DNA from: Bacilli bacterium
Lineage (GTDB): Bacteria; Bacillota_I; Bacilli_A; RFN20; CAG-826
Direction of reading: 5' to 3'
Length of the DNA: 64,000 bases
Assembly: GCA_017470115.1 (NCBI GenBank)
Contig: JAFUEZ010000003.1
Coordinates: forward strand, 62,001 to 126,000
The position numbers and the translations under genes were made by a program. The number at the start of each line of letters is the position of its first letter. The stretch's first letter is position 1. Positions 1 through 64,000 of this stretch are shown one piece after another. The notes beneath the pieces are model-generated. The model was given only the letters and a program-made list of their open reading frames with translations, was not told the DNA's origin and searched no databases.

Positions 1-422
1 TTGCAAAACTTGCATTTCGTGGTGAAGTTTTGACTCTTTCTGGTGATTTAGGGGCTGGGAAAACGACATTAACTAAATCAATTGGAAATTCTTTGGGCAT
101 TAAAGACGAGATAAATTCACCAACCTTTAATATCTTAAAATGTTACTTCCATGAACCAATTTCTCTTTTTCATATCGATGCGTATCGATTAGAAGATGTT
201 AGACCTGAGCAAAAGGATATTGGCTTAGAAGAAGTGATCGAAGGAAACGGGTTATGCGTTATTGAATGGCCTGCTTTTATAGATGAAATGATTCCTTTTG
301 ATTCTTTGAGTGTCGAGATTTTACTTAATGATGATGGATCAAGATCATTCAATTTTGATACTTTATCACCAAAATATTTTCATATTTTAGAAGCTTTGAA
401 AGAGGTGTTTAAAAATGCTTAG
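1..422 (+). CDS. tsaE: TsaE, tRNA t6A biosynthesis ATPase (5' partial)
   Basis: ATPase partner of TsaB and TsaD in making threonylcarbamoyl-adenosine at position 37 of ANN-reading tRNAs, in the cytoplasm. The frame is open to the window's left edge (AKLAFRGEVLTLSGDLGAGKTT), so the N-terminus lies outside; a TTG at 30 is an internal codon, not the start. The Walker A motif GDLGAGKTT and the later FHIDAYRLE and CVIEWP segments are typical of the family. The stop overlaps the tsaB start by 8 bases, indicating one translationally coupled operon with tsaB, rimI and tsaD. The clustering supports the assignment strongly. Confidence 0.93.
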   Translation, partial: AKLAFRGEVLTLSGDLGAGKTTLTKSIGNSLGIKDEINSPTFNILKCYFHEPISLFHIDAYRLEDVRPEQKDIGLEEVIEGNGLCVIEWPAFIDEMIPFDSLSVEILLNDDGSRSFNFDTLSPKYFHILEALKEVFKNA

Positions 423-999
423 TTTAGTTTTAGATAGTGCAAACAAAGAACTATTGGTAGCTCTTTTTAAAGATAATCTTAAAGTAGATGAGACAAGATA
501 TGAAGCGTGGCAACGTCAATCTGAGTACATGCTTCCAGAGCTTGATAAGATTCTAAAGAGGAATAATGTTGATCCAAAATCGATAAATGAAGTTATTGTT
601 ACAGTTGGCCCTGGTTCATATACAGGTGTTAGAATTGCCTTAACCATCGCAAAAATTTATGCTTATACGTTAAATATTCCTTGTTATGCAATTTCTTCTC
701 TTCAAGTTTTAGAGAATCCAAACAAACCATCGATTTGTCTTGAAAACGCAAGAAGCGGAAGAAGTTATGTTGGAGTTTATGATGGTAAGAAAGCGTTAAT
801 CAAAGATACAATTTGGAGCAATGGAGAAGTATTAAAATATATAAGTGAACATAAAGATTATGCTCTTTGTGGAGATTTGCTTTATCTTGATTTAGTAGGT
901 GAAAGAAACGACATTTCTTCAAACCTTATCGCATTAAAAGGCGAAGATAATTTAGTTGAGAATATATTCTCGTTGAAAGCTATATATTTGAAGGATTGA
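415..999 (+). CDS. tsaB: TsaB, t6A complex scaffold protein
   Basis: Inactive ASKHA-fold paralogue of TsaD that dimerises with it in the t6A synthase complex. The protein has 194 residues, somewhat short beside the usual roughly 220-230, the deficit being in the C-terminal half. The N-terminal LVLDSANKELLVAL strand and VTVGPGSYTGVRIAL glycine-rich segment are diagnostic. The start ATG at 415 overlaps the tsaE stop. The stop is TGA, one of the direct proofs that TGA is not read as tryptophan here. It is followed after 1 base by rimI. Confidence 0.92.
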   Translation: MLSLVLDSANKELLVALFKDNLKVDETRYEAWQRQSEYMLPELDKILKRNNVDPKSINEVIVTVGPGSYTGVRIALTIAKIYAYTLNIPCYAISSLQVLENPNKPSICLENARSGRSYVGVYDGKKALIKDTIWSNGEVLKYISEHKDYALCGDLLYLDLVGERNDISSNLIALKGEDNLVENIFSLKAIYLKD

Positions 1000-1000
1000 T

Positions 1001-1438
1001 ATGAGAATTATTAAAGCTAGAAGAAAATATCTAAAAGAAATTTTAGAAATAGAAAATGAATGTTTCAAAAACGCATTCAATGAAGAAAACATTCTTTACG
1101 AGATGGAAGAAAATCCTTTTTCTCATTTCTTGCTTGCAAAAGAAAAAGGCGAAATTGTTGGTTTCATTATTTTCTGGATAACTTTTGAAACTTCAACAAT
1201 TTGTCAAATTGCTGTTAAAAAAGCCTGCAGAAATCAAGGATTTGCTACAAAACTATTAGAAAGAAGTGAAGTTATTTTAAAGAAAAATGATGTAGAATTT
1301 TATTCTCTTGAAGTAAGAGAATCAAATGTTGCAGCAAGAAAACTCTATGAGAAATTTGGTTTCACCACGATTACAAAAAAAGAAAAATATTATAACGATG
1401 GTGAAGATGCGCTTTATATGATGAAAGGAGAAATTTAA
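1001..1438 (+). CDS. rimI: RimI-like GNAT N-acetyltransferase
   Basis: A 145-residue GNAT-fold acetyltransferase, of the family that acetylates the N-terminus of ribosomal protein S18. The acetyl-CoA loop is visible as ACRNQGFATKLLE (Q/R-x-x-G-x-A pattern), followed by YSLEVRESNVAARKLYEKFGF, the classic RimI signature around residues 105-125. It sits between tsaB and tsaD, the common rimI position in Firmicutes, and shares one base with the tsaD start (TAATG). The substrate in this organism is not shown by the sequence. Confidence 0.88.
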   Translation: MRIIKARRKYLKEILEIENECFKNAFNEENILYEMEENPFSHFLLAKEKGEIVGFIIFWITFETSTICQIAVKKACRNQGFATKLLERSEVILKKNDVEFYSLEVRESNVAARKLYEKFGFTTITKKEKYYNDGEDALYMMKGEI

Positions 1439-2457
1439 TGGATAAACCAGTGATTATACTTGGTCTAGAAAGTAGTTGTGATGAAACTGCTTGCGCCATA
1501 ACTAAAGATGGTGCACTCCTTTGTAATGTAATTTCAAGCCAAATTGAAGTGCATAGAAAATTCGGAGGTGTCATGCCTGAAATCGCTTCGAGATTACATC
1601 TAGAAAATGTTGTTTGTGTTATTGATGAAGCTCTTCAACAAGCAGGAATTAAAATGGATGATGTTACTGCAATTGCTGTTACCCGTGGTCCAGGTTTAAT
1701 TGGTGCGCTTCACGTTGGCTTACAAGCAGCAAAAACACTCGCTCTAATTTATAACAAACCATTGATACCAGTGCATCATTTAACTGGTCACATTTATGCT
1801 AACGAATTTGTTAAGCCACTTCATTTCCCTTCACTTGCCGTTGTTGTTAGTGGTGGAAATACTGAACTAGTTTATATGAAAAATCACTTGGATTTTGAAA
1901 TTATAGGTGAAACTCGAGATGATGCCGTTGGAGAATCTTTTGATAAAGTAGCTCGTGTTTTGGGACTTCCTTATCCAGGAGGAGTTGAAATTGATAAACT
2001 TGCAAAAGTAGGGAAACATTCGTATAAACTCCCTACTCCAATGCATGATGGAACACTAAATTTCTCTTATAGCGGTCTTAAAACTGCAGTCATAAATTTG
2101 GTTCACAAATTAGAACAAAACGGTGAAAAAGTTGTTGTTGAAGATATGGCAAAATCCTTCCAAGACGTTGCAATTGGAATGATTATTGAAAGAGTTAAAA
2201 AAGCAACTGAGCTTTATGAAATTAAACAAATAGTTTTAGCTGGTGGAGTTAGCGCAAATAGTTACTTAAGAAGTGAGATTACAAAAGAATTTGAAAATAC
2301 TGAAATCGAAGTAATTATTCCACCAATTTGGTGCACAACTGATAACGCTGCAATGATAGCAAAGGTAGGAGAGTATCTCTATAGAGATAAAGTCTTTGCT
2401 TCACTAGACCTTGGAGTTGATCCAAGTTGGCGAATTGAAGATTTCAAAAAGTTCTAA
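1438..2457 (+). CDS. tsaD: TsaD, tRNA N6-adenosine threonylcarbamoyltransferase
   Basis: Catalytic subunit that moves the threonylcarbamoyl group onto A37 of tRNA. The 339-residue length is normal. Visible features are the N-terminal LGLESSCDETACAI, the metal-binding HHLTGHIYA (HxxxH), the SGGNTELVY phosphate loop, DAVGESFDKVAR and the C-terminal LAGGVSANSYLR. The start overlaps the rimI stop by one base, so translation is probably coupled. The next gene, asnS, begins 39 bases later with its own promoter-like TATAAT around 2468. Confidence 0.96.
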   Translation: MDKPVIILGLESSCDETACAITKDGALLCNVISSQIEVHRKFGGVMPEIASRLHLENVVCVIDEALQQAGIKMDDVTAIAVTRGPGLIGALHVGLQAAKTLALIYNKPLIPVHHLTGHIYANEFVKPLHFPSLAVVVSGGNTELVYMKNHLDFEIIGETRDDAVGESFDKVARVLGLPYPGGVEIDKLAKVGKHSYKLPTPMHDGTLNFSYSGLKTAVINLVHKLEQNGEKVVVEDMAKSFQDVAIGMIIERVKKATELYEIKQIVLAGGVSANSYLRSEITKEFENTEIEVIIPPIWCTTDNAAMIAKVGEYLYRDKVFASLDLGVDPSWRIEDFKKF

Positions 2458-2496
2458 GTAAGTTTATAATGAAAGGTAAGTTATATAGGTACGTTT

Positions 2497-3879
2497 ATGA
2501 GTCAAAAAAGAAGTTTAACAAACAGAAAATTATTTCTTGATTTCTATGATAAGAAGTTAAGCGAAGGACAAGAAGTTACTCTTGAAGGGTGGGTAAGAAC
2601 TAATAGAGATAATGGCTCTGTTGGTTTTATTGAATTTAATGATGGAAGTCATTTTAAAAACATTCAATTAGTCTATTCAAAAGAGAATTCTAATTTTGAA
2701 GACTTCTCACATATTAGATATGGTACAGCAATCGAAGTTTTAGGAAATATTCGTTTAACTCCTGAAATGAAACAACCATTTGAAATCGCTGTTAAAAATA
2801 TCAATATCTTAGGAGAATGCAGTGAAGATTATCCTCTTCAAAAGAAGAGACATACTTTCGAATTCTTAAGAGATATTGCTTATTTAAGACCAAGATCAAA
2901 TACTTTTAATGCTGTTAATAGAGTTAGAAACGCTTTAGCTTTTGCGATTCATACATATTTCCAAGAAAGAGGGTTCATTTATGTTCATACTCCAATCATC
3001 ACAGCAAACGATGCTGAAGGAGCTGGACAAGTTTTTCATGTAATTGCAGATCCTAAAAAACCAACTGAGTTTTTCAATGCAAATGCTTGTTTAACAGTTT
3101 CTGGTCAACTCCATGTCGAGCCATTCGCTTTAGCTTTTAGAGATGTTTATACATTTGGACCTACATTTAGAGCTGAAAATTCAAATACAAATAGACACGC
3201 AAGTGAATTCTGGATGATTGAACCTGAAATTGCTTTTGCTGATTTAGAAGATGATATGGATTTAATCGAATCGTTCTTAAAATTCATTATCAAATATGTC
3301 ATCGACAAATGTCCTGATGAAATGAATTTCTTCAACACAATGATCGAAAAAGGCGTTTTAGATAAACTTAATAACGTACTTAAAACTCCATTTAGAAGAA
3401 TGACTTATACAGAAGGAATTGAACTTTTACAAAAAGCAGTTAAAGGCGGTCATAAATTCGAAAACAACGATATTTTCTGGGGAATGGATTTACAAAGCGA
3501 ACACGAAAGATATTTAACTGAAGAAATTGTTAAGGGTCCAGTTTTCTTAACAGATTATCCAAAAGAAATCAAAGCTTTCTACATGAAGCTTAATGATGAT
3601 AATAAGACCGTTGCAGCTTGCGATTTACTTGTACCAAAAGAAGGCGAAATCGTTGGTGGTTCTCAAAGAGAAGAAGATTATGATAAACTTCAAGCTAAGA
3701 TGAGAGAACTCGGAAACGAAGAAGGCCTTGAATGGTACTTGAATTTAAGAAAATTTGGTGGTTGTAAGCATGCAGGATTTGGCTTAGGTTTCGATAGATT
3801 ATTAATGTATATCACTGGTATGCAAAACATTAGAGACACCGAACCATATCCAAGAACACCAGGAGGATTGAAGTATTAA
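2497..3879 (+). CDS. asnS: Asparaginyl-tRNA synthetase
   Basis: Class IIb synthetase charging tRNA-Asn with asparagine. The 460-residue protein has an N-terminal OB-fold anticodon-binding domain (about 20-105; [20 protein letters not shown]) and a class II catalytic core with motif 2 [21 protein letters not shown] near 225-245 and motif 3 [12 protein letters not shown] near the end. The histidine and glutamate pattern after motif 2 fits AsnRS rather than AspRS. No T-box leader fits in the 39-base upstream gap. The 96-residue membrane protein follows after one base and is probably cotranscribed. Confidence 0.96.
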
Positions 3880-3880
3880 T

Positions 3881-4171
3881 ATGGAAGAGAGATCAAGCGA
3901 TTTATATAGACAACCTGAAGACAGATTAAAATTTACAGAGCAAGAATCTGACGTTTCTTTTGATGATGAAAATTCTTCAAGCGAATCTGAGGTCGCTGAT
4001 TTTACTCCTATCCGCGAATCTCAAAAACAAGTAGAATTAACAACCGAAGAAATAGCTTTAAAAAAGAGTAAAAGAAGTTTTGGCTGGTTCGTTGCTTTCT
4101 GTATCATCGACCTCTTATTTGCTGCATATATTGTTTACATTGTAATTACTGTTTTTGCAAATTTAGGTTAA
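3881..4171 (+). CDS. Small single-span membrane protein, unknown function
   Basis: A 96-residue protein not matched to a named family. The first 60 or so residues are acidic and low in complexity (runs of S, D and E), and the C-terminus holds one long hydrophobic segment (FVAFCIIDLLFAAYIVYIVITVF, residues about 70-92) preceded by basic KKSKRSFGW, consistent with a cytoplasmic N-terminus and one transmembrane helix. It starts one base after asnS and is the last gene before the palindrome at 4235 and the pcrA promoter. It is a real ORF by spacing and codon use, but no function can be given. Confidence 0.65.
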   Translation: MEERSSDLYRQPEDRLKFTEQESDVSFDDENSSSESEVADFTPIRESQKQVELTTEEIALKKSKRSFGWFVAFCIIDLLFAAYIVYIVITVFANLG

Positions 4172-4234
4172 GATTTGCAGGTTTTTTGACAAATATTTGA
4201 AAGTTTTTGCTTAAATACAAGAACTTTTTATTTT

Positions 4235-4264
4235 TAGGTATATAAATTTTATTTTATATACCTA
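4235..4264. repeat. 12-bp perfect palindrome upstream of pcrA
   Basis: The arms TAGGTATATAAA and TTTATATACCTA are perfect complements around a 6-base loop. A T-run (4271-4276) follows after six bases, so the palindrome could be a weak terminator for the asnS operon. It also lies where the -35 region of the pcrA promoter would be, so an operator is equally possible. Confidence 0.6.
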
Positions 4265-4279
4265 AATGGCTTTTTTCAG

Positions 4280-4288
4280 TGTTATAAT
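4280..4288 (+). promoter_or_regulatory. Extended -10 promoter of pcrA, predicted leaderless
   Basis: TGTTATAAT is a full extended -10 element (TG-n-TATAAT). Exactly six bases separate it from the ATG at 4295, so the standard +1 is the A of the start codon. No Shine-Dalgarno sequence is present in the gap. No -35 hexamer is obvious, as expected for extended -10 promoters. Confidence 0.65.
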
Positions 4289-4294
4289 ATTTAT

Positions 4295-8528
<4,234 letters not shown>

Positions 8529-8532
8529 TTAG

Positions 8533-10986
8533 ATGATAGATTTAGGCAAATATTTTGATTCAAAAGATAAGATTTTAATTGTACCTCGTGTGATGAAATC
8601 ATATTTTTTGGAATACAAAAAAGCCTATCCAAGGACTCATTTTAAGTTATTTACGATTGATGAATTATTTAAAGAATTAGTTGGAAATTATTATTCTAAA
8701 GAAGCTATAAAATTTGGTTTAGATTATTTTAATAAATACACTTATGCCTCAATCAAAGAAATTAACGAGGTCGTTTTTAAAACATTTCATATTGAAGAAG
8801 CAAGTGAAGAACTTAAAAATTATGAAGCCGTTCTTAAAGAAAATGGTTATAAAAAATTCGATAATGATCTTGCTTTATTGCTTAAGTCCCGTGAAATAAT
8901 TGTTGTTGGATTAAGCGAATCATCAACTTTAAAATCGTTATTTAATGAATTAAAAATTGATAATGTTTTATATTTAGAAGCGCTTGATGTAATAGAAACA
9001 TCATTAGAAAAAGTATATTGGGTATCAAATAACATTAATGAAGAAGTCGTTACGGGGCTAAATTGTCTTTTAGCTCAAGTTGATTTAAAAAAGGAAACTG
9101 CTAAATTTGGTGTTTGCTTAGATGTAAATAGATATGAGTATTACATTAATACTTATTTAGAAGGAATCAATGTCCCATATTATATAAATGCTCACAATAC
9201 TTTAATCGATACAAAGACATATAAATATATTTATAAATATATAAAAGAAGATATAAATATTGTTGAATTCTTAAAAGAGCATAAGAGTGATTTAGAAGAT
9301 GATCCAAATTATGAATCAATCTTAAATCTTCTTAGTTATTTTGAAGTTGATAAATTACCACAAAAAAAGATCAATATCGTAGAAATTTTAAAATCACAAA
9401 GCCAAGAAGATTATCAATATACAAATGATATTACTTTTAGTAGTGGAATTGAGTTTAGTAGTGAAAAATCTATTTTAGTTTTTGGTTTAGATCAATCTTT
9501 CATGCCTTCAGCGATTAAAGATACTGGCATTATTTCATTTAATATAAGAGAAAAATTAGGTTTAGATTCTTTTAACGAAGCAAATTTAATGAATGTGAAA
9601 CTTGAAGAAGCATTTATTAAACAAGAATCAGTAAGATATATTTTCTTCCATAAAAAAGATAATAATGGCAGAAACAATGAATCTTATTTCACTAAATTCT
9701 TAAAATTAATGGTTACTGATACAGACATTATGCAAAGCGATGAGATTAAAGACGGAAAGCAAAAGATAATGGCTGTATTTTATAGCAATAATTTATTCAA
9801 AATAAACTATAGAAAAGAAATCGATTTCCTTGAAGAAACAGGGCAAGTTACAGAAAGAGCAAAATATTATTTTAAATATTATGGTGATAAATTGTTGCCA
9901 GTATATTCAAATGAGTTTAATCCATTTGAAGATTTTAAACTTGATAAAGAGATCATATATTCTTATTCTGCGCTTGATCTTTATAATAAATGTCCTTTCG
10001 CTTACTATTGCAATTACATCTTAAAGTTAAGCGAATTTGAAGATACAATATATACAAAATTCGGTACAGTTGCACATGCTATTTTAGAAAAAATATACGA
10101 GAATAGCTTTGATTTTGATAAAATTTCTCAATTTGAGATTAAAAAATATCAAGAAAAAAACGGAGCTTTTACAAAGAAAGAATTAGCACTTTTACCTCGA
10201 TTTTTAGATGAAGTAAAAAAGACTTGTGAACTAATTTTAGAACACAAGCATAATATGTCTTTAACTAAAACTTATAGTGAAAAAGGCTTTGATATAGTTA
10301 TCAAAAGAAAAGACATTGATTATATAGAAGTAGATGATGAGCTTCAAAAAATCGAAAGTGATAAAGATGTTAAATTTACAGGAAGAATTGATCGAATCAT
10401 TGAAACTAGCGATAACTCGATTTATTTAATCGATTATAAAACTGGAGATGCTTCTTTTTCTAGAAGTGCATTTATGAAGAATAATGAGTGTAGTCAACTT
10501 CCTGCATATATTACTTTGCTTGATCATACAAACGATAGTAGTTTTAAAGGAAAAATAGTAACTGGTTTATTTATCCAACCATTAGTAATAAAAGATAAGA
10601 AGTTTTATAACTATTTAAAACCTAGTGAAGAAGATTTAAAGACAATAAGATTGCAAGGCTTATTTTTGGACGACATAGATAGATTAAGTAAATTTGATTA
10701 TTTAATTTCAAAAGAAGATTCCAAATTTGTTGCGGGATTAAGGACAACTGCTGATGGAAGTAAACTTAATAAACAATCTAAAAAAACGATAACCAACGAA
10801 GATATTAATGACTTTAGAGAACATTTTGAAAAGTTTTTAAAGAAGAGTTCAAGAAGCATTGAAAAAGCAGATTTTAGAATTCGCCCAATTCAATTAAGAG
10901 TAAATACATCAACACGTCCATGTAGTTATTGCAAATTTAAAGATATCTGTTTAGCAGATTATGAGGTTGAAGATTTTAATGAGTAA
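8533..10986 (+). CDS. addB: AddB/RexB-type subunit of the AddAB helicase-nuclease
   Basis: Second nuclease subunit of the double-strand-break resection enzyme. At 817 residues it is much shorter than Bacillus subtilis AddB (about 1,166), and no Walker A motif is visible at the N-terminus, which resembles streptococcal RexB. The C-terminal PD-(D/E)XK nuclease is intact: YSALDLYNKCPFAYYC, FGTVAHAILE, then GRIDRI and IYLIDYKTGD. One cysteine in NKCPF plus three in CSYCKFKDIC match the AddB iron-sulfur cluster pattern. It overlaps addA by 8 bases, which strongly supports the identity. Confidence 0.87.
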   Translation: MIDLGKYFDSKDKILIVPRVMKSYFLEYKKAYPRTHFKLFTIDELFKELVGNYYSKEAIKFGLDYFNKYTYASIKEINEVVFKTFHIEEASEELKNYEAVLKENGYKKFDNDLALLLKSREIIVVGLSESSTLKSLFNELKIDNVLYLEALDVIETSLEKVYWVSNNINEEVVTGLNCLLAQVDLKKETAKFGVCLDVNRYEYYINTYLEGINVPYYINAHNTLIDTKTYKYIYKYIKEDINIVEFLKEHKSDLEDDPNYESILNLLSYFEVDKLPQKKINIVEILKSQSQEDYQYTNDITFSSGIEFSSEKSILVFGLDQSFMPSAIKDTGIISFNIREKLGLDSFNEANLMNVKLEEAFIKQESVRYIFFHKKDNNGRNNESYFTKFLKLMVTDTDIMQSDEIKDGKQKIMAVFYSNNLFKINYRKEIDFLEETGQVTERAKYYFKYYGDKLLPVYSNEFNPFEDFKLDKEIIYSYSALDLYNKCPFAYYCNYILKLSEFEDTIYTKFGTVAHAILEKIYENSFDFDKISQFEIKKYQEKNGAFTKKELALLPRFLDEVKKTCELILEHKHNMSLTKTYSEKGFDIVIKRKDIDYIEVDDELQKIESDKDVKFTGRIDRIIETSDNSIYLIDYKTGDASFSRSAFMKNNECSQLPAYITLLDHTNDSSFKGKIVTGLFIQPLVIKDKKFYNYLKPSEEDLKTIRLQGLFLDDIDRLSKFDYLISKEDSKFVAGLRTTADGSKLNKQSKKTITNEDINDFREHFEKFLKKSSRSIEKADFRIRPIQLRVNTSTRPCSYCKFKDICLADYEVEDFNE

Positions 10987-13900
10987 ATTCAATTTTGAAC
11001 AAGAAAAAGCTATTACAAGTAGAGGAAATGTAATAGTTAGTGCTGGTGCAGGTAGTGGAAAAACTACTGTTTTAACCGAGCGTGTCAAACGAAATATACT
11101 TGACCAAGATTGTGAGAAAGTAAATCTTGATGAACTTTTGATATTAACTTTTACAAATGATGCAGCTCAATCAATGAAAAACAGAATTAAAGAAGCATTA
11201 GAACATAGTGTCTCCTTAGCTCACTTGGTGCCTCTAGTTGATAGTGCTCATATTGAGACCATTGATGCTTATCAAAAGTTTATTGTTTCCAAATTTGGTC
11301 AAAAATTTGGCTATCCAAAATCAATTAATGTTCTTGATGAAGATATATTGCTTGTAAAAGCGGTGGAAATTTTACAAGGCATTTTTGATGATTTATACGA
11401 GAAAGAAAACGCTATTTTTAAAGAATTAGTTTATGATTATTGCAAGAAAAATGATAACAATTTATTTGACTTTATTTTAAGCGTTTATAAGAAAAACCTT
11501 GCAGTTTCCGCACAAAAATACGAATTTTTGAGAAAGTATAAAGCAGAAATTGCTACAAAAACTTACTTTGAAAATTTAATTAAAAATACGGATAAGCAAA
11601 TTATTAAAGACATTAATTTGTTCTTTGATGTAGTAAACAATCTCGCTTCAAATAAGATCAAAGATTATTATAGAGAATTATCTGCATCACTTATTGGGGT
11701 TAATTCTTTAGAAACTTTAATTCTTAATAAAGACAATTTTAAAGTTGATGAAAAAAAGAAGACAAACGGTCTTCTTGATGAAATTAAGGGTGAATTTTTA
11801 AGAAAACAAGAAGAAGAAAGTAGAGATAAAGCTCGAGAAATATATGAAAGATTAAGGTCACTTTCTTGTTTTGATTTAGAAACATTTAAAAAGATAGATA
11901 TTGATAAGCAAGTTAAATATTTAACGTTTATTATCGACGAAATTTTAATTCCGCTTGTTAATAGATGCGAAGCCTTCAAGATGGAGACTGGATTTTTTAC
12001 ATTTGGTGACATCTCTAATATTGCGACTTACATTTTAGAAAATAGTGAAGAAGTAAAAAATGAGCTAAAGAATCAATATAAATTAATAATGGTTGATGAA
12101 TGCCAAGACAACTCATTAGAACAGAACAAATTTATTGATTTAATCGCAAATAATAATGTCTTTTCGGTTGGTGATGTTAAACAATCGATCTATAAATTCA
12201 GAAAAGCTGCTCCTGAAGTGTTCCAAGAAAAATATGATGCTTATAAAGAAGGTAAAAATGGTCAAGCAATTGATATGAACACCAATTATCGAAGTAGGCA
12301 AGTCATTATCGATGAGATTAATGATATGTTTATTAAACTTATGACAAATGATTTTGGTGGAGCAAATTATAAAGAAGACCACGTTATTAAAGCGGGTAAT
12401 AAACTCTATGATGAAATTCCTCAAAATTGCTTCAACCATGGTGTATTTTCAATTTCGAACGCTTTGAATTATTGTAGTGAATATCCAAAGAAAAAATATA
12501 ATAAAAAAGACCAATATGATGGAGAAGCAACTGTTGTCGCTTTAGATATTTTGTCTAGGTTGATGAACGGATATGAAGTAATCGATAAAGATAATGAAGG
12601 CAAAGTTATATCAAGGGGAGCAAGGTATAAAGATTTTGCTGTTTTGACTTATAATTCAAAAGCTTTTAAAGCATATGAAGAGACTTTTGCCTGTTTAGGA
12701 ATACCTGTTAAAGTAATTTATACAGATAGTATTAAAACCGATATGACCATTTTATTAATGGCTAATATTTTCAAACTTTTATATTTATTAGAGATTGAAA
12801 ACCCAAGCAAAATCGAAGAGGCAGAAATCAAGCATTGTTTAGTTGCAATTATTAGAAGCTATGTATCTCAAACCAATGATGAGCAAATTTATAACTTGTT
12901 TAAAAACAAAAATGAGAACTATAAAAATAGTTTAATTTATAAAAAATATGCGGAATTTGCAAGGTTATGGAAGAATTTACCACTTTCTGAGATATATTTA
13001 AAAGTCTTAAATACTGAAAATTTTATTGATAATGTTAGCTATCTTAAAAAAGCAATGGTGGCAATTGATAAAAACAACATGCTCTATGAGAAGACTAAAA
13101 TCATGGATGAACTTGGATATTCTTTGAAAGATTTAAGTGAATACTTTGTTCGTTTAGATTCTTATAAGATCGAAGTTGAACAGGAAGTGTTTTCTCAAAG
13201 CGAGGATGCGGTCACTTTGACAACAATCCATAAATCGAAAGGTCTTGAATATTCTTGTGTTTACCTACCTTCACTATTTGATTTCAGAACTCCAAAAGAT
13301 AAGAACAATGGTGATTATTATAATTTAGAGAATAAATTTTTCTTACCACTTTTTGCTGATCCAGATAAAACCGCAAATATTATTGGATACGTTTTAAAAG
13401 ATGATGAAGAATTTGAAGAAGTTTATAACGAAGAAAGGCTTAGATTATTCTATGTCGCTTTAACAAGAGCAAAAGAAGATTTAGTTTTTGTATTTAGTGA
13501 AGAACAAGCAAAATCATATGAAGAGGTTTATGAAATCTATAAAGAAGATGTTTTGAAGTTTATTGAAGACACTAAAGTTAAAATGTCTCCTGAAGAAATC
13601 GAAAAAGATATTGAAAAGAGAATAAAACGGAGAGAAAGCAAACTTATCGGAAGAGATTTTATCCAATTTTTAGATAAATCATATTCAACTTTCTCAGTTT
13701 CACCTTATTTAGATAAAGGTTTCTTAAATTTTGATGAAACTTTTGATAAATATGTCGAAGAAAACGAAATTGAACTCGATGTGTTAGAAAAAGCGGAGAT
13801 TCACCATAGATTTATAAATGAATTTTTGAATTTAAAATTAGATACATCTTCAATCAATATGGAAGAATATATTAAAAACGAGATTGAAAAATGCAAAAAA

Positions 13901-14686
13901 GATAACTTATCTAAGATTATAGAACCACGAACTTTATATACTGGTCCTTATAAGTACGAAAACAAGATAATAACTGAAATAAAAGTTGCTCCAACTGAAG
14001 ACGGCAAGAACAAAGTTTTACAGATTTATTTAAATGATGAAGATCCTTACTTATCAAAATACTTAAACGAAGATACATATGCTAAATATTTAAAGTTTAT
14101 AGCATATAACAGAATTGATGAATTAATTAAATCAACTGGAATTTTTGGTGATGAAGAAGTTGATTTAAGTGTTTTTGTTGATAAAGAGGTGACAGATTTC
14201 ATTAGAGTGGTAGTAAAAGAACTTAACATCGAAAGAAAAGTTAATCAACATAGCAAAAAAGCATCAAAAGATATCGATGATGAGTCAAGTGAATCCGCAT
14301 TACGTTTTGGTACACATTTGCACGCATTATTAGAAGCTATTGATTTCAAAAATCCTGACTATTCACTCATCAGTGATAATGTAAGTAAAGTGATTAAAGT
14401 AGTGAAAATTTTAAATGAGCATTTTGATTTAAATAATTTAGAAATCTTTAAAGAATATCAATTTGAAGATTTGGTTCATGGAACAAATGGTGTTATCGAT
14501 CTTTTGATGATTGACGATAATAATGCTTATATTGTCGATTACAAACTTAAAAATATTGATGATGAAAAATATAATTATCAATTAAAAGTTTATAAGGATT
14601 ATATAGAGACAGCATTTAATGTTAAAAATATCCATACTTACCTTTTATCAATTATTAATGGAGAAATCGAAGAAAGAAAAGTTTAA
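10979..14686 (+). CDS. addA: AddA helicase-nuclease subunit
   Basis: UvrD-type helicase plus nuclease of the AddAB complex. MSKFNFEQEKAI at 10979 is the likely start, since GAGGT lies 11 bases before it; an in-frame ATG at 10961 would add six residues. It has 1,235 residues, normal for AddA. Motif I is VSAGAGSGKTTVLTERV near residue 20, motif II MVDECQDNS, and the later motifs VGDVKQSIYKFRKA, TLTTIHKSKGLEYS and RLRLFYVALTRAKEDL follow. The C-terminal nuclease shows FGTHLHALLE and AYIVDYKLKN. The start overlaps the addB stop. Confidence 0.94.
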   Translation: MSKFNFEQEKAITSRGNVIVSAGAGSGKTTVLTERVKRNILDQDCEKVNLDELLILTFTNDAAQSMKNRIKEALEHSVSLAHLVPLVDSAHIETIDAYQKFIVSKFGQKFGYPKSINVLDEDILLVKAVEILQGIFDDLYEKENAIFKELVYDYCKKNDNNLFDFILSVYKKNLAVSAQKYEFLRKYKAEIATKTYFENLIKNTDKQIIKDINLFFDVVNNLASNKIKDYYRELSASLIGVNSLETLILNKDNFKVDEKKKTNGLLDEIKGEFLRKQEEESRDKAREIYERLRSLSCFDLETFKKIDIDKQVKYLTFIIDEILIPLVNRCEAFKMETGFFTFGDISNIATYILENSEEVKNELKNQYKLIMVDECQDNSLEQNKFIDLIANNNVFSVGDVKQSIYKFRKAAPEVFQEKYDAYKEGKNGQAIDMNTNYRSRQVIIDEINDMFIKLMTNDFGGANYKEDHVIKAGNKLYDEIPQNCFNHGVFSISNALNYCSEYPKKKYNKKDQYDGEATVVALDILSRLMNGYEVIDKDNEGKVISRGARYKDFAVLTYNSKAFKAYEETFACLGIPVKVIYTDSIKTDMTILLMANIFKLLYLLEIENPSKIEEAEIKHCLVAIIRSYVSQTNDEQIYNLFKNKNENYKNSLIYKKYAEFARLWKNLPLSEIYLKVLNTENFIDNVSYLKKAMVAIDKNNMLYEKTKIMDELGYSLKDLSEYFVRLDSYKIEVEQEVFSQSEDAVTLTTIHKSKGLEYSCVYLPSLFDFRTPKDKNNGDYYNLENKFFLPLFADPDKTANIIGYVLKDDEEFEEVYNEERLRLFYVALTRAKEDLVFVFSEEQAKSYEEVYEIYKEDVLKFIEDTKVKMSPEEIEKDIEKRIKRRESKLIGRDFIQFLDKSYSTFSVSPYLDKGFLNFDETFDKYVEENEIELDVLEKAEIHHRFINEFLNLKLDTSSINMEEYIKNEIEKCKKDNLSKIIEPRTLYTGPYKYENKIITEIKVAPTEDGKNKVLQIYLNDEDPYLSKYLNEDTYAKYLKFIAYNRIDELIKSTGIFGDEEVDLSVFVDKEVTDFIRVVVKELNIERKVNQHSKKASKDIDDESSESALRFGTHLHALLEAIDFKNPDYSLISDNVSKVIKVVKILNEHFDLNNLEIFKEYQFEDLVHGTNGVIDLLMIDDNNAYIVDYKLKNIDDEKYNYQLKVYKDYIETAFNVKNIHTYLLSIINGEIEERKV

Positions 14687-14767
14687 AGCTATTTACTTAG
14701 AAATTATTTTTAATAAAAACAATTCTAATCTCAACTATTAAATCTTAAAAGCAATAGAAAATATTAC

Positions 14768-14796
14768 TTGAAAACACAAAATAAATTAACTTAAAT
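14768..14796 (+). promoter_or_regulatory. Candidate promoter of the LytTR/GHKL two-component operon
   Basis: TTGAAA (14768-14773) and TTAAAT (14791-14796) are separated by 17 bases, a standard sigma-A spacing. The predicted +1 is about 14803, only three bases before the ATG, and there is no Shine-Dalgarno sequence, so the message would be almost leaderless. Confidence 0.45.
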
Positions 14797-14805
14797 TAAA
14801 TTAAT

Positions 14806-15513
14806 ATGTTAAAAGTTGCAATTGTAGAAGACGATCCTCATTACTCAACTTTGCTTCAAAGATTCGTTGAAAAGTTTCAAGAAGAAACTCACAGGAACTT
14901 AAAAGTTGACATATTTTCTAATGGATTAAATTTTGTTAGTGACTACAACGATGGGTATAATATTGCAATTTTAGATATTGAAATGCCATTAATGGATGGA
15001 ATTACAGCCGCAAAGAAAATAAGAGCTTTTGACCAAAACGTCACAATCATTTTCATAACCAACATGGCAAAACTAGCAATTAAAGGTTATGAAATTGATG
15101 CTCTAGATTTTATGGTTAAACCAATTGACTATTTTAATTTCTATTTGAAGATGGAAAAAGCAATTAGAATTCAGGAAAAGTTTATAGATAATTTTATAAT
15201 GATTAACTCTTATTCAGGAAAAGTAAGAATTAGAATTTCTGATATTAAATTCGTTGAATCTAATTTCCATGATTTAACTTATCACACAATTGATGGTAAT
15301 TATGAAACAAGAAACACGCTCAAAAGTATAGAAGGTGATTTAAGCAAATATAATTTTATAAGAGTTAATAATTCATTTTTAGTTAATATGGCCTTTATTG
15401 AAAGAATAGAAGGTGAGAATATCTTTATTGATAAACACACAATTCAAATTTCTCGTAGCAAAAAAAGAGATGTGCTTGCTGCAATTGGTGTTTTCTATGG
15501 CGGAATTAAATAA
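14806..15513 (+). CDS. LytTR-family response regulator (AgrA/VirR-like)
   Basis: Transcription factor of a two-component system. Residues 1-120 form a receiver domain with acidic pocket VEDD and phospho-acceptor Asp57 in AILDIEMPLMDG; the lysine is in VKPID. Residues about 135-235 form a LytTR DNA-binding domain (SGKVRIRISDIKFVESNFHDLTYHT, RVNNSFLVNMAFIERI). Such regulators bind paired direct repeats. The kinase gene begins 2 bases downstream. No peptide-pheromone precursor or AgrB-type processing gene is visible, so the signal is unknown; the downstream glycoside hydrolase genes are possible but unproven targets. Confidence 0.9.
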   Translation: MLKVAIVEDDPHYSTLLQRFVEKFQEETHRNLKVDIFSNGLNFVSDYNDGYNIAILDIEMPLMDGITAAKKIRAFDQNVTIIFITNMAKLAIKGYEIDALDFMVKPIDYFNFYLKMEKAIRIQEKFIDNFIMINSYSGKVRIRISDIKFVESNFHDLTYHTIDGNYETRNTLKSIEGDLSKYNFIRVNNSFLVNMAFIERIEGENIFIDKHTIQISRSKKRDVLAAIGVFYGGIK

Positions 15514-15515
15514 AT

Positions 15516-16808
15516 ATGTTAGCCTTCTATTTTCAAATTTTAATTCCAACAGCTCTATCATTTATCTTTGTTAAAAGAAAAAAATATTTTTGGATATTAA
15601 TGCCTGTTCTTTTGATCTCAACATGCGTTGGAGCATATTTTATTCAAGAAAACCGGCTTACAAATATCTTTGGCAACTTAGGATATTTTATTTTCTATAT
15701 TTTGGGTTATTTATTTGCTGGAATTTCGGTTTTTGTTTTATTTGATATTCCTGCGTTTCCAAAATTATATTTATATACTTTTGCTTTATTGGTACAAAAT
15801 TTTGCTCACCATGTTTTTAATCTGATAATGAGAATTAGTGGCGTTCCATTAAGTGACCAATATCAAAGTGTTTGGTATTTAGTTTTATTAGCTGCATTAT
15901 ATGTTGTCTTTTATGCTATTTATTTTTATTTTTTCATCTTGCAACTTAAAAAGAAGGGTTATGATTCTTTACCAGGTCCTGTGACCTTAGTTACTTCGCT
16001 TGCTTTTTTAATAGTTTTAATTGTTTTAGGTGTCTACATTAGGCATATAAAAACAGACCTTTTTGATAACGACTTTTTTGGAGTTTTCTATGAGACTTAT
16101 TCCGTTACCTTAGATTCTTTAATTATTTTTATATCCTTTGGAATCTTTAGTTTTACAAAACTTAAAAATGACAATGATGAATTAGAATTAAGGCTTTCAC
16201 TTGAAAGAAAGTATTATAAAACCGCAAAACGTAATATGGAACAAATCAACATCAAATGTCATGATCTGAAACATCAAATTAATGCACTTAAAAGCCTTGA
16301 GGATTCTGAAATTAAAAACCAAACCATTAATGATTTAGAAAAAGAAGTGATGTTATATGAAAACATTGCTAAAACCGGGAATGACACTATCGATTGTGTT
16401 ATTACTGAAAAAGCTCTCATTTGTAACGAAGAAGGAATTTTACTTACTGTTATGGCAGATGGAGCTCAACTTGAATTTTTAAAACACAATGAAATCTACT
16501 CAATCTTAGGTAATTTGCTTGATAACGCAATTGAGGCTTCTTTGAAAATTGACGATAAAGAAAAAAGATTAATTTCTTTAAAAATCTTTGAGAAAAATAA
16601 CGTTACAACAATTTCAGTTCAAAATTATTATGATAAAGAAATCGAACGGCAACTTAATGGACTCCCAAAAACTTCTAAAAAAGGTAAAGGTCATGGATTT
16701 GGTTCAAAATCAATTAAATATATTGCCGAGAAATACGATGGAGTCTTAAGTTATGACTATTCAAATAATCTTTTTTCAGTAAGTATCGTATTTGTTGATA
16801 AAGGTTAG
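15516..16808 (+). CDS. GHKL-type sensor histidine kinase (AgrC-like)
   Basis: Membrane kinase partner of the preceding regulator. The first 220 residues hold about six or seven hydrophobic helices with no large external domain, as in AgrC. The phospho-acceptor is probably His249 in CHDLKHQINAL. The ATP-binding region has the N box LGNLLDNAIEAS and the glycine box KGHGFGSKSIKYIAEKYDG. The 430-residue length fits the family. It ends just before a terminator at 16844, so the two genes form their own operon. Confidence 0.9.
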   Translation: MLAFYFQILIPTALSFIFVKRKKYFWILMPVLLISTCVGAYFIQENRLTNIFGNLGYFIFYILGYLFAGISVFVLFDIPAFPKLYLYTFALLVQNFAHHVFNLIMRISGVPLSDQYQSVWYLVLLAALYVVFYAIYFYFFILQLKKKGYDSLPGPVTLVTSLAFLIVLIVLGVYIRHIKTDLFDNDFFGVFYETYSVTLDSLIIFISFGIFSFTKLKNDNDELELRLSLERKYYKTAKRNMEQINIKCHDLKHQINALKSLEDSEIKNQTINDLEKEVMLYENIAKTGNDTIDCVITEKALICNEEGILLTVMADGAQLEFLKHNEIYSILGNLLDNAIEASLKIDDKEKRLISLKIFEKNNVTTISVQNYYDKEIERQLNGLPKTSKKGKGHGFGSKSIKYIAEKYDGVLSYDYSNNLFSVSIVFVDKG

Positions 16809-16843
16809 TTACCGATTATTCCAAAAAAACTACCAAATTTTCC

Positions 16844-16872
16844 AAAATTCGTCCGACTATGGACGATTTTTT
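16844..16872 (+). terminator. Rho-independent terminator after the histidine kinase
   Basis: TCGTCC pairs with GGACGA around a six-base loop, with flanking A-run and T6 tract that also pair. It lies between the kinase stop and the SGNH lipoprotein gene. Confidence 0.75.
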
Positions 16873-16934
16873 GTTAGTTAGCCAAAAAAGATTTTATTTA
16901 CAAAAGGTATTTTACAATTATAGTGCGTGAAATT

Positions 16935-17741
16935 ATGAAACCAAATTTTTCTAAAATAATCCCATTATTTTCCTTAGTTCTTTGTGCATCGTGCTCATAT
17001 TTTTCGCCTAACAATGGAAGCGAATATGATCCTTCAAAATGTACGAAAAATAACACCGCTTTAACTGGTAAAAAAATTTATTGGTTAGGAAGTAGTGTTA
17101 CTTTAGGAATGGAATCTAAAAATACTGCTTTAGCGGAATATATCGATGCAAGAAATGGATCAAAATCAACCAAAGAAGCAGTAAGTGGAACAACACTTAG
17201 AACGAAAGATTGTAGTAATAACTACGTTAAAAGAATGGTTGAAAGTCCTTCATTTGACAAAAGTGAAAAAATCGATTTTTTCATTTGCCAACTTTCAACA
17301 AACGATTGTAAAGAAAAATTTAATCGTGAATATGGAGTATTAACAGCAGAATCAAAAACAAATTTAACTGATTTTGACACTTCAACAACCGTTGGTGCTA
17401 TGGAATATATCGTCAAATATGCTTCAGATACATGGAAATGCCCAGTCTATTTTTACACAAATGCTTATTTTTCAGATAGCGGTGAAAAAAGTATTAAAGA
17501 TACAAAAGGGAGTGATTATAACGCTTTGATTTCTATTGCTAAAAATTTGGCAATTAAATGGAACAAAGTTGAAGGGGTAAATGTTGATGTTATCGATATA
17601 TTTAACGACAAAGCATTTAACGACATATCTAGCGAAAAATATAGAAATTACATGTGCGACGCTATTCATCCATATAGACGTGGCTATTTAGAATGGCGGA
17701 CACCAAAAGTAGAAGAATTTCTACTTAACAAAATAGGTTAA
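16935..17741 (+). CDS. Secreted SGNH-hydrolase-like lipoprotein
   Basis: Probably an esterase or deacetylase acting on the cell surface. The start is taken at the ATG of MKPNFSKIIPLF because a lipoprotein signal peptide with lipobox LCASC (Cys about 18) follows; an upstream GTG at 16923 is possible. SGNH blocks are visible: block I GSSVT with the serine, block III-like CQLSTNDC with the asparagine, and the C-terminal Asp-x-x-His pair in CDAIHPYRRGY. The 268-residue length fits. It lies upstream of the anchored GH3 gene and may trim acyl groups from the same glycan. The substrate is unknown. Confidence 0.75.
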   Translation: MKPNFSKIIPLFSLVLCASCSYFSPNNGSEYDPSKCTKNNTALTGKKIYWLGSSVTLGMESKNTALAEYIDARNGSKSTKEAVSGTTLRTKDCSNNYVKRMVESPSFDKSEKIDFFICQLSTNDCKEKFNREYGVLTAESKTNLTDFDTSTTVGAMEYIVKYASDTWKCPVYFYTNAYFSDSGEKSIKDTKGSDYNALISIAKNLAIKWNKVEGVNVDVIDIFNDKAFNDISSEKYRNYMCDAIHPYRRGYLEWRTPKVEEFLLNKIG

Positions 17742-17853
17742 AACGTAAAGGAATTACGTATTAATAAATTGGTTTTCAAGATTAGCTACCTTGATAAATC
17801 ACAGAAATTGATTACCAGATAAGCGCAATTTGGTATTCGAAGAAAGGAAGAAA

Positions 17854-20847
17854 ATGAAAAAAATAGGAAGTAACAAACTTTGGCGTGTATTAGCCTCTTC
17901 ATTCATTGGACTTTTAGTTGTTTCGGTCTCTGGGCAAAAAGTTCTCAATGTTTGGGGCGGATACATTAACAAACAATTAGGAATTACAACTACAAGATTA
18001 GTTGAAACCGGCGATGAAACAGTCGACAGCGTTTATTTTAAATCAAAATTTAGCAAATACACTGATGTTATGCAAAACGCAAGAGATGTTGCTAAGGAAG
18101 TCCAAGCTCAAGGTACAGTTTTGATGACAAATAAAAATAATGCTTTACCTTTAGCAAAAGGAGCAAAAGTAACATTTTTAGGATATTCATCAGTAGATCC
18201 AGCTTACGGTGGAACAGGTTCAGGCGGTGTTACAGCTAGTGAAGCAAGAAAAACAGACATAGTAAAAGCATGCGCTAACGACAACAAACTTGACCTTAAT
18301 ACAACTCTAATGGATTACTATAAAGCTCAACTTGCTGCAAAGAATCAATCAAATGGTACTTCTTTAACTAGAAAAGCAGGAAGAGGACAAACAGGAACTT
18401 ATGGTGGATCATTTAATATTCCAGAAATTAATCCAAGCGAATTCCCAGCAGAAGTTACATCATCTTTCGATTCATTTAAAGATGCAGGTATCTTTGTTTT
18501 AACTAGAGTTGGCGGCGAAGGAAGTGATTTAATCAAGAATTCGGCTTCAGCAGGAGGTCCAAAATACCTTGCTTTAGACGACAATGAAAAAGCAGTTTTA
18601 CAAGCCTTAAAAGATGGACCATTCTCAAAGAGAATCGTTCTTGTTAATACATTTAATACACCTGAATTAGATTGGCTTGATGTATATAACATTGATGCAT
18701 GTTTATATATTGGTGGAACAGGCGAAGTCGGTTTAGATGCAGTTACTGATATTTTAGTTGGCAAAACAAACCCATCTGGTAGATTGGCAGATACATATGC
18801 AGCTGATTCATTCTCATCTCCAGCAATGCAAAACTTTGGTAATTTCGAATTCTCAAATGCTGCTGAAATCACCAACAACGATTCAAAGAAATATTTACTT
18901 TATCAAGAAGGAATTTACGTTGGTTATCGTTATTATGAGACACGTTATGAAGATACAGTTTTAAATAGATTTAATGCAAAATCATCAAAAGGTGCATTTA
19001 AAGATACAGCTTGGGACTACAATAAAGAAGTTGTTTTCCCATTTGGACATGGTTTAAGCTATACAACATTTGAACAAAAATTAAATAGGGTTCAAATTGA
19101 TGAAGGTGCTAAGAAAGCAGTTGTTGAAGTTAAGGTATCAAACACTGGTTCAGTAGCTGGAAGAGATGTCATCCAAATTTATGGTCAAGCTCCATATACA
19201 AAGGGCGGAGTTGAAAAGAGTGCCATTGAACTCGTTAGTTTCCATAAAACAGAATTAATTAATGCAGGTGAGAGCAAAACATATAATGTCACAATTGATC
19301 TCAAAGATTTAGCTTCTTATGATGCAAAAACAAATAAAACCTATATCATGGATAAGGGCGATTACTATTTTGCAATTGGTAACGATGCTCACGATGCTTT
19401 AAATAACATTCTTGCTGCTAAAGGAATGGCCGCTTCAGCAGATAAAGAAGGTGACACATCAAAAGTTCATCATTGGGCTAAAGGTAATTTCAATGCTGAT
19501 GAATACATGTTATCAGTAACAAACAAGAAAATTACAAACCAATTTGATGATGTTGATTTAAATTACTTTGACAAAGATAAAGTCACATATCTTTCAAGAA
19601 GTGATTGGGATGCAACATGGCCTGTTACATTAAATGATTATGCAGCACCAGAAAATATGAGAACAAAAATTGCTTCATATTATGATGCAGAAAACAAACC
19701 AACAGCATATACTCCTGGTTCAGAAGATGTTTCAGGAATTAAAGTTGGTGCTGAAAAGAAATACAATCTCGTTCAATTAAAAGGACTTGAGAGAAACGAT
19801 CCTTTATATGACGAAATTATCGATCAATTATCAATTGAAGAGTTAGCACAATCATCAAGACAAGGAAGACTCGCTATTGAAAGTGTTAACTTACCTGCAA
19901 CAACAGCAGTTGATGGTCCAGCTGCTTGGACAAAATCAAAATATAAAGAGAAATATGATGATTATTCAACTGAAGCAGTTAAAACAGATGAATCAATGGT
20001 TCTTTATCCAACCGAGACAGTTATCGCTTCTACATGGTCAGTTGAATTAGCAGACGCAGTCGGTGATTCATTTGGCGAAGAAGGACTTTGGGGAGGAGGT
20101 GTTGGATGGTATGGTCCAGGTGCTAACACACATAGAACCCCATATGCAGGAAGAAACTTTGAATATTTCTCAGAAGATGGTTTTATCGCTGGTAAATTAG
20201 CAGAATCCGAATGTAAAGGTGCTATGAGACATGGCGTCATTCCTTATCTCAAACATTTCTTCTTAAACGATCAAGAAACAAACAGAATTGGCGTTTGTAC
20301 ATTTGCAAACGAACAATCATTAAGAGAGATTTACTTAAATGCTTATGAATATGCATTCTCAACAACAGGTAAAGATGATCCAGCATGTACAGGTGTTATG
20401 GGTGCATTCAATAGATTAGGTGTTACATGGAGCGGCCATTCATCAAATCTTTGGAAGAATGTTATGCAAGGTGAATGGGGTTTCACAGGTAACGTCACAA
20501 CTGACTTTGGTCAAAAACCACAATCATTGATGGAACCACAAATCGCTTATGAAGCAGGAACAACAATGTTCTGTACATCAGGTGCTAGCTTCGAAAAAAT
20601 CTTATTAGAAAGATTACCAAAAGATGCAAAATTATTACAACTCGTTAAAGATGCAGTTAAAAATAATCTCTACAACTTCGCAAACAGCTTGGCAATGAAC
20701 GGTTTAACATCGACAACAAAAATAGAATATGTTGCTCCATGGTATGAAATCGCATTAAATAGCTTAATTATCGGAAGTAGTGTTATTGTTGCTGGTAGTG
20801 CTGCCTTACTCGCAGTCAACGCATTCTTAGCAAAGAAGGAGAACTAA
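17854..20847 (+). CDS. Membrane-anchored GH3 beta-glycosidase with reversed domain order
   Basis: Probable beta-glucosidase or beta-xylosidase. The start at 17854 follows a good ribosome site (AAAGGAAG); an upstream ATG at 17830 is less likely. The 997 residues run signal/TM helix (10-35), GH3 C-terminal-type domain (about 75-390; QGTVLMTNKNNALPL, KEVVFPFGHGLSY), Fn3-like domain (about 410-510), then the GH3 TIM barrel (about 640-950) with likely nucleophile Asp884 in VTTDFGQ. A second hydrophobic helix near 965-990 ends in KKEN. Domains are thus in the order opposite to common GH3 enzymes, as known in Ruminococcus albus and Butyrivibrio. A paralogue begins at 61914. Confidence 0.9.
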   Translation: MKKIGSNKLWRVLASSFIGLLVVSVSGQKVLNVWGGYINKQLGITTTRLVETGDETVDSVYFKSKFSKYTDVMQNARDVAKEVQAQGTVLMTNKNNALPLAKGAKVTFLGYSSVDPAYGGTGSGGVTASEARKTDIVKACANDNKLDLNTTLMDYYKAQLAAKNQSNGTSLTRKAGRGQTGTYGGSFNIPEINPSEFPAEVTSSFDSFKDAGIFVLTRVGGEGSDLIKNSASAGGPKYLALDDNEKAVLQALKDGPFSKRIVLVNTFNTPELDWLDVYNIDACLYIGGTGEVGLDAVTDILVGKTNPSGRLADTYAADSFSSPAMQNFGNFEFSNAAEITNNDSKKYLLYQEGIYVGYRYYETRYEDTVLNRFNAKSSKGAFKDTAWDYNKEVVFPFGHGLSYTTFEQKLNRVQIDEGAKKAVVEVKVSNTGSVAGRDVIQIYGQAPYTKGGVEKSAIELVSFHKTELINAGESKTYNVTIDLKDLASYDAKTNKTYIMDKGDYYFAIGNDAHDALNNILAAKGMAASADKEGDTSKVHHWAKGNFNADEYMLSVTNKKITNQFDDVDLNYFDKDKVTYLSRSDWDATWPVTLNDYAAPENMRTKIASYYDAENKPTAYTPGSEDVSGIKVGAEKKYNLVQLKGLERNDPLYDEIIDQLSIEELAQSSRQGRLAIESVNLPATTAVDGPAAWTKSKYKEKYDDYSTEAVKTDESMVLYPTETVIASTWSVELADAVGDSFGEEGLWGGGVGWYGPGANTHRTPYAGRNFEYFSEDGFIAGKLAESECKGAMRHGVIPYLKHFFLNDQETNRIGVCTFANEQSLREIYLNAYEYAFSTTGKDDPACTGVMGAFNRLGVTWSGHSSNLWKNVMQGEWGFTGNVTTDFGQKPQSLMEPQIAYEAGTTMFCTSGASFEKILLERLPKDAKLLQLVKDAVKNNLYNFANSLAMNGLTSTTKIEYVAPWYEIALNSLIIGSSVIVAGSAALLAVNAFLAKKEN

Positions 20848-20848
20848 G

Positions 20849-21271
20849 ATGGCTTTCATTAAAAATTTATTAGCAAAAAAAGCAATTGGTTTCTATGTTT
20901 CAGCTGCAGCAATGGTTTTAGCAATTTTAACAGTCTTGCTCTATGGAGTAAGAGGTGGAAATAGCTATTCACCAGTTTCTAGCTTAGCAGTTTGGATGTT
21001 CGTTATTGGAATTGTTACAAATTGTGCAATTCTTGTTAAAGACTTCAAATTTGGTGCTTATATTCCATTTATCTTTTACTTAGTAGGATTCGGTGTCTTA
21101 TTTAATACTGAAATGTTGTTTATATCAAACGTATTAATGGACATTGACGGAAATACATTTGATGCTCTTTACATTATTATCTTTATCTTATTAATCTTGA
21201 CTCTTGCAACTTCATTTGCTGCAACAATCATGAAATTAGAAAAAGAAGATAAAGAAGTAGTTGCTGAATAA
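20849..21271 (+). CDS. Four-helix membrane protein linked to GH3, unknown function
   Basis: A 140-residue protein beginning one base after the GH3 stop, with ribosome site AAGGAG inside the end of that gene. It shows four hydrophobic segments (about residues 15-37, 48-64, 72-92, 105-128) and a short charged tail KLEKEDKEVVAE. The family is not recognised. Tight coupling to a GH3 enzyme that itself has membrane helices at both ends suggests a membrane partner or an accessory in uptake of released sugars; this is inference from position only. A terminator follows at 21293. Confidence 0.7.
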   Translation: MAFIKNLLAKKAIGFYVSAAAMVLAILTVLLYGVRGGNSYSPVSSLAVWMFVIGIVTNCAILVKDFKFGAYIPFIFYLVGFGVLFNTEMLFISNVLMDIDGNTFDALYIIIFILLILTLATSFAATIMKLEKEDKEVVAE

Positions 21272-21292
21272 TAAAAGCATCTATATATAAAA

Positions 21293-21323
21293 GGATACCG
21301 GCGAGAGCTGGTACCCTTTTATT
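21293..21323 (+). terminator. Rho-independent terminator after the GH3 operon
   Basis: A ten-pair stem with one A-C mismatch and one G-T pair closes on a GAGA (GNRA-type) loop and is followed by TTTTATT. Confidence 0.85.
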
Positions 21324-21503
21324 GTTAATTAGATTTGATGCCTATTTAGAAGCAAAAACCCTACAAAAGCCAATTAAAATTATAATTTTTTAAAATATGA
21401 ACAAATTATTTATTAAAAGAATTTTCAAATTGTATTTTGTTTTTAGAAAAAAATAATTTTATTTACTTAAAGTAAAGTTCTTATTAAAATATTTTTGGAT
21501 TTT

Positions 21504-21579
21504 GGGTCTGTAGCTCAACTGGGAGAGCGCTTCCTTCGCACGGAAGAGGTAACCGATTCGACTTCGGCCAGATCCACCA
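21504..21579 (+). tRNA. tRNA-Ala, anticodon CGC
   Basis: A complete 76-base cloverleaf with encoded CCA. The acceptor GGGTCTG pairs with CAGATCC and includes the G3-U70 wobble pair, the alanine identity element. The D stem is GCTC/GAGC. The anticodon arm CTTCC-TTCGCAC-GGAAG gives CGC, reading GCG. The T loop is TTCGACT; its stem has one A-C mismatch at 49-65. In AT-rich genomes one TGC-anticodon tRNA usually serves all alanine codons, so this is an extra isoacceptor. It stands at the left edge of the accessory island. Confidence 0.93.
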
Positions 21580-21593
21580 ATTGATTATTTATT

Positions 21594-21654
21594 GTCGTTG
21601 TCCAAAGTTGGACAAAACGACTTATCCAAATAAGTCCTCGTAAGAGGGCTTTTC
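21594..21654. repeat. Palindromic repeat copy R1
   Basis: It begins 15 bases after the tRNA gene. The 18-base palindrome TTGTCCAAAGTTGGACAA is at 21598-21615. Two more hairpins follow: GACTTA/TAAGTC and CCTC-GTAA-GAGG, the last before TTTTC. The same core recurs in R2 to R6 within the island. Confidence 0.8.
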
Positions 21655-21913
21655 TTGTGCCTTAACTCTTTTAAGTGCAAGTTGCACTTTAAGATTGCAC
21701 TTTAAAATATTTTATGATAATTTTTCCAACCACTTGTAATTGTCGTCGTCCAAATCCGATTGTCATCAGTTGGACAAAACGGATCGATCTTGGCAGTTTG
21801 AATATAAATCGTCAGGAATGGCGGTTTTTAGTGGATAATTAAGCATTGACTAATTTGTATAATTGCGTAAAAATTAAAGTGAAAGTTAAATTATTACGAA
21901 AGGATATTTATTT
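21655..21913 (+). other. Non-coding leader region of the first DUF4143 ATPase gene
   Basis: Together with R1, this makes a gene-free stretch of 334 bases after the tRNA. It contains a tandem TGCACTTTAAGATTGCACTT motif near 21682, the degenerate repeat copy R2, a TATAAT at 21858-21863 followed by TTGCGTAA, and a ribosome site AAAGGA just before the ATG. No coding sequence is seen. Confidence 0.5.
21740..21784. repeat. Degenerate palindromic repeat copy R2
   Basis: It shares TGTCGTCGTCCAAA and AGTTGGACAAAACGGA with the R1 core, but about 16 bases, including a TCCGATTGTC segment, separate the two arms. The outer bases TCCG and CGGA can still pair. Confidence 0.55.
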
Positions 21914-23149
21914 ATGATTGATAGGACTATTAAAGAATCAGTAATAAAAGCTATGAATAATAAGCCTGTTGTTCTTATTACTGGAGCCAGACAAGTTGGC
22001 AAGTCTACCTTGTGTGCTGAGATAAAAAAAGAATTTGGTTATGAATATGTATCCTTAGACAATCTTAGAGAAAGAGAAACTGCAACTAAAGATCCTGAAT
22101 TGTTTCTTTCTTTGCATAAATCACCTCTAATTATTGATGAAGTGCAATATGCACCTAAATTACTAGATGTTATTGAATCAATTGTTAATAAAGTTAAATT
22201 TGAGGGTGGCAATAATAAGGGAATGTATATTTTAACTGGCTCCCAAATATATAGTCTTATGGAAAATGTTTCAGAATCACTTGCTGGGCGAGTATCAATT
22301 GTAGAAATGTCTCCCCTCTCTTTAAGAGAGATTAAGGGATTGAGAGAATCACCTTTTGTCATTGATCCGTCCATTAATCAGGAAAGAAGCGCTGAGAACA
22401 AGATAGACATTAATGAGTTGTATGAACAAATAGTCAAAGGATTTTATCCAGAACTATATGATAATCCAAACTTAGAAACCGAAACATTTTATTCTGATTA
22501 TGTTAGAACATATATTGAAAGAGATGTATCCCAAATAATCAATTTAAATGACAAGTTAAAATTTCAAAAATTTATGGAAGTAATAGCATCTCTTACTGGT
22601 GAAGAGTTTGTTGGTAATAATATAGCAAAAAGCATTGGTGTATCTTTACCCACAATAGAATCGTGGTTAAGCGTTCTAGTGGCGGGTAACATTGTTTATT
22701 TGCTAGAACCCTATAACGAAAATTCAACTCTTAAAAGAGTTGTAAAACGTCCTAAATTATATTTCCTAGACACAGGGTTAGCCTCCTATTTGGCTAGGCT
22801 CAACAATAAAGATGTATTAAAAAATAGCATTTTTTCAGGCAGATTTGTTGAAACATATATTGTTAATGAAATTATCAAATCTTATAAAAACAATAACAAA
22901 AAGGCTAACTTTTATTATTATCGTGATGCCGATCAAAAGGAAATTGATTTGATTATGTTAGAGGGAGGCACACTCCATTTTATCGAGTGTAAAAGTGGCG
23001 TTTCTTATTCAAAAAAAGATGTATCAGCGTTTAGCACTCTTAAAAAGATTACAAAATATAGAGTTGGAGCTTCTGGAATTATTTGTTCAACAGACACTAT
23101 TTATTCAATTGATGAAGAAATATATGCGATACCTATTGGCGCAATCTAA
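21914..23149 (+). CDS. AAA-type ATPase with DUF4143 domain (copy A)
   Basis: A 411-residue member of the AAA_14/DUF4143 ATPases, common in accessory DNA of gut bacteria; the family's role is not established. Walker A is TGARQVGKST (about residues 25-34), Walker B PLIIDEVQYAP, and sensor-like ILTGSQIYSL follows. The C-terminal DUF4143 half has YFLDTGLASYL, GRFVETYIVNEI and a nuclease-like FYYYRDADQKEIDLIMLEG-HFIECKSG segment. A ribosome site AAAGGA precedes the ATG and a terminator follows. A second, divergent member lies at 29895; both are in the island. Confidence 0.9.
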   Translation: MIDRTIKESVIKAMNNKPVVLITGARQVGKSTLCAEIKKEFGYEYVSLDNLRERETATKDPELFLSLHKSPLIIDEVQYAPKLLDVIESIVNKVKFEGGNNKGMYILTGSQIYSLMENVSESLAGRVSIVEMSPLSLREIKGLRESPFVIDPSINQERSAENKIDINELYEQIVKGFYPELYDNPNLETETFYSDYVRTYIERDVSQIINLNDKLKFQKFMEVIASLTGEEFVGNNIAKSIGVSLPTIESWLSVLVAGNIVYLLEPYNENSTLKRVVKRPKLYFLDTGLASYLARLNNKDVLKNSIFSGRFVETYIVNEIIKSYKNNNKKANFYYYRDADQKEIDLIMLEGGTLHFIECKSGVSYSKKDVSAFSTLKKITKYRVGASGIICSTDTIYSIDEEIYAIPIGAI

Positions 23150-23160
23150 TTAAATAATAT

Positions 23161-23185
23161 ACCGAGCGTAAAATCTCGGTTTTTT
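23161..23185 (+). terminator. Terminator after DUF4143 ATPase A
   Basis: ACCGAG and CTCGGT form a perfect six-pair stem around an eight-base loop, followed by T5. Repeat R3 begins directly after it. Confidence 0.8.
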
Positions 23186-23189
23186 CTTG

Positions 23190-23378
23190 TTCGCGAATAG
23201 ACCTCAACACGACATAATACGAATAGATAAAATTGTCCAAAAGCGGATAAGTAAGTTCAGCCAAATAAATTTATTTGTCGTTGTCCAAAGTCACTTATTC
23301 AAAATTTGACAAAAAGACTTACCGAAAATAGATGAGAGCCTTACTCTGTGGTTTTTGATATAATAAGCGCATGAACGA
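23190..23378 (+). repeat. Repeat copy R3, compound, with built-in promoter
   Basis: It runs from TTCGCGAATAG through CACGACATAATACG to the start codon of the DUF4256 gene. It holds two nested TTGTCCAAA cores, the second with TCACTTATTC inserted between the palindrome arms, then a GAGAGCCTTACTCT hairpin and the extended -10. Its last 35 or so bases, including GCATGAACGA at the start codon, match R5 almost exactly. Confidence 0.75.
23356..23364 (+). promoter_or_regulatory. Extended -10 of the DUF4256 gene, predicted leaderless
   Basis: TGATATAAT lies exactly six bases before the ATG at 23371, so +1 should be the A of the ATG. There is no ribosome-binding sequence. The same arrangement is found in repeat R5. 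Confidence 0.65.
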
Positions 23379-23899
23379 TGTTTTAGAAACAATAAAAAGC
23401 AGATTTGATCAACATTTATATAGACATGAAGGCATCAAATTGGATGATGTTTTAACTAAAATCAATAATCCCAAAACACTAGCTTCAATTAAATATATGG
23501 AAGAAACTGGTGGAGAAGTAGATGTTGCTTTTATTGCACCATTAAATCTATTAATCCTTTGTGATTTTTCTAAAGAAACACCTAAAGGCAGAAGAAGTCT
23601 TTGTTATGATGAGAAGGCTAGATTAAGTAGAAAGAAAAACGCTCCTATATCTAGTGCGATAGAAGAAGCAAACAAAAACGGCATTTTATTAATGGATTTA
23701 GATATTTATAATTATTTACAAAATATCGAAGAATTTGACTTATCAACATCAAGTTGGATAAAAAACCCCAGAGAGTATTAGAAGCAAAGGTGGTGCTTTG
23801 TTTTGTGAAAAAAGATATGGCCACATTTTCTATTTTCATAATAGTGCTGATTCATATTATTCAAACCGTGGCTTTAGAGGATATATCCTTTTAAACTAA
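23371..23899 (+). pseudogene. DUF4256 family protein, broken by a one-base frameshift
   Basis: The first frame (136 codons, stop at 23779-23781) carries the DUF4256 hallmarks MEETGGEVDVAF, ETPKGRRSLCYDEKAR and FDLSTSSWIKNP. The expected C-terminal part continues in the next frame: IRSKGGALFCEKRYGHIFYF, then SYYSNRGFRG, ending in TAA at 23897-23899. Removing one T around 23776 (GAG-T-ATT-AGA) restores a full-length protein of about 175 residues. It is either a recent pseudogene or a sequencing/assembly error. The family's function is unknown. Its promoter lies in repeat R3 and a terminator follows the true end, not the early stop. Confidence 0.85.
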
Positions 23900-23921
23900 T
23901 AAATATATAGATAAAAATATT

Positions 23922-23953
23922 AAAAAGAGCCGAGTGAAATATCTCGCTTTTTT
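23922..23953 (+). terminator. Terminator after the DUF4256 gene
   Basis: CGAG and CTCG pair around TGAAATAT, extended by A-T and G-T pairs and followed by T6. Its placement after 23899 supports the full-length reading of the frameshifted gene. Confidence 0.65.
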
Positions 23954-24055
23954 GTTCGAGAATGATTATAAACACGACATAATACGAATAGATAAAATTG
24001 TCCAAAGTTGGACAAAACGACTTATCCGGCATAGATTAGGCCTCTTCGGAGGTGC
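23954..24055. repeat. Palindromic repeat copy R4
   Basis: The longest clean copy: GTTCGAGAATG, CACGACATAATACG, the perfect palindrome TTGTCCAAAGTTGGACAA at 23998-24015, ACGACTTATCC, CATAGATTAGG, and a CCTC-TTCG-GAGG tetraloop hairpin at 24041-24052. Confidence 0.8.
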
Positions 24056-24135
24056 AATTTTGTGTACTTTTCAACTTTCAAATATATTGATAGTTCAATT
24101 ATATTGTTGTATAATATATATGAAGGATTACCATT

Positions 24136-25170
24136 ATGAAGAATAAAATTGCGTTAGTTGAATCACTTATATTTACATATCAATCAAAAGAAAATACTGT
24201 TGCTTCAGTTATAGAAGATGACAATTTATGGCTTACACAAAAATCAATTGCAGATTTATTTGATTGTGAGCCTAATAACGTTAGTTATCATATTAATCAA
24301 ATCTATTCATCTAATGAATTAGATGACAAGGCAACTCATCAAATTTTTAGATTAGTTCAAATAGAAGGCAATAGGCAAATTGAAAGAAACATTAACTTTT
24401 ACTCATTAGAAGTGATTATTGCGGTTGGCTTTAGAGTTAATTCAACTAAAGCAACGGAGTTTAGAAACTGGGCAATAAGCATTCTTAAAAACTATACTAT
24501 TAAAGGATATGCCTTGGATAACGTTAGATTAGCCAACGGAGCTTATTTAACAAAGGATTATTATGATGAGCTTCTTGAAGAGATCAGACTTATACGTTTA
24601 AGCGAAAGAAGATTATATCAAAAAGTCACTGATTTATTTGTTACTGCAATTGACTATGACAATCAAGACGATAGAACGTTTGAGTTCTTTAAAACAGTAC
24701 AAAACAAATTGCATTATGCTGTTTCAGGCAATACAGCTCCTGAAATTATAAAGAATCGTGCAGATGCAACAAAAAATCATATGGGATTAAAAACTTGGAA
24801 TAATGCGCCGAAAGGAAGAATTCATAGAAGCGATGTTGTTGTAGCAAAGAACTATTTAGAAAAAGAAGAATTAACTTCGTTGTCTTTATTGGTAAGCATG
24901 TTTTTAGATTTTGGAGAAGATATGGCAAGAAGACATATTCCATTGACGATGAATGATTATATCAAGAGACTTAACATTTTACTTCAATTAAGTGGTAGGG
25001 AAGTGCTAGATAATCCTGGAAAAGTTTCGAGAGAAGCAGCAGAAAAATTTGCGTTAAGTGAATTTGAGAAATATCAAATTATTCAAGAAGAAAGACTCGT
25101 GTCTGATTACGATTTATTTATCGAACATTCAAAAATTGAAGAAATACCAGTTGTTGATAAAAAGAAATAA
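24136..25170 (+). CDS. RhuM family protein
   Basis: A 344-residue member of the RhuM (virulence-associated) family, frequent in genomic islands; its molecular role is not established. The N-terminal half has a helix-turn-helix-like segment (DNLWLTQKSIADLFDCEPNNVSYHI, about residues 30-55), then EVIIAVGFRVNSTKATEFRNWAISILKNYTIKGYALD, the most conserved block. The C-terminal half has FKTVQNKLHYAVSGNTAPEIIKNRADA and DVVVAKNYLEKEELTSLSLLVSMFLDFGE. TATAAT near 24110 and GAAGGA before the ATG give a normal leadered start. The glmS fragment begins about ten bases after its stop. Confidence 0.88.
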   Translation: MKNKIALVESLIFTYQSKENTVASVIEDDNLWLTQKSIADLFDCEPNNVSYHINQIYSSNELDDKATHQIFRLVQIEGNRQIERNINFYSLEVIIAVGFRVNSTKATEFRNWAISILKNYTIKGYALDNVRLANGAYLTKDYYDELLEEIRLIRLSERRLYQKVTDLFVTAIDYDNQDDRTFEFFKTVQNKLHYAVSGNTAPEIIKNRADATKNHMGLKTWNNAPKGRIHRSDVVVAKNYLEKEELTSLSLLVSMFLDFGEDMARRHIPLTMNDYIKRLNILLQLSGREVLDNPGKVSREAAEKFALSEFEKYQIIQEERLVSDYDLFIEHSKIEEIPVVDKKK

Positions 25171-25180
25171 TATTTGCATT

Positions 25181-25267
25181 CTCCTCTTCGCTGATTTTGT
25201 CTCTTTAGTCAAAGGGTTAAACGTTGAGAAACCAAGAAATCTTGCTAAGAACGTGACTGTCGAATAA
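25181..25267 (+). pseudogene. glmS: 3' terminal fragment of glmS
   Basis: Only the last 28 codons remain. The reading LLFADFVSLVKGLNVEKP followed by RNLAKNVTVE and a stop matches the C-terminus of glucosamine-6-phosphate synthase, where the (D/E)xPRNLAKSVTVE ending is almost invariant. The rest of the gene is absent; the RhuM gene abuts the break. Like pyrG downstream it uses more G/C-ending codons than its neighbours, which suggests that both arrived together on one foreign fragment. Confidence 0.8.
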
Positions 25268-25292
25268 AATATTAGATATATTTATATCTTGA

Positions 25293-26909
<1,617 letters not shown>

Positions 26910-26910
26910 T

Positions 26911-26935
26911 AACCTCAGAAACGTGAGGTTTTTTT
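26911..26935 (+). terminator. Terminator after pyrG
   Basis: AACCTCA and TGAGGTT form a perfect seven-pair stem around a six-base loop, followed by more Ts. Repeat R5 begins at once afterwards. Confidence 0.85.
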
Positions 26936-26936
26936 A

Positions 26937-27077
26937 TTCGCGAATGTTTATAAACACGACATAAAACGAATAGATAAAATTGTCCAAAGTCACTTATTCA
27001 AAATTGGACAAAATGACTCACCTAAAATAGATGAGAGCCTTACTCTGTGGTTTTTGATATAATAATTGCATGAACGA
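26937..27077 (+). repeat. Palindromic repeat copy R5 with built-in promoter
   Basis: It has the same order as R3: TTCGCGAATG, CACGACATAAAACG, TTGTCCAAAG with TCACTTATTC inserted before TTGGACAAAA, ATAGATGAGAGCC, CTCTGTGG, then the extended -10, and GCATGAACGA covering the start codon of the acetyltransferase gene. Confidence 0.78.
27055..27063 (+). promoter_or_regulatory. Extended -10 of the acetyltransferase gene, predicted leaderless
   Basis: TGATATAAT ends six bases before the ATG at 27070, giving a predicted +1 on the start codon. No Shine-Dalgarno sequence is present. It is the same promoter as at 23356, carried on the repeat. Confidence 0.65.
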
Positions 27078-27696
27078 AAAAGAAAAAATGCTTAAAGGGC
27101 AAATATATGACCCTGCAAACGAAGAATTGGCTAAACTTAGAGCAAAGGCTCATAAACTATGTTTAAAATATAACAATACAGTAGAAGAAGAGACCGAACA
27201 GAGACAAGAGATACTTAGAGAAATGGGGATAAAACTCGGCTCAAATATCTATTTACAAGGTCCAATTTATTTTGATTATGGGTGTTTTATTGAGATTGGA
27301 GATAATTCTTATGCCAATTTCAATCTAACTATTTTGGATACATGCCCTGTAAAAATAGGAAAGAATGTATTTATTGGTACAGGAGTGAGTATCGTAACAC
27401 CTCTGCATCCTCTTAGATATCAAGAAAGAAATATTTTCTTAAGTGATAAAGGCTACTACACAGACAATGAGTATGGTAAACCAATTACAATTGAAGATAA
27501 TTGTTGGATTGCATCTAATGTCACAATTTGTGGTGGAGTAACAATTGGCGAAGGATCAGTTATTGGAGCGGGATCTGTAGTTGTTAAATCGATTCCAAAA
27601 AATTCTTTCGCAGCAGGCAATCCTTGTCATGTTATCCGTGAAATAACTGAAAAAGATTCGGTTTTTAAGAAGCAAAATCAAGAAGCCGATAAGTGA
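27070..27696 (+). CDS. Maltose/galactoside O-acetyltransferase-like protein
   Basis: A 208-residue hexapeptide-repeat acyltransferase of the LacA/Maa/NodL group, forming a trimer with acetyl-CoA bound between left-handed beta-helices. The N-terminal maltose-acetyltransferase cap is MLKGQIYDPANEELAKLRAKAHKLCLKYN. The helix includes FDYGCFIEIGDNSYANFNLTILD, IGKNVFIGTGVSIVTPLHPL with the catalytic histidine, and IGEGSVIGAGSVVVKSIPKNSFAAGNPCHVIR. The substrate sugar cannot be told from sequence. It stands alone between repeat R5 and a terminator, as one cassette-like unit. Confidence 0.9.
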   Translation: MNEKEKMLKGQIYDPANEELAKLRAKAHKLCLKYNNTVEEETEQRQEILREMGIKLGSNIYLQGPIYFDYGCFIEIGDNSYANFNLTILDTCPVKIGKNVFIGTGVSIVTPLHPLRYQERNIFLSDKGYYTDNEYGKPITIEDNCWIASNVTICGGVTIGEGSVIGAGSVVVKSIPKNSFAAGNPCHVIREITEKDSVFKKQNQEADK

Positions 27697-27719
27697 GTTC
27701 TGCAAAGTGCAAAATGTTT

Positions 27720-27746
27720 AAAAAAGGTTGACCTTTTTCTTTTTTA
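27720..27746 (+). terminator. Terminator after the acetyltransferase gene
   Basis: AAAAAGG and CCTTTTT pair around TTGA, followed by CTTTTTT. Confidence 0.75.
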
Positions 27747-27857
27747 AATAATGATTTACCAAAATAAGATAAAACATGCAAATTTATCTATTTTTAATAC
27801 TATTTCTTGATTTAGTTATTAAATATTTTTTATATTAAATTAAAGGTAGGGAACCAT

Positions 27858-29600
27858 ATGAAAATAAAGAATTTATTATTGAGTGGATTATTTTCTATAT
27901 TTTTAAGTTTAACTATTTCTTGTGGAACAAACTCTAAAGAAGAAACTAAATGGAATATTTCTAAAGATGAAACAAGTGAAGTAATCGCTGAACTTATTAA
28001 AAAAGATAATTTTTATAAACTTAAAATAAGTGGTAAAGGAGAGATTAAAGATTTTAATAATCCAGCAGATGTACCTTGGAATTTACATAAAAATGAGATT
28101 AAAGATGTCGATATTAGGCATGGAATTACTTCAATTGGTAAAAATTCACTTATCTCTGTTAAGCCAAAATATATAATGATACCTACTTCGATTAAAAATG
28201 TTGAAACAAATTGTATTAATGATGAAACAGCCATATTAATTGATGATGATGAATTTATAGCTAATGATAGGCTGCATAATCTTTATTATTATGAAGAAGA
28301 AATCAATTATGATAACGACATTTATTGGCAAAGTGATAAAACAGGCGGGAATATTATAAGTAATGATTATACATTCGATTATAGAAAAGGTTATCGGAAT
28401 TTTGGTGAATCTGAAGAACCAACAATCGTTAAAAAAACTAAGATTTTATTTATAGGTAATTCTTTTACATATCGTAATGGAGTTGTTGAATATAGTAGTG
28501 GAATCCCTGGTATTTTTAATAATATTGCCGAAGATTTAGGTGAATGTGTTGAAACATATTCAATTACAGGACCAGGATGGTATTTAGATAGTCATGCAAA
28601 TGCAAATGATACATGTGGTAAACAAGTAGATAAAATTTTAAATGCATGTGATGATTTTGATTATGTAGTTTTACAAGAACAAAGTATGTGTCCTTTTCAA
28701 AATTACACAAGATTTTTAAATGGAGTTAAAGCATTACAACAAAAAATAAATAATACTCAAAAAAATGCTCAAATTGTTTTATATGAGACATGGGGTTCTC
28801 CATATTCAGCAAATGAAATAGGAAAAACAATTCCAGAAATGGAAAAGATGTTAAGAGATGCATATAATAAAGCAGCTTTAGAATGCAATATCGATTTAGT
28901 TTCTCCAGTTGGAAAAGCATTTACAAAAGTATATTCAGAAAATCCAGAAATTTATCTTTGGGCAAGTGATAATAGACATCAAGGATATACTGGTGCATAT
29001 TTAAGTGCTTGTGTCCATGTATCAAATATTTTTGGTTTAGATGTTAGAGAAACATCATTTAAAGGTGAAAGTAAATATAGCGCTCCAACTTTGAAAGATT
29101 CTATATATGAAACTTTAAAAGAAGCAGCATATAAAATAGTTATTGAAGAAGAAGACAAAGATTATGTAGGACCTACAATTCCTGAAAAAGAAATTAATGA
29201 AAAAGAAGTTAATATTGCTTGTTGGGGAAGGTTCATGAAAGAAGCAAAATTTAACGAGTTAATTGATGATTTTATTTTATATCTTGATAAGAATAATATC
29301 GATTATGATGCAATTAATAAAAAATATTATATAGGCGCTACGACTAGTGATCCATATTATTATATTGCTAATTTTTCTAGTAAAATTGTAGCTGATGGGG
29401 GAGCTAACATTATTCTTCCATGCGCTGATAATTTTAATGCAAATCAATCAAATATTGCAGTTACAAAACTTCAAGAAATTAATGTATACGGACAAACCAA
29501 TAGAAGAGTTGGTATTGTTGAAGAATATGCATTAACTTCTGCGTTTTTAGATTATGTTAAGACAGAAAGTGGTATAAAAATTTTGGCCAAGGCCGATTAA
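27858..29600 (+). CDS. Secreted lipoprotein with LRR_5-like and DUF4886 (SGNH-type) domains
   Basis: A 580-residue surface lipoprotein: signal peptide with lipobox TISCG (Cys about 22), then a short region like BspA leucine-rich repeats (HGITSIGKNSLISVKPKYIMIPTSIKNVE, about 90-125). The DUF4886 domain starts near residue 195 with KILFIGNSFTYRNGVV, which contains a block I GNS serine, followed by DYVVLQEQS and, downstream, ASDNRHQGYTGAYLSACV with a candidate catalytic histidine. The C-terminal part (about 430-580) is of unknown type. Family members are presumed carbohydrate esterases. Strong A/T bias even by local standards fits accessory DNA. Confidence 0.75.
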   Translation: MKIKNLLLSGLFSIFLSLTISCGTNSKEETKWNISKDETSEVIAELIKKDNFYKLKISGKGEIKDFNNPADVPWNLHKNEIKDVDIRHGITSIGKNSLISVKPKYIMIPTSIKNVETNCINDETAILIDDDEFIANDRLHNLYYYEEEINYDNDIYWQSDKTGGNIISNDYTFDYRKGYRNFGESEEPTIVKKTKILFIGNSFTYRNGVVEYSSGIPGIFNNIAEDLGECVETYSITGPGWYLDSHANANDTCGKQVDKILNACDDFDYVVLQEQSMCPFQNYTRFLNGVKALQQKINNTQKNAQIVLYETWGSPYSANEIGKTIPEMEKMLRDAYNKAALECNIDLVSPVGKAFTKVYSENPEIYLWASDNRHQGYTGAYLSACVHVSNIFGLDVRETSFKGESKYSAPTLKDSIYETLKEAAYKIVIEEEDKDYVGPTIPEKEINEKEVNIACWGRFMKEAKFNELIDDFILYLDKNNIDYDAINKKYYIGATTSDPYYYIANFSSKIVADGGANIILPCADNFNANQSNIAVTKLQEINVYGQTNRRVGIVEEYALTSAFLDYVKTESGIKILAKAD

Positions 29601-29800
29601 ACATAAAAAGAAATAAAAATCTTAATTACTACATTATCAGTTTTTGGTGTTTTAGCTTCTTCATTAGGCTTATGTTTTTATTTTTCTTTTGCTTCATAGA
29701 TATCATGGTAAAGAAATAATTGATGAATTCAATTATCTAAAAATGCGTCTATACGCAAAAATAGTTACTAACACACTCCTTTTCATGTTTTCCTCTCAAT
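29601..29800 (+). other. Intergenic stretch with a possible decayed coding remnant
   Basis: Between the DUF4886 lipoprotein and ATPase B there are 294 bases. One frame reads ILITTLSVFGVLASSLGLCFYFSF before a stop, and another continues HRYHGKEIIDEFNYLKMRL. Together they look like a broken membrane-protein remnant, but chance is possible in such AT-rich DNA. The rest holds the operator repeats described separately. Confidence 0.3.
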
Positions 29801-29880
29801 ACTGCGTAATTGCAGAAAATTTACAAAATTACTTTGCGTAATTGCAGTAATCTAGGTATAATTAAAGTGCGTAAATGCAG
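29744..29880 (+). promoter_or_regulatory. Operator array and promoter of DUF4143 ATPase B
   Basis: GCGTAATTGCAG occurs at 29804 and 29836 and GCGTAAATGCAG at 29869, spaced 32 and 33 bases; a related palindrome TGCGTCTATACGCA is at 29744-29757. A promoter is embedded: TTGCGT (29834-29839) overlaps the second copy and TATAAT (29857-29862) follows after exactly 17 bases, placing +1 at the third copy. This is the layout of a repressor-controlled, probably autoregulated, promoter. Confidence 0.65.
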
Positions 29881-29894
29881 TCAAGAGGTGTGTT

Positions 29895-31256
29895 ATGATT
29901 TTTAAAAGGAAAATATACGACAAACTTTTAGAATGGAAAAACAAATCAAACGGGAAAAAAGCTATTTTAATTGAGGGGGCAAGAAGAATTGGCAAATCAA
30001 CTATTGCTGAAGAATTTGGGAAAAATAATTATAGAAGCTATGTTTTAATTGATTTTTCTAAGGCTTCACCCTCTATAAAAGAGGGATTTAATAGTTTTTT
30101 GAATGATTTAGATTCATTATTTATGATGATATCTCTTGAATATGGTGTAACTTTATACAAAAGAGATTCCTTATTGATTTTTGATGAAGTGCAATGTTTT
30201 CCAAGGGCACGTGAAGCGATTAAGCACCTAGTAAAAGATGGAAGATACGACTATATCGAAACCGGCTCGTTAATATCAATAAGAGAAAATACAAAAGATA
30301 TTTTAATTCCTTCTGAAGAAAAATCTATCCAAATGTACCCTATGGATTTCGAGGAATTTGCGTGGGTACTTGGTGAGGAAAGAATAATAGAATATATTAA
30401 GGAATGCTTTATTAATACAAAGCCATTGCTTGATCCTCTACATAAAAAAGCGATGTTTCTATTTAAACAATATCTCCTTGTTGGTGGTATGCCAAAAGTT
30501 GTAAGTTCATTTATTGATGATAACAAGCAATTTGAAAGTTGTGATGAAGAAAAGAGAGAAATTTTAAAGACATATCGAAATGACATTATGAAGATAGATC
30601 AAAATTATCAATCAAAAGTACTGTCTATATATGATAGGATTCCTGGATTTTTATCATCGCATGAAAAAAGAGTTAAAATTAATTCGTTCGATACCAACAA
30701 TAGGGCTATTGCATATGAAGAAACATTTTTCTGGCTAGCTGATTCGATGATTTGCAATGAATGTTTTTCTTGTAATGATCCTAATGTCGGCTTATCTTTA
30801 ACGGAAGATAGAACATATATTAAATGCTATTTGAATGACACTGGTCTCCTATTTTCCCACGCTTTTGATGAATTTCCTGCAATCGCAAAAAAAATATATG
30901 CTGCAATTTTTCAAGATAAGCTTTCAGTTAATAAAGGAATGCTTTTTGAAAATGTAGTGGCACAAATGCTTGTTGCAGCAGGACATAAATTGTATTTTTA
31001 TAACCACTATAATAGTGAAATGCATAGAAATGACATGGAAATAGATTTTATTATAATAAGTGGGGATAAAACAAATGTTAAGATTTCTCCAATAGAAGTA
31101 AAGTCTTCAAAAAAATATACTACAAGTTCATTAGAAAAATTCAATTTGGTTTTCAAAAAAAGAATCACTAATTCTTATATAATTCACCCCAAAAACTTAT
31201 CAATCAGAGATGATGGAGTGGTTTGTATTCCTGTATATATGACATTCTGTTTATAG
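29895..31256 (+). CDS. AAA-type ATPase with DUF4143-like domain (copy B)
   Basis: A 453-residue relative of the ATPase at 21914 but clearly divergent and longer. Walker A is EGARRIGKST (about residues 26-35), Walker B LLIFDEVQCFPRAREAI, followed by YIETGSLISIRE. The C-terminal half has CYLNDTGLLFSHAF, KGMLFENVVAQMLVAAG and a nuclease-like MEIDFIIISG-SPIEVKSSKKYTTSS segment (D-x-D and E-x-K). Ribosome site AAGAGGTG precedes the ATG. Three GCGTAAWTGCAG sites surround its promoter. A terminator at 31265 follows. Confidence 0.88.
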   Translation: MIFKRKIYDKLLEWKNKSNGKKAILIEGARRIGKSTIAEEFGKNNYRSYVLIDFSKASPSIKEGFNSFLNDLDSLFMMISLEYGVTLYKRDSLLIFDEVQCFPRAREAIKHLVKDGRYDYIETGSLISIRENTKDILIPSEEKSIQMYPMDFEEFAWVLGEERIIEYIKECFINTKPLLDPLHKKAMFLFKQYLLVGGMPKVVSSFIDDNKQFESCDEEKREILKTYRNDIMKIDQNYQSKVLSIYDRIPGFLSSHEKRVKINSFDTNNRAIAYEETFFWLADSMICNECFSCNDPNVGLSLTEDRTYIKCYLNDTGLLFSHAFDEFPAIAKKIYAAIFQDKLSVNKGMLFENVVAQMLVAAGHKLYFYNHYNSEMHRNDMEIDFIIISGDKTNVKISPIEVKSSKKYTTSSLEKFNLVFKKRITNSYIIHPKNLSIRDDGVVCIPVYMTFCL

Positions 31257-31264
31257 CATTTAAT

Positions 31265-31293
31265 GCGCCAAGGATTATATCCAAGGCGTTTTT
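31265..31293 (+). terminator. Terminator after DUF4143 ATPase B
   Basis: CGCC/GGCG and GGAT/ATCC stems flank a symmetric AA/AA internal loop and are followed by T5. Confidence 0.75.
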
Positions 31294-31304
31294 CTTTGCC
31301 AATA

Positions 31305-31376
31305 CGAAAAAAACACCCTGTTTGGATTCTAGGAAGTTATCGTTCTTACGAAACCTGCTCATTAGAGGTGTTTATT
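31305..31376 (-). ncRNA. Candidate structured small RNA or terminator, unknown family
   Basis: On the minus strand AAACACC (31373-31367) pairs with GGTGTTT (31317-31311), followed by a run of seven Ts. Inside lies a second hairpin at 31354-31336: GTT and TCGT pair with ACGA and AAC around AAGA, with one bulged T. The two-stem fold with a terminal U-tract suggests a short transcript or a terminator read from the right. No RNA family is recognised. Confidence 0.35.
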
Positions 31377-31736
31377 TAGGGATTTTTTCTTGAACGTACT
31401 TTATTACCTATTTTTAATTGCGCTTTTTTGATATTTTACCATTATATTGTTTGCGCTTTTTTGATATTTCAAGTAAGTGTGGCACAATCGTATATAATCC
31501 CTGATACAAATCGGGTATTTTATTTTTCAATATAAGCTTTTTTATATGAATATAAAAAGAAATGTAGTTATATTTCCCAAAATCAAAAATTGTTTAAAAT
31601 TGGGAATTAATATTTAATGTAGTCGAGGACAAAACTCCGTGAGGGTGGACATTGTATCAAAACGGGTAAACCTTTCCAGATAATAGTGACATGTTTGATT
31701 AATGGATGAAATATGCATCATACTAAAGATCTTAAT
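31377..31736. other. Gene-free stretch in the right part of the island
   Basis: No convincing coding sequence exists between 31257 and 31949. This part holds a 19-base direct repeat (TTGCGCTTTTTTGATATTT at 31418 and 31451) and unique AT-rich DNA. A segment AGTCGAGGACAAAACTCC with GTGAGGGTGGAC near 31620-31655 is less AT-rich than its surroundings and may be an insertion-element remnant. Confidence 0.5.
31418..31469. repeat. Two direct copies of a 19-base sequence
   Basis: TTGCGCTTTTTTGATATTT is found at 31418-31436 and 31451-31469, a period of 33 bases, identical in both copies. It looks like the sub-terminal repeats of a transposable element, but no element is attached. Confidence 0.7.
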
Positions 31737-31744
31737 AGTAAAAC

Positions 31745-31842
31745 TGGGTCATTTTGTTTAAAAATATGGGTCAGTTTAATTGGAAAATATGGGTCAGTTT
31801 TATTTACAAATATGGGTCAGTTTTATTGACAATTATGGGTCA
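31745..31842. repeat. Five tandem TGGGTCA units, probable IS21-family end remnant
   Basis: TGGGTCA starts at 31745, 31767, 31790, 31813 and 31836, spaced 22-23 bases, mostly within ATATGGGTCAGTTTTATT. Repeats of the terminal sequence near each end are a known feature of IS21-family elements. No istA/istB genes are present in the window, so this would be a solitary end. Confidence 0.5.
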
Positions 31843-31849
31843 GTTATTC

Positions 31850-31900
31850 AAAATTGGATAAAAAGAATTGTCCAGCATAGATTAGGTCTCTTCTGAAGTG
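31850..31900. repeat. Palindromic repeat copy R6 at the right island edge
   Basis: It contains AAAATTGGATAAAAAG, TTGTCCAGCATAGATTAGG and TCTCTTCTGAAGTG, matching the second half of R4 (CATAGATTAGGCCTCTTCGG) with a few changes. It lies just past the 3' end of the AraC gene and marks the boundary between island and glycan locus. Confidence 0.65.
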
Positions 31901-31949
31901 AACCCCAAAATGGACACTTCAATGAAATTGCCTATTTAATATACTAAAT

Positions 31950-32918
31950 TTAATTATCTTTAATTTCGATTTCTCCTTTATGAGAGAAATATCTAATTGT
32001 TTTATTTGCGTTATTTCTTTTGAATTCTTTTGGTGTCACACCTACATTCTTTTTAAATAAAGTAACAAATTGCTCTCTATTTCCAAAGCCACAAGATTTA
32101 GAAATTTCACTATTTGTAAGACTGCTATTTAAAAGCAAGTATTTCGCTTGGTTAAGCCTTTTTTCATTTATAAAAGCATGAATCGTCTTTCCATATTGAA
32201 GCTTAAATAATTTTTGCAAATAGACATTAGAAACTTTTACGTATTGAGAAATTTCATCAATATTTATTTTATTCATGAAACGCGAATTGATGTAAGTTGT
32301 AGCAGCATCAACATAGTGGATTCCAGTTTTATTATATCCTTCTGAAAAAGAACATTTTGCTAGATCGACAAATAGTTGAGTGGTTAATAATCCTAATTTA
32401 AAGGTACGTTCAGGAGAATCTTCTCTAGTCGCTTCTTTAATTATTGTTTCCATTAAAGAAAGGACGTTATTATCATCAATTAAAATATAAAAGTTTCGAT
32501 TGCTTCTTATAAATTTCTTTAATCTTTGATTGAGTTCCATTAATTGCGAAAGAGTGATACTAACTGAATTAACCATCGTTTCTAAGTTATTTAATGCTTT
32601 CTTTTTTGGAGTAGGAATGAATTCTAAGTTTAATATTTTTGTTGAGTAATCTACATTAGCAATCTTATGATAATATCCAGTATTAATGATAATGATGCAG
32701 TTTTTATTAATTGTGACTTTTGAAATGTTCTTATCGTTTTCATCTTGTTTATAATAAAAATCAAATGAACCTTCAGCACAATACATAAGTTCAATTTGTG
32801 GGTGTAAATGATAATCCATTTTAAAAGAAGGGTAAAACGTTTCAAAATACCAGTTTTCAAGAATCAATTTGTCATGAATTATCTCATTTAATCGCTTATA
32901 TTGAATGTTTTGATTCAT
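31950..32918 (-). CDS. AraC-family transcriptional regulator
   Basis: Probable sugar-sensing activator of the divergent glycan locus. Start chosen at the ATG of MNQNIQYKRLNE; an in-frame TTG lies five codons upstream. About 322 residues: an N-terminal cupin sensor (about 20-120; FKMDYHLHPQIELMYCAEGSFDF) and a C-terminal pair of helix-turn-helix motifs (NKINIDEISQYVKVSNVYLQKLFKLQYGKTIHAFINEKRL and SNSEISKSCGFGNREQFVTLFKKNVGVTPKEFKR). Upstream TGTTAAATA is an extended -10 ending five bases from the ATG, with no proper ribosome site, so it too may be leaderless. A 12-bp inverted repeat lies between it and the GH43 gene. Confidence 0.9.
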   Translation of the reverse strand: MNQNIQYKRLNEIIHDKLILENWYFETFYPSFKMDYHLHPQIELMYCAEGSFDFYYKQDENDKNISKVTINKNCIIIINTGYYHKIANVDYSTKILNLEFIPTPKKKALNNLETMVNSVSITLSQLMELNQRLKKFIRSNRNFYILIDDNNVLSLMETIIKEATREDSPERTFKLGLLTTQLFVDLAKCSFSEGYNKTGIHYVDAATTYINSRFMNKINIDEISQYVKVSNVYLQKLFKLQYGKTIHAFINEKRLNQAKYLLLNSSLTNSEISKSCGFGNREQFVTLFKKNVGVTPKEFKRNNANKTIRYFSHKGEIEIKDN

Positions 32919-32935
32919 ACCTATATTTAACAATA

Positions 32936-33057
32936 TTTAACATCTAATGTATAGAAAAAAGTTATTTTTTTCTAACAAAAACAAGTGAAAAAAATAATAT
33001 AATTAAAGTGTATTTATTGAATTTTGATTTTCTTTAATAAATAATTTAGATGTTAAA
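32936..33057. promoter_or_regulatory. Divergent control region with a 12-bp inverted repeat
   Basis: TTTAACATCTAA at 32936-32947 and its exact complement TTAGATGTTAAA at 33046-33057 flank the araC/GH43 intergenic space. A second TATTTAACA copy abuts the first. The rightward promoter has TATAAT at 32998-33003 but no -35 match, as expected for an activator-dependent promoter. The repeats are good candidates for the AraC-family regulator's sites. Confidence 0.6.
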
Positions 33058-33073
33058 AACAGAAAAAAGGCAT

Positions 33074-34204
33074 ATGAATAAATTTGTTTTAAAATTTTTT
33101 AGTATTTTTACAATTTTTGCCATCGCTAGTTGTGCAAAGGAACAACCTAACATAGTTGTTGAAGCTAATAATAACGATTATGAAAACCCTCTCGGTCAAT
33201 ATGTTGGAGGAGAAAAGAAGATTCCTTATATTGCCGATCCTTATGTAATTAGAGATGATGGCTATTTTTATCTTTATTCAACTCAAACAAACGTTTATAC
33301 ACCTAATTTAACTTTTAAAAGAGGACCTGTTTTAAAATCTATTGATTTACAAACTTGGGAATATGTTAGTGATGTTTTCCAATCATTTGTTCCTTCGTGG
33401 GGAACAAGTGGAGCAGGAGTATGGGCACCAACAGTTTTAAAAGTTAAAGATAAATGGAATTTCTATTATTCTTTATCAACAGGAGGAGATGAAAATCCTG
33501 GAATTGGTGTAGCAACATCTGATACACCTTATGGCCCTTGGACTCATTATGGAAAATTCTTTAATAGCAAAGAAATTGGCGTTACTAATTCAATAGATCC
33601 TCATGTATTTTATGATAACAATCAACTTTATATGGTCTTTGGAAGTTTTGGAGGATTAATTACTTTAATCGAATTAACTGATGATGGATTAGGTCTTAAA
33701 AATGGATTAGATTATCAAAAAGAAAATAAAATTGCTCTTGGTGGATATGAAGTTTTTGATACAAATAATTATGAAGCAAGCTTTATTAAAAAACATAAAG
33801 ATGAATATTATTTATTCCTTTCAACTGGCACCTGTTGTAGTGGAGCAAAATCTACTTACCAAGTAGTTGTTGCAAAATCTAAATCTTTAAAAGGACCTTA
33901 TTTAGATGCTAAAGGTAGAGACTTATTTGGTCCAAATAGAGGTGAAAAAGTAGTTGTTCCTTCAATGAGTGGAGCAATGGGAACTGGTCATTGCTGTTTA
34001 GTTGAAGATGATATTGGTGATACTTGGTTAGTTTACCACGGGTATGACACTGATAGTTGTGAAAGTAATAATAGAGTTTTATATATGGATAAATTGATCT
34101 GGGATGAAGAAACTGGTTTTCCTCACGTTCAAGATAGTAAAGCAACAAATCACCAAATTAATCACGGTCCATATATAAATATTTTGGAGAAAACAAATGA
34201 ATAG
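33074..34204 (+). CDS. Secreted GH43 lipoprotein, arabinanase-like (first copy)
   Basis: Five-bladed beta-propeller glycosidase, probably cleaving alpha-L-arabinose linkages outside the cell. The start at 33074 gives a lipoprotein signal MNKFVLKFFSIF ending in lipobox IASC; an upstream ATG at 33050 lacks sense as a signal start. The GH43 triad is visible: base Asp in YIADPYVIRDDG (about residue 55), modulator Asp in NSIDPHVFYD, acid Glu in NYEASFIKKH. WAPTVLKVKDKWNFYYS and GIGVATSDTPYGPW are typical of endo-arabinanase-type subfamilies. Its end overlaps the second GH43 start by 8 bases. The exact linkage is not certain. Confidence 0.87.
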   Translation: MNKFVLKFFSIFTIFAIASCAKEQPNIVVEANNNDYENPLGQYVGGEKKIPYIADPYVIRDDGYFYLYSTQTNVYTPNLTFKRGPVLKSIDLQTWEYVSDVFQSFVPSWGTSGAGVWAPTVLKVKDKWNFYYSLSTGGDENPGIGVATSDTPYGPWTHYGKFFNSKEIGVTNSIDPHVFYDNNQLYMVFGSFGGLITLIELTDDGLGLKNGLDYQKENKIALGGYEVFDTNNYEASFIKKHKDEYYLFLSTGTCCSGAKSTYQVVVAKSKSLKGPYLDAKGRDLFGPNRGEKVVVPSMSGAMGTGHCCLVEDDIGDTWLVYHGYDTDSCESNNRVLYMDKLIWDEETGFPHVQDSKATNHQINHGPYINILEKTNE

Positions 34205-35363
34205 CAAGGTTTTTAATAAAATATTGTGTTTTTCTGTTATTAGTTTAGCTTTATTCTCATGTGGTAATAATAATGAAAATAAAGGTGAGGATCCTGTTCC
34301 TTCTGGTGAAAGAAAATATAAAACTGAAAAATATAAAAATACATTAAAGTTTCACAAACAAGATGGATCAGAATATTTTGTAGGTTGTGCAGATCCAGAT
34401 ATTTATAGAGATGATGAAACTGGTTATTTTTACATGTATTGCACAAATACTTCCTGCGAGATGGGAAAAATAGGTGTGAAATACGATAAAGGACCTATTT
34501 TTAGAAGTAAGAATCTAGCAGATTGGACATGGGTTGGAAGTGTATTTGAAGATTCTCCTTCGGCTTTAGATTGGCACGATAAAAATGCTGGAGTTTGGGC
34601 TCCTTGTGTAGTTAAAGTTGGCAAAAAATACAATTATTATTACTCATTATCACTTTGGGGAGATGAAAATCCAGGAATTGGTGTTGCAACATCTGACACT
34701 CCTTATGGACCTTGGAAGCATTATGGAAAACTCCTTGATTATAAGTCAACTGGCGTAAAAAACGGAATCGATCCTTATGTCATGTATGTTGGTGAAGAAC
34801 TTTATATTGTTTGGGGAAGCTTTTTTGGAATTGCTACAACACTTTTAACTGATGATGGAACAGAAGTATTTTATGGAAGCGATGTTAAAAATCACATTAC
34901 ATATTTAATTGATGATAATACTGATGGCAGTATGAATGTTGATATAAATTATGAAGGAAGTTATATTGTGCCTCATAACAATAAATTATACTATTTTGGT
35001 TCTCAAGGAACCTGTTTAAGTGGAGTTGAATCTACTTATAAAGTAAAGGTTGGAGTTGCAGATAAATTCCTTGATAAATTTAAAGATCATAATGGAAAAT
35101 TGCTTTCTCAAGAGCCATATGGAGATACATGTATTGCTCCTAGTGACAAAGTCGTAGGTGTAGGACACAATTGTGTTGTAAAAGATTTTAACGATGAATA
35201 TCGGCTTTTTTACCATGGTTATGATTTGAATGGAGAATATCCAACTGAAAGAGTGGTATTCATGGACAAATTATTATGGGACGAAAATGATATGCCTTAT
35301 GTGAAAGATAAGGTAGCTTCAATAAATGAAGAAAAAATAGGACCAACTATTGTTGATTTTTAA
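34197..35363 (+). CDS. Secreted GH43 lipoprotein, arabinanase-like (second copy)
   Basis: A 388-residue paralogue of the preceding enzyme, translationally coupled to it (overlapping ATG, ribosome site TTGGAG). Signal peptide with lipobox ALFSC. Catalytic residues: Asp in CADPDIYRDDETG, Asp in NGIDPYVMY, Glu in NYEGSYIVPHN. WAPCVVKVGKKYNYYYS and GIGVATSDTPYGPWKHYG repeat the pattern of the first copy. The pair probably arose by tandem duplication and may differ in chain-length or branch preference. The gene is followed after 12 bases by the ABC binding protein, with ribosome site AAGGAGG. Confidence 0.87.
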   Translation: MNSKVFNKILCFSVISLALFSCGNNNENKGEDPVPSGERKYKTEKYKNTLKFHKQDGSEYFVGCADPDIYRDDETGYFYMYCTNTSCEMGKIGVKYDKGPIFRSKNLADWTWVGSVFEDSPSALDWHDKNAGVWAPCVVKVGKKYNYYYSLSLWGDENPGIGVATSDTPYGPWKHYGKLLDYKSTGVKNGIDPYVMYVGEELYIVWGSFFGIATTLLTDDGTEVFYGSDVKNHITYLIDDNTDGSMNVDINYEGSYIVPHNNKLYYFGSQGTCLSGVESTYKVKVGVADKFLDKFKDHNGKLLSQEPYGDTCIAPSDKVVGVGHNCVVKDFNDEYRLFYHGYDLNGEYPTERVVFMDKLLWDENDMPYVKDKVASINEEKIGPTIVDF

Positions 35364-35375
35364 GGAGGTTTTTAT

Positions 35376-36869
35376 ATGAAACTTAAGAAAATTTTAGCTG
35401 TTAGTTTAATTGGATTATGCTCTTTAGCAACAACTTCTTGTAATCAAGGAGGCGGAGATGGTGAATTGTCTGGTGATGGAGACATTACTTATGATGCAAA
35501 CGGTGAAGTTGTTTACGATAATGTAAAACTTAAAATGTGGAGTGTCACTACAGGAGATGATGCCGGAACACAAGATCAAATTGTTAATACTTTTAATGAA
35601 ATGTATAAAGGATTAATTAATGTAGAAGTTGAACATTATTCTAGATATGATTTAGAAACTCTTCTCCAAAATACAATTCAATTCGATACTCAAAACGCCC
35701 CTGATGTTTTGTTTAATCATGGTTCAAGAACTAGTGAATATAATTCTAGAGGACGGTTAAATGAAGTCGATTTCTTCTTTGAAAAAAGTAAAGCAGCTTT
35801 TGATAAAGCCGATTTTGCCCCATCATTACTTGAAAGTGTAACAATTGGTAATAAGGCATATGGCGTTCCGATTGATTGCCACTCAGCAATGATGTGTGTA
35901 AGAAAAGATATCTTAGAAAAGAACAACTTAAAAATACCTCAAAATTATCAAGAATTAGTAGAAGTATGTGATCAAGCAGCCACACTTGCTAAAAATAATA
36001 ACCTCTGGATAAGAGGAGAAAATAGTGATGGTTTTGGTGCTATTGAATGGCATAAAGCTTCAACTGCAACAAATTATACTGCATTCCCAATTTCATTTGG
36101 GGATATGTGGGTCCATGAATTTGTTTCATATACTGCAGCTATTCAAAATGGTGGAAAAATTGTAGCAAATGATGAAAAACCTGCTTGGAATAGTGAAGAA
36201 ACAGCAAAAGGTTTAGGTGTTTTAAGAGATTGGATTTTTCCTTCATCAACATCGACAAATAAAAATGCTATGAGTAAAGATTATGGTTCATCTTATGACG
36301 TTGGTGATGCTCCATTTAATAAAGGTGAATGTATATTTAAACTACAAGGTCCATGGGCATGGCAAAAAGAAGTTCAAACTTTTGATGCTTTATTAGCTAA
36401 AGATGGCGGAAGTAATAACATTACAACCATGAATTTAGGAAGGATGTTTGCTCTTGATCAATCAAAAGATTATGCTTCCAAAATTAAAGGTGAAGGGCAC
36501 GCAATTACTTTATTAAAACATGTGAAGAGTTATACAAAATGTTGTGCTGCAACAGTATTTATGGACTACATGGCAAATTATAGTGGAATTGAATGGGCAA
36601 AAAGAGGTCATATCCCTGCTTTAAAATCTGTTACTTTATCTGATGAATATAAATCTGATTCAGCTTATGAAAAATATGTTAAGAACTGGGGAAGTCCAGA
36701 AGATTATGTAGTTGTACCACCAACAAAATATTATTCATATGTTGATTCATATTTTAAAGGTGCTGTTCAAAAAGCAATTTCTTCAGCTCATAAAGATAAA
36801 AATATCAAAGATATTTTAGATAAAGAATACAAAGATTGTTTGGATTATATTGAATTATATTCTGAGTAA
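35376..36869 (+). CDS. Sugar ABC transporter substrate-binding lipoprotein
   Basis: Extracellular solute-binding protein of the carbohydrate uptake type 1 family. 497 residues; signal peptide with lipobox ATTSC (Cys about 22). The mature part begins VKLKMWSVTTGDDAGTQDQIVNTFNEMYKGLINVEVEHYSR, the usual first lobe, with NAPDVLFNHGSRTSEY and GVPIDCHSAMMCVRKDILEKNNLKIPQNYQEL further on. It lies directly upstream of two permease genes and an ATPase, so it delivers oligosaccharides, presumably those released by the GH43 lipoproteins. Confidence 0.92.
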   Translation: MKLKKILAVSLIGLCSLATTSCNQGGGDGELSGDGDITYDANGEVVYDNVKLKMWSVTTGDDAGTQDQIVNTFNEMYKGLINVEVEHYSRYDLETLLQNTIQFDTQNAPDVLFNHGSRTSEYNSRGRLNEVDFFFEKSKAAFDKADFAPSLLESVTIGNKAYGVPIDCHSAMMCVRKDILEKNNLKIPQNYQELVEVCDQAATLAKNNNLWIRGENSDGFGAIEWHKASTATNYTAFPISFGDMWVHEFVSYTAAIQNGGKIVANDEKPAWNSEETAKGLGVLRDWIFPSSTSTNKNAMSKDYGSSYDVGDAPFNKGECIFKLQGPWAWQKEVQTFDALLAKDGGSNNITTMNLGRMFALDQSKDYASKIKGEGHAITLLKHVKSYTKCCAATVFMDYMANYSGIEWAKRGHIPALKSVTLSDEYKSDSAYEKYVKNWGSPEDYVVVPPTKYYSYVDSYFKGAVQKAISSAHKDKNIKDILDKEYKDCLDYIELYSE

Positions 36870-36915
36870 ATTTCAAAAAATATTGAGGTTTTGCAGGGTT
36901 ATTTGAATTTTGTAT

Positions 36916-37890
36916 ATGGAAAAACTTGTAAATTTAAAAGAATTTGCTAGAAAGAAAGAAAAAAGAAAATCTACATTTCTTAAATTTTTGAATGTAGGTA
37001 GTTTTCTTGGTCCATATACAATTTCATTCTTTATGTTTTTTGTTTTTCCTCTCGTGCTAGGAATTATAATGTCTTTTTCAAAATTTAAATCGACATCAAT
37101 TATGCCTTCACAAATCGGAACAATTGATAATTATGCTGTGCTTTTTAAAGATAGTGCTATAGCTAGAGATTTTTGGAAATCAGTTTGGACAACTTTTAAA
37201 TTCTGTTTATGTGTTGTTCCTTTATCTATCCTAATTCCTCTTGGATTGGCATTACTTGTTAACACAAAACCACCTTTTTATAAATTCTTTAGAGCGGCAA
37301 TTTATTTACCAGGAATTTTCCCTTTAACTTCAACAGGCCTTATTCTTATGAGATTATTTGATTCTCATTATGGCTTTGTAAATTCAATTTTTAATTTAAC
37401 TATTGATTGGTTTGGGGATGTAGCAAGTTGTTGGTTTATTATTGGACTATTCTGTGTGTGGTGTGGAATTGGTGGTAATTTCATTATTTTCTGTGCTGGA
37501 CTTGAAAACGTTGATAAATCTTTATATGAAGCATCAGATGTTGATGGTTGTGGCAAATTTAAAAAATTTTTACATGTCACATTACCAGCAATTAAACCTC
37601 AATTATTCTTAAATTTATTTACAACTTTCATTGGTTATATGAATGTTTATGGACAAATTTATATGCTTGCAAGTAATAATCCTGATTTAGGAGAAATGAA
37701 ATCAGCAGTTTATAGAATTCAAGATTTGCTTGTTGGATCAAATCCAATGAGTTTTGGTTATGCGGCAGCAATGGGAATTTGCTTAGGCGTTTTAATTATT
37801 TTCATTTCGGTTATTCAACTTATTTTAAATAAAGAAAGGAAAGTTTCTAAACATGCAAAGAAGTTTGAAGCGCGGAAAGAAAGTAAGTAA
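36916..37890 (+). CDS. Sugar ABC transporter permease, MalF/UgpA-type
   Basis: One of two membrane subunits of the oligosaccharide importer. The ATG at 36916 is preferred over an in-frame TTG at 36910. 324 residues, with six predicted helices starting at about 28 (YTISFFMFFVFPLVLGIIMSF). The EAA loop that contacts the ATPase is EASDVDGCGKFKKFLHVTLPAIKP, about residues 195-220. Its end overlaps the next permease by 38 bases, showing coupling. Confidence 0.93.
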   Translation: MEKLVNLKEFARKKEKRKSTFLKFLNVGSFLGPYTISFFMFFVFPLVLGIIMSFSKFKSTSIMPSQIGTIDNYAVLFKDSAIARDFWKSVWTTFKFCLCVVPLSILIPLGLALLVNTKPPFYKFFRAAIYLPGIFPLTSTGLILMRLFDSHYGFVNSIFNLTIDWFGDVASCWFIIGLFCVWCGIGGNFIIFCAGLENVDKSLYEASDVDGCGKFKKFLHVTLPAIKPQLFLNLFTTFIGYMNVYGQIYMLASNNPDLGEMKSAVYRIQDLLVGSNPMSFGYAAAMGICLGVLIIFISVIQLILNKERKVSKHAKKFEARKESK

Positions 37891-38746
37891 AATTTTAGCT
37901 TTTGTAATTTTACTTTTAGTTTCAGTAATCTTTTTACTTCCTTTGTTGTGGGGACTTTTTGGTTCTTTTAGAAGTCATGATGATTTTTATTTACATCCTG
38001 AATCATTCTTCCCATCAAAAATAAGTGCATTTACTTTCGATGGTTATGCTGAATTGTTCTCTAAGACCGAATATGTAAGTTCAGAAGCAAACGAATATTA
38101 TCCAATATGGAACTGGTTATTTAATTCGGTGATTGTCGCTTTTGGAGGAACAGTTATTTACTTAATTATTGCTTCGTTAGCAGCTTATGCATTTGTATTT
38201 TTGGATTTTAAATACGCAAATAAGATTTTTTATTTCTTAATTTGCACAATGACAATTCCAGGAATTATTTCTACAACTCCACAATTAATAAACATGAATT
38301 TACTTGGAGTTTATAAGACTTTACTTGGTTTAATTATTCCTTCATTTGGCGGAGTTTATGGTGTTTTCTTGATTAAACAATTCTTCACAGGAATTCCTAA
38401 AGATTTGATTGAAAACGCAAGAATTGATGGTGCATCAAATTTAAAAATTTTCTTAAAAGTCGTTTTGCCTTTAGGAAAATCAGCAATTTTTGTTGAAGGA
38501 TTATTTGGTTTTATGGGTGCGTGGAATGATGTTCAATGGGCACAATTGATTATTGGAAATGCTCCTAGAACTACTTGGACTTTAGCATATGGATTAAAAG
38601 TAATTTCAGATCAATGTGAATCATATGAAGCAATAACACTTTCTTTAGCTAGTGCAATTATTGCGATGATTCCAATATTTATCGTTTATTTAGTAGCTCA
38701 AAGCAAGATTATTGAAGGAGTTGCTAACACTGGCATTAAAAGGTAG
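37853..38746 (+). CDS. Sugar ABC transporter permease, MalG/UgpE-type
   Basis: Second membrane subunit. 297 residues; helices begin at residue 14 (ILAFVILLLVSVIFLLPLLWGLFGSF). The EAA-type loop is ENARIDGASNLKIFLKVVLPLGKSA at about 180-205. Ribosome site AAAGGAAAG lies within the preceding permease gene, with which it overlaps. TGATGCA-type MalG features such as WNDVQWAQLIIGN are present. It is followed by a dedicated ATPase. Confidence 0.93.
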   Translation: MQRSLKRGKKVSKILAFVILLLVSVIFLLPLLWGLFGSFRSHDDFYLHPESFFPSKISAFTFDGYAELFSKTEYVSSEANEYYPIWNWLFNSVIVAFGGTVIYLIIASLAAYAFVFLDFKYANKIFYFLICTMTIPGIISTTPQLINMNLLGVYKTLLGLIIPSFGGVYGVFLIKQFFTGIPKDLIENARIDGASNLKIFLKVVLPLGKSAIFVEGLFGFMGAWNDVQWAQLIIGNAPRTTWTLAYGLKVISDQCESYEAITLSLASAIIAMIPIFIVYLVAQSKIIEGVANTGIKR

Positions 38747-38754
38747 GACAATTT

Positions 38755-40185
38755 ATGGATGAAAATAAATTAGTTACAAAAGAAGAAGCAAAGAAAATCT
38801 TAAAAGAAAACAATAATCAATTAGTTGATTCATCAATTGATGCTTTTGTTAAGCTTGAAAATGTTAATAAAGTTTATCCTAATGGAGTCCATGCTGTTTA
38901 CGATTTCAATTTAGACATTAATAAAAATGAATTTATCGCACTAGTTGGTCCTTCTGGATGTGGAAAATCAACCACTTTAAGAATGATTGCAGGACTTGAA
39001 GAAATAAGTTCAGGAAATTTATATATAAACAAAGTTTTATCTAATTATTTAGAACCAAAAAATAGAAATATTGCGATGGTTTTCCAAAGTTATGCGCTTT
39101 ATCCTCAAATGTCAGTTTTCGATAATATCGCTTTTGGTTTGAAGATTCGTCATTTACCAAAAGAAGAAATTGAAAAGCGAGTTTATGAAGTTGCTGATAT
39201 TTTAGATTTAGGAAATTATTTAGATAGAAAGCCTAAAGAATTGAGTGGAGGACAAATGCAACGTGTTGCTTTAGGTAGAGCAATTGTTAGAAAAGCAGAT
39301 GTCTTTTTGATGGACGAACCACTTTCAAATTTAGATGCAAAATTAAGAGTCCAAATGAGAAGTGAAATCGTAAGAATTCACAAAGAAGTTAATGCTACAA
39401 CAATTTATGTCACTCACGATCAAATCGAAGCAATGACAATGGCCGATAAAATTGTTGTAATGAATAAAGGATTTATTCAACAAATTGGAAGCGCAAAAGA
39501 AATTTATAACCATCCAAATAATTTATTTGTTGCTACATTTATTGGTAATCCAATCATGAACATAATTAATTCTGAATATAAAAATAATGAAGTTAAAATA
39601 AATGATAATTTTGTTATTAAATTAGATTCTTCATTTAATTCAAAATATCTTGAATTTATTTCAAGTCAAATTAATAAATTAAACGAACAATTAGAAAATT
39701 TTGAAAACATGAATGATGAAGCAATCGAAATGATGAAAGCTTCTCAAATATATAAAAAGGAAGAAAAGAAAGTTATTCAAAAAGAAAACTTCATTTCGAA
39801 AATTAAGAATTTATTTAAGAAAAAAGATATTAAAAAGAACAAAGAACTTGAAAAAGAAAATATCAAAAACGAAATTTCCAATCTTCTTGAAAAATATAAA
39901 AATGCAGTTCAAGGTGCAAAAGTTAAAATTGGCATTAGACCTGAAAATATTCATTTAGCAAAAGCATTTAAAAATAAAAACGCTTCTCAAATTATCAAAG
40001 CAAAACCAAATCTAATTGAACTTTTAGGAAGTGAATATATTTTGCATTTTGATATTTTTAACACTGATTTACAAATGAAAATTCCTCAAAATGAAATTGA
40101 TAATTTTGATGAGGAACTTGATTTAGTCTTTGATTTATCAAAGATATACATTTTTGATGTTGAAAGCGGTTTAACCATTTATTAG
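38755..40185 (+). CDS. Sugar ABC transporter ATPase with an unusual coiled-coil insertion
   Basis: MalK/MsmK-type ATPase energising the importer. Walker A is GPSGCGKST (about residues 65-73), the Q loop MVFQSYALYPQMSVFDNIAFG, signature LSGGQMQRVALGRAIV, Walker B VFLMDEPLSNLDAKLR and the switch YVTHDQIEAMTM. At 476 residues it is about 100 longer than usual: a 30-residue acidic N-terminal extension, and a charged, coiled-coil-like block at about 290-385 (many K, E, N, I) inside the C-terminal regulatory domain before KVKIGIRPENIHL. Many Firmicutes share one ATPase among importers; here it is encoded with its permeases. Confidence 0.93.
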   Translation: MDENKLVTKEEAKKILKENNNQLVDSSIDAFVKLENVNKVYPNGVHAVYDFNLDINKNEFIALVGPSGCGKSTTLRMIAGLEEISSGNLYINKVLSNYLEPKNRNIAMVFQSYALYPQMSVFDNIAFGLKIRHLPKEEIEKRVYEVADILDLGNYLDRKPKELSGGQMQRVALGRAIVRKADVFLMDEPLSNLDAKLRVQMRSEIVRIHKEVNATTIYVTHDQIEAMTMADKIVVMNKGFIQQIGSAKEIYNHPNNLFVATFIGNPIMNIINSEYKNNEVKINDNFVIKLDSSFNSKYLEFISSQINKLNEQLENFENMNDEAIEMMKASQIYKKEEKKVIQKENFISKIKNLFKKKDIKKNKELEKENIKNEISNLLEKYKNAVQGAKVKIGIRPENIHLAKAFKNKNASQIIKAKPNLIELLGSEYILHFDIFNTDLQMKIPQNEIDNFDEELDLVFDLSKIYIFDVESGLTIY

Positions 40186-40196
40186 GAGGTATAAAA

Positions 40197-42035
40197 ATGA
40201 GAAAAAGAACAATTCCATTATTACTTGCTTTAACACTTGGAACAATTCCTGTTATTGCTTCTTGTAATTCTACAGAGGGTGGAGGAGAACAAGAAGAATA
40301 TCATGGAGATTACGACATTCGTTTAGTTGCTATTGGTCAAACAACCATTAAAGCTAGTAAAACTGTCCAACTTCGTGCTTCAGTTACTGGTACAACCGAA
40401 AAAGACGTTATTTTTACTAGCAGCGATGAAAAAATTGCTACAGTTAATGAAAAAGGTTTAGTTACTGGTATAAGTAAAGGTAAAGCAATCATTACTTGTT
40501 CATTAAAGATTGAACCAAAATGTAAGAAGACTATAGAAATTACAGTTGAAGAAAGTGCCTTACCAACAAAATTAGAAATTATTGGATATGGCGATTTAAC
40601 TCAATGGGTTGGTCAAGCTGTTGATTTATCAGTTGAAGTTACACCAGCTGAAGCATCTTCGCTTGTCGAATGGTCAACAAGCGATGCAACAGTTGCAACC
40701 ATTACTGAAGCAGGTCACGTAGAATTCTTAAAAGAAGGAAACGTAACAATTTCTGTAAAATCAAAAGAAGCTCAAAATATCACATCTTCAGTTGATTTTA
40801 GAGTTAAAAAAGGAACATTTAGAAGTGATTTAGGATCTCCTTATTGGGATATTTCAAAACAAGCAGATGATACTAATCCAAATGTTAAATTAAATATTGA
40901 CACTGCAAAACTTGGATATCATTCGCTATATTTTGCTAATTTTAAAGGAACAAGATACTACGTTGAAGGTTCATTTAAAGTTGATGCACAAATCTCTCCA
41001 TGGGTATGGCAAGGATTTGGTTTTGGAAGTGGCTTAAGTGAAACAAGCACAAGATATTTCATTTTCTCGCCAAGAGTTGAGGGCCAAGGAAATGACTTTA
41101 ATAAATTTATTGTTAAAGATTTGCCAAACGAAACATGGCCAGCTTTAACAACTCGTTCGCAAACTTGGGGTGAAAACGGACTCGACAATATCGATTGGAG
41201 AAATAATGAAGTTAAAGTCGCTTTATTAAGAGATAATAACACTTATTATTACTTATTAAATGACAAATTAATGTATGTTGATGAAAGTACTGTTTATGAC
41301 GAAATCCCAACAATGCCAATTTTAGTTTCAATTGATCTTCCAGTAACAGTTAAAAATTACAAGTTAATAACAGAAGATGCTCAAATCGATGCAAAATTAA
41401 GTGAACAACAATTTAAGTATTCTTTCTATCCATCAAATGAAGAAAGAGTCGAATATCAATCAGATTCAAGATTCATTTTCAAATCAAATAATATTCTTTC
41501 TAAAGACAACAAGGTTAAATCACTTGGTGATAAAGCTAAATTAGTTGGTGATTTTGAAGTCGAATTTGATATAGAAGATATGCTTTGTAATAAAGCTCAT
41601 ACAAACGGATTTAGTGGAATTGGACTTAACTTAAGTAGATATGATTCTGCCGATACAGTCGAATCTTTCTTAGTTGGCAATTCTGTATTAGAAGGAAAGG
41701 TTGAAAATACCGCTAGATATAATAGTTGGAACTACACTATGTCATATGATAACGAAAATTCCTCTTATTATTATCTAGAATCAAGCACTCAATTGTTTGA
41801 AAATCCAAAAACATCACATCATGTAAAGGTAACAAGAACAATTGAAAACAACATCTCAACATTCAAAATGTTCGTAGATGAAACAGAAGTTAATTTTGAT
41901 CTCAAATCTTCAAAATTTGAAGGTATGACATCTAAATATACAGGAGCTTACATTCTTTGGATTGCTGGAGAATACGCTTCTGGAGAAGTAAATAATTTAA
42001 CATTTAAATCAGCTATAAACAAAGGAGGAAACTAA
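40197..42035 (+). CDS. Surface lipoprotein with two Big2 domains and LamG-like region
   Basis: 612 residues of unknown function, with lipobox VIASC (Cys about 22). Residues about 38-125 and 128-205 are bacterial Ig-like Big2 domains (IFTSSDEKIATVNEKGLVTGISKGKAIITC; VEWSTSDATVATITEAGHVEFLKEGNVTI). Two beta-rich, tryptophan- and tyrosine-rich regions follow (about 215-395 and 410-605) that look like concanavalin/LamG-type jelly rolls. It is a tandem paralogue of the next gene. Placed between the importer ATPase and GH36, it is probably a glycan-binding protein; catalysis cannot be excluded. Confidence 0.7.
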   Translation: MRKRTIPLLLALTLGTIPVIASCNSTEGGGEQEEYHGDYDIRLVAIGQTTIKASKTVQLRASVTGTTEKDVIFTSSDEKIATVNEKGLVTGISKGKAIITCSLKIEPKCKKTIEITVEESALPTKLEIIGYGDLTQWVGQAVDLSVEVTPAEASSLVEWSTSDATVATITEAGHVEFLKEGNVTISVKSKEAQNITSSVDFRVKKGTFRSDLGSPYWDISKQADDTNPNVKLNIDTAKLGYHSLYFANFKGTRYYVEGSFKVDAQISPWVWQGFGFGSGLSETSTRYFIFSPRVEGQGNDFNKFIVKDLPNETWPALTTRSQTWGENGLDNIDWRNNEVKVALLRDNNTYYYLLNDKLMYVDESTVYDEIPTMPILVSIDLPVTVKNYKLITEDAQIDAKLSEQQFKYSFYPSNEERVEYQSDSRFIFKSNNILSKDNKVKSLGDKAKLVGDFEVEFDIEDMLCNKAHTNGFSGIGLNLSRYDSADTVESFLVGNSVLEGKVENTARYNSWNYTMSYDNENSSYYYLESSTQLFENPKTSHHVKVTRTIENNISTFKMFVDETEVNFDLKSSKFEGMTSKYTGAYILWIAGEYASGEVNNLTFKSAINKGGN

Positions 42036-42036
42036 G

Positions 42037-43740
42037 ATGAAGAAAAATGTTTTATTAGTTGCATTACTTTCAGTTTGCGCACTTGCTTCGTGTGAACAAG
42101 GGCCAAAAACAATCAATTACAAATTGACTCTTGAAGACACATTTAGTCTTGATGGAAAAACAGGCGTAATTGAAATGGAAGGCAAAGTTGGTGATGAATT
42201 ACCAACAAACGTTGTATCAACAAATCAATATTATGTTTTTGATGGTTGGTATTTAGGTGAACAAAAAGTTACAACAGTTCAAGCCGCAAATGACAATTAT
42301 TCGATGAAATACTTAGATAATACACCAACAATTTCATTTGCTGAAACAACTGCATCACTTTATGTTACTCAAACAATTAAAGTTAATCCAACAGTAACAA
42401 AATTTACCGACGCAATTACTTACACAGTTGAAGATAAGACAATTGCTAGCGTCGATAAAGATGGAAATGTTCAAGGATTAAAACAAGGTGAAACCAAATT
42501 AAAAGCCTCACTTACTGATAAAATTTACGCAGAACTTAAATTGGTAGTTAAAGACACTGTTGTAGACCTTTCAGTAAATAAGGACAATTTTGATTTTACA
42601 GGTGTTTTCTCAGAAAAACCAGTAGTTAAGTCAAAAGGAAATCAAAATTCATTTGCAAAATTAACTGGTGCAGCTGGAAAATTCTATGTTGCTGAATCAA
42701 AAGTTAAAGTATTAACTCCAGATGCAGGCGATACTTGGTCAAGAGTTGGTATCTCTCACTTAAAAGCTGATGAAGCTTTAAATACCTATTATGGTTTACA
42801 AGTTTCTCCAGGTTCAAATTATAACGCACGTAAAACTGTTACTATGTTAATTACTGATGGTAATGTCCAACGGGGAAATATCACCGATAGAAGCCAAGTT
42901 TGGGGTCAACATAATTTAGGTGCTTTAAACTTTGATGAAATCAAATTAACATCAGTTAGAAAAGGTGATGAATTCTTCTCATTCGTTAATGATCAACTTT
43001 ATTACTATGATAATGGTGTTGATGCATTAAAAGGTGTTGATTCATATCCAATCTTAAATGTTGGTAGTGCCGCTGCAGAATTCTCAGCAATCAGTACAAA
43101 ATTTGGTGAAAAAGAAGTTAACGATTTCTTAGCAAAAGCCGATAACAGTGATTATTTTGCTGCTGATGATAAGACAAAGATTGAAAACGGCAAGATTACA
43201 TTTAGTGGAGCAAGCGATTCAACCTGTGCATTAAACGCTAAAGACCATGCTGCTAAATCACTTGGAATTAAAGCAGCACTTCCTGCAGAAAAAGAAGCAA
43301 CATTATCATTTGATTTGAAGTGTGTTGCATTTGGTGGAAGAGATGCTTTACCAGCACTTGCAGTTACAACAAATAGATATGATGGCGCTTATGCCGAAGC
43401 ACGTTCAATGGTTATTGGACAATATAAAGCTGGTTGGACAGGATGGAATTCAAATGGCAATTTGAATGACGGAATCGGTTCAGGTGGCGTTACCTATAAA
43501 GTAAACGACGAAGAAACAAGACTTGAAGAAGGAAGCACATATCACGTTGAATTCAAGAGAGTCATGGAAGCAGAAGGCCAAGATAATATCCTCAAAATTA
43601 CTGATAAAGATGGACACATCTTACTTGAAAATAAATGGGGATGGGTCAACGATGGTTATAAAGGAAGAGTTAATATTAACTTCCTTAATCGTGACTTCGA
43701 TTGTGAAATTTCAAACATTAAAATTGTTGAAGCTGAATAA
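42037..43740 (+). CDS. Surface lipoprotein with Big2 domain and LamG-like region, paralogue
   Basis: 567 residues, beginning one base after its paralogue with ribosome site AAGGAGG. Lipobox ALASC (Cys about 19). A repeat-like segment (about 25-85; YYVFDGWYLGEQKVT) resembles InlB-type beta-repeats, and one Big2 domain follows (about 88-170; ITYTVEDKTIASVDKDGNVQGLKQGETKL). The C-terminal part shares motifs such as RSQVWGQHNLG with RSQTWGENGLD of the upstream gene, so both carry the same pair of beta-sandwich modules. Likely a glycan-binding surface protein of the locus. Confidence 0.7.
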   Translation: MKKNVLLVALLSVCALASCEQGPKTINYKLTLEDTFSLDGKTGVIEMEGKVGDELPTNVVSTNQYYVFDGWYLGEQKVTTVQAANDNYSMKYLDNTPTISFAETTASLYVTQTIKVNPTVTKFTDAITYTVEDKTIASVDKDGNVQGLKQGETKLKASLTDKIYAELKLVVKDTVVDLSVNKDNFDFTGVFSEKPVVKSKGNQNSFAKLTGAAGKFYVAESKVKVLTPDAGDTWSRVGISHLKADEALNTYYGLQVSPGSNYNARKTVTMLITDGNVQRGNITDRSQVWGQHNLGALNFDEIKLTSVRKGDEFFSFVNDQLYYYDNGVDALKGVDSYPILNVGSAAAEFSAISTKFGEKEVNDFLAKADNSDYFAADDKTKIENGKITFSGASDSTCALNAKDHAAKSLGIKAALPAEKEATLSFDLKCVAFGGRDALPALAVTTNRYDGAYAEARSMVIGQYKAGWTGWNSNGNLNDGIGSGGVTYKVNDEETRLEEGSTYHVEFKRVMEAEGQDNILKITDKDGHILLENKWGWVNDGYKGRVNINFLNRDFDCEISNIKIVEAE

Positions 43741-43761
43741 TTTCTATTAACAAAATTTAAC

Positions 43762-43788
43762 TATTGGAGGGCAAAATGCCCTCCAATA
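43762..43788 (+). terminator. Strong intra-operon hairpin before the GH36 gene
   Basis: A perfect 12-pair stem (TATTGGAGGGCA with TGCCCTCCAATA) has a loop of only three As. No T-run follows directly, so it may act as a partial terminator or mRNA-stabilising structure between the surface genes and the intracellular enzymes, rather than a full stop. Confidence 0.6.
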
Positions 43789-43802
43789 GGAAGGTTTTAA
43801 AT

Positions 43803-45974
43803 ATGTCTATAATTTTCAATAAAGAATTAAATATTTTTCATATATTTAATAATGAAATTTCTTATTACATTTATTTAAATGAAAACGGGATGTTAACTAA
43901 CCCATATTTTGGTAAGCGACTTGATGATATCGATATTGATAGTATTTTTGATATATCCCATGATTGGCAATCGCATTATTTTGATAATGAAAAAAAGGAA
44001 GAAGAAGAATTAAAAAACATTCAATTTAATTCTTCCCCATTTATTGCTCCAACCTCACTTGCTTACGATACAAGACATAATTTTATTGAAATTAATAGCG
44101 AAAAAGGATCAAGACTTGATTTTAGATATATTTCCCATCGAATTTACAAAGGAAAACCGAAATTTGATGTTTTGCCTTTTGTTAGAGATGAAGATGAAGA
44201 AGCTAGTACCCTTGAATTTACTTTAAAAGAAAAACAAAAAGAAATATATCTCCAATTAAGTTTTACTATTTTTTCTGACCTCAATTTAATTATTAGAAAT
44301 ACAAAATTAATAAATAAAGAGAATTCATCAATATATATAAGAAGATTAGATAGTTTATCTCAAGATTTTTTGCGTAACGATTTCGATATCATTCATTTTC
44401 CTGGAGAATGGATGTTTGAAAGACAACTTTGTAGAGAATCTTTAGAAAAGGGAGAAAAATGTATTGTCTCTCGAACAGGAAGAAGCTCACACGAAAATAA
44501 TCCTTTTGTAATTTTATTAGATAAAGATGCTAACGAAAATTATGGTGAAGCATATGGATTTTCATTCCTTTGGTCTGGTTCGTTTAGATTCGATATTGAA
44601 TCTTCTTTAACTAATGTTACTCGATTAACTTTAGGATTAGGAGAAGAACTTAACTTTGAAATTAAAAGCAATGATGAATTTTTAGTTCCTGAAGGCATTA
44701 TGGTTTATTCACAATACGGAAAAGGAAATATTTCTCGAACACTTCACGATTTAATTAGAAACAGAATTGTAAAAGAAGCTAACGAAAAAGTTTATAAAGA
44801 AATTTTGCTTAATTCTTGGGAAGGCTGTTACTTAGATTTTGATACTAAAAAAGTGCTTGATTATTTAGACTCTGCTAATTTAATTGGAACAAAATTATTT
44901 GTTTTAGATGATGGATGGTTTGGAAAAAGAGACACTGATGATAGGTCATTAGGTGATTGGTTTGTAAACGAATCAAAGATTAATTTAGATTTAGTAATTG
45001 AAAAATGTCATGCATTAAATATGGATTTTGGTATTTGGATTGAACCAGAAATGATTAATCAAAATTCCGAATTATACAAAAAATATCCTGATTTTGCAGG
45101 GTTTTTGGAACATAATGAGTCATTTTTATCTAGACATCAACAATTTTTAAATATGGGAGATGATAATTGTGTTGATTATATTTATGGTGAATTAGAGAAA
45201 TTATTATCAACTTATAAAATTGATTATGTTAAGTGGGATCATAATAGAATCATCAATGACTATTATGCAAAAAATTTAGATATTAAAAACCAAGGTGAAT
45301 TTATTTATAGAAACACTCTAGGCTATTATAAATTGATTAAGAAATTAAGAGAAAAATTCCCAAATATTCATTTCCAAGGATGTGCAAGTGGAGGTGGAAG
45401 ATTTGATTTAGGAACACTTTTCTATTTTTCAGATATCTGGACAAGTGATGAAAACGATCCAATTCAAAGACTCTTCATACAATATGGAACAAGCTTTATT
45501 TATCCGTTTTCAGTTTCTGGAAGTCACGTAAATGACAGCAAAATCACTGAATTTAAAGAAAAGTGTTTAATCGCTTTATTTGGAAGTTATGGATTTGAAC
45601 TTGATCCTAGAAAATTATCTGAAAAAGAAATTGAAGAAATTAAAGAAGTTAATGAAATCTATTTAAAATATCATAACGATGTAGTTTTAAAAGGAGATTT
45701 ATATCGATTATTATCACCTTTTGATATGAAATATTTTGCTATTGATATGGTATCAAAAGATAAATCAAAATGCTTGGTTTTATTCTCGAATTTATTAAAG
45801 AAAGGTAGAAATAGATTCTACTTAAAACTTCAAGGTTTAGATAAAAATAAATCTTATAAAAATAGTTTAGATAATAAAGTTCATAAAGGCGAATTTTATC
45901 TAAATGTTGGACTTAATTTGTCAAAAAGACTTGAAGAATTTGAAACAGACCTAATCGTTCTTGAGGAGGCATAG
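43803..45974 (+). CDS. GH36 alpha-galactosidase
   Basis: Cytoplasmic enzyme (no signal peptide) removing alpha-galactose from imported oligosaccharides. The ATG at 43803 (MSIIFNKELN), preceded by AGGAAGG, is preferred to one at 43764, which lies inside the hairpin. 723 residues, typical of bacterial GH36. The N-terminal beta-supersandwich is followed by the barrel: VLDDGWFGKRDTDDRSLGDW, FGIWIEPEMIN, nucleophile Asp in DYVKWDHNR, CASGGGRFDLG and acid/base Asp in WTSDENDPIQRL. The cytoplasmic GH43 gene follows after one base. Confidence 0.94.
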   Translation: MSIIFNKELNIFHIFNNEISYYIYLNENGMLTNPYFGKRLDDIDIDSIFDISHDWQSHYFDNEKKEEEELKNIQFNSSPFIAPTSLAYDTRHNFIEINSEKGSRLDFRYISHRIYKGKPKFDVLPFVRDEDEEASTLEFTLKEKQKEIYLQLSFTIFSDLNLIIRNTKLINKENSSIYIRRLDSLSQDFLRNDFDIIHFPGEWMFERQLCRESLEKGEKCIVSRTGRSSHENNPFVILLDKDANENYGEAYGFSFLWSGSFRFDIESSLTNVTRLTLGLGEELNFEIKSNDEFLVPEGIMVYSQYGKGNISRTLHDLIRNRIVKEANEKVYKEILLNSWEGCYLDFDTKKVLDYLDSANLIGTKLFVLDDGWFGKRDTDDRSLGDWFVNESKINLDLVIEKCHALNMDFGIWIEPEMINQNSELYKKYPDFAGFLEHNESFLSRHQQFLNMGDDNCVDYIYGELEKLLSTYKIDYVKWDHNRIINDYYAKNLDIKNQGEFIYRNTLGYYKLIKKLREKFPNIHFQGCASGGGRFDLGTLFYFSDIWTSDENDPIQRLFIQYGTSFIYPFSVSGSHVNDSKITEFKEKCLIALFGSYGFELDPRKLSEKEIEEIKEVNEIYLKYHNDVVLKGDLYRLLSPFDMKYFAIDMVSKDKSKCLVLFSNLLKKGRNRFYLKLQGLDKNKSYKNSLDNKVHKGEFYLNVGLNLSKRLEEFETDLIVLEEA

Positions 45975-45975
45975 T

Positions 45976-46845
45976 ATGAAATTAGAAGATATTAATATTA
46001 GAGATCCTTTTATTTTAACCGACAATAAAGAAAGAAAATACTACATGTATGGCTCTTTTTTCGACGGCAAAAATAGAGGTTTTCAATGTTTTGTATCTGA
46101 AAATTTAATCGATTGGAGTGAACCTAAAATAGTTTTTACTAGTTCGAAAGAATTTTGGGGAAGTGAAGATTTTTGGGCTCCTGAAGTTCATAAATACAAT
46201 GATAAATATTATTTATTTGGTACTTTTTCGAGCAAAAGTAAAAAACGAAAGACTCAAATTTTAGTTTCTGATAATCCTCTTGGTCCTTTTAAAATTTGTA
46301 GTGCACCAATTGGTCCTGAAAATTGGTTTACACTTGATGGAACACTTTACGTAGAAAACAACAAACCATATTGTTTATTTTCTCAAGAATGGTTGACTGA
46401 TAACGATGGCAAATTATGCGCTATTGAACTAGATAAGGATTTCAAAAATACGATAGGAGAGCCAAAAATCTTATTTAAAGCAAGTGAAACTGGATGGTCA
46501 AGATGCCCAAAGCGGAATCCAAATAAAGAAGATATTTATATTGTAGATGCTCCTTTTGTTTATGAATTTGATAATCAAAAAATCATTTTATGGTCAAGTT
46601 GGGCAACAAAAGAAGATAATGGATACGCTGTTGGCGTGGCTTATCCTCTGAATGGTGTTTTAGGTGGAAAATATATTCATAAACAGTTGAAATTACCAGA
46701 AATAGATAGTGGACATCCAATGATTTTTAAAGATTTAAACGGAAGAAATTTAATTTGTTATCATAAAAACAACTCTTTGCAAGGAAAAGAAAGAGCTGTT
46801 ATTCGAGAAATATATTTAGAGAATGGAGAATTGGTCGTAAAATGA
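45976..46845 (+). CDS. Cytoplasmic GH43-family glycosidase
   Basis: A 289-residue five-bladed propeller with no signal peptide, so it acts on imported sugars. Start at 45976 after GAGGAGG; an earlier in-frame ATG-like start at 45961 overlaps the ribosome site. Base Asp is in NIRDPFILTDN, modulator Asp in FTLDGTLY. Where most GH43 enzymes have EGPF with the acid Glu, this protein reads VDAPFVYEFD, so the acid is either substituted by Asp or supplied by a nearby Glu. It could be an arabinofuranosidase or xylosidase. It overlaps the esterase gene by four bases (ATGA). Confidence 0.8.
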   Translation: MKLEDINIRDPFILTDNKERKYYMYGSFFDGKNRGFQCFVSENLIDWSEPKIVFTSSKEFWGSEDFWAPEVHKYNDKYYLFGTFSSKSKKRKTQILVSDNPLGPFKICSAPIGPENWFTLDGTLYVENNKPYCLFSQEWLTDNDGKLCAIELDKDFKNTIGEPKILFKASETGWSRCPKRNPNKEDIYIVDAPFVYEFDNQKIILWSSWATKEDNGYAVGVAYPLNGVLGGKYIHKQLKLPEIDSGHPMIFKDLNGRNLICYHKNNSLQGKERAVIREIYLENGELVVK

Positions 46846-47744
46846 AATTTAAGATTTTGCCTTGCTTAATGGCTGTTGCTTTATGTTCATGTGGCAGCGC
46901 TGAAGGAGAAAAAGAAATGAAAACTTATTCAAACGAGGTTCAAGTCGTTGTAATTCTTGGTCAATCTAATGCAGAAGGACATTCTTGGGTTCAATATCTT
47001 CCTAAAACTGTCGGAGAAGAAAGAGCTCAAAAGTTTAATAACGGAATAGAAAATGTAAAGATTTCATATAATTTGATGAACGGAGCAAGAACTAGTGATG
47101 GTAATTTTGTTCCAGTTAAAACCGGACAAGGAAATAACGAAGAAAGATTTGGCCTTGAACTTGGAATTGCTGAAACTATTGGTAATGTTGATCCTACCAA
47201 ACCAGTTTATTTAATAAAATACGCATACGGTGGTACAAATTTATATTCAAATTGGCGTTCAAAGACAAGTAAAAATACTGGATATCTTTATAATGGAGCT
47301 GTAGCTTACGTTTTAGAACAATGCAGGAAATTAGAAGAAATGGATTTGTTCCCAACAATTAATGCAATTTGTTGGATGCAAGGAGAAGATGATTCAAATT
47401 CGCCTTCATATGGAGAATATGAAACCTTAGAAAGAAATTTCAAAAATGATTTAAGAAATGATTTTAGTTACTATAAACCTCTTGATAAAGAAATTGGTTT
47501 TGTAGATGGATATATTTCTGATTCTCCTGCATGGCAACATTATGTAGAGATTAATAATGCAAAACTTAACTTATCGAAAGAAGATGAAAATCATGTAATA
47601 ATCGATAGTATTGCAGAGAATTTGAAATATAATGCTGAACCATTAGGTGGACCAGACATTTATCATTTTGATAGTGGCAGCGAAGTTAAACTAGGAAATT
47701 TATTTGCTGAAAAGATAATTGCAGATTTTATCGACATTGATTAA
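46842..47744 (+). CDS. SASA-type carbohydrate esterase lipoprotein
   Basis: Surface esterase of the sialate O-acetylesterase-like (SASA, DUF303) group, which includes acetylxylan esterases of family CE6. 300 residues; signal peptide with lipobox ALCSC (Cys about 17). Nucleophile Ser is in VVILGQSNAEGHS, the oxyanion block is NAICWMQGEDDS, and the C-terminal His is in GPDIYHFDSGSEVKLG. It is the last gene of the glycan operon and is followed by a strong terminator. It probably removes acetyl groups that block the GH43 enzymes. Confidence 0.85.
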   Translation: MKFKILPCLMAVALCSCGSAEGEKEMKTYSNEVQVVVILGQSNAEGHSWVQYLPKTVGEERAQKFNNGIENVKISYNLMNGARTSDGNFVPVKTGQGNNEERFGLELGIAETIGNVDPTKPVYLIKYAYGGTNLYSNWRSKTSKNTGYLYNGAVAYVLEQCRKLEEMDLFPTINAICWMQGEDDSNSPSYGEYETLERNFKNDLRNDFSYYKPLDKEIGFVDGYISDSPAWQHYVEINNAKLNLSKEDENHVIIDSIAENLKYNAEPLGGPDIYHFDSGSEVKLGNLFAEKIIADFIDID

Positions 47745-47766
47745 TTAAAAGAATTATCAATATTTT

Positions 47767-47797
47767 AAAGAGAAACAATACTATGTTTCTCTTTTTT
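47767..47797 (+). terminator. Terminator separating the glycan locus from the NRPS operon
   Basis: AAAGAGAAACA and TGTTTCTCTTT form an 11-pair stem around ATACTA, followed by further Ts. Confidence 0.88.
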
Positions 47798-47803
47798 ATT
47801 CAC

Positions 47804-47833
47804 TTGATATATTTGTGCGTGATAAGATAAATA
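47804..47833 (+). promoter_or_regulatory. Candidate promoter of the NRPS operon
   Basis: TTGATA (47804-47809) and TAAATA (47828-47833) are separated by 18 bases. The predicted +1 lies at or next to the ATG at 47839. No ribosome site precedes that ATG. Confidence 0.4.
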
Positions 47834-47838
47834 TAACG

Positions 47839-48447
47839 ATGGTTAATGTAAAAATTCGAATTCTACATACTTCACTAATCAAACAAAATATAACTTTTGT
47901 TCTATCTTTTGTTGATGAAAATAGAAGAAAAACGGCTGAAAAATTTGTTCATGAAAAGGATAAACTTTTGTCATTAGGAGCAGGGTTTTTAATGGAAAAA
48001 TATCTTCCAGAAGGTGAAATCAAAATAAAAGAAAGTGGAAAACCTTATTTAGAAAATGGTCCATTTTTTAATGTTTCACATTCAGAAGAATATGTTGTTT
48101 TTGTAAGCGATGAATCAAGAGAAGTAGGAGTTGATATCGAAAAAATAAATGAGAATAAAATCGATGGTATTCGCTATGTTTTAGATAAAGAAGAGAATAA
48201 GATTGAAGACATTAATGCTCTTTTTCAAGTTTGGTCAAATAAAGAAAGCCTTGTTAAATGTATTTCTTATGAGCTAAAAAACATAAAAGATGTGAAAGGA
48301 ATACCTCTAGAAGGAAAGCGAATCGTTGATGAACAAACTTATTACACAAAATCTTTAATTTTTAATGGCTACGCATTATCTTTAACTTTAAAAGGAGAAG
48401 AGCCATTCAATATAGAAATTATCAATCTCAATTCATTGGAGGATTAA
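47839..48447 (+). CDS. Sfp-type 4'-phosphopantetheinyl transferase
   Basis: Attaches the phosphopantetheine arm to the two carrier domains of the adjacent NRPS. The ATG at 47839 gives MVNVKIRILHTS, a normal N-terminus; a GTG at 47815 in the same frame is possible. 202 residues. Signature motifs are FFNVSHSEEYVV, GVDIEKINENK (magnesium-binding Asp and Glu) and VWSNKESLVKCI (the W-x-x-KE-x-x-x-K block). The NRPS gene starts four bases after its stop, with ribosome site GGAGG inside the last codons, so the two are coupled. Confidence 0.9.
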   Translation: MVNVKIRILHTSLIKQNITFVLSFVDENRRKTAEKFVHEKDKLLSLGAGFLMEKYLPEGEIKIKESGKPYLENGPFFNVSHSEEYVVFVSDESREVGVDIEKINENKIDGIRYVLDKEENKIEDINALFQVWSNKESLVKCISYELKNIKDVKGIPLEGKRIVDEQTYYTKSLIFNGYALSLTLKGEEPFNIEIINLNSLED

Positions 48448-48451
48448 TAGT

Positions 48452-51400
48452 ATGGAAAAGTATTATTTAAGTCAATCTGAACTAGGTATTTTGTTAGAGT
48501 GTTTAAATCCAACAACAAAATACAATTTGCCATCTTTAATGGAACTTGGTGAAAATCTTGATGTAAAAAAATTAAAAGAAGCAATTAATAAATTTGCTCA
48601 CGTTCATCCAGGAATTTTTACTATTCTTAGAAAAGATGATGAAGGTGGTTTTTATAAAGAATTTTTAGAAGAAGAAATTGATGTACCTTTAATTGAATTA
48701 GAGAAAATTGATAAAAAATCTTTAGTAAGGGAATTTGAATTATTTGGTTCTCATCTCTATCGTTTTGAGATCTTAAAAGTTAAAAATATTTATTATTTAT
48801 TCTTTGATTTCCATCACATTATAGCTGATGGCGGATCAATAAAATTATTTATTGATTCTCTTGAAACACTATATAAAAATGGTGAAATTCAAAACGAAAA
48901 ACAAAACGCATTTGAATACGGAAATTTTGAAAAAACCCTGCAGAACTCCACTGAATTTAAAAAAGCAGAGGCATATTACAAGGAAAAATATAGTGGAATT
49001 GATGCTGAATCAACTATAGTTGAAGATGTAAAAGAAGAAAAAATTTCACATAAAACAATTAGAAAAGAGTTAAAAGTTTCTGCTGAGGAAGTTAAGAAAT
49101 TTACTAAAAAAGAAGGCATCAAAACTAGTGCATATTTTATCAGTGCTTTCTTATTCTTACTTAGCAAAGTTAATATGGATAAAGAAGCAATTATTGCAAC
49201 AATACATAACGGGAGAAGCGAAGAACTTAAAAATACATTTGGTATGTTTGTTAGAACTTTCCCTCTTTATATCAATTTTGAAGGCATTAATGATTCAAAA
49301 GAAATGCTTCATAAAGTAAATGAAGAATTGACTCATAATGTAGAAAACGATTTGTACTCATTCTCTCAAGTTGTTTCAAATTTAGGCGTAAATCCTGAAA
49401 TCTTATTTGCTTATCAAGGCGATTACATGTTTAAAACTAACTTCTTGGGTAAGGAAGTTGTTGCTGAACAACTTGAAGAAAAAGATGGGAAAGGAATCAT
49501 GTCAATTGAAGTCCATCGCTATAACGATAAATTCCAAATTTGGTTTGAATATCGTAGTGACTTGTATTTAGACAGTTCAATCAATCAATTAATCGATTTA
49601 TATGACATCACCCTTGAAAAATTACTTGATTCACCAATCGCATTAAATGAATTTGATCTTTTAGATGATCATCAACTAGAAGTTTTGGATAGCTTTAATG
49701 ATGTAGATATATCAGAAGTTGAACTCGATAAAATGGTTTTAGATAAATTCGACTACTGGCTAGAAAAAGAACCAAACAAAGAATTGGTTATTTTCAAAGA
49801 TAGAAGATATACCTACAAGCAAGTTGATCTTATTTCAAATAGAATCGCAAATGAGTTAGTAAAACTTGGTGTAAAAGCTGAAGATAAAGTTTCAATTTTG
49901 ATTTCAAAGAGCGAATTCGTTGTTATTGCTTCCTTAGGCGTTATTAAATCCTGTGCAGCTTATCAACCACTTGATGTATCTTACCCAAAAGAAAGATTAA
50001 ATTTCATGGTCAAAGATGCTGCAAGTAAAGTCGTCATTGCTGAAAGACAATACATTGATTTACTTGATGAATATAAAGGCCCAGTTATTTATCTTGATGA
50101 ATTGGATAAATTAAAAGATGAATCTCGACCAATAAATAGACCAAAACCAAGCGATCTTTTCATCATGCTTTATACATCTGGATCAACAGGTGTACCAAAA
50201 GGAGTTATGCTTGAACACCACAATATTATGTCGGCTTGTGGAGTTGATATTAAATTTAGAAATCTTCAACACGATGCTCATGTAAGCGCCTATGCTTCAT
50301 ATGGATTTGATGCTGATATGTTTGATTTATATCCAACAATTTGTGTTGGTGGCACAATCTATATTATTCCTGAAGAGATGCGTTTAGATTTGATTGAGTT
50401 AAATAAATATTTGAACGAAAACAGGATAACTGACGCATTTTTCACAACTCAAGTTGGAAGACAACTTGTTAGTGAACTTAGTTTTGAAACAATTAGAACT
50501 ATATCAGTTGGAGGCGAAAAACTTGTCCCAATTAACCCTCCAAAAAATTACAAATTATACAATTTATATGGCCCAACTGAAGGCACAATTTATTGTTCAG
50601 GATTTATAGTTGATAAGCTCTATCATAGAATTCCAATCGGTCACGCTTTAAAAGATTATAAATTCTATGTTTTAGATGAGAACAAGAAACGTGTACCTTA
50701 TTTAGTTAAGGGGGAATTATATATTTCAGGTCCTCAAGTCTCTAGAGGTTATTTAAATAGAGATGAAGAAAATAAAAAAGCATTCTTAACAAACCCATTT
50801 GATAAAGATCCTGTTTTCCATAATCTTTATAAAACGGGTGATATTGTTAGATTCTTGCCAAATGGAGAAATCGATTTTATTGGAAGAAAAGATTTCCAAG
50901 TCAAACTCAGAGGATTTAGAGTTGAACTTTCTGAAGTCGAACAAATTATTAGAGAATATCCTGATATTAAGGATGCAACCGTAAAAGATTTTGCTGATCC
51001 TGCTGGAGTCAAATATATTGTTGGTTATATTGTTAGTGATAAAAAGATTGACATTGATGACTTAAAAGCCTTCATCAAGAGCAAGAAACCTCCATATATG
51101 GTTCCTCCTTACATCATGCAACTTGAAAGTATTCCATTAAACCAAAACCAAAAAGTTAATAAGAAAGCTTTACCAGTTCCTGAATTAAAGGTTGAAGAAG
51201 TTGTTGCTCCATCAAACGAAGATGAACAAAAGATTTTTGACATTATGAAAGATATTTTAGGTCACTCATCATTTGGTGTTACAACAGATATTTATGAAGC
51301 TGGTTTAACTTCGATTTCATCAATTACTTTAACGGTTAGATTATCAAAAGCTTTCAATAAACAAATTACAAATCAAGATTTGAGTTCAAATCCAACAATT

Positions 51401-54400
51401 CGTGATTTAGCTGTTCTTTTAAATAATAAAGAAGATGAAAAAACTTATGAAATTCGTGAAGAATATCCATTAACAAAGACTCAAGAAGGAATTTTTATTG
51501 AATCAATTGCTAAACCAGGAAGCACAAATTACAACATTCCATTATTATTTAAAATTGATAAATCAATCGATTTAAATAAACTTAAAGAAAGCGTTATTAA
51601 AGCAATAAAAGCGCACACTTATCTACTTTTGAATCTTGCAATGGATGATGATGGAAACATTAAAGCTTTAAGAAAAGATGAAGAACCAAAAGTTGAAATC
51701 TTAAAGGTTGATAAACTCGACAAGGCCTCTTTAGTTAGACCATTTGAAATTGTTGGTGGTTCTTTATATCGAGCTGAAATTTATGAAACTAAAAAAGATA
51801 ATTATCTTTTCTTAGATTTCCACCACATAATTTGCGATGGTACTAGTGAAGTAATAATCTTAAATGACATCAATAAAGCATATTCAGGTGAAGAAATCGA
51901 AAAAGAAGAATTCACTGGTTTTGAACTTGCATTAGAAGAACAAGATAAACGCGCTTCAAATCAATATGAAGAAGCAAAGAATTATTATTCTTCATTATTA
52001 AAAGATGTTGAAGAAGGTTATTTATTAAAGAAAGATTTAAAGACAAAAGATGAAGCAAAACTTCACGTCGACGATATTTATTCTTCCTTGGATGTTGATG
52101 TAATTAAATCATTCGCTTCTAAAAACGGATTAACATTAAATGCGATAACCAACTTTGTTTTTGGCTTTACATTCTCTAAATTTATTTATAAAGAAGATGC
52201 ACTTTTTGTCACGATTTATAATGGCAGAAACAGTTCAAAAACAATGAATACTGTCTCAATGATGGTTAAAACACTACCTGTTTATATTAAATATAAAGAA
52301 GAAGATGAGATCATTCCTTTACTTGAATCCGTAAAGAAACAATTAGAAAATTCTGAATTGAATGATATTTATTCTTTCCAAGAAATCGCTTCAACATTTA
52401 ATATTACAAGCGATGTAATGTTTGCATATCAAGGTGATTTATTTACATTTGATACAATTGCAAATAAAAAAGCAGAATCAGTTATTTTAGATTCTGATGA
52501 TGCAAAATCACTCTTCTCATTAGATGTATTTATTGAAGATAATAAATTCAAATTACATTTTGAATACGATGAATCTCAATATGGCGTTGAAACAATTAAA
52601 TCATTTGCTCGTTTATTTGAATTGGTATTAGAAGAAGTGAGCAAAAAGAAATATATTCATGAAATTAATTGTTTACCTGAAGAAGATAAAAAATTATACG
52701 AAAAATTCAATCAAACTTATGTCGAGCCATCAAATAAAGTTTATAGCAAGCTTGTTGAAGAAATGGTTGAAAAATATCCAGACAATTTAGCTGTTGCAGG
52801 AAAAGATGGTGAATATACATATCAAAAGTTTAACGAAGCAGCAAACAAAATTGCTCATGCTTTGCTTGATAATAAAGTAGAATTAGGCGATAGAGTTATT
52901 ATGCTCATGCCAAGAAGAGCAAGTGCTTATATCGTCAGAGAAGGTATTTTAAAATCTGGTGGGGCATTTGTTGCTATCGATCCAAAATATCCAGATGATA
53001 GAGTTGAATACATTATTACCGATAGTGATTCAAAAGTTTTGATCACTACAAAAGAAATCGAAGAAGATAAAAAAGAGCTTTTAAAGAAAACTGGAATCAA
53101 GGTTTTACGAATCGAAGAGATTTTAGAATCTAAGAAAATTAGTAATCCAAATGTTGATATTCCAATGTCGTCTTTAGCTTATATTATTTACACTTCTGGC
53201 AGTACTGGAAAACCAAAAGGAGTGATGATTTCTCACAAAAACCTTGCTAATTACGTATTAAATGGCTCAAATTTAGCAACTAGAGAATATCGTATCATCA
53301 AAGGAAAAGTCTCATCTTGCTCATTTGCTTCCTTTGCTTTTGATGCTTCTTTACAAGAAGAATGTGTTGTTTTATCTCATGGCTATCAAGCTGTAATTGC
53401 AAGTGAAGAAGAAATTGAAAATCCATTATTACTTTCTGAAACACTTAAAAAATATGGCGTTAATATTATGTTCTTAACTCCTTCATATGTTTCAAATGTT
53501 TTAGATACACCTGAATTCTTAGAAGCTTTGAAGAATTTCCAAGTTCTTGATATGGGTGCAGAAGCAGTTCCTTATGAACTAGTTGAAAGAATTAGAAAGT
53601 TAGGAATTAATTGTTTAATTGATAATGGTTATGGACCAACTGAAACAACAATCACATCATCAATGACATTTATTGAAGATAAATATGTCACGATTGGAAC
53701 ACCTGTTGCTAATACAAAATATTATATTTTGGATAAAGCAGGACATGTCCTTCCAATTAATGCAATTGGAGATTTAACAATTGCTGGAGATAGTGTTGGT
53801 ATTGGTTATTACAAATTAGAAGAAAAGACCAAAGCAGCTTTCATAGAAGTAAATGGCGAACGTGCTTATAGAAGTGGTGATCTTGCAAGAGTTAATAGCG
53901 AAGGCAACACAGAATTCTTTGGCCGATTAGATAATCAAATTAAACTTCATGGTTTAAGAATTGAATTAGATGAAATTGAAAAAGTTTGTAATTCGCATCC
54001 AGATGTCACAAGATGTATTGTTTTGGTTAAAAATAACGCAATTGATGGCGATTATCTTGCTTTATATTACACAGCAAGTAAAGAATTAAGCAAAGAGGAA
54101 TTAACTGCGTTTATGGCAAAATCATTAACGCCATATATGATCCCTAAAGCCATGATGCAACTCGAAAAAATTCCACTTACACCAAATGGAAAAATTGATA
54201 AGAAAGCATTACCAGAAATTACAACAACTTCATCAAATAAAGAGAAAAAAGCTCCACGAAATGCCGCTGAAAAAGCAATCTGTAACATTTTTGCTAAAGC
54301 ACTCGGCTTAGAAAGTGTTGGAGTTGATGAAGATTTCTTTGAACTTGGTGGAACTTCATTAAGTGCATCAAAAGTTGCAATGTTGGCTTTAAAAGAAGGC

Positions 54401-55684
54401 TTACCAATTGCTTATAAAGATGTTTTTGATAATTCAACAGCAGAAGAATTGGCTGCTTTAGTTAATAAAGATCAACCAGTTGTTGAAAAAGTCAAAGAAA
54501 AAGAAGTTGAAGAAAGTAAATTCCCTGCTTTAGAGAAGAATAAGGTTGAATTTGTTGATGAAATCCATAAAGAAAAAGATTTAGGTACTGTTTTACTTGC
54601 TGGAGCAACTGGATTCTTAGGCATCCACATCTTAAAAGAATTAATTGATGAACATGTCGAAACATATATTTTAGTTAGAAGTAAACATATCTCATTAAAT
54701 AGTAGAATGTCGCTTTTACTTGAATATTATTTTGATAATCCATTTGAAGAAGAACTTAATTCTTATATTCATATTATTGAAGGCGATATCGCTGATGAAG
54801 ATTTGAAGGCAAAATTAAAAGATATCAAATTTAATACTTTGATTAATGCTGCAGCTATTGTCAAACATTTCTCAAATGACGATATTATCGAAAGAATTAA
54901 TGTTGGTGGAGTTAAAAATCTCATTGATATTGCTTTAGAACATAAAGCTAGAATGATTCAAATTTCTACTTTATCTGTTGCTGGAGAAAATATTGATAAT
55001 AAATTCCCAGAACATTTCCGTATGAAAGAATATCAACTCGATATTGGACAAGATATTTCAAATAAATACATCAATTCCAAATTTAATGGCGAAGCAGCAA
55101 TGCTTGAAGCAATCCATGATAAAGGATTAGATGGAAAAATCATTAGAGTTGGCAATTTGATGAGTAGACAAAGCGATGGTGAATTCCAAGTTAATTCGAT
55201 TACTAACGGCTTTATGCGTGGATTAAGAGGATATTATGCACTTGGTAAATTCCCAATTTCATCTTTAGATGAAACAACTGATTTCTCACCAATTGATGAA
55301 GTAGCAAAAACAATTTTAGTTTTAGCAACAGCTCCAAAAGAATTCACTGTATTCCATAGCGCAAATTCACATCCTGTTGAAATGGGTGATGTCATTGAAG
55401 CGATGAATGAATGTGGTTTACACATTGATAACGTTAAAGATGAAGAATTCATGGATGCAGTTTTTGAAGCAACAAATGATGAAGAAAAGAGTAAGAAAGT
55501 ATCTGCATTAATTACTTATACAAGTAAAGATAACCATTCACATTCTTACATTTTGACTGATAATAGTTTCTCAATCAAAGCACTATATCGTTTAGGATAT
55601 AAGTGGCCAATTACCGATAAAGAGTATTTAATTAAAGCTATTAAATCTTTAATTTCACTTGAATTCTTTGAAAGGGACGATTAA
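48452..55684 (+). CDS. Two-module non-ribosomal peptide synthetase with terminal reductase (C-A-T-C-A-T-R)
   Basis: A 2,410-residue synthetase expected to release a dipeptide as an aldehyde or alcohol. C1 has HHIIADG at 121-127. A1 has YTSGSTG from 574, YGPTEG at 706-711 and a final NQKVNKKALP lysine. T1 carries the pantetheine site Ser954 in GLTS. C2 has HHIICDG at 1124-1130. A2 has YTSGSTG from 1580 and YGPTET at 1727-1732. T2 carries Ser1969 in ELGGTS. The reductase has GATGFLG at 2051-2057 and catalytic YINSK at 2206-2210. A C domain in the loading position suggests N-acylation. There is no epimerase or thioesterase. It overlaps the MATE gene by one base (TAATG). Confidence 0.96.
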   Translation: MEKYYLSQSELGILLECLNPTTKYNLPSLMELGENLDVKKLKEAINKFAHVHPGIFTILRKDDEGGFYKEFLEEEIDVPLIELEKIDKKSLVREFELFGSHLYRFEILKVKNIYYLFFDFHHIIADGGSIKLFIDSLETLYKNGEIQNEKQNAFEYGNFEKTLQNSTEFKKAEAYYKEKYSGIDAESTIVEDVKEEKISHKTIRKELKVSAEEVKKFTKKEGIKTSAYFISAFLFLLSKVNMDKEAIIATIHNGRSEELKNTFGMFVRTFPLYINFEGINDSKEMLHKVNEELTHNVENDLYSFSQVVSNLGVNPEILFAYQGDYMFKTNFLGKEVVAEQLEEKDGKGIMSIEVHRYNDKFQIWFEYRSDLYLDSSINQLIDLYDITLEKLLDSPIALNEFDLLDDHQLEVLDSFNDVDISEVELDKMVLDKFDYWLEKEPNKELVIFKDRRYTYKQVDLISNRIANELVKLGVKAEDKVSILISKSEFVVIASLGVIKSCAAYQPLDVSYPKERLNFMVKDAASKVVIAERQYIDLLDEYKGPVIYLDELDKLKDESRPINRPKPSDLFIMLYTSGSTGVPKGVMLEHHNIMSACGVDIKFRNLQHDAHVSAYASYGFDADMFDLYPTICVGGTIYIIPEEMRLDLIELNKYLNENRITDAFFTTQVGRQLVSELSFETIRTISVGGEKLVPINPPKNYKLYNLYGPTEGTIYCSGFIVDKLYHRIPIGHALKDYKFYVLDENKKRVPYLVKGELYISGPQVSRGYLNRDEENKKAFLTNPFDKDPVFHNLYKTGDIVRFLPNGEIDFIGRKDFQVKLRGFRVELSEVEQIIREYPDIKDATVKDFADPAGVKYIVGYIVSDKKIDIDDLKAFIKSKKPPYMVPPYIMQLESIPLNQNQKVNKKALPVPELKVEEVVAPSNEDEQKIFDIMKDILGHSSFGVTTDIYEAGLTSISSITLTVRLSKAFNKQITNQDLSSNPTIRDLAVLLNNKEDEKTYEIREEYPLTKTQEGIFIESIAKPGSTNYNIPLLFKIDKSIDLNKLKESVIKAIKAHTYLLLNLAMDDDGNIKALRKDEEPKVEILKVDKLDKASLVRPFEIVGGSLYRAEIYETKKDNYLFLDFHHIICDGTSEVIILNDINKAYSGEEIEKEEFTGFELALEEQDKRASNQYEEAKNYYSSLLKDVEEGYLLKKDLKTKDEAKLHVDDIYSSLDVDVIKSFASKNGLTLNAITNFVFGFTFSKFIYKEDALFVTIYNGRNSSKTMNTVSMMVKTLPVYIKYKEEDEIIPLLESVKKQLENSELNDIYSFQEIASTFNITSDVMFAYQGDLFTFDTIANKKAESVILDSDDAKSLFSLDVFIEDNKFKLHFEYDESQYGVETIKSFARLFELVLEEVSKKKYIHEINCLPEEDKKLYEKFNQTYVEPSNKVYSKLVEEMVEKYPDNLAVAGKDGEYTYQKFNEAANKIAHALLDNKVELGDRVIMLMPRRASAYIVREGILKSGGAFVAIDPKYPDDRVEYIITDSDSKVLITTKEIEEDKKELLKKTGIKVLRIEEILESKKISNPNVDIPMSSLAYIIYTSGSTGKPKGVMISHKNLANYVLNGSNLATREYRIIKGKVSSCSFASFAFDASLQEECVVLSHGYQAVIASEEEIENPLLLSETLKKYGVNIMFLTPSYVSNVLDTPEFLEALKNFQVLDMGAEAVPYELVERIRKLGINCLIDNGYGPTETTITSSMTFIEDKYVTIGTPVANTKYYILDKAGHVLPINAIGDLTIAGDSVGIGYYKLEEKTKAAFIEVNGERAYRSGDLARVNSEGNTEFFGRLDNQIKLHGLRIELDEIEKVCNSHPDVTRCIVLVKNNAIDGDYLALYYTASKELSKEELTAFMAKSLTPYMIPKAMMQLEKIPLTPNGKIDKKALPEITTTSSNKEKKAPRNAAEKAICNIFAKALGLESVGVDEDFFELGGTSLSASKVAMLALKEGLPIAYKDVFDNSTAEELAALVNKDQPVVEKVKEKEVEESKFPALEKNKVEFVDEIHKEKDLGTVLLAGATGFLGIHILKELIDEHVETYILVRSKHISLNSRMSLLLEYYFDNPFEEELNSYIHIIEGDIADEDLKAKLKDIKFNTLINAAAIVKHFSNDDIIERINVGGVKNLIDIALEHKARMIQISTLSVAGENIDNKFPEHFRMKEYQLDIGQDISNKYINSKFNGEAAMLEAIHDKGLDGKIIRVGNLMSRQSDGEFQVNSITNGFMRGLRGYYALGKFPISSLDETTDFSPIDEVAKTILVLATAPKEFTVFHSANSHPVEMGDVIEAMNECGLHIDNVKDEEFMDAVFEATNDEEKSKKVSALITYTSKDNHSHSYILTDNSFSIKALYRLGYKWPITDKEYLIKAIKSLISLEFFERDD

Positions 55685-57471
55685 TGCTAGAGCGTAATTC
55701 AAAATTGATGACAAAAAAGATGTTTCAATATTTGATTCCATCGATATTGATGATTTTTGCCATGCAATTTGGATCTCTTTTAGATGGAATTTTAGTTGGT
55801 AATTTTATTGGAAACGATGCTTTAAGCGCCTCTTCCCTTGTTTTACCGGTTTTATATGTCATCCAGTTACCAGGATTTGCTATTGGAACTGGAGGAGCGA
55901 TTGTTGTCGCAAATTTACTTGGTAAAAGAGAAGTAGCAAAAGCAAAAACTGCATTTACTTTATCAATGATAATAGCGGTAGGAGTTTCTTTATTATTTAC
56001 GATTCTTGCATTCTTTGTTTCTGAACCTCTTGCAGGATTATTTTGTCCAGAAGAATTTAAAGAATTAGGCAAGCAATATATATTTGGATATTTAGTAACT
56101 GATCCAATTGTCGGATTTAGTTTAGCTATTGCTTGTTTTATTAGTGTTGATAATAATCCACGTTTAGCATCGATTATGTATATTGTTGCTAATGCTGCAA
56201 AAGTAGGTAGTGAATTCTTATTTATTACGATGTTAACAGGTAGTGCAAAAATGCTTGGAGCAGCTTTATCAACAGGGGTTGGTTATTTAGTTGGTGATTT
56301 ATTAATCATTTTCTATATCAAGAGCAAAAAGAGATTATTATCGTTCTCTTTTAAATTTGATGCACCTAAAGAAATGCTACTAGACTCTTTAAAAGCATCT
56401 TCATCAACGGCTTTAAATTTAGCATTAACTGCAATTCAATTAGCAATTTGTTCAATATTTGTTTCTAAACTTATTGATCCTGCTTCAGTTGATATTTTAC
56501 TATTTGGTGTTTTATCAAATATGGTTTTCGTGTTTGATTTACTTTTAGGAGGAGTAATACAAGTAATACCAAATATTTGTGGGGTACTTTATGGAGAAAA
56601 AGATTATTATGGACTCAAAAAGATCACAAGATTAATTTATTTAATTAATGTCATTGTGACTTCTTTAATCATAATTGTTTTATTTATTTTCCCTCAATTT
56701 TATTGTCAAATTTTTGGTTTTGATGCATCAGTTGATCCAGAAAGAATTAGTTTATTCATTAGGATATTCATTTTTGCATTCATTCCTTATGAAATATCTA
56801 AATTTAATCAAATGTATTATCCTACCATCGAGAAGAATCTTCCTGCTTATGTAACCGTTGTTTGTAGAACATTAGTCTTGATGTTACCTTTATCAATTAT
56901 TCTTTTACATACACATGGATTACTTGGATATTTTGTAGGTCAACTTATCGCTGAAATAGGAACAGTTTTATTCACATATTTATTTATTTTCATTTATGGA
57001 AGAGTCAAAAAACTTAAAAAACAAGGAATATTCTTAATTCCTTCTTCAAAAGAAATAGATAAATATGATGTAACTGTAAATAATGATAAAAACAATGTCC
57101 CATTACTTTCTGAAGAAATCGAAAATTTTGCTTTAAAACACAATGTTTCTAAGCGTGATGCTTCAATGATTGCCTTAGGGGCAGAAGAGATGGTTTCAAA
57201 TATCATCGAATACGGATATAAGATTAAAAATCACCATTATTATATTGATGTCACACTAAGAATTATCGAAGATAAGATGGTTTTAACTATTAAAGATGAT
57301 GGGATGGTTTTTGATCCAACACAATATAAAGAAGATGAAGCTGAATTTTCAACTAGTGGCATCTTGTTAATTAGAAAAATAGTAGATAAAATTTCTTATA
57401 CAAGAGTTTTAAATACAAACAACACTTCAATAGAAATTTATTTAAAAGGAGTAAATGAAAATGAACATTAA
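55684..57471 (+). CDS. MATE-family exporter fused to an RsbW-like kinase/ATPase domain
   Basis: 595 residues. The first 445 or so form a 12-helix MATE/DinF exporter (LIPSILMIFAMQFGSLLDGILVGNFIGNDALSASSLVLPV). Residues about 475-592 are a GHKL ATPase of the anti-sigma-factor kinase type, with N box EEMVSNIIEYG (501-511), DDGMVFDP (538-545) and TSGILLIRKIVDKISY. The exporter presumably carries the NRPS product out, and the kinase domain faces the cytoplasm, where the STAS protein encoded next is a natural partner. The reading frame is continuous through both parts, so this is a true fusion. Confidence 0.92.
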   Translation: MLERNSKLMTKKMFQYLIPSILMIFAMQFGSLLDGILVGNFIGNDALSASSLVLPVLYVIQLPGFAIGTGGAIVVANLLGKREVAKAKTAFTLSMIIAVGVSLLFTILAFFVSEPLAGLFCPEEFKELGKQYIFGYLVTDPIVGFSLAIACFISVDNNPRLASIMYIVANAAKVGSEFLFITMLTGSAKMLGAALSTGVGYLVGDLLIIFYIKSKKRLLSFSFKFDAPKEMLLDSLKASSSTALNLALTAIQLAICSIFVSKLIDPASVDILLFGVLSNMVFVFDLLLGGVIQVIPNICGVLYGEKDYYGLKKITRLIYLINVIVTSLIIIVLFIFPQFYCQIFGFDASVDPERISLFIRIFIFAFIPYEISKFNQMYYPTIEKNLPAYVTVVCRTLVLMLPLSIILLHTHGLLGYFVGQLIAEIGTVLFTYLFIFIYGRVKKLKKQGIFLIPSSKEIDKYDVTVNNDKNNVPLLSEEIENFALKHNVSKRDASMIALGAEEMVSNIIEYGYKIKNHHYYIDVTLRIIEDKMVLTIKDDGMVFDPTQYKEDEAEFSTSGILLIRKIVDKISYTRVLNTNNTSIEIYLKGVNENEH

Positions 57472-57763
57472 TTCAAGAGTAGAAGGCAATACTTTATTTA
57501 TTGATTTAGAAGGTAGACTTGATACAGTTACTTCTCAACAACTTGCTGAATTGATTCCCCTTGAAAAAAGAAGAAACCTCGATATCGACTTCAATTTTGA
57601 AAAATTAGATTATGTTTCTTCAGCTGGTTTAAGAATACTTGTTTTATTCAAAAAAGAAGCTCAAGCCACAAATAACAAGATGGTAATTAGAAATATCAAC
57701 GAAGTTATCAAAGAAATCTTTACTGTTACTGGCTTTGATAAAATCTTAAAAATTGTTGAATAA
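57461..57763 (+). CDS. STAS-domain anti-sigma factor antagonist
   Basis: A 100-residue single STAS domain of the SpoIIAA/RsbV type. The ATG at 57461 is 9 bases from AAGGAG; an ATG at 57455 is only 3 bases away and is less likely. The phosphorylatable serine is Ser53 or Ser54 in LDYVSSAGLRIL. It overlaps the end of the MATE-kinase gene and shares one base with the phosphatase gene. Expected cycle: phosphorylated by one of the RsbW-like domains and dephosphorylated by the downstream SpoIIE-type phosphatase. Confidence 0.9.
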   Translation: MNINSRVEGNTLFIDLEGRLDTVTSQQLAELIPLEKRRNLDIDFNFEKLDYVSSAGLRILVLFKKEAQATNNKMVIRNINEVIKEIFTVTGFDKILKIVE

Positions 57764-59943
57764 TGAAAAAATTGAGATTTGGCTTATTAACAAAAATTAT
57801 AGCGTTATCCGGTGTGTTAACTCTTTTAACTGTCTCTAGCAGTTTAACTGTTAATGCTTTAATCTCTTATAACGATAAAAGAAATTCATACACTGACGCC
57901 TGTGGTATCATGACTGATAACTTAGAAGGCGTTTTTACTAAAGAAGAAGAAAATGAAGATGAATCAGCAAAATTCAGCTCTATTTTAAACATGCTAATTG
58001 ATAATTATCTTCCTATTAGAAACGATTATGACACATTGAGTGATGAGCAAGTAGATGTTTATCAAAAAGATTTAAGATTATCTGAATTTGGTCCTTTATC
58101 AAATGAAGGACAGATGGGCCTCTCTCAAGATAAGGCAATTAGAAGAGGCTTATTTACTGAGCTTTTTGCAAACATGCAATCAGTTACATTTATAAATGAA
58201 GTTCCATTTTCATCTTTCTTTTTATACGATTCTAATCCAAATAATCCTGATGAACGCGCTGTAATCAATGTTATGAGCTTTGATTATGAAAAAAATGCTC
58301 ATGATGAATTAGTTTCTCAAACAACATTAGTTGAAAATAATATGATGACGTTTGGATATCGAAACGTTATGCCTAGTGAAGATGAAGTTGACTTTTTTGA
58401 TAGTGATTTAGATGCAAAAAAATTCATTATTGATAATACAGTTTATTCATATAACCGCATTTCAATTACGCTTTCAAATACTGAATTTAAATGTTTTGTT
58501 CGTGGACAATATCCTTTTGATAAAGTTAATAAAGAATTCGCTAATCAATTATTAACTCAATTTTTAGTTACTATTGGATCAGCAGTTTTTCTTGTCATTA
58601 TCTATGGTTTATTTGCCAAATTATTCTTAATTAAAAATGTTCATAAATTAACTGATTCAACAAATAAGTTTGTTGGAATGATGAAAAGTGATGATGCTTT
58701 AGAAGTTGTTGATAGCGGAATTAATTCAACTGATGAAATCAAAGAATTATCTGATGCGTTCACTGTTATGCAAGGCCAAATCATTACCTATGTTGATAAC
58801 ATCAAAAAAGCAAGAGACTTCGAAGAAGCTGTTAACGCTGAAGTTAGTATCGCTAGTAAAATTCAACTTGAATCTTTACCTGCAAATACATATTTTGATC
58901 GTGATTTAGAATTACGTGCCTTTATTAAACCTGCAAAAGGAGTAGGTGGAGATTTTTATGATTATTTCTATATTGATGAAGATCACCTTGCTTTTGTTGT
59001 AGCAGATGTTAGTGGAAAAGGCATTCCAGCAAGTTTATTTATGATGCGTTCAAAAGAATCAATTAGAAGTGCATCAATGAACGAAAAAGATTTATCAACT
59101 GTCTTCTTTAAAGTAAATAATAGTTTATGTGTTAATAATGCAGAAGGTTTCTTTGTTACCGCATTTCTTGGTGTACTCAACTTAAAAACTCATGAATTTA
59201 ATTACATTAATGCAGGACACGAAAGACCACTTATTAAGCATAATGGTGAATGTAGTCGTCTAAAAGTTGAATCCAATTTTGTTTTAGGTTTAGAAGAAGA
59301 TTTTGTTTATAAGCAAGAAAGTATAGAGCTTGAAGAAGGTGATACATTACTACTCCATACAGATGGATTAAATGAAGCTATAAATAAGAGCGAAGAAGAA
59401 TTTGGTTATGAAAGAATAAGAAATTCTTTAATGAAAGATGACGAACCAAAACTTAATATAGATACCGTAATTAAAGATTTAGAAGAATTTGAAGGTGAAG
59501 TAGAACAATTTGATGATATTACAATCCTTGCTTTCAAGATTAGAAAAGATGTTTCAACGTTCTTCTATAAGAATCCAAAATATGAAGATATCCCTGATTT
59601 AACAGCAAAAATCGAAGAATGTTTAGAAGGAAGTGAAATTGCTACATTAAGTAAAATTGGAGTAGTAATTGATGAAGTAATGAATAACATCATTTCTTAT
59701 GGAAAAACTAAAACAAATAAAACTTTGATGGTAACTGTAGAAAAAAGAGGTAATGAAATTGTTTTAGTATTTATCGATAATAGTCATCCATTTAATCCTT
59801 TACTTAAACCAAAACATACAATTCCTGAAAACATGGAAAAAGGAATTGTTGGAGGAGTTGGCATATCAATTGTTACAAGCATTTCTAAAGATGCTGAATA
59901 CGCTTATTCAAATAATAAAAATATATTGATTATTAAGTTTTAA
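57763..59943 (+). CDS. Membrane SpoIIE-type PP2C phosphatase fused to an RsbW-like domain
   Basis: 726 residues. A transmembrane helix (about 8-30), an external sensor of roughly 230 residues, a second helix (about 265-290) and a HAMP-like linker (about 290-350) lead to a PP2C phosphatase (about 375-600) with metal-binding aspartates in GGDFYDYF, ADVSGKGIPASLF, HTDGLNEA and FDDITIL. A second GHKL kinase-type ATPase ends the protein (about 605-726; IDEVMNNIISYG, FIDNSHPFNP, GGVGISIV). It should control the phosphorylation state of the STAS protein in response to an external signal. It is the last gene of the NRPS operon. Confidence 0.9.
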   Translation: MKKLRFGLLTKIIALSGVLTLLTVSSSLTVNALISYNDKRNSYTDACGIMTDNLEGVFTKEEENEDESAKFSSILNMLIDNYLPIRNDYDTLSDEQVDVYQKDLRLSEFGPLSNEGQMGLSQDKAIRRGLFTELFANMQSVTFINEVPFSSFFLYDSNPNNPDERAVINVMSFDYEKNAHDELVSQTTLVENNMMTFGYRNVMPSEDEVDFFDSDLDAKKFIIDNTVYSYNRISITLSNTEFKCFVRGQYPFDKVNKEFANQLLTQFLVTIGSAVFLVIIYGLFAKLFLIKNVHKLTDSTNKFVGMMKSDDALEVVDSGINSTDEIKELSDAFTVMQGQIITYVDNIKKARDFEEAVNAEVSIASKIQLESLPANTYFDRDLELRAFIKPAKGVGGDFYDYFYIDEDHLAFVVADVSGKGIPASLFMMRSKESIRSASMNEKDLSTVFFKVNNSLCVNNAEGFFVTAFLGVLNLKTHEFNYINAGHERPLIKHNGECSRLKVESNFVLGLEEDFVYKQESIELEEGDTLLLHTDGLNEAINKSEEEFGYERIRNSLMKDDEPKLNIDTVIKDLEEFEGEVEQFDDITILAFKIRKDVSTFFYKNPKYEDIPDLTAKIEECLEGSEIATLSKIGVVIDEVMNNIISYGKTKTNKTLMVTVEKRGNEIVLVFIDNSHPFNPLLKPKHTIPENMEKGIVGGVGISIVTSISKDAEYAYSNNKNILIIKF

Positions 59944-59952
59944 AAACTTAAA

Positions 59953-59982
59953 AATCCCTCTTTCTTATTAAGTAGAGGGATT
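59953..59982. terminator. Bidirectional terminator between the phosphatase and ispD genes
   Basis: AATCCCTCT and AGAGGGATT form a perfect nine-pair stem, A/T-rich on both sides, between convergent genes. Confidence 0.85.
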
Positions 59983-59983
59983 A

Positions 59984-60679
59984 TTATTCGCCTTTTAATA
60001 TTGCCTCAGCAATTTTTATATCTTCTTTAGCTGTTATTTTGATGTTGTCATTACTTCCTTCAACAAGGAAAATTTCTTTTTGAGCAATTTGAGCAAGTTG
60101 AGCATCATCAGTTGAGTCAATTATATTATTTTGATATGCATTTTTATGTAATTCAAAAATTGTTTTAAATCTAAATGATTGAGGAGTTTGGGCAAAATAA
60201 AGTTGATCTCGATTCATTATAGAATCAATCTTTGCTCCATCTTTACTGAAATAAGTAGTGTTAGGATTTTTAATAACTGTACATACACATTCATGGTTTT
60301 TAAGCGCATTGCAGTTTCTATCAATTATTGCATCTTTAACAAGTGGACGAGCTCCATCATGAATTAATACATAATCTTCTTCAGATGCCTCTTTTTTAGC
60401 GATACATTTTAAACCATTAAAAACTGATAATTGTCGAGTAGAAGCACCTAAAACGACATCGCTGACCTTATTTAGATTAAATGATTTAACATAATCATTT
60501 ACTAGAGCCATATATGGGGCAGAAGTTACGACAATTATTCGATCAATATTTTTATTATTTTGGAAAGCTTTGATTGTTCTAACTAAGATTGGTTCATTAG
60601 CGCAAGATAAAAATTGTTTAGGAATGTCTCCTCCAACTCTAACACCTTTTCCTGCAGCAACAATCAATGCGTAAATCAT
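59984..60679 (-). CDS. ispD: 2-C-methyl-D-erythritol 4-phosphate cytidylyltransferase
   Basis: Third enzyme of the non-mevalonate isoprenoid route. The ATG of MIYALIVAAGKG is taken as start; a TTG eight codons upstream is the alternative. 231 residues. The CTP-binding loop is IVAAGKGVRVGGDIPKQFL, and LIHDGARPLV and AQTPQSFRF are conserved IspD blocks. The related ribitol-5-phosphate enzyme TarI is possible, but no teichoic acid genes are nearby and HDGARP favours IspD. It is the only housekeeping gene between the NRPS operon and the transport and GH3 genes. TGGTAGAAT upstream is an extended -10. Confidence 0.85.
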   Translation of the reverse strand: MIYALIVAAGKGVRVGGDIPKQFLSCANEPILVRTIKAFQNNKNIDRIIVVTSAPYMALVNDYVKSFNLNKVSDVVLGASTRQLSVFNGLKCIAKKEASEEDYVLIHDGARPLVKDAIIDRNCNALKNHECVCTVIKNPNTTYFSKDGAKIDSIMNRDQLYFAQTPQSFRFKTIFELHKNAYQNNIIDSTDDAQLAQIAQKEIFLVEGSNDNIKITAKEDIKIAEAILKGE

Positions 60680-60768
60680 ATTTTTCTTTTGTAATTCTAC
60701 CAAATATTTAAATATATTTAAAATTATGTTTACTAAAATAAAAAAAGATAGATAATTTATAAATAGTT

Positions 60769-61407
60769 ATGAGATATTTAAAAACATTAGTAGCAGGAAT
60801 TTGCGCAGGTTTATTTATTGCTCTTGGAGGAGTAGCTTTTGTTGTTTGCTCAGCAAATAATTTATCTTGGCTTGGAGCAATATTATTTTCTTGTGGATTA
60901 ATGTCTGTATGTGCTTTTCAAGCAAAACTATATACAGGAAAAATAGGCTTTGCATTTCATTCATCAAAAGAAGAGCTTCTTGATCTACCTATAATGTTTA
61001 TTGGCAACGTTATTGGAGCAGTAGTAGTTGGTTATTTATTATTTTTTGCTTTACCAGAAAATTTCATAACTGCTGCTCAAGCAATCGCAGAAAAAAGAAT
61101 GAATGAAGCATTTTATGTTCCTATAATCATGTCATTTTTCTGTGGAATACTAGTTTATTTAGCAGTGTATGGGTGGAAAGTAATTGAAAGTCTACCAGTA
61201 AAAGCAATTCTTTTAATATTATGTGTTACTGTTTTTGTTATTTGTGGCATGCAACACTGTATTGCTAATATGTTTTATTTCTCTTTAGCAAATATGTGGA
61301 ACTTGGAAACACTATTAAATATCCTCTATTGCGTTATTGGTAATTCAATTGGAGCAATAGCGATTGATTCAGCTATTAGATTCTTTAAAAGCGAAAATAA
61401 TAAGTAA
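60769..61407 (+). CDS. Formate/nitrite transporter (FNT) family channel
   Basis: A 212-residue, six-helix membrane channel of the FNT family, carrying formate, nitrite or related small anions; the family forms pentamers. Hallmarks are GICAGLFIALGGVAF in helix 1, KLYTGKIG in the omega-loop region, and MQHCIANMFYF, containing the central histidine. It is shorter than typical members (about 250-280). TATAAA ends five bases before the ATG, with no ribosome site, so it may be leaderless. A terminator follows. In a fermenting gut bacterium, formate efflux is the likely role (inference). Confidence 0.88.
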   Translation: MRYLKTLVAGICAGLFIALGGVAFVVCSANNLSWLGAILFSCGLMSVCAFQAKLYTGKIGFAFHSSKEELLDLPIMFIGNVIGAVVVGYLLFFALPENFITAAQAIAEKRMNEAFYVPIIMSFFCGILVYLAVYGWKVIESLPVKAILLILCVTVFVICGMQHCIANMFYFSLANMWNLETLLNILYCVIGNSIGAIAIDSAIRFFKSENNK

Positions 61408-61415
61408 GAAATTTC

Positions 61416-61444
61416 AACCGAGTTCATTAAGAATTCGGTTTTTT
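61416..61444 (+). terminator. Terminator after the FNT gene
   Basis: AACCGA and TCGGTT form the main stem, with additional GTT/AAT-side pairing in the loop, followed by TTTT. Confidence 0.78.
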
Positions 61445-61584
61445 ATATATAAAGATTAAATATAAATAAATGATAAGAATTGCAATGCAACGATTTGCAA
61501 ATAAATTTTTTATTTCCTTGCAAATATAGTTCGTAGTATCTAAAACAATCACAAATATTCACGCCTTATTAAATATATATTTAA

Positions 61585-61598
61585 TGTAAGCGCTTAAA
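61585..61598. promoter_or_regulatory. Candidate catabolite-repression (cre) site
   Basis: TGTAAGCGCTTAAA matches the CcpA consensus TGWNANCGNTNWCA at all but one defined position and has the palindromic AAGCGCTT centre. It lies about 320 bases before a glycoside hydrolase gene. Confidence 0.5.
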
Positions 61599-61747
61599 TA
61601 TAAGTCATTTTGCTCATTTGTGTTCATTTCTATTTATTTATTTTCTTATTTTTGATTATTTATTAAGTTGCTAAACTAAAAGCCTTAAAAAGATGTTTTT
61701 TGCAAATCATTTAAGTATTATAGGTTCAGTATGTATGGTTATAAAAG

Positions 61748-61799
61748 TTTCTAAGTAGCAATTTTTTAGTTCATAAAATTGTTTTTTGCTATTTAGAAA
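61748..61799 (+). promoter_or_regulatory. Leader hairpin upstream of the second GH3 gene
   Basis: TTTCTAAGTAGCAA pairs with TTGCTATTTAGAAA over 14 positions, with one G-U pair, around a 24-base AT-rich loop. Confidence 0.55.
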
Positions 61800-61913
61800 T
61801 AATTAGTGACCTTGCAACTAGGAACAAATGTTTCATTATTGGGTTTATAAGTAGTACTCATTTAGAAGATTATAAATAAGCTCAAATAATTAAACATTGT
61901 TTAGGAGGAAAAT

Positions 61914-64000
61914 ATGGGATTAAAAAAATTCAAAATGGTGCTTGGTGGCACCGCAACATTAATGGCATCTCTCCTTGCAACCTCAACAAGCGCATATTCA
62001 GTAGCAAAATCTGATCTTGCTATTGGGCGGATGGATGGATGGTTTGAAGTTAACCGTGATATTTGGGAAACAAGAACTGTCAAAGGTGTTAGAGAATTCA
62101 CAAAAGACTATGCTAGTTTGACTGAGTTTGCAGATGCATTGATTGCTCATTGTGAAAAGCAAGGTGAAGAAGGCTTTGCACTTTTACAAAATGAGAATAA
62201 TGCTCTTCCATTAGCAGCAGGTGCTAACGTTACACTTTTTGGTAATAACTGTTTCAATATGCCAAATGGTCATACCGGTGTTAATGCAAATAACGGCGAC
62301 AATTCTTACAAGAAATTTATCACTTTAGCAGAAGGCTTAGCAGCAACTAACAAAGTTACAATCAATGATACAGTTGTAGCAGGTGACTTCGGTGGAAGAA
62401 TGGCAAAAGCTCCTACCAACTTTGGCAGTTACACTATTCCTGAAAAATTTAGTGAAAAAGACACTTGGGTAATTCCTTCAAATTCAATTGGTATCGTCGC
62501 TGTTGGTCGTGGTGGTGGTGAAGGCGCTAATTATAAACCAGATTCAGCTTCAAATGCTGTTGATCCATTAGCTCTTTCTGATCAAGAAATTGCTATGATT
62601 GATTATGCAAGATCACATTGTGATAAAGTTGTTGTTTTAGTTGTTTCAGCTAACGCAATGGAACTTGGTCCAATTGTTAAAGGTGGAGATCACGAAGTTG
62701 ATGCAATTGGTTTCTGTGGTATTCCAAATGATTACCAATATGGTGGTATCGCAAAAGTCCTCGTTGGTTTAGCAGATGCTACTGGCGGATTAACTGATAC
62801 ATATCTTTACGACAACTCATTTAATCCTGCAACAGTTAATATGGGTCAACAACAATATCAAGATAGAGATTCAATCGCTTTAACACAAGCAGAAGATCCA
62901 TATCATAGAGCAACCCGTAACTACAATGGCAACAACTACATTGTTGAAGCAGAAGGAATTTACGTTGGTTATAAATATTATGAAACACGTTACTTTGATT
63001 CAGTAAATGATCCTACTGGAACAAACGCAACAGATCCAATCGGTTCAACTAAGGTTGCTCAAGCTTGGGATTATAAGAACGAAGTTGTCTTCCCATTCGG
63101 TAAAGGCTTAAGCTATGTTCCATATGAACAAGAAGTTTTAAGTGTTAATATGGATGTTTCCGAAAACGGAAAGACAACCGCAGTTGTTAAAGTCACAAAC
63201 AAAGGAACTAGAAAAGCTAAATTCAATACTCAACTTTATGTCTCTAAACCATATACAGCATATGATAAAGAGAATAAGATTGAAAAATCAGCAATTGACT
63301 TCCTCAATTCAGCAAAAGTTGAAGTTGAAGCTGGACAAAGTAAAGAAGTCGAAATTTCACTTCCAACAAGATATTTAGCAAGCTGGGATTCAAAAGGTGC
63401 TAAAACATATATTATGGATGCTGGTGATTATCTTTTCACAGCAGCTAATGGAGCACACGAAGCTGTTAATAACGTTTTAAAACAACTTGGAAAGACAACT
63501 GATGGTGGTGAAGGAACAGGTAAAGCTGTTACAGTTAACCTTGCTCAATTAGATAAGACATCATTTGCCCAATCAAATGGACACGTAGTTACAAACGTTG
63601 CTGATGATGCAGATATTAACTACTATCTCCCAGACAAAGTCACATATTTGACAAGAGCTGACTGGAGAACATATCCAAAGAATTATACAAACTTTGTTAA
63701 TGGTTCAGGAATTGAATCCGAACCAGCATTTAAGATTGGTGATTCAGCAAAGAAAGATGAATGGTTAAAGAATTTACGTAACTTACAATATATCGGTGCT
63801 TACTACGATGCAAATAATCGTGGTGAACCATGTAAAAATGTTGAAGGTATCCTTCCTGATAATGTTGGTGAAGGTGAAGGTAAAGAATTTTCCAATATGT
63901 GGGATTGGATTACATCATTCAAACTTAATAGCCCAGAAGCATTCAAAGATGTTAATAGTGAAATTTGGGAAACATATGCTCAAGCAATTAATATTAATGA
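61914..64000 (+). CDS. Secreted GH3 glycosidase, reversed domain order (3' partial)
   Basis: The frame is open to the window's right edge (695 codons seen). Signal peptide MGLKKFKMVLGGTATLMASLLATSTSAYS. The GH3 C-terminal-type domain comes first (GFALLQNENNALPLAAGANVTLFG, NEVVFPFGKGLSYVPYE), then an Fn3-like domain (KTTAVVKVTNKGTRKAKFNTQLYVSKPY, YIMDAGDYLFTAANGAHEAVNN). The catalytic barrel must lie beyond the window. It is a paralogue of the enzyme at 17854, sharing KVTYLTRADW with KVTYLSRSDW. Ribosome site AGGAGG. Substrate unknown, probably a beta-glucoside or beta-xyloside. Confidence 0.92.
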   Translation, partial: MGLKKFKMVLGGTATLMASLLATSTSAYSVAKSDLAIGRMDGWFEVNRDIWETRTVKGVREFTKDYASLTEFADALIAHCEKQGEEGFALLQNENNALPLAAGANVTLFGNNCFNMPNGHTGVNANNGDNSYKKFITLAEGLAATNKVTINDTVVAGDFGGRMAKAPTNFGSYTIPEKFSEKDTWVIPSNSIGIVAVGRGGGEGANYKPDSASNAVDPLALSDQEIAMIDYARSHCDKVVVLVVSANAMELGPIVKGGDHEVDAIGFCGIPNDYQYGGIAKVLVGLADATGGLTDTYLYDNSFNPATVNMGQQQYQDRDSIALTQAEDPYHRATRNYNGNNYIVEAEGIYVGYKYYETRYFDSVNDPTGTNATDPIGSTKVAQAWDYKNEVVFPFGKGLSYVPYEQEVLSVNMDVSENGKTTAVVKVTNKGTRKAKFNTQLYVSKPYTAYDKENKIEKSAIDFLNSAKVEVEAGQSKEVEISLPTRYLASWDSKGAKTYIMDAGDYLFTAANGAHEAVNNVLKQLGKTTDGGEGTGKAVTVNLAQLDKTSFAQSNGHVVTNVADDADINYYLPDKVTYLTRADWRTYPKNYTNFVNGSGIESEPAFKIGDSAKKDEWLKNLRNLQYIGAYYDANNRGEPCKNVEGILPDNVGEGEGKEFSNMWDWITSFKLNSPEAFKDVNSEIWETYAQAININ

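Follow-up and report, generated by a model that had tools for sequence, protein, structure and literature searches.

The 64-kb window, that is the whole stretch of DNA that was analysed, contains three genes with an extended -10 promoter motif exactly six bases upstream of the start codon. The arrangement TGnTATAAT-N6-ATG occurs exactly three times, starting at 4280, 23356 and 27055 as given in the initial annotation, and precedes pcrA (the product of which matches Pfam UvrD-helicase at 6.8e-80, and also UvrD_C), a DUF4256 gene and an acetyltransferase gene. These genes had also been described as lacking a Shine-Dalgarno (SD) sequence, and our motif check agrees: SD was scored as GGAG, GAGG, AGGA or AAGG, and none of these motifs is present upstream of any of the three. 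The features are:

4233..4276, + strand, hairpin (stem of 14 bp), then TGGC and a run of six T (folding energy -14.7 kcal/mol, z -5.1 relative to shuffled sequences)
4280..4288, + strand, extended -10 promoter TGTTATAAT of pcrA, 6 nt upstream of the ATG
4295..6523, + strand, pcrA, UvrD/PcrA helicase, predicted leaderless, without SD, predicted +1 at the A of the ATG (4295)
23281..23378, + strand, copy 1 of a 98-nt repeat (direct repeat D3), with the DUF4256 promoter and start codon
23356..23364, + strand, extended -10 for DUF4256, TGATATAAT, 6 nt upstream of the ATG
23371..23781, + strand, DUF4256 gene, predicted leaderless (Pfam DUF4256 1.8e-39, profile positions 2-134 of 173)
26980..27077, + strand, copy 2 of the 98-nt repeat (direct repeat D3), with the acetyltransferase promoter and start codon
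27055..27063, + strand, extended -10 for the acetyltransferase, TGATATAAT, 6 nt upstream of the ATG
27070..27696, + strand, hexapeptide (maltose-type) acetyltransferase gene, predicted leaderless, without SD (Pfam Mac 2.5e-16, Hexapep)

Under a first-order Markov model 0.13 exact matches are expected in the window, as opposed to the three observed, and the maximum in any of 100 Markov shuffles was one. When one mismatch is tolerated, the four sites observed are not above chance (4.3 expected). The repetition of the exact spacing, which had been considered conspicuous, is therefore above chance in the window, but it involves fewer events than it seems to: 23356 and 27055 both sit in copies of one 98-nt repeat, which are 94% identical and run on into the opening codons of two genes that are unrelated, so that they are one promoter duplicated and count once, and only two independent sites are present in the window. 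The weaker but similar layouts proposed for further genes were mostly not recovered, since the LytTR regulator (14806), AraC (32918, minus strand) and FNT transporter (60769) genes have no recognisable -10 at spacings 6-10. In the case of the phosphopantetheinyl transferase gene (ATG at 47839) the proposal is arguable, with TGATAAGAT at spacing 10. This gene is followed by that of a 2410-aa nonribosomal peptide synthetase (47839-55684 for both) in which condensation, adenylation and carrier domains each occur twice, together with an NAD-binding reductase-like end, which is notable for a 1.4-Mb genome.

A genome-wide search with the 34-nt core of the 98-nt repeat yielded no further occurrence. 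The DUF4256 gene, which adjoins one of the leaderless promoters, is probably broken by a frame shift, because coding for the C-terminal portion of the family seems to resume in another frame past the stop at 23781 (23371-23900). The same part of the window harbors imperfect, partly palindromic long intergenic repeats with the core GTCCAAAGTTGGACAAAACGAC (21598-21654, 23183-23378, 23948-24054, 26930-27077 and 31844-31900), which follow a tRNA-Ala gene (21504-21579), separate individual accessory genes (DUF4143 ATPase, DUF4256, RhuM, acetyltransferase) from one another and also surround pyrG. The family looks like a cassette-type array, and the genome contains no copies of its 28-nt core beyond this family when up to three mismatches are allowed. 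Four short direct tandem repeat units of the AAATATGGGTCAGTTTTATT type with a 23-bp period are located at 31752-31843.

Genome-wide, the pattern TGNTATAATN{2,14}ATG is found at 23 sites, seven of which have a spacing of 6, with zero to three sites at any other spacing. The initial annotation had suggested scanning the starts of the genome for an excess at six bases. The sample scanned covers 460 kb of the 1.41-Mb genome (33%) and 336 open reading frames (ORFs) of at least 100 aa, called mechanically with the first ATG as the start; it is non-random, its stretches having been picked partly around the 23 sites. Within it, an exact TATAAT lies six bases upstream of the first ATG in 15 of the 336 ORFs versus 0.9 expected (P about 1e-13), so that the excess is indeed present, and no spacing-6 peak was seen among 16,245 non-start ATGs, 11 of which have the box at this distance. 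Four genes have it at spacing 7 and three at spacing 8, again with 0.9 expected per spacing, giving 22 observed versus 2.7 expected for spacings 6-8 pooled. An SD is found in none of these 22 genes, as compared to 172 of the 314 others (Fisher P 6e-8), and an upstream gene less than 25 bp away likewise in none of them, as compared to 44% of the others; half have a codirectional upstream neighbor. The TG of the extended -10 is present at eight of the 22 sites, the best -35 matches reach only 2-4 of six bases, and pcrA and the two repeat-borne sites have TGn directly 5' of TATAAT.

An SD is present in about half of the genes of this genome (G000), which splits into SD-less genes with a -10 at spacings 6-10 and SD-led genes whose -10 lies at spacing 13 or above. 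In six genomes of the genus pooled, the SD-less genes with a -10 number one at spacings 3-5 and 54 at spacings 6-8, and such a sharp lower edge, at the position where +1 is the A of the ATG, would be expected for leaderless transcripts. With one-mismatch extended -10s included, 29 of the 336 genes in the sample are SD-less at spacings 6-10 (roughly 3 expected), and on this basis about 8% of genes, roughly one in twelve, very probably yield mRNAs with no leader or one of at most 4 nt. When every in-frame start was scanned with looser settings, a few GTG or TTG candidates emerged, the -10 matches of which are weak or internal. Members of the class identified by Pfam include PcrA, DnaX, DUF4256, the acetyltransferase, a LytTR response regulator, a mechanosensitive channel and a PI-PLC-X-domain protein, as well as a ThiF-family protein whose box is the weaker TATATT; UDP-galactopyranose mutase-like, LysR-like and AraC-like proteins are added by N-terminal sequence only.

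For pcrA, TGnTANNNT is found at spacings 6-10 and without an SD in every one of the 26 genomes of the genus, the PcrA proteins of the other 25 being 50-84% identical; the nearest named record, a MAG of an 'uncultured Mollicutes bacterium', is 83% identical. Strict conservation of the 6-nt pcrA spacing was rejected, as the genus uses 6, 7, 8, 9 and 10. The exact six occurs in only three of the 26 genomes, the remainder having 7, 8, 9 or 10, and the conserved property of pcrA would therefore be a leader of 0-4 nt. Thus, the six-base spacing put forward in the initial annotation holds as a peak in this genome, but is not universal in the genus, where many mRNAs may carry a leader of 1-4 nt rather than none. 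The pcrA layout is mostly absent from the order's other genera and families, many of which have an SD or a more extended upstream region, the exceptions being G043 and G056 with spacing 7 and G053 with a weaker site at 6. The hairpin (4233-4266) and its T run (4271-4276), directly upstream of the pcrA promoter, probably act as the intrinsic terminator of a gene that ends at 4171, which would isolate pcrA from that gene. Several sister genera of the family (pcrA upstream regions L083, L086, L088, L090 and L092) carry an ATATTGC-NNN-GCAATAT-type palindrome directly 5' of the pcrA ATG and close to the promoter region, which is a possible operator.

Related species differ in whether dnaX is predicted to have a leader. 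All ten congeners aligned share its promoter core GTGTATAAT unchanged; the -10 lies 16-19 nt from the ATG in eight of them, several of which carry AAGG, as the leader of G008 does, or AGGAG, and 6 nt from it in G000 and its sister G034, and dnaX is predicted to be leaderless in G017 too. The shared core next to differing leaders supports the identity of the promoter, and the simplest reading of the alignment is that the promoter was kept and the leader deleted.

Start-anchored histograms place the class in G009 and G032 of the same genus and, with a peak at 7, in G043 of a related genus. They are suggestive for G020 (f3) and weak or unproven for G085 and G056 (f5), and the class was not found in the histograms of G048 (f4) and G065 (f3/g36), so that the predicted leaderless pattern is patchy in the order outside the genus. 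Spacing 4 proved imperfect as a cross-genome control and was set aside for these histograms: the resulting ratios (2.2 for f1 and 2.2 for f5 versus 0.58 for f3/g36, 0.41 for f4 and 0.47 for f8 in this order, and 0.3 to 2.3 across the families of the class) are comparable between lineages only, because TAT-AAT frames in coding DNA shift the background of 4 versus 6. The distance from the -10 to the ATG is mostly 6 in G000, 6-10 and centered on 8-9 in G009, and 7 in the related genus of G043. A joint shift of the spacing across genes between species of the genus is a doubtful proposition; if true, the choice of start, or the tolerance of leaders of 1-4 nt, would evolve genome-wide, and the leaderless state would arise repeatedly via deletion of SD leaders, as dnaX seems to show.

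Several other explanations of these data have to be considered. At 30% GC, TATAAT is expected near an ATG, and the three window sites might simply be the best ones picked. The one-mismatch count fits such an account, but the exact matches in the window and the P value from the genome sample do not, and the conservation of the pcrA layout in 26 genomes excludes chance for that gene; as a general explanation its probability is close to nil. It is also very improbable that the true starts lie downstream, with the spacing-6 ATG unused and ordinary SD-containing leaders in front of the genes. Mechanical assignment of starts to the first ATG leaves room for such an error, but the N-termini of PcrA, which begins a few residues ahead of a conserved LN.KQ motif in all congeners, and of DnaX (MSYLALYRKYRS) match their orthologs from the first residue, and chance ATGs show no peak at exactly 6.

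A somewhat less remote, but still unlikely, alternative accepts the promoters as real and supposes that additional upstream promoters give longer SD-less transcripts, on which translation mainly relies. Dual promoters are common in bacteria, and the codirectional neighbors upstream of half of the 22 genes would suit such an arrangement. However, with an SD in none of the 22 a longer transcript would offer no SD either, the upstream gene is at least 25 bp away in all 22, and a terminator-like hairpin precedes pcrA. The leaderless reading of the initial annotation is instead supported by the six-base peak, the near-empty spacings 3-5, the exclusion of SDs and the non-operon positions, and further by the pcrA hairpin, the genus-wide pcrA layout and the dnaX orthologs. 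A start of transcription at the AUG is thus highly likely, the 5' ends being inferred from sequence.

On this leaderless reading, RNA polymerase would start on the ATG or within about four bases of it at extended -10 promoters of the primary sigma factor (sigma-70 type), and pcrA and roughly 8% of genes would give mRNAs that are leaderless or nearly so and have no SD. The 5'-terminal AUG most likely binds the ribosome directly (70S with initiator tRNA and IF2), by analogy with what is established for other leaderless mRNAs (references in PMC10568206 and PMC6431027). The class would coexist with normal SD-led genes, which have leaders of about 10 nt or longer. A search of the 96%-complete genome for S1 domains returned one such domain in each of three separate open frames (731, 769 and 129 aa) and no multi-S1-domain protein, and therefore ribosomal protein S1 may be absent.

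Leaderless initiation is often viewed as a minor curiosity in Firmicutes beyond a few studied genera. The statement in the initial annotation that leaderless mRNAs are usually thought rare in this phylum is too strong, given published shares of 8.6-9% for streptococci (PMC6431027) and, for some mycoplasmas, of about 16-18% (PMC10568206; PMC3160421). In M. gallisepticum, nine leaderless transcripts are known. As leaderless mRNAs have been published for both groups, the phenomenon is known and the lineage is the new case: no relevant earlier report for related uncultured or Tenericutes lineages was found in the open-access literature. The present analysis adds an uncultured lineage with a reduced genome and a predicted share of about 8% leaderless genes, patchy in its order. 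The dnaX genes with and without a leader constitute natural pairs that could reveal how SD genes turn leaderless, and start finders that require an SD may misplace such starts.

Leaderless genes of Firmicutes have been assigned to two clades, Lactobacillales and Mycoplasma (Zheng et al., 2011; PMC3160421). As in the TA-led genes of these clades, a Pribnow-like signal is located about 10-12 nt 5' of the start without an SD, and leaderless genes are mixed with SD-led ones; unlike those clades, the genome described here represents an uncultured lineage, the nearest named record being the Mollicutes MAG mentioned above. The predicted share of leaderless genes is similar to that in Streptococcus pyogenes, S. 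agalactiae and S. pneumoniae, where leadered genes also dominate and the leaderless state is likewise conserved between species, but there it was measured by dRNA-seq, whereas here it is deduced from sequence (PMC6431027). In Mycoplasma pneumoniae 16% of mRNAs have a 5' UTR of at most 8 nt, and very short leaders occur alongside true leaderless mRNAs in a reduced genome, as would be the case here (PMC10568206). M. pneumoniae also lacks S1, which parallels the lack of a multi-S1-domain protein in this genome, although a link is unproven; by contrast, SD genes make up 8.1% in M. pneumoniae and about half here (PMC10568206).
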